Part shown: one piece after another, positions 1 to 39,792 of the stretch
Position numbering within the stretch: the stretch's first letter is position 1
How the letters are laid out: the number at the start of each line of letters is the position of its first letter
Source of the DNA: Lactobacillales bacterium
GTDB taxonomy: Bacteria; Bacillota_I; Bacilli_A; RF39; UBA660
DNA length: 39,792 nt
Reading direction: 5' to 3'
NCBI GenBank assembly: GCA_015059545.1
Contig: SVAG01000008.1
Span: 1 to 39,792 of the forward strand
Notes under the pieces: model-generated
Seen by the model: only the letters and a program-made list of their open reading frames with translations
What the model was told of the DNA's origin: nothing
The model's database searches: none
Program-made: the position numbers and the translations under genes

Positions 1-38
1 TTTAAATACCCCCCCCCGAAGTTACTATTTGCTACCAT
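1..38 (-). CDS. Start of an unidentified gene, cut by window edge, with G9 tract
   Basis: Only the first twelve codons are in the window. They read MVANSNFGGGYL and stay open to position 1. The start is supported by an AAGGAG ribosome site nine bases before the ATG (minus strand, about 48-53). The three glycine codons are three GGG triplets, giving nine consecutive G (positions 9-17 as C on the plus strand), very unusual in such AT-rich DNA. The gene follows ftsK on the same strand. Nothing can be said about the product. A homopolymer this close to the start could make the gene phase variable; it could also be a sequencing length error. Confidence 0.6.
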   Translation of the reverse strand, partial: MVANSNFGGGYL

Positions 39-92
39 ATTTTTACACTCCTTTACTATATATCTATATACTATATTACAATAAAAATATTT

Positions 93-2291
93 CTATTCTT
101 CTTCTTTTTCAATTTTTACTAATACTTCTCTAGGTTTTGAACCATTAGGTGGTCCAATTATTCCTCTTTCTTCAAGTAAATCTATACAACGCGCTGCTCT
201 ATTATAACCTAATCTAAATCTTCTTTGTAATAATGAAGCACTTGCTTTTCCTTGTGTTACTACAAATTCTACTATTTCATTATAAAGTGGTTCTTCTGTA
301 GCATCTCTACTATCAGATGGTTCTATGCTTGAAGTTGCCTTCATTTCTTCATCATCCATAGTAAGTGTTTCATCATATCTAGCAATTTGTTGTTTAATTG
401 TGTGATCTACTACACTTTTTATTTCTTCATCACTTAAGAAAGTACCTTGAATTCTAAGTGGTGTATTTTCACCTTGTGGTAAAAATAACATATCCCCTTT
501 ACCTAATAATTTTTCAGCACCTGATGAATCAAGTATTGTTCTTGAATCTATATTAGAAGCTACTGCAAATGCTATACGAGATGGTATATTTGCTTTAATA
601 ACCCCTGTAATTACATCAGCAGATGGTCTTTGAGTTGCTACTATTAAATGAATTCCTGCAGCTCTAGCCATTTGTGTAATACGCATAATAGAATCTTCTA
701 CTTCTTTTGCTGCTACTAACATAAGGTCTGCAAGTTCGTCTATTATAACAACGATAAATGGTAAATGTCTTAATTTATCATCTTCACTTCTAGATTCATT
801 TTCTTTATCTATATATGCATTATATCCAGCAATATTTTTAGTCTTACTATCACTAAATAAATCATATCTTCTTTCCATTTCAACAACTATTTTTTTAAGA
901 GCTATATTTGCTTTTCTAGCATCCGTTACAACTGGAGCCATTAAATGTGGTACACCATTATACATAGAAAGTTCAACTTTTTTAGGATCGACTAATACTA
1001 ATTTCACTTCATCTGGTTTTGATCTCATTAACATTGAAACTATAATACTATTTATACATACTGATTTCCCACTACCTGTAGATCCTGCTACTAAAAGGTG
1101 TGGCGTTTTATTTATTTCGCAATATACGGGTTTACCCATTATATTTTTTCCAAGTGTTACTAAAAGTTTTGAATCATTATAAGATGATGGTACTGTTTCT
1201 AATATTTCTCTTACAGTAACTGCTGATTTTACTTTATTTGGTATTTCAACACCAATTGTAGATTTACCAGGTATTGGAGCTTCTATACGAACATCACGTG
1301 CAGCTAAAGCTAAAGCTATTTCTTTATTTAAACTTGCGACTTTACTAACTTTAGTACCTGATTTAATTTCTACTTCATATTGTGTAACTGTTGGTCCTGG
1401 ATTAATTGCAACTACATGGCCTTCTACCCCAAAATCTTTTAATACTTGTTGTAATGTTTCTACATTATGATTTATAGTTTCTTTAGATTCCATATTTTTA
1501 CTTTTAACTGGTTTTGCTAATAAACTAATTGGAGGTAATTTATAACCTTTAGTATCTGGTTCAAAATCATCTTTAAGAGGTTTTACTTCTTCTTTTATTT
1601 CTTCTTTTGGTTCTTCATCTACTCTTATAAGTTGATCAATAGAAGATACTACTACTTTATTATCATTATCATAAGCTTCTTCTGTTTCTTTAATATGTTT
1701 ATCTTTTTTCTTTTCTTTTCTATTTGCTCTTTTTTCACTCATATTTTTACATACATCATATATTGAAAATCCTGAAAACATTATAAATCCACAAATAATT
1801 AATGCAATAAATGCTACTCTAGTTCCATTTATATCTAATAATGAAACAAACATACATGAGAAAATCGCACCTATTATTCCCCCACCTAAATTAGCTTTTG
1901 TTGACATATTAGATATTGTACTAAAGAAATTACTTACTGTTTCTGTAATTATCTTTGTACCTTCTAAATCTTTATCTTTTAGATATTCCATATGAGAACA
2001 TACTAATAATCCTATTAAAAATATATAAAATCCTACTAATCTAGAATTAAAGAAATCTGGTTTTTCTCTTTTTATTATCATATAAGATCCAATAATAATT
2101 AATGATAATAAAAATACAAAATCAAAAGGTCCTGCTAAAAATACTGCAAAACTACTTATAAAATGTCCAATTGGTCCACTTTTTGGTATCCATCCTATTA
2201 TGGCAATTAATATAAGGAAAAAACCAATTAATTCTACTGAAAATCCGGTACTCTTTTTCTTAGTTTCTTTTCTTTTTTTCTTCTTTGCCAT
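93..2291 (-). CDS. ftsK: DNA translocase FtsK/SpoIIIE
   Basis: Septal, membrane-anchored ATP-driven DNA pump that clears chromosomes from the closing septum (or into the forespore in spore formers). The first ~180 residues hold a basic start (MAKKKKRK) and about four to five hydrophobic membrane segments; then comes a charged linker, then the motor with Walker A GSTGSGKS near residue 400 and Walker B VVIIDELADLM. The last ~65 residues form the winged-helix gamma domain (LLQRRFRLGYNRAARCIDLLEERG) that reads polar DNA sequences. At 732 residues it is near the usual length of SpoIIIE/FtsK of Bacillota. The start is set by AGGAGG ten bases upstream. A TATAAT box lies at 2316-2321, just after the terminator of the upstream RNA. 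Sequence alone does not separate vegetative FtsK from sporulation SpoIIIE. Confidence 0.96.
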   Translation of the reverse strand: MAKKKKRKETKKKSTGFSVELIGFFLILIAIIGWIPKSGPIGHFISSFAVFLAGPFDFVFLLSLIIIGSYMIIKREKPDFFNSRLVGFYIFLIGLLVCSHMEYLKDKDLEGTKIITETVSNFFSTISNMSTKANLGGGIIGAIFSCMFVSLLDINGTRVAFIALIICGFIMFSGFSIYDVCKNMSEKRANRKEKKKDKHIKETEEAYDNDNKVVVSSIDQLIRVDEEPKEEIKEEVKPLKDDFEPDTKGYKLPPISLLAKPVKSKNMESKETINHNVETLQQVLKDFGVEGHVVAINPGPTVTQYEVEIKSGTKVSKVASLNKEIALALAARDVRIEAPIPGKSTIGVEIPNKVKSAVTVREILETVPSSYNDSKLLVTLGKNIMGKPVYCEINKTPHLLVAGSTGSGKSVCINSIIVSMLMRSKPDEVKLVLVDPKKVELSMYNGVPHLMAPVVTDARKANIALKKIVVEMERRYDLFSDSKTKNIAGYNAYIDKENESRSEDDKLRHLPFIVVIIDELADLMLVAAKEVEDSIMRITQMARAAGIHLIVATQRPSADVITGVIKANIPSRIAFAVASNIDSRTILDSSGAEKLLGKGDMLFLPQGENTPLRIQGTFLSDEEIKSVVDHTIKQQIARYDETLTMDDEEMKATSSIEPSDSRDATEEPLYNEIVEFVVTQGKASASLLQRRFRLGYNRAARCIDLLEERGIIGPPNGSKPREVLVKIEKEEE

Positions 2292-2332
2292 GTCATTACC
2301 TCCTACGATATATAAATTATATCACAAAAAAC

Positions 2333-2492
2333 AAAAAAAAACTAGAGATAGCAATAACGACAAAACCGGGCTTCCCAGGTGGGCGTAACATGTAAGCTTT
2401 AGGATCCTTAAATTAATAAGTATTCAACACCACTTAGCAATTATACTCCCAATCGTTATAAGTGTAGGTTTTTCTTAAAAACTATCTCTAGT
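2333..2492 (-). ncRNA. Structured non-coding RNA, 6S RNA-like candidate
   Basis: About 160 bases without an ORF but with complete transcription signals: a TTGCAT-N17-TATAAT promoter just upstream, a predicted start at the A of 2492, and a run of eight U at 2333-2340. The ends pair exactly over 11 bp (2482-2492 with 2341-2351), and a second long-range helix forms inside it (2453-2459 with 2354-2360), followed by a GGG/CCC helix. A long rod closed by pairing of both ends, about 160-200 nt and independently transcribed, is the hallmark of 6S RNA, which binds sigma-A RNA polymerase. The SRP RNA motif, RNase P motifs and tmRNA features are absent. The segment is more GC-rich near 2370-2390 than its surroundings. 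RNA gene: fairly sure; 6S identity: a guess. Confidence 0.6.
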
Positions 2493-2498
2493 AACTTA

Positions 2499-2527
2499 AT
2501 TATATCAATTAAAATTTATAAATGCAA
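2499..2527 (-). promoter_or_regulatory. Promoter of the candidate ncRNA
   Basis: On the minus strand TTGCAT (2522-2527) is followed by a 17-base spacer and a perfect TATAAT (2499-2504). The next purine at +1 spacing is the A of 2492, exactly where the long closing stem of the RNA begins. Confidence 0.8.
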
Positions 2528-2547
2528 TAGTAATTTTATTACTTTAC

Positions 2548-2571
2548 AAAAAAAAGTTAGTAAACTAACTT
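2548..2571 (-). terminator. Intrinsic terminator after the pseudopilin gene
   Basis: Stem AAGTTAG / CTAACTT with a four-base loop, followed by eight U on the minus strand. The TAG stop of the pseudopilin (2565-2567) is inside the stem. Confidence 0.85.
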
Positions 2572-2924
2572 TCTATATTCTCAGAACATTTATTATCTAT
2601 GCTATAAACAAAATTTTCATTTTCATCTACTGTTACTTTTATAGTATTATCTTTAAACTCATCATCATCCATACTTATATAATCTTCTTCTATTAAAGTA
2701 TTTACTGTAATACAAAATACATTTTCTGATTTAATAATATATTTAGAATGATCTCTTACATAACTACCAGCATCAGAAAATAAAACTTGTTTTTGAGCTG
2801 AAGTCAATTCTTTTTCTTTTTTATCTTGTTGTTCTAAAACCAATGGTGTAACAACTAATGCAAGAAGACCAAGCATTGTTATAACTGCAAGTACCTCTAT
2901 AAGTGTAAATCCTTTATTTTTCAT
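2565..2924 (-). CDS. Type IV pilin-like (pseudopilin) protein
   Basis: 119-residue secreted/pilus-type protein with a class III (prepilin) signal: MKNKGFTLIEVLAVITMLGLL, cleaved after the Gly by a prepilin peptidase, Glu at +5 as in true pilins. The hydrophobic N-terminal helix is followed by a small soluble domain with two Cys (residues ~71 and ~113) that may form the usual C-terminal disulfide loop. The gene follows the LCP gene by 49 bases with no clear own promoter, so co-transcription is likely. No pilus ATPase, platform protein or peptidase is in the window. Could serve a pilus, a competence pseudopilus or a minor surface structure. Confidence 0.85.
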   Translation of the reverse strand: MKNKGFTLIEVLAVITMLGLLALVVTPLVLEQQDKKEKELTSAQKQVLFSDAGSYVRDHSKYIIKSENVFCITVNTLIEEDYISMDDDEFKDNTIKVTVDENENFVYSIDNKCSENIES

Positions 2925-2973
2925 ATTACCACCTACTTTAATTTTACATTATTATTTTTTTTAAGTCAATAAA

Positions 2974-4929
2974 CTATTCAAGGCCTTCTATTCCTGTTAT
3001 ATCATCTATATCTATATCTTCATTTTCTGATTTAGAATCTGATGATTCTTCTACTTTTTCCTCTATTTCTTTATTGTTTGAATTATTATCTTCTTCAATA
3101 TTAGAATTAGTATCTACTTTAACTACAGTTAAAATTAATTCTGTAACACTAACTAAATCAGTTCCTTTATTATAATTTTGATATAAAACTGTACCATCTT
3201 CACCACTATCTTTTTCTATATATTTAATAGTTACATCAAGATTTAATTTTTTAGCTAAAGATTTAGCTTCACTTTCTGTTTTTCCAACAAAGCTAGGTAA
3301 TTTAGTAGTTTCATATTCACCTTTACCTATTACTACTTCTTTATAATCTTCATCTATATCAAAACTAAATTCTTTTATAAGAGTGGCTTTTTCTTCATTT
3401 AAATTTATCTTCATTGCTTTTTTTACATCTTTTATACTACCATCATATAAAACATAATTATATAAATTTAAACCTGTTCTTTCATCATATATTCTAGCAT
3501 CATAACCACTTAAATGAAGTCTTCTAAATCCAACTAAATCTTCTAATTTAGCATCACTACTTTTTACTAATATATCTTTTCCAATATTATATAATGATAA
3601 AATTTGTTCTGTACTCATATTAGTTTCCATACTATTACTAACTTTATCAAGTAAATCACTTATAGTATCCAAACTTTTTATTTCTTTTAATTTATTTAAA
3701 GTAGCTCTTAAAACTAATTGTTGGTTTTCTCCTCTAACAAAGTCACTTCTATAACCCTTAGTCCATTTGCTAGAACATTTTGATGTATTATTTTTTCTAT
3801 TTCTTGATAATGCTAAAGCTTGTTCTCCATTTAATTTTTGCAATCCTTCTTCTACGTAAATAGTATTTTTACCCCATTTACGGCTACTATTTTGTTCACA
3901 AAAACTATATGGAACATCAACTTCAACACCACCTAAAGCATCTATTATATTTACTACACCTTTAAAATTTATTTTTACATAATAATCTATTTTAATATCT
4001 ACTAATTCTTCAATTGTACTAATCATACAATCTTCACCATATATAGCTGCATGTGTAATCTTATTTTTTGCTTTATCCTTAAAACAAGATATTGGTACAT
4101 ATGAATCTCTTGGAATACTAAGTATTGTTGTCGTAAGTGTATTTGGGTTAAATGTAAGTAACATTAATGCATCTCCATTAAATGCACTATTTTTTAATGA
4201 TTCTTCATCACTATCTACCCCCATAATTAATATACTAAATGGTTCTTTCACAATATTTTTTTTATTAACTTCTTGTTTAATTATTTTTTCTTTTGTATAA
4301 ATTATTTTTGTATCTTCATCTAATGATTCATATTTTTCTTCATCTATACTTTTAAGATTATTAACATAACTAGTTGGTACAAATGCATAGTCAATTTTTT
4401 TATCATATAAAGCATCTATTAATGTTAAATAGTCATCATATTCTACTATTTTATTTTTTATATTTTCTTTTTCTATTACTTCTTTTGGTATTTCATTACC
4501 ATCTATACTAGTATAATCACTTATAATACCAATTTTCCCATTACCTATATTTTCTAATTTATAAGATTTGTTTTCTACTAAAGATATTAAACTTGATGAA
4601 TAAATTGTTGAACTACTAGATAAATTATCTATCGTATTATAAGTTTTTAAAATATATTTTGAACCTGTAAATAATATAAAAGTATATATAAGTGTTATAG
4701 GGATTAATTTAAAATATTTTGATTTTCTTTTTACTAAATATTTTAAATATGTAAATGAAAAACCAATGAACATTAAAACTATAATTATTATAATTAATAA
4801 TCTTATAAATGTTTCAATTCCACTCAATAAAGAAAGTGCATATATCATTTTAAAAGAAGCACAAATATTAAAAATAAATAATAATATTAAAATTAAACTT
4901 TTTCCTTTACATCTATTTAAAACACTCAT
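2974..4929 (-). CDS. LytR-CpsA-Psr (LCP) family protein with extra domains
   Basis: LCP enzymes transfer lipid-linked glycopolymers (teichoic acids, capsule) to peptidoglycan outside the membrane. This 651-residue protein has three N-terminal hydrophobic segments (to residue ~95). Next comes a region (~120-215) with the look of a solute-binding half-domain (GKIGIISDYTS, then YDDYLTLIDALYDKKIDYAFV). The LCP domain follows (~235-470), with FSILIMGVDSDEE, the SIPRDSYV arginine/aspartate motif, NKITHAAIYG, and RSDFVRGENQQ. A PASTA-like unit (LPSFVGKTESEAKSLAKKL, ~555-620) and an acidic Glu/Ser/Asn tail end the protein. It is much longer than the usual ~300-400 residues. Promoter TTGTTA-N17-TATAAT lies at 4957-4985. 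LCP assignment is firm; the flanking domain calls are by eye. Confidence 0.92.
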   Translation of the reverse strand: MSVLNRCKGKSLILILLFIFNICASFKMIYALSLLSGIETFIRLLIIIIIVLMFIGFSFTYLKYLVKRKSKYFKLIPITLIYTFILFTGSKYILKTYNTIDNLSSSSTIYSSSLISLVENKSYKLENIGNGKIGIISDYTSIDGNEIPKEVIEKENIKNKIVEYDDYLTLIDALYDKKIDYAFVPTSYVNNLKSIDEEKYESLDEDTKIIYTKEKIIKQEVNKKNIVKEPFSILIMGVDSDEESLKNSAFNGDALMLLTFNPNTLTTTILSIPRDSYVPISCFKDKAKNKITHAAIYGEDCMISTIEELVDIKIDYYVKINFKGVVNIIDALGGVEVDVPYSFCEQNSSRKWGKNTIYVEEGLQKLNGEQALALSRNRKNNTSKCSSKWTKGYRSDFVRGENQQLVLRATLNKLKEIKSLDTISDLLDKVSNSMETNMSTEQILSLYNIGKDILVKSSDAKLEDLVGFRRLHLSGYDARIYDERTGLNLYNYVLYDGSIKDVKKAMKINLNEEKATLIKEFSFDIDEDYKEVVIGKGEYETTKLPSFVGKTESEAKSLAKKLNLDVTIKYIEKDSGEDGTVLYQNYNKGTDLVSVTELILTVVKVDTNSNIEEDNNSNNKEIEEKVEESSDSKSENEDIDIDDITGIEGLE

Positions 4930-4956
4930 ATTCTTATCCTCTCTATCGTATTTTTT

Positions 4957-4985
4957 ATTATACTCTTTTTATTAACTATTAACAA
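4957..4985 (-). promoter_or_regulatory. Promoter of the LCP gene
   Basis: Minus strand TTGTTA (4980-4985), 17-base spacer, TATAAT (4957-4962), about 28 bases before the ATG. Confidence 0.75.
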
Positions 4986-5021
4986 TAATCTTTATTATTT
5001 TTTCCAAATTTTCACATAATA

Positions 5022-5050
5022 TAAAAAAATATCATTATTTATGATATTTT
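5022..5050 (-). terminator. Intrinsic terminator after the metallophosphoesterase gene
   Basis: Stem AAATATCAT / ATGATATTT (5027-5035 with 5041-5049) followed by U-rich sequence on the minus strand. The TAA stop (5035-5037) lies at the loop. Confidence 0.75.
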
Positions 5051-5925
5051 CTTTTAATTTTAAATTCATTTTTTTTATTAAAATCTAATATTGTATTATA
5101 AATTGGATAAAAAATATTAAAAATACGCATTATTCCAGAACATTTAGAAAATGTTATAACTGGTCCATTTACTAACAATTTATCTTCTTTTTTTCTTAAT
5201 GTATTTCTTGCATTAAATACCAAAAATTTTCCTGTTGGACCTATTATACCTTTACTTGAATTCCATAATTCATTTATAATTGGTGGAACACACCCATTAT
5301 GCATATGACCACATACAAAATAATCAAATTCTTTTAATTTATTTTTAATTCTTTTATTATTTAAATTCATAGGAGAATGAATCATAAGTATTTTTAATTT
5401 ATCTTCTGGTAAATCTGATATTATTTTCTTATTTCTATTTAATTTTTTTGATAAACTATTACTACTTTCATCTTTATAATATTCAAGAGGAACAGTTATT
5501 CCTGCAATATATATTTTTTTATCTTCATATTTATCATTATCAAGTAAGTATACATTATTTATTAAACTTATTTCATAAAATAATTGATAACTAAAATAAT
5601 TTTCATAACTATTTTTAATTAGTTTTCTTTTCTTAATTTTATAAAAATCATGATTACCTAATGAAATAACAACTTTAGAAATTTTAGATAAACTTTTAAT
5701 AAAAATTAAAAATTCATCTTTAACTTTATTATCTTTTAAAATATCACTACAATCAATTAAATCACCAGGTATTAAAATATAGTTTGGTTTTATATTTGTT
5801 AAATGTTTTAATAAAATATTTAATTTTTTTAAAGTTCCATGACTAAAATGAATATCACTTATAATTGATATTCTTATATTGTCTTTATTATATAATTTAT
5901 ATGTCGTTGTATGTAACCTTTTCAT
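5035..5925 (-). CDS. Calcineurin-like metallophosphoesterase
   Basis: 296-residue cytoplasmic phosphoesterase of the calcineurin-like superfamily. The metal-binding motifs appear in order: SDIHFS (D-x-H, residue ~22), GDLID (~54), GNHD (~96), a histidine in MIHSPMN (~183) and GHMHNG (~208). These give the two-metal centre used to hydrolyse phosphate esters. No membrane segment is evident at the N-terminus, unlike the YkuE/YaeI group. The substrate cannot be read from sequence. It is preceded by a strong TTGACT-N17-TATAAT promoter and appears to be transcribed alone. Confidence 0.88.
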   Translation of the reverse strand: MKRLHTTTYKLYNKDNIRISIISDIHFSHGTLKKLNILLKHLTNIKPNYILIPGDLIDCSDILKDNKVKDEFLIFIKSLSKISKVVISLGNHDFYKIKKRKLIKNSYENYFSYQLFYEISLINNVYLLDNDKYEDKKIYIAGITVPLEYYKDESSNSLSKKLNRNKKIISDLPEDKLKILMIHSPMNLNNKRIKNKLKEFDYFVCGHMHNGCVPPIINELWNSSKGIIGPTGKFLVFNARNTLRKKEDKLLVNGPVITFSKCSGIMRIFNIFYPIYNTILDFNKKNEFKIKRKYHK

Positions 5926-5940
5926 GAAACCACCTTTTCA

Positions 5941-5969
5941 ATTATATAAAAATATTCAGTTAAAGTCAA
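5941..5969 (-). promoter_or_regulatory. Promoter of the metallophosphoesterase gene
   Basis: Minus strand TTGACT (5964-5969), 17-base spacer, TATAAT (5941-5946). It is divergent from the tRNA-Cys promoter; the two -35 boxes are 27 bases apart. Confidence 0.8.
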
Positions 5970-5996
5970 AAAAATTCATTTAAATCATAAAATATA

Positions 5997-6025
5997 TTGA
6001 AATTAAAAAAAATATTTGTTATAAT
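5997..6025 (+). promoter_or_regulatory. Promoter of tRNA-Cys
   Basis: Plus strand TTGAAA (5997-6002), 17-base spacer, TATAAT (6020-6025), 12 bases before the mature tRNA 5' end. Confidence 0.8.
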
Positions 6026-6037
6026 TAATTTGCTTAT

Positions 6038-6111
6038 GGGTCTATAGCCAAGTGGTAAGGCATGGGACTGCAACTCCCTGATCGTTGGTTCAAATCCGAC
6101 TAGGCCCTCCA
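6038..6111 (+). tRNA. tRNA-Cys(GCA)
   Basis: A full cloverleaf of 74 bases with CCA encoded. Acceptor GGGTCTA pairs with TAGGCCC (one G-U), the T arm is GTTGG/CCGAC with TTCAAAT loop, and the anticodon loop CTGCAAC gives GCA at 6070-6072. The discriminator base is U, as expected for cysteine tRNAs. It stands alone with its own promoter and terminator and is one of only two plus-strand genes in the window. Confidence 0.97.
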
Positions 6112-6114
6112 TAA

Positions 6115-6146
6115 AAAAATTAAACTCAAGAAATTCTTGAGTTTTT
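6115..6146. terminator. Bidirectional terminator between tRNA-Cys and the DUF3592-like gene
   Basis: Stem AAACTCAAG / CTTGAGTTT (6122-6130 with 6136-6144), T run on the plus side and A run (T on the minus strand) on the other side. It serves the tRNA and, in reverse, the convergent gene ending at 6149. Confidence 0.85.
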
Positions 6147-6148
6147 AT

Positions 6149-6904
6149 TTATTTAAATGTATTTTCATCTATTTTATAATATTCAACATGAGGTGTACCT
6201 ACTCCAGTAAGTTCTATTTCAAAATCTATGTAATAATTATTATAATTACTTGGATCATATAGTAAATCACATAATCCAGAATCATAATTATGCATTCTAC
6301 TTTTATATAAAGGTAAGCCTTTTAAAGTTTTAATAGATCCATCAGGAAATTGATAGTTAATACTCATAGCTTGAATCGAACGACCATTTACAGTAATATT
6401 TGTGTGAACTAATTCATAAGGTATTCCTTTAACTAATATACCATTATTTGCTAATTGTTTCATCACTTTTATTTTCTTTATATTTTTTATTAAAATTACT
6501 CCACCTATTGCTATAAAAATAAGTGGTAATAATAAGAATAATAAAAACATATTTGAACTATTTTTATCATAATCAGTTAAACATTCACTTGGATTTTTTG
6601 TATTAAAATAAACTATTCCTTTAGTATTTTTTGTATTACTAGAAATATTGCTTAAACATTTATATTCTACTCCCTCTACTTCATAATAATAAACTGGATT
6701 GTAATTTACTCCATCATCATCAGATTCTTCTAACCATTCAATATTATTAGCATTAACTTGTGCATTTAAATTACTTTCTTTATTTTTAACATTAATTACA
6801 ATAATACCTATTATAGCTATAAAGATTAATCCAACTACAATAAATATAATTGGTAAAGTAAAATTCTTTCTAGCATTTTTATAATTTATTTTATATGTTG
6901 TCAT
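6149..6904 (-). CDS. Two-pass membrane protein, DUF3592-like
   Basis: 251 residues with two membrane segments (about 17-38 and 122-142). Between them is an external ~80-residue domain containing YNPVYYYEVEGVEYKC and GIVYFNTKNPSECL, the pattern of DUF3592-type proteins (a Tyr-Pro-x-Val-like strand followed by YxP-type segment). The C-terminal ~100 residues are cytoplasmic and repeat a similar beta-rich motif (MSINYQFPDGSIKTLKG). Function unknown. It begins ten bases after the aminopeptidase gene and is probably in its operon. Start supported by GGTGATTTT before ATG. Confidence 0.6.
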   Translation of the reverse strand: MTTYKINYKNARKNFTLPIIFIVVGLIFIAIIGIIVINVKNKESNLNAQVNANNIEWLEESDDDGVNYNPVYYYEVEGVEYKCLSNISSNTKNTKGIVYFNTKNPSECLTDYDKNSSNMFLLFLLLPLIFIAIGGVILIKNIKKIKVMKQLANNGILVKGIPYELVHTNITVNGRSIQAMSINYQFPDGSIKTLKGLPLYKSRMHNYDSGLCDLLYDPSNYNNYYIDFEIELTGVGTPHVEYYKIDENTFK

Positions 6905-6914
6905 AAAATCACCT

Positions 6915-8099
6915 CTAATTTAATATATACTTTCCATTTTCATAAATTTTAATTATTTTATTATCATATGTTTTTATTATAATTTCTAAATCATCTGTTC
7001 CAATCATAAAATCAACATGAACATCTGATAAATTTAATCCTCTATCTAACAATTCTTCTTCATTATAATTGTTGAAATTATTAAAGCATTTATAAAAACC
7101 TCTACCAAGCGCTAAATGACAAGATGCATTTTCATCTAATAAAGTAACTCCAAAATTTAAATTTAATTTAGATATTGGACTATAATTTTCTACTATTGCA
7201 CATTCTCCTAAATAACAAGAATTAGAATCACTTTCTATTATTCCTTTTAAAGTTTCATAACCTATTTCAGCATCATATTCAATTACTTTTCCGTTTTCAA
7301 ATTTAAGATAAAAATTATCTATTGATTTACCATTATAAAAAAGTGGTTTAGAATTATAGACAATTCCTTCTGTTTTTCTAAAATCTGGACTTGTAAATAT
7401 TTCATAACTTGGCATATTTGTTATACCTTTAGTAGCAGTATCACACCATATACTATTTTCTGATAATGCTATTTTTAAATCTGTACCTAAACTATTTTTA
7501 TAATAAATTTCTTTTATTTTTAAATTATTTAATTTTTCTATTATTTGTTTATTTTTTATAAAAAAATTGTTCCATTCTTCTATAGAATTATTATTACAAA
7601 TTTTATATAGGGTATTTTCTAATATTTGATAAGAATTAATATTATTATTAAATAATTTATCTGCCCATATTTTATTTGGTAATACAGCATAACACCAATT
7701 TATTTTATATTCTAATTTATATTTATTAAAAATACTTTTTGTTTTTTCTTTTATATAACATGATTTAGATATTTTTTCTTCTTCTATATCTTCCATTATA
7801 TTTGGTATAGGTGAACGAAAAATTAAAAATTTTGCATTTTTACTAGCAAATTCATTCCATATAGAATCATCAAAAAACAGATTATTTTCAATATCATTAA
7901 GATTTATTTCTTTTAATAATTCATGTTCTTTTTGTATATCTTCCTTATCTAAATAAATATCATTTATACCTTTAGAATTTAAATAATTTAACATTATTTC
8001 TATTAACTCTTGATTAATAACATCATAATTTATAAAAAGAATATCTTCTTTTTTATAATCAACACAATATAATAATAAGTCTATATATTTAAAAAACAT
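6915..8099 (-). CDS. M29 family metal aminopeptidase (AmpS/PepS type)
   Basis: 394-residue cytoplasmic exopeptidase that removes N-terminal residues using a two-metal (Zn/Co) site. The family pattern is clear in the second half: YLGECAIVENYSPISK (metal-binding Glu), LLDENASCHLALGRGFY (His and catalytic Tyr) and LSDVHVDFMIG (His and Asp ligands). Length fits the ~400 residues of the family. The better start is the ATG at 8097-8099 behind GGTGATAT; a GTG three codons further upstream lies within that ribosome site. TATAAT is at 8118-8123. The N-terminal half is more divergent than usual. Confidence 0.9.
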   Translation of the reverse strand: MFFKYIDLLLYCVDYKKEDILFINYDVINQELIEIMLNYLNSKGINDIYLDKEDIQKEHELLKEINLNDIENNLFFDDSIWNEFASKNAKFLIFRSPIPNIMEDIEEEKISKSCYIKEKTKSIFNKYKLEYKINWCYAVLPNKIWADKLFNNNINSYQILENTLYKICNNNSIEEWNNFFIKNKQIIEKLNNLKIKEIYYKNSLGTDLKIALSENSIWCDTATKGITNMPSYEIFTSPDFRKTEGIVYNSKPLFYNGKSIDNFYLKFENGKVIEYDAEIGYETLKGIIESDSNSCYLGECAIVENYSPISKLNLNFGVTLLDENASCHLALGRGFYKCFNNFNNYNEEELLDRGLNLSDVHVDFMIGTDDLEIIIKTYDNKIIKIYENGKYILN

Positions 8100-8151
8100 A
8101 TATATCACCTTATAAATATTATACTATAAATGATTTGTTTCTTATAAATTA

Positions 8152-8182
8152 TAAAAAAAACTTTACATATTAAATGTAAAGT
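8152..8182 (-). terminator. Intrinsic terminator after the 58-residue gene
   Basis: Stem ACTTTACAT / ATGTAAAGT (8160-8168 with 8174-8182) and eight U on the minus strand. The TAA stop (8183-8185) touches the stem. Confidence 0.85.
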
Positions 8183-8359
8183 TTATTTCATATATTTTTC
8201 TATTTTTTCTTTTTCAATATTAACTATTTTACTACCATTAATAACATATTTACAGTTTTCTTCTAATACTAATATAATGCTAAATATTTCTTCATCATGC
8301 TTAATATTATATTCTTCTATAAATTGTTTTAATTCTTCATCTCTTAATATTTTACTCAT
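8183..8359 (-). CDS. Small protein of unknown function, 58 residues
   Basis: Starts MSKILRDEELKQFIEEY and ends in IEKEKIEKYMK. The start at 8357-8359 is chosen because AAGGAGGG lies six bases upstream; the longer upstream reading in the same frame lacks a ribosome site and runs through intergenic DNA. Composition is acidic and helical with a short hydrophobic strand (IFSIILVLEE). It is single, lying between two intrinsic terminators (8501-8531 upstream, 8152-8182 downstream). I do not recognise it. Confidence 0.7.
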   Translation of the reverse strand: MSKILRDEELKQFIEEYNIKHDEEIFSIILVLEENCKYVINGSKIVNIEKEKIEKYMK

Positions 8360-8500
8360 ATTATCCCTCCTTGAATAAGTATTAAAACATAAAATTAAAA
8401 TACTTTCAAATGACAAATTTGAATAATTTAAATAGATTTTCTTTACAAATTTTGTATTTCTGTATAACAGATTTTCTATTCTTGTTAATAATAACAAACA

Positions 8501-8531
8501 AAAAATTGAATTCATATAAAATTCAATTTTT
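8501..8531. terminator. Terminator of the Myb/sigma operon
   Basis: Stem AAAAATTGAATT / AATTCAATTTTT (8501-8512 with 8520-8531), seven-base loop, followed by TTTT on the minus strand. It abuts the TAA stop of the sigma factor gene (8533-8535) and closes the four-gene operon. Confidence 0.8.
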
Positions 8532-8532
8532 T

Positions 8533-9651
8533 TTAATTTATATAATCTTTTATTTTTCTTGTATTTCTTGGGTGTCTTAATTTTCTTAATGCTTTTTCTT
8601 CTATTTGTCTTACTCTTTCTCTTGTAATATTTAAATCTTTACCTACTTCATCTAATGTCATTCCCCTATTATTTCCAATTCCAAAACGTTTTGTTATTAT
8701 TTCTCTTTCTCTATTATTTAAACTTTTTAAAACACTTGATATATAATCTTGAAGTTGTCCAAAAGTTGCTGCATCTTCTGTTTTTTGGTTTGGATCAGCT
8801 ATAAAATCACCTAAAGTCTCTTCTTCATCTTCACCAATTGTTTTTTCTAAACTAGTTATATTAATAGACATTTCTCTTAATAATTTAATAGTTTCTTCTG
8901 AAAGTTCTGTTTCTCTTGCTAATTCAACTATAGTTGGTTCTTTTTGATTTTTTTCTAATAAAATTTTTCTAGCTTTTTCTATTTTAGATAAACCTTGACT
9001 AGCGTGAACAGGTAATCTTATTAAACGAGATTTATCAGCAATAGCCCTAGAAATTGATTGATGAATCCAGTGTGTAGCATATGTAGAAATTTTTGTTTCA
9101 TATTTACTTTCAAATTTATCAATTGCTTTTATAAGACCAATATTTCCTTCTTCTATTAAATCTGAAAAATCTAATCCTCTACCCATATATCTTTTTGCTA
9201 TTGAAACAACTAATCTTAAATTATGTTCTATTAATTTTTTTCTTGCTGATGGATATCCTATTTCTTTCATTTTTACTAACTCTTTTTCTTGTTCAACAGT
9301 TAATATTGGATATTTTTTTATTTCATGAAGATATGCAGAAACATTATCATCATAAAAGTAATCTGATTCACTATATACCATTTCAATTTCTTCTAAATAC
9401 TCTTCTTTAATAACTAATATATCATTCATAATTAAATATGTATTTAATACTTCTAATATAATATCATCATTTGTCATTTGTTTTAAATCTTTATAATCTA
9501 TATGTGATTCAACATTTCTAAATTCTTCATCTAAAATTATTTCTATATCCGTTTCTTTAATAAGTTTTTGAAAATTTATTTTTTCTTTCTGTCTTTCTTT
9601 TGATTCTATTTTAAAATCAATTATTTCTTTTATTCTATTAATGAAATTCAT
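8533..9651 (-). CDS. Sigma-70 family RNA polymerase sigma factor (RpoD-like, divergent)
   Basis: 372 residues. An unusual N-terminal ~100 residues is followed by region 1.2 ([18 protein letters not shown]), region 2 ([40 protein letters not shown]), region 3 and region 4 ([17 protein letters not shown], then [20 protein letters not shown]). Region 4.2 is canonical for -35 recognition. In region 2.3-2.4 the sequence is [19 protein letters not shown], whereas primary sigma factors have YATWWIRQAITRAIADQAR: one melting tryptophan and the arginine are replaced by histidine. It is not next to dnaG as rpoD usually is. It is the last gene of the Myb-array operon, four bases after the 765-residue array gene, whose TGA stop overlaps its ribosome site. 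It may be a group 2 sigma factor rather than the housekeeping one. Confidence 0.9.
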
Positions 9652-9655
9652 TATA

Positions 9656-11953
9656 TCACTTTCCTTTTTGTTTCATTTTAACTTTTTCTTTTTCAACATA
9701 AAAATTCTTAGCAGAAATTAATTGATGTTTCTTCAAATTAATTCTTTCTGGTATAAAATTATTTTCTATATCACTTTTTCTTTTTTCTTTTAACCATTCT
9801 GGTTCTATTCCAAATAAATTTTCCTCTAAATTTCTACTATCCCATATATTTTGATTTTGTTCTAAAAATTTAAATAAATTTTCTATAGTAACAGTCGCAT
9901 ATGATCTGTTTTTTGAAATATTTTTTACTTTTATTTTAAGACCTAGTGCTACCCAGTTTACTAAAATAGTATTTCTATCAACATTAAAAATATCCGCTAT
10001 TTCTTGAATTTTTATTCCATCATAATTGTTTTCAGTATGTGACCCTAAGCCTAATTTTGAAACTCTATTCATAATTGCTGAGGTACTTCTATTTAGTTTT
10101 TTTGCTATATATTCTATTGATTTATTTCCCCATAAATCACTTAAAAGCTCTTCTTCTTCCTCTGTCCAAGCTTTATGTTTTAATTGAAGATCATAGCCTA
10201 ATTTACCTGCTCTTACATGTACTGATTCTTCACTACGATTTAATTTTTTAGATATTTCAAATGTAGAATAATCAGATAGCATTGAAATTAATAATTCATC
10301 TTCTTCCTTTGTCCATGCCCTATTTGACTTATTAACAGCAGAAATATTTAAATCATTTAATTTATTTGCTACTACACCATAAGTTCTTTCTATTTTTTTA
10401 GCAATTTCTTCTATTGTATATTCCTTAGCATATTCCTTTAGTTTTTCTACATCTTCTTCTGTCCAAAATATTGAAGATTTTTGAGCACTTACTCCCATAT
10501 ATTTTAATTTATTTGAAACAGTAGACGGTAACATTTCAAGAATTTCAGCAATCTCATTTATAGTATAATTTTTAGCATATTCTATTAATTTTTCTTCTTC
10601 TTCTTTTATCCATCTTTTTTTAGGTGGATTTTTTAAAGTTATACCTAACACCTTGGCTTTTTCTTTTATAGTAGCTTCTGATTTATTCATTATTTTACAA
10701 ATCATAAAAACATCATATTCTTTTAAAGATATTAATTTTTCTGAATCTTCTTCTGTCCAAAATCTATTATTTTTTTTATAAATATTTAATTCTTTTAATT
10801 TTTTTGATACTTGATTTCTAGATACACCAATTATATTAGCAATTTCATCAATAGAATTTGTATCAACTAATCTTAATAATTCTTCTATCTTTTCTTCTGT
10901 CCATATTTCTTCTTTTACTAAAATATCATTTGTTAATCCTAACTTTTTAATTTTAGTTCTAATAATATTAGCTTTTAAATTCATTTTTTCTGAAATTTCT
11001 TTTATACTTAAATTTTCTTTTACTAATTTAATTAATTCTTCTTCTAATTGGTCATTCCATACTTTCTTTTTATCTAATAGTTCTATATTATTTTTACTAG
11101 CAATCCTAGATATTTGTGAGTTACTTGTTTTAAAAATTTCTGCTAATTCAGATATATATTTAGTTTTTGCTAACAATCTTAATTTTTCTATTTTTTCTTC
11201 ATTCCATTTTATTTGTTGACCAATATCTGGTAATTCTAATTCCTTTTTATATCTATATAATACACCTGTACTAATTTTTAAATTTCTAGCTATTTCTGTA
11301 GCATGTTTTTTTCCCCAATACTTTTTAATATATTCAATTTGTTCTTCATTTAGTTTTACATATTCAGAAATTGTTTCAATTTCTAGTTCATAAGCTTTAG
11401 CAGTAATTGCCCCAATACTTCTACCTGGTAGTACTTTTACAAGTTCTGTATAATGACATTTAGGTGCATATTCTCTTAATATTGCTATTTCTTCTTCTGT
11501 CCATAAAGTTTTCTTATATTCTATTCCTAATTCCTTACATTTTGAAATAATTTGATAATAACTAAGACCTATTACTGATTCTATTTCACCAATTGATTTT
11601 TGATTAATGTTTTCTTTTAGATATTCTACCATCCATTTCTTCCAAGGATCTGGTGTTGAACGAAGTTCAATTCCTAACTTTACAGCTTTTTTTTGAACAG
11701 CTATATAACTTCTATTTAATTTTTTAGCTATTGTTTTTGTTACATATTTTTTTGAATATTCTCTTAATTTTTCTTCTTCTTCTTTTGTCCATCTATCACT
11801 TTTGTATGCTGGAAGTTCTAATTCTTTAGCCTTTTCTATTAAGTTTTCAGGTGTTGTATGAAAGTCAGTTGCTATTTTATACAAAGATTTTGTATTCCAT
11901 AATGATATTAATTCTTTTTCTTTTTCTTCTGTCCATATAAATTTTTGTTTCAT
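9656..11953 (-). CDS. Tandem Myb/SANT-like repeat DNA-binding protein, about 13 repeats
   Basis: 765 residues, of which about 650 are some 13 tandem units of 45-55 residues. Each has the pattern W-T-E-E-E...L......I...[15 protein letters not shown], a three-helix Myb/SANT or GcrA-like HTH fold; examples are [19 protein letters not shown] and [20 protein letters not shown]. After the last unit come a second HTH-like segment ([15 protein letters not shown]) and the module with [17 protein letters not shown] plus a basic stretch. That last part resembles a domain I recall from small phage/ICE-associated Myb proteins of Bacillota. The ATG at 11951-11953 is preferred, with GGTGAG ahead; a GTG three codons upstream directly follows the stop of the preceding gene. 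Units 3-6 match units 1-4 of the neighbour. Function inferred: DNA binding over an extended site. Confidence 0.85.
9771..9868 (-). repeat. 98-bp conserved module copy 1 (C-terminal Myb-array motif)
   Basis: Direct repeat with 12072-12169 (4 differences) and 13999-14096 (5 differences), counted by eye. It encodes the [20 protein letters not shown] and following basic residues. Flanking sequence is far more diverged. Confidence 0.9.
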
Positions 11954-11962
11954 ACTTCTCAC

Positions 11963-13663
11963 CTATTTCTTTTTAACTTTACATTTTTCATCATCAACAT
12001 AATATTTTTCATCTAAAATTAATTGTTGTTTTAATAAATTTACTTTTTCTGGTACAAAACTAGTTTCTACATCCCTTTTTCTTTTTTCTTTTAACCATTC
12101 TGGTTCTATTCCAAGTAAATTTTCTTCTAAATTTCTACTATCCCATATATTTTGATTTTTTTCTAAAAAATCAAGTAAATCATCTAACGTTACACATAAA
12201 TAACTTTTTGATTTAGTAATTCTTTTACTTCTTAAATTTAATCCTAAAGCAACCCAAGTAATATTAACTTGTGCTGGCAAAACATTAAACATATCACAAA
12301 TATCTTGAACTTTAAGTAATTCATAATTATTATCCATAGAAGATCCTAATCCTAATTGATAAACCTTATTTAATATTGATGATTCTGTTCTATTTAAATT
12401 TTTAGCAATTGTTTCTATTGACACATTTCCCCATAAATCACATAAAGTATTTTCTTCTTCCTCTGTCCAAAACATTTTATCATTTGTAGTTATCTTAAGT
12501 CCACTTCTATTTATTTTAATTGTAACAGCATCTTCTGATCTATTAAATATTTTTGCTATTTCTTTAGGTGTTTTTCCCTCTTCTACTAATTTTTTTAAGG
12601 TTTCCAGTTCAGCTTTTGTCCAATTTTTTTTACTAGACATAACCTCTACATTATGTTTTTTAGCAATTTGTTTTATTCTTGCACTTGTTAATTTATATAA
12701 AATAACTAATTCATTTATATTAACTAATTTAACATCTTCAATTAATTTTAATTCTTCTCCTTCAGTTAATTTTCTATTTTCGTATTTAACTTTCAATTGT
12801 AATTCTCTAGCTTTTTTTAAAACATTTGAATCTGTTTTAGACATAATTTCTATTATCTCAAATAAATCTTTATCTTCATTTACTAATTTTTTTAATGTTT
12901 CATCATCTTCTTTTGTCCATAGATTTCTATTTGATAATATTTTAATATTTTGTCTTTTTGCTTGTAATCTTATAGCACTTGTACTTCTATTCATTATAAT
13001 AGCCATTTCTTCTAATGTTTTTGTTTTTGCTAATTCCTTTAATTGTTCATTATCTTTTTCTGTCCACTTAATTTTTTCATCTATTAAAGTTATTTTATTT
13101 TCATAAGCAATAGTGGAAATTGCAGAATTTGTAGTATGAAATATTTGAGCTAATTCTGTAATTGTTTTTGTTTTAGATAAATCTTTCAATTTTTGAATTT
13201 TTTTGTCAGTCCAAAATTTATATGGATTATTTCCTAATTTTGGAAGATTTAATTTTTTTATTTGATTTTCAATTGCACCTCTACCTACTTTTAATTCACG
13301 AGCCATATCTGTTACAGCAATTTTTCCATAATTTTCTTTTATATATTTTATTTCTTCTTCTTTAAATTCTCTTATTAATTTTATATAATCTATTCCCATT
13401 TTACATGCTTTAGTTAAAATTGCATCTTCAGTTCTATTTAAAATTTTAGATAATTCTTTTAAATAACATTTATCTGCTAATGAAATAAGAAGTTGTTCTT
13501 CCTCTTCTGTCCATCTAGTACTTATATATTCAATTCCTAATTCATCTAACTTATCCAAGATTTGATAATAATCTTTATTTAATAATAATTGTAATTTTGA
13601 TATAGGTACTATATTTATATTTTCCATCAATACTTGAATTTGTTTTTCTGTCCATGCTACCAT
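11963..13663 (-). CDS. Tandem Myb/SANT-like repeat DNA-binding protein, about 9 repeats
   Basis: 566 residues with about nine tandem Myb/SANT-like units (starting AWTEKQIQ, RWTEEEEQ, REFKEEEI, FWTDKKIQ, KWTEKDNE, LWTKEDDE, RKLTEGEE, NWTKAELE, FWTEEEEN). These are followed by the same HTH-like segment (VQDICDMFNVLPAQVNI) and the module [17 protein letters not shown] with a basic tail found in its two neighbours. Its first four units align in order with units 3-6 of the 765-residue protein (shared landmarks: ENIN, YYQI..K..ELGIEY, then KKLNLPKLG versus [10 protein letters not shown]). Whole-gene duplication followed by loss or gain of units is therefore likely. It sits ten bases after the 342-residue gene. 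The start is ATG behind GGTGATAAA; the stop TAG abuts the next gene. Confidence 0.85.
   Translation of the reverse strand: MVAWTEKQIQVLMENINIVPISKLQLLLNKDYYQILDKLDELGIEYISTRWTEEEEQLLISLADKCYLKELSKILNRTEDAILTKACKMGIDYIKLIREFKEEEIKYIKENYGKIAVTDMARELKVGRGAIENQIKKLNLPKLGNNPYKFWTDKKIQKLKDLSKTKTITELAQIFHTTNSAISTIAYENKITLIDEKIKWTEKDNEQLKELAKTKTLEEMAIIMNRSTSAIRLQAKRQNIKILSNRNLWTKEDDETLKKLVNEDKDLFEIIEIMSKTDSNVLKKARELQLKVKYENRKLTEGEELKLIEDVKLVNINELVILYKLTSARIKQIAKKHNVEVMSSKKNWTKAELETLKKLVEEGKTPKEIAKIFNRSEDAVTIKINRSGLKITTNDKMFWTEEEENTLCDLWGNVSIETIAKNLNRTESSILNKVYQLGLGSSMDNNYELLKVQDICDMFNVLPAQVNITWVALGLNLRSKRITKSKSYLCVTLDDLLDFLEKNQNIWDSRNLEENLLGIEPEWLKEKRKRDVETSFVPEKVNLLKQQLILDEKYYVDDEKCKVKKK
12072..12169 (-). 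repeat. 98-bp conserved module copy 2
   Basis: Direct repeat with 9771-9868 (4 differences) and 13999-14096 (3 differences), in the 566-residue array gene. Confidence 0.9.
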
Positions 13664-13673
13664 TTTATCACCA

Positions 13674-14702
13674 CTATTTTTTTGTTTTTTTCTTTTGATA
13701 TCCTAATTCTGAAATTTTATAAGCTATAGCTTTTTCTGTTCTTCCTAATTTATTTGACATTTCCTTATAAGTCATATTTTGATAATTTTCTATTAAATAA
13801 CTTAATTCTTCTTCTGACCAAAAATGTGGCATTGTATAACTATAACCTAAGTTTCTTAACAAAGTTGCTACTGAATTTTCACTTCTTTCAATTGTTAAAG
13901 CTATTTCATTATAACTTTTTCCTCGTTCAAATAAATGACATGCTCTTTTTATTTCTTCATCTGTCCATTTACGATACCATGAAGGATTTTCTTCTAAATC
14001 CCTTTTTCTTTTTTCTTTTAACCATTCTGGTTCTATTCCAAGTAAATTTTCTTCTAAATTTCTACTATCCCATTCATTTTGATTTTGTTCTAAAAACAAC
14101 AATAAATCATCCAGAGAAATAACATAGTAACAACATTTAGATGTTAGTTTTTTTGGTTTAAGTTTAAGTCCATATTTACGCCAAGTGGTAATTCTATCAC
14201 GACTAACATTTAATGCATCACAGATATCAGATACTGTTAATTTTTCATAATTATTTTCCATCATAGGTCCTAAATTCATTCTTATTGCTTTTACCTTAAG
14301 TGAAAAATATGTTCTTTTTAATTTTTTACAAATATTATCAACTGAAACATTACCCCATAATTCTGAAAATTGTTCTTCCTCTTCTTCTGTCCATTTTCTT
14401 CTATCTTGAATAAGTGTAATATTTAGTCTACGTGCTTTTAAATAAATAGCATTTTCTGTCTTATTCATTGCTTTTGCAATTTCTTTATAATGTAGTGTTT
14501 CAGATAATTCTTTCAATAAATTAATTTCATCTTCTGTCCACTCATTAGATGTAGGTAATGGTAAATTATTTTCTTCTGCTACTTTTGCAACTGCATACCA
14601 AGTACAATTAAATTTCTTTTTCATACTATGTATTGTTTCTTTTTCCCAGTTATCAATAATATATTGTTTTTCTTCATTAGTAAATATTTTTTTATTACCC
14701 AT
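13674..14702 (-). CDS. Tandem Myb/SANT-like repeat DNA-binding protein, about 5 repeats
   Basis: 342 residues and first gene of the operon. Three Myb-like units (IFTNEEKQYI, EWTEDEINLL, KWTEEEEEQF) precede the HTH-like segment (VSDICDALNVSRDRI) and the module with [17 protein letters not shown]. Two further units follow the module (KWTDEEIKRA, FWSEEELSYL), a layout not seen in the other two proteins. The ATG at 14700-14702, behind GGTGATTTA, is preferred; thirteen codons of open frame upstream have no ribosome site and overlap the promoter. By family knowledge such units bind DNA with the third helix; GcrA of Caulobacter is a single-unit relative in fold that works with sigma-70. That parallel is inference here. 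Confidence 0.85.
   Translation of the reverse strand: MGNKKIFTNEEKQYIIDNWEKETIHSMKKKFNCTWYAVAKVAEENNLPLPTSNEWTEDEINLLKELSETLHYKEIAKAMNKTENAIYLKARRLNITLIQDRRKWTEEEEEQFSELWGNVSVDNICKKLKRTYFSLKVKAIRMNLGPMMENNYEKLTVSDICDALNVSRDRITTWRKYGLKLKPKKLTSKCCYYVISLDDLLLFLEQNQNEWDSRNLEENLLGIEPEWLKEKRKRDLEENPSWYRKWTDEEIKRACHLFERGKSYNEIALTIERSENSVATLLRNLGYSYTMPHFWSEEELSYLIENYQNMTYKEMSNKLGRTEKAIAYKISELGYQKKKTKK
13999..14096 (-). repeat. 98-bp conserved module copy 3
   Basis: Direct repeat with 12072-12169 (3 differences) and 9771-9868 (5 differences), in the 342-residue array gene. Confidence 0.9.
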
Positions 14703-14722
14703 TAAATCACCACTTTGACTAA

Positions 14723-14733
14723 ATATTATAACA
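14723..14733 (-). promoter_or_regulatory. Extended -10 promoter of the Myb/sigma operon
   Basis: Minus strand TGTTATAAT: a perfect TATAAT (14725-14730) preceded by the TG of an extended -10. No good -35 is present (only a T-rich stretch). It lies between the der terminator and the first array gene, so the operon has its own start. Confidence 0.65.
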
Positions 14734-14744
14734 CAAAACAACCA

Positions 14745-14775
14745 TAAAAAAAATAATTTGTATAATACAAATTAT
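14745..14775 (-). terminator. Intrinsic terminator after der
   Basis: Stem ATAATTTGTA / TACAAATTAT (14753-14762 with 14766-14775), loop of three, then eight U on the minus strand. The der stop TAA (14772-14774) is within the stem. Confidence 0.85.
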
Positions 14776-16094
14776 AATTCTTGTTCACCTTTATTTTTAA
14801 ATTGTAATATTATAGGTGTTCCTTCAAAATCAAATGCTTCTCTTAATTTATTTTCTAAATATCTTTTATAAGAGAAATGTACAAGTCCTTTATTATTAAC
14901 TTGAATATTAAATTTTGGAGGTTGTGTTGAAGCTTGACTTACAAAATATATTTTTAATCTTTTACCTTTATATGATGGAGGTAAATTAAGTTGATAAGCT
15001 TCCTCTATTACATCATTTAATAAACTTGTTTTTATTTCTTTTCTACTATTTTCATATGCTTTTAATACTTCAGGCATTAAAGTATGAATTCTTTTATGAG
15101 TTTTAGCTGATAAGAATACTATTGGAGCATAATCTAAGAATGCAAATTCAAGTTTAATTAATTCTTTCCATTTTTTCATTGATGCATCTTTATCTTCTAT
15201 TGTATCCCATTTATTTACAACTATAACTACAGCTTTACCTGCTTCTACTGCATACCCTGCTATATGTTTATCATGTTCTATAATTCCTTCTTCAGCATTT
15301 ATAACAATAACACATACATCAGATCTATCTATTGCTTTCATTGATCTAAGTAAACTATATTTTTCAATATTTTCATATATTTTACCTCTTTTTCTCATAC
15401 CTGCTGTATCTATTACTACATAATCTTTATCATGATATTTAAAAGGTAAATCTACTGAATCTCTAGTAGTACCTGCTACATCTGATACAATTACTCTATC
15501 TTCATTTAATATAGCATTTACTAAACTACTTTTTCCTACATTTGGTCTTCCGATAATTGAAAATTTTACTACATCTGGATCATATTCATCTTCTTCTATT
15601 TCATTAAAATCTGAACATACTAAATCTAATAAATCTTCTATTCCTATATTTTGTTCTCCACTTACATTAATATAATTATCAAATCCTAATTCATAAAAAT
15701 CATATAAATGTTCTTTTGATTCTTTACTATCTACTTTATTTATAGCAACAATAACTTTTTTATTTTGTTTAAGTAGCATTTCTTTAACAACTAAATCATT
15801 ACTTGTTATTCCTTCTTTACCGTCTACTATAAAAACAATTACATCAGCTTCTTCAATAGCAAGAGTTGCTTGAACTTTAATTTCTTCATTAAATTTAGCA
15901 TCCTCTAAATCTATACCACCTGTATCAACTAAGTGAAATTTATAATTTTTATAATTTACATTACCATAAATTCTATCTCTAGTAACACCTGGTGTATCTT
16001 CTATAATTGATATTTTTTTCCCGATTATTCTATTAAATATTGTACTTTTTCCTACATTTGGTCTTCCAACTAATGCAACTACTGGTTTTTTCAT
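14772..16094 (-). CDS. der: Ribosome assembly GTPase Der (EngA)
   Basis: 440-residue double GTPase needed for 50S subunit maturation. Two G domains are visible: the first with GRPNVGKSTIFNR (P-loop, residue ~10), VDTGGI and NKVD; the second with GRPNVGKSSLVNA (~182), DTAGMRKRGKI and NKWD. The C-terminal KH-like domain (KIYFVSQASTQPPKFNIQVN) closes the protein. Length and order match the family exactly. It is downstream of engB and one unknown gene, giving a small ribosome-assembly cluster, and ends at its own terminator. Confidence 0.98.
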   Translation of the reverse strand: MKKPVVALVGRPNVGKSTIFNRIIGKKISIIEDTPGVTRDRIYGNVNYKNYKFHLVDTGGIDLEDAKFNEEIKVQATLAIEEADVIVFIVDGKEGITSNDLVVKEMLLKQNKKVIVAINKVDSKESKEHLYDFYELGFDNYINVSGEQNIGIEDLLDLVCSDFNEIEEDEYDPDVVKFSIIGRPNVGKSSLVNAILNEDRVIVSDVAGTTRDSVDLPFKYHDKDYVVIDTAGMRKRGKIYENIEKYSLLRSMKAIDRSDVCVIVINAEEGIIEHDKHIAGYAVEAGKAVVIVVNKWDTIEDKDASMKKWKELIKLEFAFLDYAPIVFLSAKTHKRIHTLMPEVLKAYENSRKEIKTSLLNDVIEEAYQLNLPPSYKGKRLKIYFVSQASTQPPKFNIQVNNKGLVHFSYKRYLENKLREAFDFEGTPIILQFKNKGEQEL

Positions 16095-16144
16095 AATTTC
16101 ACCTCTTGAAACATTATATCAAATAAAGAAAAAAAATCAAATAA

Positions 16145-16615
16145 CTAACTTAATTTCTTACCATAATTTATAATATCATTTGTATCTTTATATATTAAAT
16201 TACTAAATTCAATTAATTCATTTTTTAAATAATCATTTAAATCTTTTTTTAATTTTAAATATATTTTTTTATCATAATATATTATATCGGAATTATTTAT
16301 AATTTCTTCATTAAAAAATATATCTTCTACTTCATATAAAAAGGTATTTTCTAAAAGTGTTATATGCATATCTACTTCATCTGTATAATAATCTAAATAA
16401 TCAACTTCTTCTTTAGAAAGTTCTATTACTATTCCATATATTAAATCTTTATATACATTTACAAAATAAAATCCATTTATATCTATTTTATTTTTTAACT
16501 TTAAAAATAATTTCTTAAAATATTCTTTAGTAGTATCCAAATCTTCAAAATCAATATCTACTAATTCTTTATTTATATATATTAAAATATCATCATCAAT
16601 ATTTGATATTCTCAT
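16145..16615 (-). CDS. Unknown acidic protein between engB and der
   Basis: 156 residues, rich in Asp, Glu, Ile, Lys and Tyr. Begins MRISNIDDDILIYINKELVD and contains the segment FYFVNVYKDLIYGIVIELS followed by alternating acidic and aromatic residues. The ATG at 16613-16615 is chosen because AGGTGG is eight bases upstream; an in-frame GTG overlaps that site. No signal peptide or membrane segment. The layout of strands and acidic helices faintly recalls small adaptor-type domains, but I do not recognise the family. It lies 50 bases before der and 41 bases after engB. Confidence 0.75.
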   Translation of the reverse strand: MRISNIDDDILIYINKELVDIDFEDLDTTKEYFKKLFLKLKNKIDINGFYFVNVYKDLIYGIVIELSKEEVDYLDYYTDEVDMHITLLENTFLYEVEDIFFNEEIINNSDIIYYDKKIYLKLKKDLNDYLKNELIEFSNLIYKDTNDIINYGKKLS

Positions 16616-16639
16616 TTTCACCACCTAGTTTATTGTATG

Positions 16640-16670
16640 AAAAAAGAGAATTAATTCTATATAATTCTCT
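16640..16670 (-). terminator. Intrinsic terminator after engB
   Basis: Stem AGAGAATTA / TAATTCTCT (16645-16653 with 16662-16670) and U run on the minus strand. The engB stop TAG (16657-16659) lies in the loop. Confidence 0.75.
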
Positions 16671-17238
16671 CTATTTTTTCATATACTTCTGATTTACCTT
16701 CTTTATTTACATTAGAGAATACTATAAAGTCATCTCCCACTCCTAATTCTAATTCAGATAAAATCATATTTCTTTGTGTTTGATGTTTTGTAATTCCTAT
16801 TTTATCACATTTAGTAGCAACTATAGTTACTGGTATTTTATAATGTTTTAAGAATTCATACATCATAATATCATCACTACTAGGTTTATGTCTAAAATCT
16901 ATTAACATAAATACTTGTTTTAATTCATCTCTATTTGTTAAATAATCTTCCATCATTAAACCAAATTTTCTTTTTTTACTTTTATTTAAATTAGCAAATC
17001 CATATCCTGGAGCATCAACTAAATAAAATTTTTCATTTACTAAATAAAAATTAATAGTTTGAGTTTTTCCTGGATTAGCAGATGTTCTAGCATAGTTTTT
17101 TCTATTAATTAATGTATTTATAAAACTACTTTTTCCTACATTAGATCTACCTACAAGTAAAAATTCTGGTTTTTTATCTGTTGGATATTGACTTCTTCTT
17201 ACTGCACTAATTGTTAAATCAACACTAGTTATTTTCAT
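16657..17238 (-). CDS. engB: Ribosome biogenesis GTPase EngB (YsxC/YihA)
   Basis: 193-residue single-domain GTPase acting in late 50S assembly. Visible motifs: P-loop GRSNVGKSSFINTLI (residue ~28), the switch region KTQTINFYLV, DAPGYGFANLNKSKK (G3, ~72), TKCDKI (G4, ~143) and FSNVNKEGK (G5 region). Length matches the family (~190-200). In Bacillus it follows lonA/clpX; here it is upstream of an unknown gene and der. Start supported by AGGAG nine bases before ATG. Confidence 0.97.
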   Translation of the reverse strand: MKITSVDLTISAVRRSQYPTDKKPEFLLVGRSNVGKSSFINTLINRKNYARTSANPGKTQTINFYLVNEKFYLVDAPGYGFANLNKSKKRKFGLMMEDYLTNRDELKQVFMLIDFRHKPSSDDIMMYEFLKHYKIPVTIVATKCDKIGITKHQTQRNMILSELELGVGDDFIVFSNVNKEGKSEVYEKIERII

Positions 17239-17289
17239 ATAAACTACTCCTTTTTTTATATCTAATACATTATATCACATATTTTAAAA

Positions 17290-17325
17290 AAATAAAAAAA
17301 ATTAACTTTTTTTAAGTTAATTTTT
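17290..17325 (-). terminator. Intrinsic terminator after the anchored protein gene
   Basis: Stem AAAAATTAACTT / AAGTTAATTTTT (17297-17308 with 17314-17325) and A run giving U on the minus strand. The TAA stop (17317-17319) is inside the stem. Its core is identical to the terminator at 18151-18179. Confidence 0.8.
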
Positions 17326-18081
17326 TATTTCAGATTTATACACATTGATAACAGGTTTTATATCTGGGTATCCAACTAAAAAACTATGAATTACAGGAAC
17401 TTTACTATTCATAGGATATGTATTGTATAGTTTATTACATTTTGCTACTGTGCATTTTGTAGAAGACATCATTAAAGTACTTTCAATAACTGATAAATCT
17501 TTGTTCCCATTATAAGTATAACCATCATATTCATATTTCCAATTATCATCTAATTCCTTAACATCTTCAACAGTTAATAATCTAATATCATATCCATCTA
17601 CTTGTTTTAATTTAAAATTATATGTAGATTTAATTTTTTCTAATATTTTTGGGAAACTTGAATCTTTATATTCTTTATTTGATTCAGTCATAAAATCACC
17701 ATATGTATTTTTAAATAATTTCTTATCGTTTGTAGAATCTGCTATCCATGAAATATTTTCATCATTTTCATCCGCATATTGAGAATAAGAAATAGTTGAA
17801 ATAGCAGTTACATAATCACTTTTTTCATCACTATCTTTAATTACTACCCATTTTGAATTATCATTTAATGTTATTGTTTGTAATTTTGAATAAACAACAT
17901 ATTTTTCTTCTGGTTGTTTTTGAACATCAACTTTTTGTTCTGTTGGTTCAGATGATTTATTATCACCCTTATCATTTGTAATTATGTATGCAACTAAAAA
18001 ACCTATTATAAAAAATAATATACCAATTAGTAACACTAAAAATATATTCACTCCATTTTTTTTATTTAATTCATTATTCAT
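17317..18081 (-). CDS. Membrane-anchored extracytoplasmic protein, unknown function
   Basis: 254 residues with one N-terminal membrane segment (NIFLVLLIGILFFIIGFLVAYII, residues ~13-35, inside-positive) and an external domain from ~40 on. The first external stretch is Ser/Lys/Glu/Gln-rich linker. Two cysteines near the C-terminus (STKCTVAKCNKLYNTYP) may pair outside the cell. No catalytic motif seen. Start is ATG behind AGGAGG. It lies between engB and the CotF-like gene with a terminator on each side, so it is probably a single-gene unit. Confidence 0.75.
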   Translation of the reverse strand: MNNELNKKNGVNIFLVLLIGILFFIIGFLVAYIITNDKGDNKSSEPTEQKVDVQKQPEEKYVVYSKLQTITLNDNSKWVVIKDSDEKSDYVTAISTISYSQYADENDENISWIADSTNDKKLFKNTYGDFMTESNKEYKDSSFPKILEKIKSTYNFKLKQVDGYDIRLLTVEDVKELDDNWKYEYDGYTYNGNKDLSVIESTLMMSSTKCTVAKCNKLYNTYPMNSKVPVIHSFLVGYPDIKPVINVYKSEIKN

Positions 18082-18150
18082 ATTATACCTCCTATTTATA
18101 CTTACAATATTAATATATCATAAATAAATTAATTAATAAATATCTAACTA

Positions 18151-18179
18151 AAAAAATTAACTTTTTTTAAGTTAATTTT
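18151..18179 (-). terminator. Intrinsic terminator after the CotF-like gene
   Basis: Stem AAAATTAACTT / AAGTTAATTTT (18153-18163 with 18169-18179), U run on the minus strand. The stop TAA (18172-18174) is inside the stem. Confidence 0.8.
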
Positions 18180-18486
18180 GTAAATCAATAAATTCTTGAT
18201 TTAATGTATTATATTTATTTGTTATTTTATTTTGTTCTGCTTTTTCTAATGTATAAAAACCTAATCTAAACATTAACTCATATGTTTTTCTTTGTAAACT
18301 AGTAATATTTGTAAACATATTGTAATATTTTTGATATAAATATTCATTACTTGCTTCTGTTAAAGCAACTGTATAATTTTTTTGCATTTCTTTTAAACAA
18401 GATAATAATGAAGTTATATAATCTTTATCATTTAATTCTATTCCTTTTGGTACTTCCATTTTAGGATTACTTATTTGATTATTCAT
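18172..18486 (-). CDS. CotF-like coat family protein
   Basis: 104 residues matching the coat F pattern: a helical pair with LNDKDYITSLLSCLKEMQKN, then ALTEASNEYLYQKYYNMF and LQRKTYELMFRLGFYTLEKAE. The family forms four-helix ferritin-like bundles; in Bacillus CotF is a spore coat protein, but close relatives occur in species where sporulation has not been shown. It overlaps the upstream 72-residue gene by eight bases, with the GGAGG site inside that gene, so the two are translationally coupled. This is one of few hints of sporulation heritage in the window. Confidence 0.75.
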   Translation of the reverse strand: MNNQISNPKMEVPKGIELNDKDYITSLLSCLKEMQKNYTVALTEASNEYLYQKYYNMFTNITSLQRKTYELMFRLGFYTLEKAEQNKITNKYNTLNQEFIDLQN

Positions 18487-18697
18487 AGTTACCTCCTTTT
18501 AATATTTCAAGTACTTCATTAATATTACTATCAAACATATTAAATCCTTCTTCTAATATAGATTTAATTTCTTCATTTTGTACTTCTTCTATTGAACTAT
18601 TTGTTGTTTTTAAAGCTCCATAATTCCAATTAAACATATCACTTAAATAATCTAAATCTTTACCTGTAATAATATTAGGTACCTCTTTATATTGCAT
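18479..18697 (-). CDS. Small protein coupled to the CotF-like gene
   Basis: 72 residues: MQYKEVPNIITGKDLDYLSD then FNWNYGALKTTNSSIEEVQ. The ATG at 18695-18697 sits seven bases after AAGGAG; the longer frame upstream lacks a ribosome site. The pattern of a short ferritin-like half (GKDLDYLSDMFNWNYGALK, then EVLEILKGG) is of the kind that accompanies coat F proteins in clostridia, so a partner in the same structure is a fair inference. Overlaps the next gene by eight bases. Confidence 0.75.
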   Translation of the reverse strand: MQYKEVPNIITGKDLDYLSDMFNWNYGALKTTNSSIEEVQNEEIKSILEEGFNMFDSNINEVLEILKGGNYE

Positions 18698-18742
18698 AAT
18701 AATTCTCCTTTCTATTTTATTATGAAAATTAAAAATTTTTTT

Positions 18743-18776
18743 AATCAAAAAAAGAATTATTTTTTATAATTCTTTT
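18743..18776 (-). terminator. Intrinsic terminator after the DUF3419 gene
   Basis: Stem AAAAGAATTAT / ATAATTCTTTT (18750-18760 with 18766-18776), U-rich on the minus strand. The TAA stop (18757-18759) is within the stem. Confidence 0.75.
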
Positions 18777-19758
18777 GATATATTAAAACTAAATCATTTT
18801 CTGCTTTACCAAATCCTAATTTAGACCCTTCTATTTCATATATATCAGGTATTATGGAAAGACAATTTAAACATTCTGCACTTCTAAACAAAAATCTTTC
18901 TTGTTTTTTCTTAGTATACATTTCTTTTAATAATATTAATGATCTATATAAATAAAAATCTAATTTAGAATATTTTTTTATTTCTTTTTCACTTATTTGA
19001 TATAAATAACTTATTAATATTTTTCCATCTTCATTTAACATATTAATTAGTCTATCAACTAAATTACCAAATATTTTAGCATCACATTTTAAACCATTTA
19101 TATTTATAAATTCATATATATTTGTTAAATTAATTAAATCATAATTTTTATCTTTATTTAAATTTAATATATTAGTATCTAAATATGTAATATCAGTATC
19201 ATGAAGTTTATCTTGTAATTCATTATATCTATCTAAATATGTAATAAAATTATCTCTTGAATATTTAAAATACTCTAACCCATGTATTAATCTTTTTGTA
19301 TCATCCAGATAACCAATATCTCTAAACATTCCATCATAAATACTATATCCGCTATATTTTTTATAAATTTCTTCAAAGAAACATCTAGTATCATTATCTA
19401 AATATTCTTTTAGACAATCAAAATATTTTTTATCAAATAACTCTTCATAATAAAATAAAATGAATTCTTCTTTTGTTAAATATTTAGCCGCAACTACTTT
19501 TAATTTAACAAAATATTTTGCTAATCTATTTATGTCATAAGCAGTAATATCTTTTATATCATCTAAAACAGATTCAAATATAAAATCTCCTGATGAGGTT
19601 GGTAATAAAGCACTATTATAATCACCTTTTAAATACTTATTGTATCCTTTAATATTTTCAGAGGTATTTAAATAAAGTTTACTATATTCAAGCATATCAA
19701 GATATCCATCAAAACTCATTATCATATCTATTGCTATTTTAATATCTCTTTCTAGCAC
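18757..19758 (-). CDS. DUF3419 family SAM-dependent transferase (BtaA-like)
   Basis: 333 residues. The family uses S-adenosylmethionine; the founding member BtaA moves the 3-amino-3-carboxypropyl group of SAM to diacylglycerol. The SAM-binding signature is clear: LLPTSSGDFIFESVL (glycine motif, residue ~50) followed by ITAYDINRLAKYFVKLKVVAAKYL with the acidic residue of the second strand. A second part, YDLINLTNIYEFI, matches the later strand of the fold. The start is taken as GTG at 19756-19758 behind AAGGGGTG; the ATG two bases away is out of frame and meets a stop at once. The lipid product in this organism is unknown, and neither a BtaB-type methyltransferase nor another betaine lipid gene is nearby. 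Confidence 0.75.
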   Translation of the reverse strand: MLERDIKIAIDMIMSFDGYLDMLEYSKLYLNTSENIKGYNKYLKGDYNSALLPTSSGDFIFESVLDDIKDITAYDINRLAKYFVKLKVVAAKYLTKEEFILFYYEELFDKKYFDCLKEYLDNDTRCFFEEIYKKYSGYSIYDGMFRDIGYLDDTKRLIHGLEYFKYSRDNFITYLDRYNELQDKLHDTDITYLDTNILNLNKDKNYDLINLTNIYEFININGLKCDAKIFGNLVDRLINMLNEDGKILISYLYQISEKEIKKYSKLDFYLYRSLILLKEMYTKKKQERFLFRSAECLNCLSIIPDIYEIEGSKLGFGKAENDLVLIYQKNYKK

Positions 19759-19813
19759 ATAATCACCCCTTAAACCGAAAAATATAATATCATAAAAGAA
19801 TATAAAACTCAAG

Positions 19814-19839
19814 AAAAAGCATTATATATATAATGCTTT
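19814..19839 (-). terminator. Intrinsic terminator after the large TPR gene
   Basis: Stem AAAGCATTAT / ATAATGCTTT around 19816-19839, followed by U-rich sequence on the minus strand. The stop TAA (19838-19840) is at the base of the stem. Confidence 0.75.
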
Positions 19840-22321
19840 ATTTTCTATTTTTATAAAATCTTTTATTTCTTTTTACTTCATCAAATAATGATTTAACAAA
19901 TGGAGATTTTCCTTTTGTTTTTTCTACTCTTTTTAAATATTGATCTCCTAGATTATAACTTTCTTGTGAATATGCTTCTTTAGCAAGTACTAATGCTACA
20001 ATATGTGTTTTTTCTTTATCAAAAGCTAAACTTTCACAAGCTTGTTCAAAAGTCATTCCTACTTCCATTAATTCTTTTATATCTTGTATATCATCAATAC
20101 CATAATTATCATCAACATCATTTTTAAATTCTTCTTCAGACATTTTAACATAAGTTTTTATGTTTTCTTCATCTATATATCCTTTTAAACGATCTAAAAG
20201 TGGTGTTACATCAAAGTTTCCTTTTTCTATTTTATTTAATTCATTTCCTACTGTTAAATAATCAATCGCTAATTTTTTATTTTTTTTCATCATATATGCA
20301 AAACCAATTTTAGAAAATACATATGATTTTGGATTTGTATATGCTATTAATAATTTTTTATATTGTTCTATACAAGTATCATAGTCTTTATCTCTATATG
20401 CTTGATCTCCTAAACTTTTAACTTCACTATGTTCAAATTTTTCTATATATGGTCTATGTCTTAATACGACTTGTCTTTCATCATCTGATCCAATACTAAA
20501 TGATGCTATATATCTAATATTTTCTACATATTTATGAATTTTTCTTCTTGTTTCACTATCCATTGGTTTTAAAATAACTATTCCATTATTAATTAGTTCA
20601 TCTAATTTACTATCAATTAACTCAGCAACATTTATTTCGTTTTCTTTAACATTTACTTTTACTTCTTTTTTTGTTTTAATATTTTCTTCTTTTTTTAATT
20701 CAACTTTTTCTTCTTCTGTTGATTCCTTTGAAACAATATTTTTTTCTCTTTCTAAAGTAGGTTGAACTACTTCTGAAGTAACTACTTTATCACTTTTTTT
20801 ATTACTTAACATTTTTTCTGTATTATTTAAAACTTGTTCTAAACTATCTGTTAGCACACATTCAATTCCTAAATTACTTGATTTAGAAAGTATATCTAAG
20901 TATATTCTTGCTTGTTCAAATTTATTTTGAGATAATGCTACATAAAAATCTTGAATATATTCAGAAATATTAAATTCATAATTTTCTCTACTTATATAAG
21001 TTAAAACAACCATCGGTTTTGTAAAAGCAATATCATTTTCAATAACACTTAATTTTATTAAATCAACTATTAAAAATTCATATTGTTTTTTATTAATATT
21101 TTCTAAATAACTTCTAATAGCTATAAATGCATTGTCTAAATCTTGTTGCATTAAATAATTAGTTATATCAATAAAAGTAATATTAGTATTTTGAATAATT
21201 GGTTGTTGTTCTAATTCTATTGTTTCTTTTTCATTTTGATTTTCTATAAATTCTTCTTTCTCTGTTAATTCTTCAATTTGATTTTCAGTAATATCTTCTT
21301 CTATTTCAATATATTTCTCTGATTTTATTTTATTTATTTGTTCATTAATTTTAATTAACAATAAATAAATTGGATTTTTACCATTAGTTAAACTATTTTC
21401 ATTATTTTTCTGTTCAATTAATGAAATTGCTAATGAAAAATTGTTACCATATATTGCCTCATGAACTTTATCTGTATTTGTAATATTAATTTTTGGAATT
21501 TCATTTGTTCTTTTTATATATAATAAATTATGTGATAAATTTTTAATAAGTTTATCGCTTATATCAAGATAAATTTGTTCTTCTTTAGTTGATAAATAAT
21601 CAATAATATTTTGATATTCATCATTGTTAATCATACTTAATATAGTATTTGTACTATTATTTTTAACATCTTTTATTTGACGTATTAATGTTCTTACAAG
21701 AATATTTTGAATGTTTAACTTACCTTTTTGAGTTAAAACTTCTTTTAATAAAATATATGCAACTGAAAATTTCTTAGTATGAATAGCTTTTCTAATTTTA
21801 TTTTCCATAACAATATCAGTAAATCTTGAATCATCTTCTTTTGCTTTTAGATCTTCAAATTTAATATATTTAGCATATGATTTATATTTTTCTGGAAGTT
21901 CTATAATCATACTTAATAAATATATATATAAATAATTATCTGTAATATAATATTCATTATCAGATTCATCTAATTTTTCAAAATATTCTAATGCTTTATC
22001 ATAATCTTGACTTAAAATACTTCTAAAAAATAATTGAAAACATACACTTTTATTATTTGAATCTAATTCATAGCATTTTTTAAAACATAAAGTAGATTTA
22101 TCATATTCTTTATTAGAAATTAATTTTTTTCCATAATTATATAATTTTTCTACTGATAAAAATGAATAATAACCTCTTTTTACTCTTGTTAAAATTCCTT
22201 GTTCTATTAAATCAGATAAATCTTTAGAATTAAATCCATAACTATTTAATTCTTTAGTAGTCATTTCATGATTTTCAATTAATCCTTCATACATTTTATT
22301 TAAATTATCCTCATTTATCAT
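19838..22321 (-). CDS. Large winged-helix plus TPR-repeat protein
   Basis: 827 residues, cytoplasmic. The first ~55 residues look like a small winged helix of the AbiEi-antitoxin N-terminal type (MTTKELNSYGFNSKDLSDLI, then GILTRVKRGYYSF). Many TPR-like helical pairs follow (YDKSTLCFKKCYELDSNNK, YDKALEYFEKL, and near the C-terminus YDTCIEQYKKLLIAYTNPKS). A long Glu/Lys/Val-rich linker lies in the middle (~490-570). No toxin partner of AbiEii type is nearby, so a TA role is unlikely. It overlaps the preceding TPR gene by one base (TAATG), so both are made together. Likely a scaffold or regulator; substrate unknown. Confidence 0.8.
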   Translation of the reverse strand: MINEDNLNKMYEGLIENHEMTTKELNSYGFNSKDLSDLIEQGILTRVKRGYYSFLSVEKLYNYGKKLISNKEYDKSTLCFKKCYELDSNNKSVCFQLFFRSILSQDYDKALEYFEKLDESDNEYYITDNYLYIYLLSMIIELPEKYKSYAKYIKFEDLKAKEDDSRFTDIVMENKIRKAIHTKKFSVAYILLKEVLTQKGKLNIQNILVRTLIRQIKDVKNNSTNTILSMINNDEYQNIIDYLSTKEEQIYLDISDKLIKNLSHNLLYIKRTNEIPKINITNTDKVHEAIYGNNFSLAISLIEQKNNENSLTNGKNPIYLLLIKINEQINKIKSEKYIEIEEDITENQIEELTEKEEFIENQNEKETIELEQQPIIQNTNITFIDITNYLMQQDLDNAFIAIRSYLENINKKQYEFLIVDLIKLSVIENDIAFTKPMVVLTYISRENYEFNISEYIQDFYVALSQNKFEQARIYLDILSKSSNLGIECVLTDSLEQVLNNTEKMLSNKKSDKVVTSEVVQPTLEREKNIVSKESTEEEKVELKKEENIKTKKEVKVNVKENEINVAELIDSKLDELINNGIVILKPMDSETRRKIHKYVENIRYIASFSIGSDDERQVVLRHRPYIEKFEHSEVKSLGDQAYRDKDYDTCIEQYKKLLIAYTNPKSYVFSKIGFAYMMKKNKKLAIDYLTVGNELNKIEKGNFDVTPLLDRLKGYIDEENIKTYVKMSEEEFKNDVDDNYGIDDIQDIKELMEVGMTFEQACESLAFDKEKTHIVALVLAKEAYSQESYNLGDQYLKRVEKTKGKSPFVKSLFDEVKRNKRFYKNRK

Positions 22322-23316
22322 TAATAATTCCTCCTACTTCTTTTAATCATTAATTGTTTACTTGTACACATACCTTCTCTATCAAACTCATCAGAAAGTA
22401 ATACTGGATACATTGTTAATATTTCTTTTGTTCCAAGCATAGTTACAACACATAAGTCACTTGTAATTTCATCACCTTTAAATCCAATTGGAGTATCTAA
22501 TTTAAATCTATACATATCTGAAAATTCAAAATGATTAGCATTCATACTCGAAATTCTATCTTGTGCATCATATAATAACTGCTTTAAATTAGTATATTTA
22601 AAAAAACAACCATTTGATTCTCTTTCATTTTGATTTAAATGCTTTGATATATGTTCTAACAAAAAATCTTCGCTATTATCAAATAACCTATAAATCATAT
22701 AATCTTTCAACGGATCAAAAGTATTATTTATTTTACTTAAATCATTCATAAAATATAATAAATACATATTCAATACTCTGTAATGATGTAATATTTTTGG
22801 ATAAAGATTTTTCTCATCAATTGTTTTTAATAATGTATATCCCTCTTCATATTTTCCTTCAAGTATATCAATACTTATAATTCCAAAGACCGCTTGAATG
22901 TAGAATTTTTTATTTAGTAATAATGTTTCTAACATTTTTCTAGCAATATCATAATCACCTGTTTGAATATATAACTTGGCAATTGCTAATAAAGATTTAT
23001 TTTGCATTTCTAGATCTAACATACAATCATTATAATATTGTTTACTAGCTTCAAAATTATTTTCTATATTTTCTAATATACCATATATTTGCTTAAATCT
23101 TATATCATTACAATCTTCATTTTCTTTTAAGCATTTTCTTACTTTTGAATACTTTCCTTCTTTTAAATCAATATTCAGTATTTTTAATAAAGACTCTTTT
23201 TTTAATTCTAAATTATTATAAGCTTGTTCTAAAAAATATCTAGCTGTTATATTATCATTATTATTAAATGCTTTTATACCTTTATAATAAGCATTTACAC
23301 TACTCATTTGTTGCAT
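22321..23316 (-). CDS. TPR protein with conserved C-terminal domain (copy 1)
   Basis: 331 residues. TPR-like helices occupy the first two thirds (ALNNNDNITARYFLEQAYNN-type units, EASKQYYNDCML, YDIARKMLETLLLNK). The last ~120 residues form a separate domain with YRLFDNSEDFLLEHISKHL, then DMYRFKLDTPIGFKG and CVVTMLGTKEILTMYPV. That domain is shared with the protein at 31310-32296. The ATG at 23314-23316, with AAAGG ten bases upstream, is better than the in-frame TTG inside the ribosome site. Translationally coupled to the 827-residue gene downstream. Confidence 0.75.
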   Translation of the reverse strand: MQQMSSVNAYYKGIKAFNNNDNITARYFLEQAYNNLELKKESLLKILNIDLKEGKYSKVRKCLKENEDCNDIRFKQIYGILENIENNFEASKQYYNDCMLDLEMQNKSLLAIAKLYIQTGDYDIARKMLETLLLNKKFYIQAVFGIISIDILEGKYEEGYTLLKTIDEKNLYPKILHHYRVLNMYLLYFMNDLSKINNTFDPLKDYMIYRLFDNSEDFLLEHISKHLNQNERESNGCFFKYTNLKQLLYDAQDRISSMNANHFEFSDMYRFKLDTPIGFKGDEITSDLCVVTMLGTKEILTMYPVLLSDEFDREGMCTSKQLMIKRSRRNY

Positions 23317-23396
23317 AAATATTCTACCTTTCAATTAATGATTTTTATATCGAATTGTTATCTATGATACTACTTTTTTTATAATTAATCAAGATA

Positions 23397-23428
23397 ATAA
23401 AAAAAATATATTATCTAACATATTTTTT
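23397..23428 (-). terminator. Weak intrinsic terminator after the J-domain gene
   Basis: AT-only stem AAAAAATAT / ATATTTTTT (23401-23409 with 23420-23428) with the TAA stop (23411-23413) in the loop and U run behind. Confidence 0.5.
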
Positions 23429-23803
23429 TACTTTAATTTTAATTTTTTCATCTGGAACATCATATTGTTCATCTTTTCTATAATTATTTATATTTGCTTT
23501 ATAAAAATCAAATATTATATCTGCTATATCTACATTCTTTTCTTCTTTATATGATTGATAAAATTCTTGATATTTATATTCATTTTGTTGGATTTTTAAT
23601 TCTGAATCATATTTTCTTCTTTGTAAGGGATCAGATAATACATTATATGCTTGAGTAATCGTCTTCATTTTTATTTCTGCTTCTTCAGATGGATTAACAT
23701 CTGGATGATATTTTTTGGATAAGTTTCTAAATGCTTTTTTTATTTCTTCTTGTGTTGCACTCATTGATATTCCAAGTATCTGATAATAATTTTGAGTAGA
23801 CAT
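23411..23803 (-). CDS. Short J-domain protein (DnaJ-like co-chaperone)
   Basis: 130 residues. A complete J domain fills residues ~4-66: NYYQILGISMSATQEEIKKA, RNLSKKYHPDVNPSEEAE (HPD motif that activates DnaK) and AYNVLSDPLQRRKYDSEL. The rest is charged helix with IADIIFDFYKANINNYRK; there is no Gly/Phe region, zinc domain or substrate-binding barrel, so it is a type III J protein rather than DnaJ itself. It is probably a client- or site-specific partner of DnaK. It has its own TTGACA promoter (23829-23857). Confidence 0.9.
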   Translation of the reverse strand: MSTQNYYQILGISMSATQEEIKKAFRNLSKKYHPDVNPSEEAEIKMKTITQAYNVLSDPLQRRKYDSELKIQQNEYKYQEFYQSYKEEKNVDIADIIFDFYKANINNYRKDEQYDVPDEKIKIKVKKYVR

Positions 23804-23816
23804 ATTATTCCCCCTT

Positions 23817-23857
23817 TAAGTGGTACTTATACTAACATTGAAACTGCATTTTGTCAA
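23817..23857 (-). promoter_or_regulatory. Promoter and palindrome before the J-domain gene
   Basis: Minus strand TTGACA (23852-23857), 17-base spacer, TAGTAT (23829-23834). Directly behind the -10 is the palindrome TAAGT-ACC-ACTTA (23817-23829), a plausible operator over the transcription start; no CIRCE element is seen. Confidence 0.55.
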
Positions 23858-23860
23858 ATT

Positions 23861-23889
23861 AAAAGTAGCAATTATACATTACTACTTTT
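23861..23889 (-). terminator. Possible terminator after the ATP-grasp gene
   Basis: Stem AAAAGTAG / CTACTTTT (23861-23868 with 23882-23889), 13-base loop, weak U run. The stop TAA (23888-23890) is at the stem. Confidence 0.45.
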
Positions 23890-25042
23890 ATTCACCTTTA
23901 TTTTTTGAATTCATTAATTTTTTTACTTTTTCTAGAAGTTCTAAAGTTTCTTCATCATAATTTGGTTCACTCATTTGTTTCATAAAAGTATCATCTGTTA
24001 TTTCTTCAACCATTCCAAAAAAACTATTATTTGGATGTGATGCAAAATCCTCTTCTGATACTTTAAATGTAGTCCATACCCCAATACTACCAGTTGCACA
24101 AATACTTCTTAAGTTATATGAAAAACCATCCGTCATATTATATAAATTATCTCTATTATTTATCATACTACCATTAGTAATGAATTCATCAATATCTCCA
24201 ATAAATTCATGAGATACATTTTTTAAATTTGAATGCAATAAATCATTACTCTTTTCCATACATGAATTATATAAATAAAGACCTGAAGAATGTATCGGAT
24301 TAAATTCTACAACATCTATATTTACTTCACCATCTTTTTCATATTTAAATAAATCTACTACATAATATCCACGAAATTTGTCTTTCATTTGTTCTACTAT
24401 TTCTTGTACTTTTAATAAAACATCTTCATCTATTTCATGTAAAACTTCAGTTGTAAGTCTTGATATATTATAAACTTGATTGTCTACTATAAAACATCTA
24501 TATTCTTTTTTACCAAATTCATCTTCTATAATATTTACTTTTTCACTAATAATAAATTCATCTTCTAAATGATGTGTTAAAGTTATATAAAATGCACATT
24601 CATTATCTTTTAATAAAGAAATTGGGATAACACTATTAAAGTTTTTATCTTTTGTTTTTATAAATATTTCTTCACCATATTCTTTTTGTAACTTTTCTAC
24701 TACATCTATATTAACTAAATCTTTACCTTTAAATATTTGTGTTTTTCTATCTGTAGTATAATGATTTGGCCAATCTACTACTAAATCTATTTGTTCATTT
24801 GTAATAATAGGAATACCACCTTGTTTAACTATTTCATCATTCATATCATATATTTGAGAAACACCAGTTCTTGGGAATATAACTTTTCCAGTAATATCAA
24901 ATATATTACCATCTGAATCTCTAAATTCTTTTAAATCATCATCATATAATATTCCATTACCATTTATTTTTGAAAGTGCCATTTCTCTTTCAGAATAATC
25001 ACTATCTAAAGTTTTAAGACCAATATCAAAGCAATATAACAT
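23888..25042 (-). CDS. ATP-grasp family protein (DUF4343-like)
   Basis: 384 residues. The C-terminal half carries an ATP-grasp pattern: EYRCFIVDNQVYNISR (the nucleotide-fold strand with Arg), GYYVVDLFKYEKDGEVNIDV and VVEFNPIHSSGLYLYN (the metal-binding Glu and Asn before a Gly turn). ATP-grasp enzymes ligate a carboxylate to an amine or thiol through acylphosphate. The N-terminal half (KINGNGILYDDDLKEFRDSD, PRTGVSQIYDMNDE) is the pre-grasp domain. The nearest type I can name is the DUF4343 group of unknown substrate. Start supported by GGAGG nine bases before ATG. It is divergent from the plus-strand gene at 25163. Confidence 0.65.
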   Translation of the reverse strand: MLYCFDIGLKTLDSDYSEREMALSKINGNGILYDDDLKEFRDSDGNIFDITGKVIFPRTGVSQIYDMNDEIVKQGGIPIITNEQIDLVVDWPNHYTTDRKTQIFKGKDLVNIDVVEKLQKEYGEEIFIKTKDKNFNSVIPISLLKDNECAFYITLTHHLEDEFIISEKVNIIEDEFGKKEYRCFIVDNQVYNISRLTTEVLHEIDEDVLLKVQEIVEQMKDKFRGYYVVDLFKYEKDGEVNIDVVEFNPIHSSGLYLYNSCMEKSNDLLHSNLKNVSHEFIGDIDEFITNGSMINNRDNLYNMTDGFSYNLRSICATGSIGVWTTFKVSEEDFASHPNNSFFGMVEEITDDTFMKQMSEPNYDEETLELLEKVKKLMNSKNKGE

Positions 25043-25162
25043 GTTAAAACCTCCTATAACATAAGCAAATATTATTTTATCATCTTTTTTATTTTTTACA
25101 ATAAATTTATAGTATTTTTATTTAAAATGTGTTATTATACTATCTACTTAGGAGGTTTTATT

Positions 25163-25681
25163 ATGAAAATATTAGACTATAGTACTGGAAAAGAAAAAAT
25201 ATATGTTCAAAAAAATGATATTATGTATTTGAATCAAACTGATTTAAGTATTCCTGCATCCATATTCATGAAAATATTTGGAAATGGAGTTACTATTATT
25301 GATAACAGCAATAGATTTGAATTTGTGGAATTTACAAATTCTCATGAAATTGAATTTTTAAAAAATATTGATTGGATAATTGATTATAATGAAGTTAAAG
25401 AATTATCAAAAGATGAAATTATGAAATTAGCTAATGAAATAGCAAATAAACAAAATGAAATAGCTGATAAATATAATAATATGAGTCCAGAAGATAAACA
25501 AAATAATAAAGATATAATATTCCAACACGAAACACTTGATTATAAATTTTATTCATTAAGAGACTTTCTTTGGTTCAAACAAGGTCACTTAAAAATGGAA
25601 TTATCTGAAGGAATTGAATATCCATCTGATTTTAAACCAAAAGGATTAATTAAAAGAATATTTAGAAAAAAACAAAAATAA
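25163..25681 (+). CDS. Unknown 172-residue protein, only plus-strand protein gene
   Basis: Begins MKILDYSTGKEKIYVQKNDI. The start at 25163 is chosen because of AGGAGG (25150-25155); an upstream ATG in frame lies within the -10 region and has no ribosome site. TATACT at 25136-25141 may be its -10. The first third is beta-rich, the middle is a charged helix (EIMKLANEIANKQNEIADKY), and the end is strongly basic (LIKRIFRKKQK), which could bind nucleic acid or membrane. No family recognised. It is divergent from the ATP-grasp gene (120 bases) and convergent with the next one, sharing a terminator. Confidence 0.8.
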   Translation: MKILDYSTGKEKIYVQKNDIMYLNQTDLSIPASIFMKIFGNGVTIIDNSNRFEFVEFTNSHEIEFLKNIDWIIDYNEVKELSKDEIMKLANEIANKQNEIADKYNNMSPEDKQNNKDIIFQHETLDYKFYSLRDFLWFKQGHLKMELSEGIEYPSDFKPKGLIKRIFRKKQK

Positions 25682-25706
25682 AAAAACATCATTTGATGTT
25701 TTTTTT
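25681..25706. terminator. Bidirectional terminator shared by convergent genes
   Basis: Stem AAAAAACATC / GATGTTTTTT with loop ATTT (25681-25704). The stops of both convergent genes (25679-25681 plus; 25705-25707 minus) touch it. Confidence 0.85.
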
Positions 25707-26553
25707 ATTTTTTAGGTGGCTTTGTACTTTCACCTTTTTTATCACGAATTATATTCATAAAAAAATCATACATATCTGAATAATTATCTCTTCTTATTCC
25801 AAGGATTTCATTAGAACTTATATTAGTATTAAAACCTATATACTCATTAAATGCTTCTTCCCCTTTACCTAATAATACATTCATTTTTACTTTGATATAT
25901 CTACTATCTATCGCTTGTTCAAATTGAGTCATTGATTTATCTTCTGAAATAACACCTTGAATTTTTTCTATTAAAAAAGGTTTATCTATATTAGCTATTC
26001 TACCATTTTCTTTTTGTCGATCTTTTATATTTTTCATAGCTGGTAGTTCTAATAATTTATGAATAAATTCTCCAAAAAATAAATTTTCTAGTGTTTCTTT
26101 TATTTGCTCATCTGTAGAATATAAAATTGGATTAAATTCATCATATTCTAATTCTTCAACTGGTTCTTCTTCTATTTGCTCTTTATCATTTTCAAAAATT
26201 CCAATTAATGAAAAAGCAAATAATTCCATTTCTGATAATGTTTCTGGATAATCTTTTAATTGTTCTATTTTATATTCTTTAAAATTTATATCATTATTAA
26301 ATAATTGAACAAAATTATCAAAAGAATCTATTGCTTGTTCATCATCATAAATACCTTTTGTTTTCAAAAATTTATTAAATATACCTTTATTTCCATATCT
26401 TAATATTTCTTCTAATGCATATATGTATAAAATAGATAAATTACTTATTTCATTATCATATAAATTCTGAACGTTATTTTTAAATTCTTCTTCTGAATTA
26501 TATTTCAATATAAAATCATAAATTAATTTTGATTGTTTTTCATTAAAATTCAT
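25705..26553 (-). CDS. Unknown protein coupled to an XRE regulator
   Basis: 282 residues, helical and acidic with no membrane segment or signal peptide. Begins MNFNEKQSKLIYDFILKYNS, has an acidic middle (EQIEEEPVEELEYDEFNP) and ends in a Lys/Pro tail. The start overlaps the stop of the XRE gene (TAATG), so expression is coupled and the two may work as a regulator-partner pair. There is no metalloprotease HEXXH and no RelE or HipA signature, so an ImmA-type role is not supported. Not recognised. Confidence 0.75.
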   Translation of the reverse strand: MNFNEKQSKLIYDFILKYNSEEEFKNNVQNLYDNEISNLSILYIYALEEILRYGNKGIFNKFLKTKGIYDDEQAIDSFDNFVQLFNNDINFKEYKIEQLKDYPETLSEMELFAFSLIGIFENDKEQIEEEPVEELEYDEFNPILYSTDEQIKETLENLFFGEFIHKLLELPAMKNIKDRQKENGRIANIDKPFLIEKIQGVISEDKSMTQFEQAIDSRYIKVKMNVLLGKGEEAFNEYIGFNTNISSNEILGIRRDNYSDMYDFFMNIIRDKKGESTKPPKK

Positions 26554-26918
26554 TATATATTTCTCCCATTCCTATTATTATAATATTTTTCTAATATTTC
26601 TTCTGATTTAACTTTTAGTTTTATTGAAACTATTCCCAATGTTTTTATTAACATAAATTTAAATTTATCACTATTAGATAATTCACTATCTAATAATTCT
26701 TCACTGAATTTTTCTAATTGAAAATAATCATCCAAATTGATATTCATATTATCCAACCCAAACTTTAATGTTTGAATTTTCATTTTCCTATCGCCTTTTT
26801 CTACTGCACTTATATATGCTTTAGTAACCATAAAATTATTAGCCATTTCTTCCATTGATAAGTCTTTTGCTATTCTTATTATCCTAAGTGGTACTATATT
26901 AGCAGAACCTTCTATCAT
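26553..26918 (-). CDS. XRE/Cro-CI type transcriptional regulator
   Basis: 121 residues. The HTH of the Cro/CI type spans residues ~9-65: VPLRIIRIAKDLSMEEMANN, then MVTKAYISAVEKGDRKM (recognition helix) and LKFGLDNMNINLDDYFQLEK. The rest is a short helical tail, possibly for dimerisation. Its leader (GGGGGATTTTTATG, with TATAAT-like sequence 25-30 bases upstream) closely resembles that of the gene starting at 36527. It is translationally coupled to the 282-residue gene downstream. Confidence 0.88.
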   Translation of the reverse strand: MIEGSANIVPLRIIRIAKDLSMEEMANNFMVTKAYISAVEKGDRKMKIQTLKFGLDNMNINLDDYFQLEKFSEELLDSELSNSDKFKFMLIKTLGIVSIKLKVKSEEILEKYYNNRNGRNI

Positions 26919-27020
26919 AAAAATCCCCCTTTAATGGTTATATATTATATCATCTTAAATCATAATGTCAAATTTAAAATAATAATTTTAAAAGTAAAAT
27001 TTAATTATAATATAACATAA

Positions 27021-27046
27021 AAACTCAAACTTTTAAGTTTGAGTTT
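27021..27046 (-). terminator. Terminator of tmRNA
   Basis: Stem AAACTCAAAC / GTTTGAGTTT (27021-27030 with 27037-27046) followed by UUUUUA on the minus strand, just behind the tmRNA CCA end. Confidence 0.85.
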
Positions 27047-27058
27047 CTTATCAAAATT

Positions 27059-27439
27059 TGGTGGAGATGAGGAGAATCGAACTCCTGTCCAAAAATACAT
27101 CAGAATAGATATCTACAAGTTTAGTTCACTAATATATGTCCTAAATAATTTTAGTAGTGAACAACTAATTATTTAGTAAGTCTTTAAATTTCATTATTAC
27201 TTCAAGACTAAGTAATAATATATCCTATTTAAACGAGCCTTTCTAAATTCCAATAGGAGAAAAATCTAGAAAAGCGCATGCCTCTATATTCTTATTAGGC
27301 GAATGCAACAGCGTTTCCTTTGAAAGCTGAAGCAAATGCATTTTTAATTTTGTTTCCATTTATATTTTGGTTGTACGTAAGGAGTACCTTCCACTTGCAA
27401 TCTAGACCTAAATATTTCTGTCGAAACCTAAGCATCCCC
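27059..27439 (-). ncRNA. ssrA: Transfer-messenger RNA (tmRNA)
   Basis: 381 bases. The 5' end GGGGATGCTTAGGTTTCGACAG and the 3' end with the T arm (GGACAGGAGTTCGATTCTCC) and encoded CCA are diagnostic; the acceptor GGGGATG pairs with CATCTCC. The tag reading frame ends at a double stop TAATAA (27292-27297). Read back, it gives a tag beginning about NKIKNAF and ending AVAFA, a hydrophobic end suited to ClpXP. tmRNA rescues stalled ribosomes together with SmpB, whose gene is 50 bases upstream. It has its own promoter: TTGAAA (27474-27479), N17, TATAAT (27451-27456). Confidence 0.97.
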
Positions 27440-27450
27440 ATGTAAAAAGA

Positions 27451-27479
27451 ATTATATCATAATAATTCTTTTCTTTCAA
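27451..27479 (-). promoter_or_regulatory. Promoter of tmRNA
   Basis: Minus strand TTGAAA (27474-27479), 17-base spacer, TATAAT (27451-27456), 11 bases before the mature 5' end. Confidence 0.8.
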
Positions 27480-27489
27480 CTGTTAAAAT

Positions 27490-27930
27490 TTAGTAATTTT
27501 TATATTGTTTTTTTAATTCTCTATCAATATCTCTTTTTTTGATAGATTCTCTTTTATCATATAATTTTTTACCTTTAGCTATTCCTAATAATATTTTAGC
27601 TTTATTTTTATTAAAATATAATTTTATAGGTACTAAAGTATATCCTTCTAATTCTATTTTATTCTTTATTTTTAAAATTTCTTTTTTATGTAGCAATAAT
27701 TTTCTAGTTCTAAGTTCATCATGATTAAATATATTACCTTCTTTATAAATACTAATATGCATTCCAAGTAAAAATACTTCATTATTTTTTATAACAGCAT
27801 AACTATCTTTTAAATTAGCATTACCTAATCTAATTGATTTTATTTCTGTACCTTTTAAAACAATTCCTGCTTCTATAGTATCTACTATTTCGTAATCAAA
27901 TTTTGCTTTTCTATTGTTGATTTCTATCAT
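27490..27930 (-). CDS. smpB: tmRNA-binding protein SmpB
   Basis: 146 residues. Brings tmRNA to stalled ribosomes. Family signatures: [50 protein letters not shown] and [12 protein letters not shown]; the C-terminal tail [16 protein letters not shown] is the basic helix that enters the mRNA channel. Full length. It starts eight bases after capA and is followed at once by ssrA. Ribosome site GGTGATA. Confidence 0.98.
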
Positions 27931-27938
27931 ATTATCAC

Positions 27939-29117
27939 CTAAAATCCAGTTTGAATTCTACTATCATTTGTTTTATTTATAATTGGTTTATATTGGTTAT
28001 AAATATTTTGATATCCATATAATAAATTATTATTTAATTTACTAAATGGTATTACTTTAAAGTTTTTATATCCTCTATAATATGTCCAAATTAAATCACC
28101 TTTAACATTATCAATTGTAACACTTGTTGTTTTTCCATCTGTTACTGTTTTATTAATATCAAGTGATGCCATCATACCTACTCTTTTAGCTGTTCCATCT
28201 TGAGCTGATATAAAGTTACCTAAAGAGTAAATTACTAATGTATCATCTACATATTCAATTGGTTGAATAACATGTGGATGGTGTCCTATTATAATATCAA
28301 CACCTAGACTTGCTAAATATTTAGCGATTTCTCTTTCTTCCTGAGTTGGAACATGTGTATATTCAGTTCCCCAGTGCATTGATACAATTATAACATCAAC
28401 TTTATCTTTAATTTTTTCTATATCATTTTTTACTTTTTCTTTATCATATAAATCCCAATAATAAGATTCTGAATCTTTTATTGTAAATCCATTTGTAACT
28501 GTAGAATAACCAAGGAATGCATAATTTATTCCATTAACTGTTTTAAATTTTGCTTCTTCTTTTTTCTCTTTAGAAGTATAACTTCCTACAGCATATACAT
28601 TTTCTTGTTTTTCCCAGAAATTTGCTGAATATTTAATACCAGCTATTCCTTTATCTTTAGTATGATTAGTTGATAAGTTAACCATGTTAAATCCTATTTT
28701 AACTAAATCTGAACCTATTTCATCTGGTGAATTAAAACATGGATAATTTGATAATCCTAAGTTTTTACCACCTATAACTGTTTCTTGATTATAGAATGCT
28801 AAATCATAATCTTTAACTATATCAGCTATATCTGTAAACATATCTGAAAAATCATAAATATAGTGTCCATCTGCACCTTTTTTATAAGTATTTGCATCTA
28901 TATATACACCATCATGTATTAAAGCATCCCCTACTGCAAATAACGAAGCTTTATAAGTTTCTACTTTTGGTTCCTTTTTAACTTCTTCTTTTTTCTTTTC
29001 TTCTTTTTTAACTTCTGTTTTATTAGGTGTATCTAATATTTCAGTAAATAAATATCCTGTAAATATACCAGCACCTATAGCTAATACGCTAATTAATATT
29101 GCTAAACTCTTTTTCAT
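27939..29117 (-). CDS. CapA family protein (poly-gamma-glutamate synthesis/phosphatase fold)
   Basis: 392 residues with one N-terminal membrane anchor (residues ~4-27), a Lys/Glu-rich linker, then the CapA domain on the outer face. The domain motifs are all present: [54 protein letters not shown] and [12 protein letters not shown]. These form a metallophosphoesterase-like site. In capsule operons CapA joins CapB and CapC; neither is here, so this is likely a stand-alone envelope enzyme. Its position between rnr and smpB is unusual. Confidence 0.93.
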
Positions 29118-29120
29118 ATA

Positions 29121-31247
29121 CTACATCCTTTTCATATATATTTTTCTATTATGATCATTATCTAATACAAAATCTACTGTTCTAGCTTCTTTATTAGCTG
29201 CTTTAACAATAACACCTACATTATCACCTAGTCTGTAACCTCTTTTATTATTCTTACCTATTAATGATATTGTTGATTCATCAAATGTATAATGATCATC
29301 TACTAAATCATCTAATCTAATTAAACCTTCAACTAAGTTTGGAAGTTCAACAAACATCCCAAAACTCATAATACTACTTATCATACCTTCATATGTTTCT
29401 CCGACATGTTTTTCCATATATTCAGCTTTTTTCATGTCATCTACTTCTCTTTCACATTCAACTGAATCTCTTTCTTTTTTAGATGAATGTTCAGTAATAA
29501 CTGGAAGTATTTTATCTTCATATTCAATTACATCATTATTGATTTGTTTTTTAAATAAATATTTTCTAAGTAATCTATGTACTGTTGTATCTGGAAATCT
29601 TCTTATTGGACTAGTAAAGTGTGTATAACATTTACTTCCAAGTCCAAAGTGTCCAATGTTTGCTGTATCATATATAGCTTTTTGCATACTTCTAAGTAAC
29701 ATAGAAGATAAAATATGATATTCTTTTTTATCATTTAATTGTTCAAGTAATTTTTGCATAGCAACTGGAGTTAAATCTTTTACTTTTCCATTTATTTGAT
29801 ATCCTAAACTACTTACAAATGTTAAGAATTTATTTATTTTTTCTTCATTTGGTTCCCCATGAACACGATATACAAATGGAAGTTCCATAAAATATATACA
29901 TGTTGCTACTGTTTCATTAGCAGCAATCATAAAGTCTTCGATTAATTTTTCTCCAACTCCTCTTTCTCTTAATACTACATCAATAGCTTCACCAGTTTCA
30001 TTTACAATAATTTTAGATTCTTCTATACCAAAATCAATATATCCTCTTCTAACTTTATTTTCTCTTAATATATCTGCAAGTTCACTCATTAATCTTAATG
30101 AATCAACGTATTCTTCGTATCCTTCTGGAATAATATTTTCTTCTAATATTTTATTAACATTTTTATATGTCATTTGTTTTCTAGATCTTATTACACTTTC
30201 AAATATATCATATGATACTACATCACCTTTTGGATTTATTTCCATAACACATGACATAGCAAGTCTATCAACACCAGGATTTAATGAACATATACCATTT
30301 GATAGTTTATGTGGAAGCATTGGAATAACTCTATCTGCTAAATATACACTTGTTCCTCTACTCATTGCTGACTCATATAATTTAGAACCTTCTTTTACAT
30401 AGTAAGAAACATCTGCGATATGTACTCCTAATTCATAGTTTCCATTATCTAATTTTTTAATAGCAATTGCATCATCAATATCTTTTGTATCATCACCATC
30501 AATTGTAAATATCATTTCATTTCTTAAATCTTTTCTACCAATCATTTCTTCTTCACTGACTATATCTGGAATATCATCTAATTCTTTCATTACTTCATCA
30601 CTAAATGTATCTTCTATTCCAAATTTATTTACAATTGATAAAATATCTACACCAGGATCATTTTTATGTCCTATTATTTTTAATACTTCTCCTCTATATG
30701 TATTTCCTTCTAATTTACTTGTTATTTTAACTACTACTTTATGACCTTCCATAGCACCTTTTGTTTTATCTGAATCAATACATATATTTAATTTTACTTT
30801 TTCATCATCTAATTTTATATAGGCTTTATTATTTTTATAGTATACTTCTCCAACCATTTCTTTTAGTTTTCTTTCTACTATTCTAACAATTCTACCTTCT
30901 AGTTTCATTCCTTTTTTACTAGTAATTTCTACTACAACTTTATCTCCATTAATCGCATTATTAACAAACATAGGAGGAATAAATACATCTTCATCTCCTT
31001 CTATATCAACAAATGCATAATTTTTCTTAGTAGCCATTAAAATTCCTAATTTTAAATTACTATTTTTAAATATAATATATTTATTTTTATTTGTTCTATA
31101 TACTTTTAATTCATCTTCTAATCTATTTAATTCTTTTATTAATTCTTTAAATTCATCTACTGTTTTTAAATTTAGCATATTAAAAATATCATTTACTTCA
31201 TATGATGCATTTTCCTTATTTAATAATTCTAATATTCTATCTTCCAT
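29121..31247 (-). CDS. rnr: Ribonuclease R
   Basis: 708-residue 3'-to-5' exoribonuclease that degrades structured RNA and, with SmpB-tmRNA, faulty messages. Order of domains: N-terminal winged helix (EDRILELLNKENASYEVND), cold-shock domains, RNB catalytic domain with TIDGDDTKDIDDAIAI (the four catalytic Asp, residue ~255-270), HIADVSYYV, RVHGEPNEEK and YTHFTSPIRRFPD, and C-terminal S1 (YEGMISSIMSFGMFVEL). The Lys-rich tail of E. coli RNase R is missing, as in other Bacillota. ATG at 31245-31247 behind GGTGATAGT is preferred over an ATG six codons upstream. Operon with capA and smpB (gaps of 3 and 8 bases). Confidence 0.97.
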   Translation of the reverse strand: MEDRILELLNKENASYEVNDIFNMLNLKTVDEFKELIKELNRLEDELKVYRTNKNKYIIFKNSNLKLGILMATKKNYAFVDIEGDEDVFIPPMFVNNAINGDKVVVEITSKKGMKLEGRIVRIVERKLKEMVGEVYYKNNKAYIKLDDEKVKLNICIDSDKTKGAMEGHKVVVKITSKLEGNTYRGEVLKIIGHKNDPGVDILSIVNKFGIEDTFSDEVMKELDDIPDIVSEEEMIGRKDLRNEMIFTIDGDDTKDIDDAIAIKKLDNGNYELGVHIADVSYYVKEGSKLYESAMSRGTSVYLADRVIPMLPHKLSNGICSLNPGVDRLAMSCVMEINPKGDVVSYDIFESVIRSRKQMTYKNVNKILEENIIPEGYEEYVDSLRLMSELADILRENKVRRGYIDFGIEESKIIVNETGEAIDVVLRERGVGEKLIEDFMIAANETVATCIYFMELPFVYRVHGEPNEEKINKFLTFVSSLGYQINGKVKDLTPVAMQKLLEQLNDKKEYHILSSMLLRSMQKAIYDTANIGHFGLGSKCYTHFTSPIRRFPDTTVHRLLRKYLFKKQINNDVIEYEDKILPVITEHSSKKERDSVECEREVDDMKKAEYMEKHVGETYEGMISSIMSFGMFVELPNLVEGLIRLDDLVDDHYTFDESTISLIGKNNKRGYRLGDNVGVIVKAANKEARTVDFVLDNDHNRKIYMKRM

Positions 31248-31280
31248 ACTATCACCTATTAACATTATAAAGGAAAAATC

Positions 31281-31310
31281 AAAAAAAATATAGTCTTATA
31301 ACTATATTTT
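31281..31310 (-). terminator. Intrinsic terminator after the second TPR gene
   Basis: Stem AAAATATAGT / ACTATATTTT (31285-31294 with 31301-31310) and U run; it abuts the TAA stop (31310-31312). Confidence 0.75.
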
Positions 31311-32296
31311 TAACCTAAATTATACTTTTTATTAAATTTATCTATTCTACTTTCTAATTTTATTTCTTTAACTTTAGGTTTTGATTCTATAACTAATTCT
31401 TCACTAATAATTGGAAACATAGTAATTATATCTTTTGAATTAGAAAAAGTTGCGACTTCTATTTTATTCGTTTCTACACCATCTACTTCTCCAACTATAT
31501 AATCATAGTCTATAATATATTTATCAGATAAACCACATTTATAAGGTTCCATATCTTCAATAAGTAATTTTATATCTCTAAATAATAGTTCTATATTTAT
31601 TGCTTTATTATATGTTGTATGTTCTGCTTTGTATTCATTTTCATCTAAATGTAATTTAATATGTTCTATTGTTTTTTCTTCTTCATAATTAAACAATTGT
31701 CTACAAAAATATGTATTAGGATATTCACCAACTTTTAATAAACCTAATTTATGTTTTAAGAAAATTTCTACTTTTCTTAATTCTCTTGAATCATAAGCTT
31801 TTTTTTCTTTTACTATATGAAACATTTCATAAGCATCTTCATATCTTTTTTCAACTAAATTTAAAAACATCAAATCATCTACAGCATATATGCTTTCTTT
31901 ACATTCCATATTATATACTTTTTCAAAATATTCGCGAGCTTTTATAAAATTTTTTTGTTTAAATTCTACTCTTCCAAGTTCTAATAGTTGATATACATTA
32001 TTATCCAATTTACTTAAATAATATTTTGAAGTTTCATAGTTTCCATCTTGTTCTTCTACTTTAGCTAATTCAATAATTGCATAATTATCATTATCTGTAT
32101 TAATTAATTCTAACAACATCTTCTTACCTTGTTCTTTTGTTTTATCATTTTTCACAAATAATCTAGCTAATTCAAATTTTATAAATACATCTTCTGGTTC
32201 AAATTTAATTAATCTTTTTAATATAGATTCTGCTTCATTTATTTTTTCTTCTTTTATTAATTCTTTTGCTTTTAAAAATTCATTATAGTTTTTCAT
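31310..32296 (-). CDS. TPR protein with conserved C-terminal domain (copy 2)
   Basis: 328 residues. Five or so TPR-like units in the first 170 residues (INEAESILKRLIKFEPEDVF, YETSKYYLSKLDNN, FIKAREYFEKVYNMECKES). The final ~120 residues match those of the protein at 22321-23316: QLFNYEEEKTIEHIKLHL against RLFDNSEDFLLEHISKHL, and TFSNSKDIITMFPI against MLGTKEILTMYPV. Hence two distant genes encode a TPR domain fused to the same unnamed domain. Ribosome site AGGTGATA. Function unknown. Confidence 0.78.
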   Translation of the reverse strand: MKNYNEFLKAKELIKEEKINEAESILKRLIKFEPEDVFIKFELARLFVKNDKTKEQGKKMLLELINTDNDNYAIIELAKVEEQDGNYETSKYYLSKLDNNVYQLLELGRVEFKQKNFIKAREYFEKVYNMECKESIYAVDDLMFLNLVEKRYEDAYEMFHIVKEKKAYDSRELRKVEIFLKHKLGLLKVGEYPNTYFCRQLFNYEEEKTIEHIKLHLDENEYKAEHTTYNKAINIELLFRDIKLLIEDMEPYKCGLSDKYIIDYDYIVGEVDGVETNKIEVATFSNSKDIITMFPIISEELVIESKPKVKEIKLESRIDKFNKKYNLG

Positions 32297-32335
32297 GTTA
32301 TCACCTAAGTGTTCATTATAATAACATAAATAATG

Positions 32336-32376
32336 AAAAAAATATAGTCTTATCTTATATAAAAACTATATTTTTT
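32336..32376 (-). terminator. Intrinsic terminator after the GT-like gene
   Basis: Stem AAAAAATATAGT / ACTATATTTTTT (32337-32348 with 32365-32376) with the TAA stop (32350-32352) in a 16-base loop. Sequence similar to the terminator at 31281-31310. Confidence 0.7.
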
Positions 32377-33261
32377 AGCTATTTCATTAAAGTTATTATC
32401 TTTAATAAGTAAATATCCATTGTCTGTTAGGTTTGCTACTCTGTCAGTTAGTATTTTATTTAGTCTTATTAATAAATCTTTATTATCTTTAAATATATAT
32501 GCATTTTTACTATTTATTAAATAATCTTCATACATAATTGATTCTTTAGTAAGTAATTGTTTTTTAAATAGTAATATCATATATAAATATTCTATATTAA
32601 ATTTAATTGTTTCAAAATTAATTACTAAACTACTAACTTTAACTAAATCACTTAATATATTAAAATCAAAATATTTTACAAGTGTTACATTTTTAGGCAT
32701 ATTATAAAGTAAATTAAGTTGTTTTTCTTTTATTAAATAATCTGATTTAAATCCAACATATATAAAATTAATCTTATTATATTTAGTTGCTAATTCATGT
32801 ATTATTTCTATATTATTATAATCAAAATCTAATAATAATATTTTCTTTTTTCTTTTACTTATTTTATATTTGTTATAAATATCACTATTATTTTTACTTA
32901 TATTAATAATTGGTAATTCTCTTTCTATAACAACTATATCATTTTTTACTTTCTTCTTTAATATATTTTTTATAGAAGGTAAACTAACTATTATTTTATA
33001 ACTTTTATTTAATATTTTATTTAGTTTATCATTTATTTTATTTTTTAATATATTTTCTTCTTCTAAATATGATAAAAATATTATTTTTTTTGTTTTTAAA
33101 TCTATTTTATCTAACAATTTCATTACCTTGTTATTTGCTTCTCCTATTAATATATATTCATATTCTACATTTAAATCTGTTGTATAAGATAATGAAGCAT
33201 TTTCTAAATAAATAATTGTTTTTGTAAGTAAAAATTTATCATCTAAAAAAACTAATATCAT
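32350..33261 (-). CDS. Glycosyltransferase-like (GT-B fold) protein, uncertain
   Basis: 303 residues, two similar halves of alternating strand and helix: the first with YEYILIGEANNKVMKLLDKI and IIFLSYLEE, the second beginning KKKILLLDFDYNNIEIIHEL, then INFIYVGFKSDYL and NMPKNVTLVKYFDF. That pattern recalls GT4-type glycosyltransferases or poly-glycerol-phosphate enzymes, but the usual E-x7-E motif is missing, so it may be inactive or a distant relative. The start is embedded in a 14-bp hairpin (33245-33284) that also puts the ribosome site GGTGAT in its loop. Confidence 0.5.
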   Translation of the reverse strand: MILVFLDDKFLLTKTIIYLENASLSYTTDLNVEYEYILIGEANNKVMKLLDKIDLKTKKIIFLSYLEEENILKNKINDKLNKILNKSYKIIVSLPSIKNILKKKVKNDIVVIERELPIINISKNNSDIYNKYKISKRKKKILLLDFDYNNIEIIHELATKYNKINFIYVGFKSDYLIKEKQLNLLYNMPKNVTLVKYFDFNILSDLVKVSSLVINFETIKFNIEYLYMILLFKKQLLTKESIMYEDYLINSKNAYIFKDNKDLLIRLNKILTDRVANLTDNGYLLIKDNNFNEIAKKYSFYIR

Positions 33262-33284
33262 AGTATCACCTGATATTAGTTTTT
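33245..33284 (-). promoter_or_regulatory. Terminator-like hairpin holding the ribosome site and start of the next gene
   Basis: Perfect inverted repeat AAAACTAATATCA / TGATATTAGTTTT with loop 33261-33270. In the minus transcript the loop has GGTGAT and the first base of the AUG; the rest of AUG is in the stem, and a U run follows inside the gene. It can act as the terminator of the U32 gene (20 bases upstream) and as a translational switch for the gene at 32350. Confidence 0.65.
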
Positions 33285-33299
33285 ATATTTTTTTATATT

Positions 33300-35477
33300 T
33301 TATTCATCATATTCTAATCTTAATCTATTAATTCCCATATTAAATAGTTTTTTATGATCTTCTAATTCTATTTTTTTGTAATGATATATATACATTAAAT
33401 TATTTTTTATTTTTATTTTAAAATGATTTTTAAATTTATCCCTTAAATAGTTTTCACTATTAGGTATATTATGATATTTAATTAAATTAAATTTAGATAC
33501 CATTACTTCTGGTGTTGATGAAGCAATTACTTCTAAATTTGGTAACTTTTTATATCTTTCTTTATAATTTTCTATTAATTTTTCTATTTGTGATTCATTT
33601 AATTCTATTGATAAAGTAACTCTTTTTACATTGTGATTATGCATAAATGCTACTGCATATGAATTAGCTATATTAAATGAAAAATCACTTACCATATCTT
33701 TATATATATTTAATGAACCATATTCTCCTACCATTACATTTACATTATAATTTGGATGTTCATATATTACTCTTGGTACTTTTAATGTTACTTTAGGATC
33801 TAATAATATTTCATTATATAAATCTAAATCATCTGTAATTACCTCTTCATGATCTTTAGCTTTCATATAATTATCCATATTATGAATATAAACTGTATAT
33901 CCTTTAGTATCTGTATATTCTAGTACTTCATTATCATATTCATTTTTAATATACTCTATCCTATATAATCTTTTATTATTTAATTTTTCTATTGCTTCTC
34001 TTCTTATTTCATTTAATTCTTTTATATTAACAAATATATTGTCATCTACCATTAAATCTAATTTATCAAATTCATAAACTGTATTACCCAATTTTTTTAA
34101 TTGTTCTTCTATTCTTTCTTTAGTAGTAGGACTTTTTATACTTTGTTCTACTACATATTCACTTCTTACTTCTATATTATGTACTGAATCATTTATTTTA
34201 AATATAATTGGTTCATTTAATCTACATTTAATACTACCATTTATTTTTATTTTTCTAGATTTTTTTTCTATTTCTTCATCTATAGAATTTATTAATTTAT
34301 AATCTGTAGTTTTAAGTACTATATCGCCTTCTTCTAAATGTATTTTTTTCTCAAATCTTATTTCTACTATATCTCCTATCTTAGCACTTTCTACATAATT
34401 ATTATTTACTTTCATTTTATATATAGTTGTTCCTATATCTTCTATTTTATTTAATATTCTAATACCATCTTTTAAATTTAATTCTTCTTCTAATTTTATT
34501 TTTACATAATTATTTTTAATACTTACTACTTTACCTAAATTTATTCCTAAATGATTTGGTCTTTCTTGATTTACTATATTATTATTTTCTTCATTATTTA
34601 AAAATCCCTTTGTATATTTACGATTAAATATTTTCTTTAAATCTTCTAAATCTTTTTTATTAATTTCTACTTTACCAGTTTCTATATAAGAATCAATTGC
34701 TTTTCTATATAGTTTAGTTACTAAGTAAACATATTCTTTACTTTTCATTCTACCTTCTATTTTTAAACTATTGACTCCTATATCTATTAAATCACCAATA
34801 TATTCTAATGTATTTAAATCTTTTGTACTTATTAAATAGGAATCTTTGTTTACTTTTTTACCTTCATGTATTAAATCATATTTCATTCTACAACTTTGAG
34901 CACATGTTCCTTTATTTCCACTTCTACCACCTATTAAACTACTCATTAAACATTGACCTGAATATGAAATACATAAAGCTCCATGTACAAATATTTCAAG
35001 TTCTATATTAGTTTTTTCTTTTATTTCTTTTATTAAATCTATACTTGTTTCACGAGCTAATACTACTCTTTTTATTCCTAAACTTTCTACAAATTTAGCT
35101 CCTTCTAAATTATGAATATGCATTTGTGTAGAAGCATGTACTTCTAAATTAGGATATACTTGTCTTACATAATCAATCATACCAATATCTTGCATAATTA
35201 AAGCATCTACATTATTTTTGTGTAAAAAATCTACATAATTTATAAATGGTTTTACTAGTTCTTCTGTAATCATTGTATTTACTGTTACATATATTTTTAC
35301 CCCATATAAATGACAATAATTAATTGCTTCAATCATTTCTTCTTCATCAAAGTTAAGAGCATAATTTCTAGCTCCGAAATGTTTACCACCTAAATATACA
35401 GCGTCACATCCTGCTTCTATAGCAGCACGTAAACATTCCATATTTCCTGCAGGAGCAAGTAATTCTATCTTTTTCAT
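33300..35477 (-). CDS. U32 peptidase family protein, RNA hydroxylation type (TrhP/RlhA)
   Basis: 725 residues. The first ~310 carry the U32 domain: MKKIELLAPAGNMECLRAAI, CDAVYLGGKHFGARNYA, then EIFVHGALCISYSGQCLMSS with RSGNKGTCAQSCRMKYDL, giving the cluster of cysteines seen in Fe-S containing members. Members of this family hydroxylate tRNA uridine (TrhP) or 23S rRNA (RlhA) with prephenate as oxygen-related cofactor source; protease activity is only claimed for a few. The C-terminal ~400 residues resemble the extra domain of RlhA-type proteins. Family is firm; the exact RNA target is inference. Confidence 0.88.
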   Translation of the reverse strand: MKKIELLAPAGNMECLRAAIEAGCDAVYLGGKHFGARNYALNFDEEEMIEAINYCHLYGVKIYVTVNTMITEELVKPFINYVDFLHKNNVDALIMQDIGMIDYVRQVYPNLEVHASTQMHIHNLEGAKFVESLGIKRVVLARETSIDLIKEIKEKTNIELEIFVHGALCISYSGQCLMSSLIGGRSGNKGTCAQSCRMKYDLIHEGKKVNKDSYLISTKDLNTLEYIGDLIDIGVNSLKIEGRMKSKEYVYLVTKLYRKAIDSYIETGKVEINKKDLEDLKKIFNRKYTKGFLNNEENNNIVNQERPNHLGINLGKVVSIKNNYVKIKLEEELNLKDGIRILNKIEDIGTTIYKMKVNNNYVESAKIGDIVEIRFEKKIHLEEGDIVLKTTDYKLINSIDEEIEKKSRKIKINGSIKCRLNEPIIFKINDSVHNIEVRSEYVVEQSIKSPTTKERIEEQLKKLGNTVYEFDKLDLMVDDNIFVNIKELNEIRREAIEKLNNKRLYRIEYIKNEYDNEVLEYTDTKGYTVYIHNMDNYMKAKDHEEVITDDLDLYNEILLDPKVTLKVPRVIYEHPNYNVNVMVGEYGSLNIYKDMVSDFSFNIANSYAVAFMHNHNVKRVTLSIELNESQIEKLIENYKERYKKLPNLEVIASSTPEVMVSKFNLIKYHNIPNSENYLRDKFKNHFKIKIKNNLMYIYHYKKIELEDHKKLFNMGINRLRLEYDE

Positions 35478-35509
35478 AACACACTTCCTATCTTTTATTA
35501 TTATAACAT

Positions 35510-35538
35510 ATAAAAAAATTTGAATAAATCAAATTTTT
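35510..35538 (-). terminator. Intrinsic terminator after the tandem paralogue pair
   Basis: Stem AAAAATTTGA / TCAAATTTTT (35514-35523 with 35529-35538) plus U run; the TAA stop (35537-35539) lies on the stem. Confidence 0.75.
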
Positions 35539-36025
35539 AAATTCTCTTTGATAGTATTTGTCGAGAGTATTTTCTTTCATGTATTTTAACATGAATTTCA
35601 TCTTCTATGCTATCTTCAAATATTTTTAATATTTCCATTAATTCTTCTTCATCATAATATGGTTTTAAAGATATAATATATTCTTCTAATTCTTTATTCC
35701 ATTTAGATACTTTACATTTTCTTTCATATAAATATTTTGCTAAAGAAATTTTATCATTTTCTATAACACTAACATACACATCACCTTCTACACAATGTAG
35801 TGGAACTCCATCTATATCTAAAAACATATTTTTAGTAAATACATCTTTTAGCATATAATCTTCTTTATGTGCGATAGTAGCTAAATCTTTATTTTGTTCA
35901 AAATCAACTGTATGAATATACTCAGCTTCATTTTTTTCAAGATTTTCACTTAATAATTTGGTATTATCAAATATAACCTTGCTTGGTCTAACAACATATA
36001 AATTTTCTGTATTAAATTTTCTCAT
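35537..36025 (-). CDS. Unknown protein, paralogue 2 of a tandem pair
   Basis: 162 residues, cytoplasmic, starts MRKFNTENLYVVRPSKVIFD. Shares with its 162-residue neighbour the N-terminal pattern M-x-K-x-x-x-x-NLY-V-x-PS-V-x-x-x-TK, a central ISLAKYLYERKCKVSKWNKE segment, and the end HERKYSRQI. It starts 13 bases after that gene behind AGGAGGG. Two Cys (SLHCVEG region and KCK) have no known role. Not recognised; likely the same function in two specialised copies. Confidence 0.75.
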   Translation of the reverse strand: MRKFNTENLYVVRPSKVIFDNTKLLSENLEKNEAEYIHTVDFEQNKDLATIAHKEDYMLKDVFTKNMFLDIDGVPLHCVEGDVYVSVIENDKISLAKYLYERKCKVSKWNKELEEYIISLKPYYDEEELMEILKIFEDSIEDEIHVKIHERKYSRQILSKRI

Positions 36026-36038
36026 AAAACCCTCCTAA

Positions 36039-36527
36039 TTAAATAATGTGAAATCCACAAGGAATTTGTTTACTATATTTTCTTTCTAATGTTTTTACTT
36101 TAGTAACATTTTTATTATTTTTTTCTTTTATTAATTCTATTAATTCAATTAACTCTTCTTTTGTATATTCTGGTTTATGTTGTATAAAAAAATTTTCTAA
36201 TCCTTTTGTCCATACAAAATTTTTAAATTGTACCTTACATAAATATTTTACTAATAAAACTTTATCTTTTTCAGTTATACCTATATATCTTTTTCCTTCT
36301 TCATAAGTATTATCATATTGTTCAATAATATTATCACTTGTTATATTAGTAATTCCTTTATCATCAATAATAACTATATCAATATCATTTGTTCTTTGTT
36401 CTAATTTAACTTTTTGATGATAATATGTTTTAAATTCTCTTAAATCAGTTTTTTCTTCTTTAGTTTTAGAATAAACAACAATACTTGGTTTTACTAAATA
36501 TAAGTTTTTTGCACTATATTTTTCCAT
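36039..36527 (-). CDS. Unknown protein, paralogue 1 of a tandem pair
   Basis: 162 residues, starts MEKYSAKNLYLVKPSIVVYS and ends ERKYSKQIPCGFHII. It aligns over its whole length with the next gene (KVLLVKYLCKVQFKNFVWTK against KISLAKYLYERKCKVSKWNK). Leader: TATAAT (36550-36555), then a CCCC-GTTAA-GGGG inverted repeat in which the second arm is the ribosome site AAGGGGG. This leader is almost the same as that of the XRE gene at 26918. First gene of a two-gene operon. Confidence 0.75.
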   Translation of the reverse strand: MEKYSAKNLYLVKPSIVVYSKTKEEKTDLREFKTYYHQKVKLEQRTNDIDIVIIDDKGITNITSDNIIEQYDNTYEEGKRYIGITEKDKVLLVKYLCKVQFKNFVWTKGLENFFIQHKPEYTKEELIELIELIKEKNNKNVTKVKTLERKYSKQIPCGFHII

Positions 36528-36533
36528 AAAAAT

Positions 36534-36555
36534 CCCCCTTAACGGGGTTATTATA
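36534..36555 (-). promoter_or_regulatory. Promoter with GC inverted repeat over the ribosome site
   Basis: TATAAT (36550-36555) on the minus strand followed by CCCC (36544-36547) and GGGGG (36534-36538), five bases apart. The predicted start is within the repeat, so it may act as a DNA operator rather than as an RNA hairpin. Confidence 0.5.
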
Positions 36556-37311
36556 TCATAATATTTTATTTATGTCATCTAATTTATAACCTTTTTGGTA
36601 TAAATTATTTTTTAATTTATATTTTAATTCTTCACCATTATATTTTTTACTTAATTTATTATATTGTTTATCATACTCTTTTTTTAATGCTTCACTATTA
36701 TTTAATTTAATATTACTTAATATTTCTTCTATCATATCTTTTTTATATCCTAAATTTATAAAATATTCTCTTATTTTTTGTTTTAAAATATATTCTGAAT
36801 ATTTATTAGATTGTTTAGATTTTTTTATAATTAATTTTTCTAATTTTTCATATATTAAGTCATTATACTTATCTAATTCTTCTTCTATTTTATTTATATC
36901 TATATTATGACTTAACAAATCGTTTTTTATTTTATCTGGTCCATCATTTGATAATCTTATTCTATCTGAAATATATGATATATAAAAATTATCATCATTA
37001 AGCAATCTATTGTTTTTTAGTGTCGCAATTATTTTTTCTTTTTCTTTTACTTCTATATTTTGCTTATCTAAATATATATTTATTTCTTTTTCACTTCTTA
37101 CTTTTGTCATTATATATTTTATAGTTTTATTATATATTTTATAATAATCATTTTTAATATTTATTTTATTTATTAATTCATTATCTATTTCTTTTTTATA
37201 TAAAATATTTTCTTCTAATATAACTTCATCATAAGTTGTTATTTTTTCTTTATTATCAAGTTCTATCTTATATTTACCATTACTTAATTTTTTTATTTTT
37301 TCTATCTTCAT
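36556..37311 (-). CDS. recX: Recombination regulator RecX
   Basis: 251 residues. RecX binds RecA filaments and modulates strand exchange. The family is seen as three-helix units: TKVRSEKEINIYLDKQNIEV, LLNDDNFYISYISDRIRLSN, GPDKIKNDLLSHNIDINKIE and further copies near the C-terminus (LGYKKDMIEEILSN). The N-terminal ~60 residues form the extra beta domain of Bacillota RecX (KKLSNGKYKIELDNKEKITT). The ATG at 37309-37311 behind GGATGTGATC is preferred to a start twenty codons upstream in the promoter region. A LexA-like palindrome overlaps its -35. Confidence 0.88.
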   Translation of the reverse strand: MKIEKIKKLSNGKYKIELDNKEKITTYDEVILEENILYKKEIDNELINKINIKNDYYKIYNKTIKYIMTKVRSEKEINIYLDKQNIEVKEKEKIIATLKNNRLLNDDNFYISYISDRIRLSNDGPDKIKNDLLSHNIDINKIEEELDKYNDLIYEKLEKLIIKKSKQSNKYSEYILKQKIREYFINLGYKKDMIEEILSNIKLNNSEALKKEYDKQYNKLSKKYNGEELKYKLKNNLYQKGYKLDDINKIL

Positions 37312-37329
37312 AAGATCACATCCAATATA

Positions 37330-37358
37330 ATTATAACACACGAACAAATATTTGTACA
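37330..37358 (-). promoter_or_regulatory. recX promoter with LexA-like operator
   Basis: Minus strand TGTACA (37353-37358), 17-base spacer, TATAAT (37330-37335). The palindrome ACAAATATTTGT (37344-37355) overlaps the -35 and spacer; on the plus strand the site reads GAACAAATATTTG, one base from the GAACNNNNGTTT boxes known for LexA of clostridia. Confidence 0.55.
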
Positions 37359-37360
37359 CA

Positions 37361-37386
37361 AAAAAATACATTATTTTAAATGTATT
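37361..37386 (-). terminator. Intrinsic terminator after rpoZ
   Basis: Stem AATACAT / ATGTATT (37365-37371 with 37380-37386), U run on the minus strand; the TAA stop (37371-37373) is at the loop. Confidence 0.65.
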
Positions 37387-37565
37387 AGTTCATTTGATAT
37401 TTCTTCTAAAGCTCTACCTATATTTTTTGAAGATTTATATTCATGTTCTTTCATTTGGTAGTTTTTCTTTTCTTCCATTTCACGTGCTCTTTTAGATACT
37501 AAATTAACAAGTAAATATTTTGAACCTACTTGATTTAATAGTTTATCTATAGAAGGATATATCAT
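37371..37565 (-). CDS. rpoZ: RNA polymerase omega subunit
   Basis: 64 residues. Omega supports assembly of the beta-prime subunit. The family motif is present: MIYPSIDKLLNQVGSKYLLV, then NLVSKRAREMEEKKNYQ and a helical end with SSKNIGRALEEIS. Length fits the short omega of Bacillota. The ATG at 37563-37565 behind AGGTGATA is used; a longer frame upstream covers the promoter (TTGAAC at 37611-37616, N17, TATTAT at 37588-37593). In Bacillus rpoZ follows gmk; here it stands alone. Confidence 0.88.
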   Translation of the reverse strand: MIYPSIDKLLNQVGSKYLLVNLVSKRAREMEEKKNYQMKEHEYKSSKNIGRALEEISNELIHLK

Positions 37566-37587
37566 ATTATCACCTACCCTTATTATG

Positions 37588-37616
37588 ATAATATAATATA
37601 TTTTTTTTAGGTTCAA
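37588..37616 (-). promoter_or_regulatory. Promoter of rpoZ
   Basis: Minus strand TTGAAC (37611-37616), 17-base spacer, TATTAT (37588-37593), 22 bases before the ATG. Confidence 0.65.
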
Positions 37617-37648
37617 GTAATTACTAAAAATTTGACAAAACTTTACAA

Positions 37649-37678
37649 AAAACTAATTGATATAAATCAATTAGTTTT
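37649..37678. terminator. Terminator of the surface protein gene
   Basis: Stem AAAACTAATTGAT / ATCAATTAGTTTT (37649-37661 with 37666-37678), loop of four, U run in both directions. Confidence 0.85.
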
Positions 37679-37682
37679 AATT

Positions 37683-39792
37683 TTATCTTTCTTTTACTGT
37701 TATTACAGTTCTTATACCTATTGTTTTATCAGCACTTGTTGATATTGTATAATATGTTTTCTTAGCACAATCTGTAGTATTTGTTGTTTTATATGAATAT
37801 GATCCTGTTGTCCAATTTGTAGCGGTAACATCTACTCCAGTATTTGAATTACTTTGAGTTGTCCCATAATAATAATTAAAAAAATACAATAATGTTTCCT
37901 TAGCTAAAGCCTGTGTACTACACCTAGCATTATAACATTTTTTCTTAGTAGAACAATAATCATATTTTGAATAATCAGTATATCCAGGAGATGTTACACC
38001 AGCTGCATCATATGCGCCACTATTACCTGCTACTTGTAAACATGTACCATTAGGAAGTGAATATGTAGCATCATCTAAAGTTACAGAAAATGAAGCAGAA
38101 GTTGATGATAATGTAGTACTTACAGTTTTTATTCCAGTTTTATTTCCTGATGAATCAGTAGTACCATTTTGATCACAATATGACATACTTACAGGAGATG
38201 TCACTGTAGACGCTATAGTTTTGGTTGTTAAACTATCAGTTAAATAAGAACCATAATCCTGATATTCTGTACCATAATATGTACTACTTGTCCCAGCTCT
38301 TATACCATTAACAGAAGTCGCTAGTCTATATGCTGCTCTAACTTTACCATTAGTATTTTTATATGTTTTTGTTCCTGTTTGAGTTTCTGATGATGTATAT
38401 ATTGTATCTGTATTTGTATTTTTTGTATCATTTGTTAATGATATTTTTGTTGCACTTGACGCGGCTGACATAGCTGTTGCAGTTGAAGCAATATCAGTTG
38501 AATCTATATATAATTGTTTTGATGAATAACTTCCTATTCCTGTTGCGTAATATCTTGTATCTATTTTTGCTGTATTATATGTATATTTTGTATAAGTTGT
38601 AGCTCCACTACTACCTAAAATATAATAACCTGCCCCTCCAGCTGTACTTGTCCAGAATGGTGTTCCACTTGAATTTGCTGGCATTGCTGTTCTTGTTGGT
38701 AATCCTTCACCTGTTAAAGCTGACAATGATTTATCTAAATTAAATGTTGCATTATTTGATATATAACTATTTATTGATGTTGATGCACTTGTATATGCTC
38801 CTGTAGCTATATTTGATTTACTTATCAATGTTGTAGTAGAACCATTATCTTTTACAACTAACCATGTTTTTCCACCATATGTAATTTCATCACCTGTAGT
38901 ATATGTATCACTTGGTATTCCTACCCATGTTGTTATATTTCCTACACTACTACATGTTTCTAATCCAGCATTATTTATTGCACATATTTTATAATAATAT
39001 TTTGTTCCTGTATTTGTTGTTACTTCACAACTTGTATCAGTTGATAATAATTCTTTTGTCGTTCCAAGTGATTCACTTGTTCCATAATGACATATATACT
39101 TAGTTGTTCCTGATTCTGAATCAGTTCCTCCTGTATAATTTATTTTTATACTTGTTGCATTATTATCTACACTACTTGTTGTTATATTTTCTGGTGCTGT
39201 TGTATCTATATTAAGTATTGTCATTTCTACTTCTTCACTTGAATTTGTTCCATCATATAATCTTGCATATATTGTTCCATTTTCTTTTAATGTAAATGTA
39301 TGTCCATCTTCTATATCTATCCAATTATCTTCTTCATGTTCATTTATTTGATATTGTAATTTTGAACCTTCTGTACTTCCTATTATTGTTATTTCTTTAC
39401 TTTGTGCCCAATCTGCTGTATCTACTTTTATTTCTAATCCTTCAAAATTTCTTGTTGTTTCACTACCTTCTTTTGTACTTTTTATTCCTCCGGCATTTGT
39501 TGCTTCTATTTTATAATTATATGTAGTATTATTTTTTAATCCTGTTATTACACATTTATTGTTTTCTATTTTTCCTTCTTTTTCATATTTTTTATCTATT
39601 CCATAATAACACTTTATTTCTTTTATTTCTGATTCATTATCTATTACTTCATATTCTATTGTCAAACTATTTGTTGTTCCACTTACTTGTCCTAATATTA
39701 TTTCTGGTCCTGTTTTATCATATGATCCTGTACATCTATCAAATGCTTTTGCTTTTTCATTTTCATATGTTACCATATATCCGTTTATACAC
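37683..39792 (-). CDS. Large surface protein with Fn3-like and DUF6273-like domains (5' end outside window)
   Basis: The frame is open to the window edge (CINGYMVTYENEKAKAFDRC), so the true start lies beyond 39792; at least 703 residues are present. From the N-terminal side: an edge piece, an Fn3-like domain (LTIEYEVIDNESEIKEIKCY, TYNYKIEATNAGG), an Ig-like/chitobiase-type domain (DGHTFTLKENGTIYARLYDG), a second Fn3-like domain (YYYKICAINNAGLETC), then a Ser/Thr/Tyr-rich block starting DEITYGGKTWLVVKDNGSTT and ending IGIRTVITVKER. That last block has the look of DUF6273 domains of gut Bacillota. No LPXTG or C-terminal membrane anchor is seen, so anchoring would be N-terminal, perhaps by a pilin-like signal. 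Extracellular adhesion is an inference. Confidence 0.75.
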   Translation of the reverse strand, partial: CINGYMVTYENEKAKAFDRCTGSYDKTGPEIILGQVSGTTNSLTIEYEVIDNESEIKEIKCYYGIDKKYEKEGKIENNKCVITGLKNNTTYNYKIEATNAGGIKSTKEGSETTRNFEGLEIKVDTADWAQSKEITIIGSTEGSKLQYQINEHEEDNWIDIEDGHTFTLKENGTIYARLYDGTNSSEEVEMTILNIDTTAPENITTSSVDNNATSIKINYTGGTDSESGTTKYICHYGTSESLGTTKELLSTDTSCEVTTNTGTKYYYKICAINNAGLETCSSVGNITTWVGIPSDTYTTGDEITYGGKTWLVVKDNGSTTTLISKSNIATGAYTSASTSINSYISNNATFNLDKSLSALTGEGLPTRTAMPANSSGTPFWTSTAGGAGYYILGSSGATTYTKYTYNTAKIDTRYYATGIGSYSSKQLYIDSTDIASTATAMSAASSATKISLTNDTKNTNTDTIYTSSETQTGTKTYKNTNGKVRAAYRLATSVNGIRAGTSSTYYGTEYQDYGSYLTDSLTTKTIASTVTSPVSMSYCDQNGTTDSSGNKTGIKTVSTTLSSTSASFSVTLDDATYSLPNGTCLQVAGNSGAYDAAGVTSPGYTDYSKYDYCSTKKKCYNARCSTQALAKETLLYFFNYYYGTTQSNSNTGVDVTATNWTTGSYSYKTTNTTDCAKKTYYTISTSADKTIGIRTVITVKER

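Follow-up and report, generated by a model that had tools for sequence, protein, structure and literature searches.

6S RNA mimics an open promoter on the housekeeping RNA polymerase and is released once part of the 5′ side of its bubble has been copied (PMC8876501, PMC8414754). The resulting product RNA characteristically carries GG at positions 4/5 or 5/6 (PMC8414754), and the 6S RNA of Bacillus subtilis has a collapse helix (PMC8876501). For Mollicutes, Tenericutes or RF39, we found nothing specific on 6S RNA in the open-access literature. The locus analyzed here lies on the minus strand of a 39,792-nucleotide stretch of DNA, the whole of which we call the window (Table 1). With the RF00013 family, which includes SsrS of Escherichia coli and BsrA (6S-1) of B. 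subtilis, it shares a full-length alignment, a closing stem (P1), helix P2, an open 5′ side of the bubble, an apical arm running from GGGA to CCCACC, a hairpin within the bubble, a GG in the predicted product RNA, and a putative promoter and terminator of its own. It departs from the norm of that family in its length of about 160 nt, its score under the gathering cut-off, and a closing stem that is shortened in the genus. With a probability of about 97%, we read 2492-2333 as a 6S RNA gene of the ssrS/bsrA type, for which polymerase binding, inhibition and release would be expected by analogy with the family. It is an ordinary 6S RNA gene and an added member of a known family, and the general picture of 6S RNA function is unchanged by the find.

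Table 1. Features of the 6S RNA locus, in window coordinates
Feature	Position	Strand	Basis or remark
-35 element TTGCAT	2522..2527	(-)	sequence; 3/6 match to TTGACA
Extended -10 element TGATATAAT	2499..2507	(-)	sequence; kept in 41/47 relatives
6S RNA, ~160 nt	2333..2492	(-)	RF00013 match; lineage model
Closing stem P1, 5′ arm ACTAGAGATAG, 11 bp	2482..2492	(-)	exact complement of 2341-2351
Helix P2, 5′ strand AAAACC	2467..2472	(-)	pairs with 2367-2362
Predicted product-RNA template, 5′-GUAGGUUUU	2464..2472	(-)	start opposite C2464
Central bubble, 5′ side	2451..2463	(-)	unpaired in family consensus
Apical arm, GGGA to CCC	2381..2450	(-)	covarying helices (helices 3-6)
Hairpin in bubble 3′ side, CUGGG AAG CCCGG	2366..2378	(-)	fold and alignment
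Helix P2, 3′ strand GGUUUU	2362..2367	(-)	pairs with 2472-2467
Closing stem P1, 3′ arm CTATCTCTAGT, then U run	2341..2351	(-)	sequence; covariation
Second extended -10 TGATATAAT, just behind 6S terminator	2316..2324	(-)	sequence
ftsK/spoIIIE-type DNA translocase, downstream neighbour, outside RNA	93..2291	(-)	Pfam FtsK_SpoIIIE, alpha and gamma domains

The initial annotation had observed that the shape fits 6S RNA and had proposed an Rfam search and a covariation check in relatives. The default Rfam scan of the window returned the tmRNA and one tRNA only, with no match at the 6S locus. At a permissive threshold, RF00013 aligned end to end (2497-2335, model positions 1-187 of 187) with 41.6 bits and an E-value of 3.2e-7, the sole such match in the whole genome. 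This score lies under the gathering score of 46.4 and, like the short closing stem, counts against the assignment. Default cut-offs miss the copy because it is short (160 nt, versus a mean of 178 nt for the aligned relatives) and somewhat diverged. The full-length match, relatives well over the gathering score and the covarying stems described below together bear out the suspected 6S shape. Matches to microRNA and snoRNA models in the same stretch fell far under their own gathering scores and were attributed to chance, the DNA being AT-rich. The plus strand also folds well (z -3.7), as the complement of a rod-shaped RNA will, but it is the minus strand that carries the promoter, the U run and the Rfam match; a plus-strand open reading frame at 2200-2388 had no Pfam match, overlaps ftsK and was rejected.

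Homologous copies are widespread. A copy from another species of the same genus scored 47.4 bits with RF00013, over the gathering score, and the family matched in 122 of 145 genomes of the taxonomic family, with 90 of the 145 over the cut-off and a best score of 77.4 bits. An order-wide draw gave matches in 195 of 241 genomes (best 82.9 bits), and a class-wide draw gave 6S RNA in 159 of 391, by a search that loses weak matches. The matches show 6S RNA retained almost throughout this uncultured lineage of Bacilli, in which genomes are close to 1.2 Mb. A lineage model (R1), built from 47 of the copies, scored the window copy, itself one of the training sequences, at 139.1 bits. Of the 20 listed genomes of the family in which the Rfam model had found nothing, it recovered 11, ten of them strongly and one weakly with a partial match at a contig end. 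Default Rfam cut-offs thus overlook some members of the lineage, and a lineage-specific model would close this annotation gap. Four genomes of the family (G017, G029, G243 and G570) had two 6S matches each, versus a single copy elsewhere, and in the first three the two matches sit on different contigs; these could be paralogues like 6S-1 and 6S-2 of B. subtilis, or it is possible that the assemblies are mixed.

The gene appears to have its own transcription signals. Its -10 element is TATAAT (2504-2499) with TGA directly before it, and an extended -10 at the matching place upstream of the RNA is found in 41 of the 47 relatives, versus 4% of shuffled upstream DNA. The spacer to the -35 element is 17 bases. 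What had been called a perfect promoter is therefore perfect, and extended, at the -10, whereas the -35 is weak and the description was overstated for it; the consensus promoter scan of the window did not output the 6S promoter. Judging from these signals, the transcript would begin at A2492 and end within the U run, which continues the closing stem with eight further U (2340-2333), so that the 3′ arm of this stem may also serve as part of a terminator. Independent transcription is thus suggested, at the level of sequence, by the conserved extended -10, the U-run terminator and the length of 160 nt. The stretch of about 160 nt with 11 bp of exact end pairing and a U run was found as first described, on the minus strand. 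An 11-bp end pairing with a T run occurs about 0.95 times per window in shuffles, versus one observed, and by itself lies within chance expectation for DNA this rich in AT; the feature stands above chance because of the Rfam match and the covariation.

The RNA lies upstream of ftsK on the same strand, as first noted, some 41 bases ahead of the ftsK start at 2291. This placement and the terminator-like stem with U run at the end of the RNA would suit a cis-acting leader, a riboswitch or attenuator that senses something and controls read-through into ftsK, and ftsK is the next gene throughout the five genus members as well as in two further genera. A leader is expected at a conserved position before the gene it regulates, but ftsK was found behind the RNA in only seven of the 47 relatives (the five genus members, L007 and L051), and in the other 40 no ftsK was detected downstream of the RNA within the DNA examined. 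The placement is therefore a local matter and not family-wide. Moreover, neither the default nor the permissive Rfam scan matched a riboswitch family, RF00013 aligns end to end, and the second extended -10, between the RNA and ftsK, is a probable ftsK promoter by its sequence; L007 and the four other genus members inspected have a similar element behind the RNA. We accordingly rejected a riboswitch or ftsK leader on neighbourhood and family match, and regard this reading as very improbable.

The structure of the 6S RNA is supported by covariation. The stretch 2332-2495 folds at -39.4 kcal/mol (z -2.2), and RNAalifold on the 47-sequence alignment of relatives gave 35 pairs, 25 of them with at least one double change. 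For a hand-named 6S-like structure, 96.4% of cells were paired across the 47 relatives and 23 of the 34 pairs change on both sides. The covariation check returned 279 such double-changed cells, versus a mean of 77.5 in shuffles and 50-62 when the partner was slid by one base. P1 is among the best supported helices, with double-sided changes at eight of nine aligned pairs, and the covariation as a whole supports the rod of closing stem, central bubble and apical arm by which a 6S RNA is recognized. Helix P2 is 96.8% paired and nearly invariant, so that covariation hardly tests it. CCCACC, GGGA and the bubble hairpin are conserved among the relatives; the hairpin is 97.4% paired, and its innermost pair alone has changes on both sides. 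A new structured RNA that resembles 6S in shape only, which the initial annotation had entertained and which the sub-threshold score of the window copy would allow, has a negligible probability given the full-length RF00013 match, the covarying stems, the conserved product-RNA template, and relatives that reach 82.9 bits and align to the window copy with common invariant bases.

By analogy with described 6S RNAs, we propose the following course for this one. The RNA would be made from its own extended -10 promoter, ending at the closing stem and U run. The rod with its central bubble, resembling an open promoter, would bind polymerase in complex with the primary sigma factor and lower transcription from housekeeping promoters, probably as growth slows. 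When nutrients return, transcription of the bubble's 5′ side by the polymerase might start at C2464 and yield a short product RNA, predicted as 5′-GUAGGUUUU... This start base is invariant in all 47 relatives, and the predicted product is GUAGGUUUUU in 24 of them and GUCGGUUUU in most others. The product RNA could then open P2, whose 3′ strand would become available to the bubble hairpin, whereupon polymerase would be released. One GG belongs to both the hairpin and the 3′ strand of P2, and hairpin and helix are therefore mutually exclusive. When the P2 5′ strand was masked in the fold of the window RNA, in imitation of the product RNA, the three G-C pairs of the hairpin rose from 0.76-0.78 to 0.89-0.92. 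From its sequence, this arrangement seems closer to the release hairpin of the E. coli type than to the collapse helix described for B. subtilis (PMC8876501). That the release switch in this reduced-genome lineage is a gamma-proteobacteria-like competition of hairpin and P2 for the same GG, and not a collapse helix, is a tentative idea that we consider rather unlikely. A sigma-70 factor with regions 1.2, 2, 3 and 4 is encoded some 6 kb away from the 6S gene (8533-9651, minus strand) and is probably the primary sigma factor.

The 6S RNAs of lactic acid bacteria (PMC8414754) resemble the present one: their consensus structure places a hairpin across from the 5′ bulge, and their product-RNA motif combines GG with an A upstream of it. 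The template U for this A is present in 33 of the 47 relatives, whereas the window has A instead. The neighbourhood differs: in lactic acid bacteria the gene adjoins rarA and uspA, and here it adjoins ftsK, a placement common to this genus and two other genera in the family sample. Named relatives traced by way of FtsK are metagenome-assembled Bacilli, Tenericutes or Mycoplasmatota, including Candidatus Pelethosoma merdigallinarum, and presumably represent the RF39 group of Bacilli. On the other side of the 6S gene, a small protein (2565-2924, minus strand) carries the N-terminal methylation motif of type IV prepilin-like proteins (PF07963), and a homologue also lies just upstream of 6S in L003 and L006. 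Beyond it, a LytR-CpsA-Psr protein (2974-4929, minus strand) has a C-terminal PASTA domain within one chain of 651 residues.
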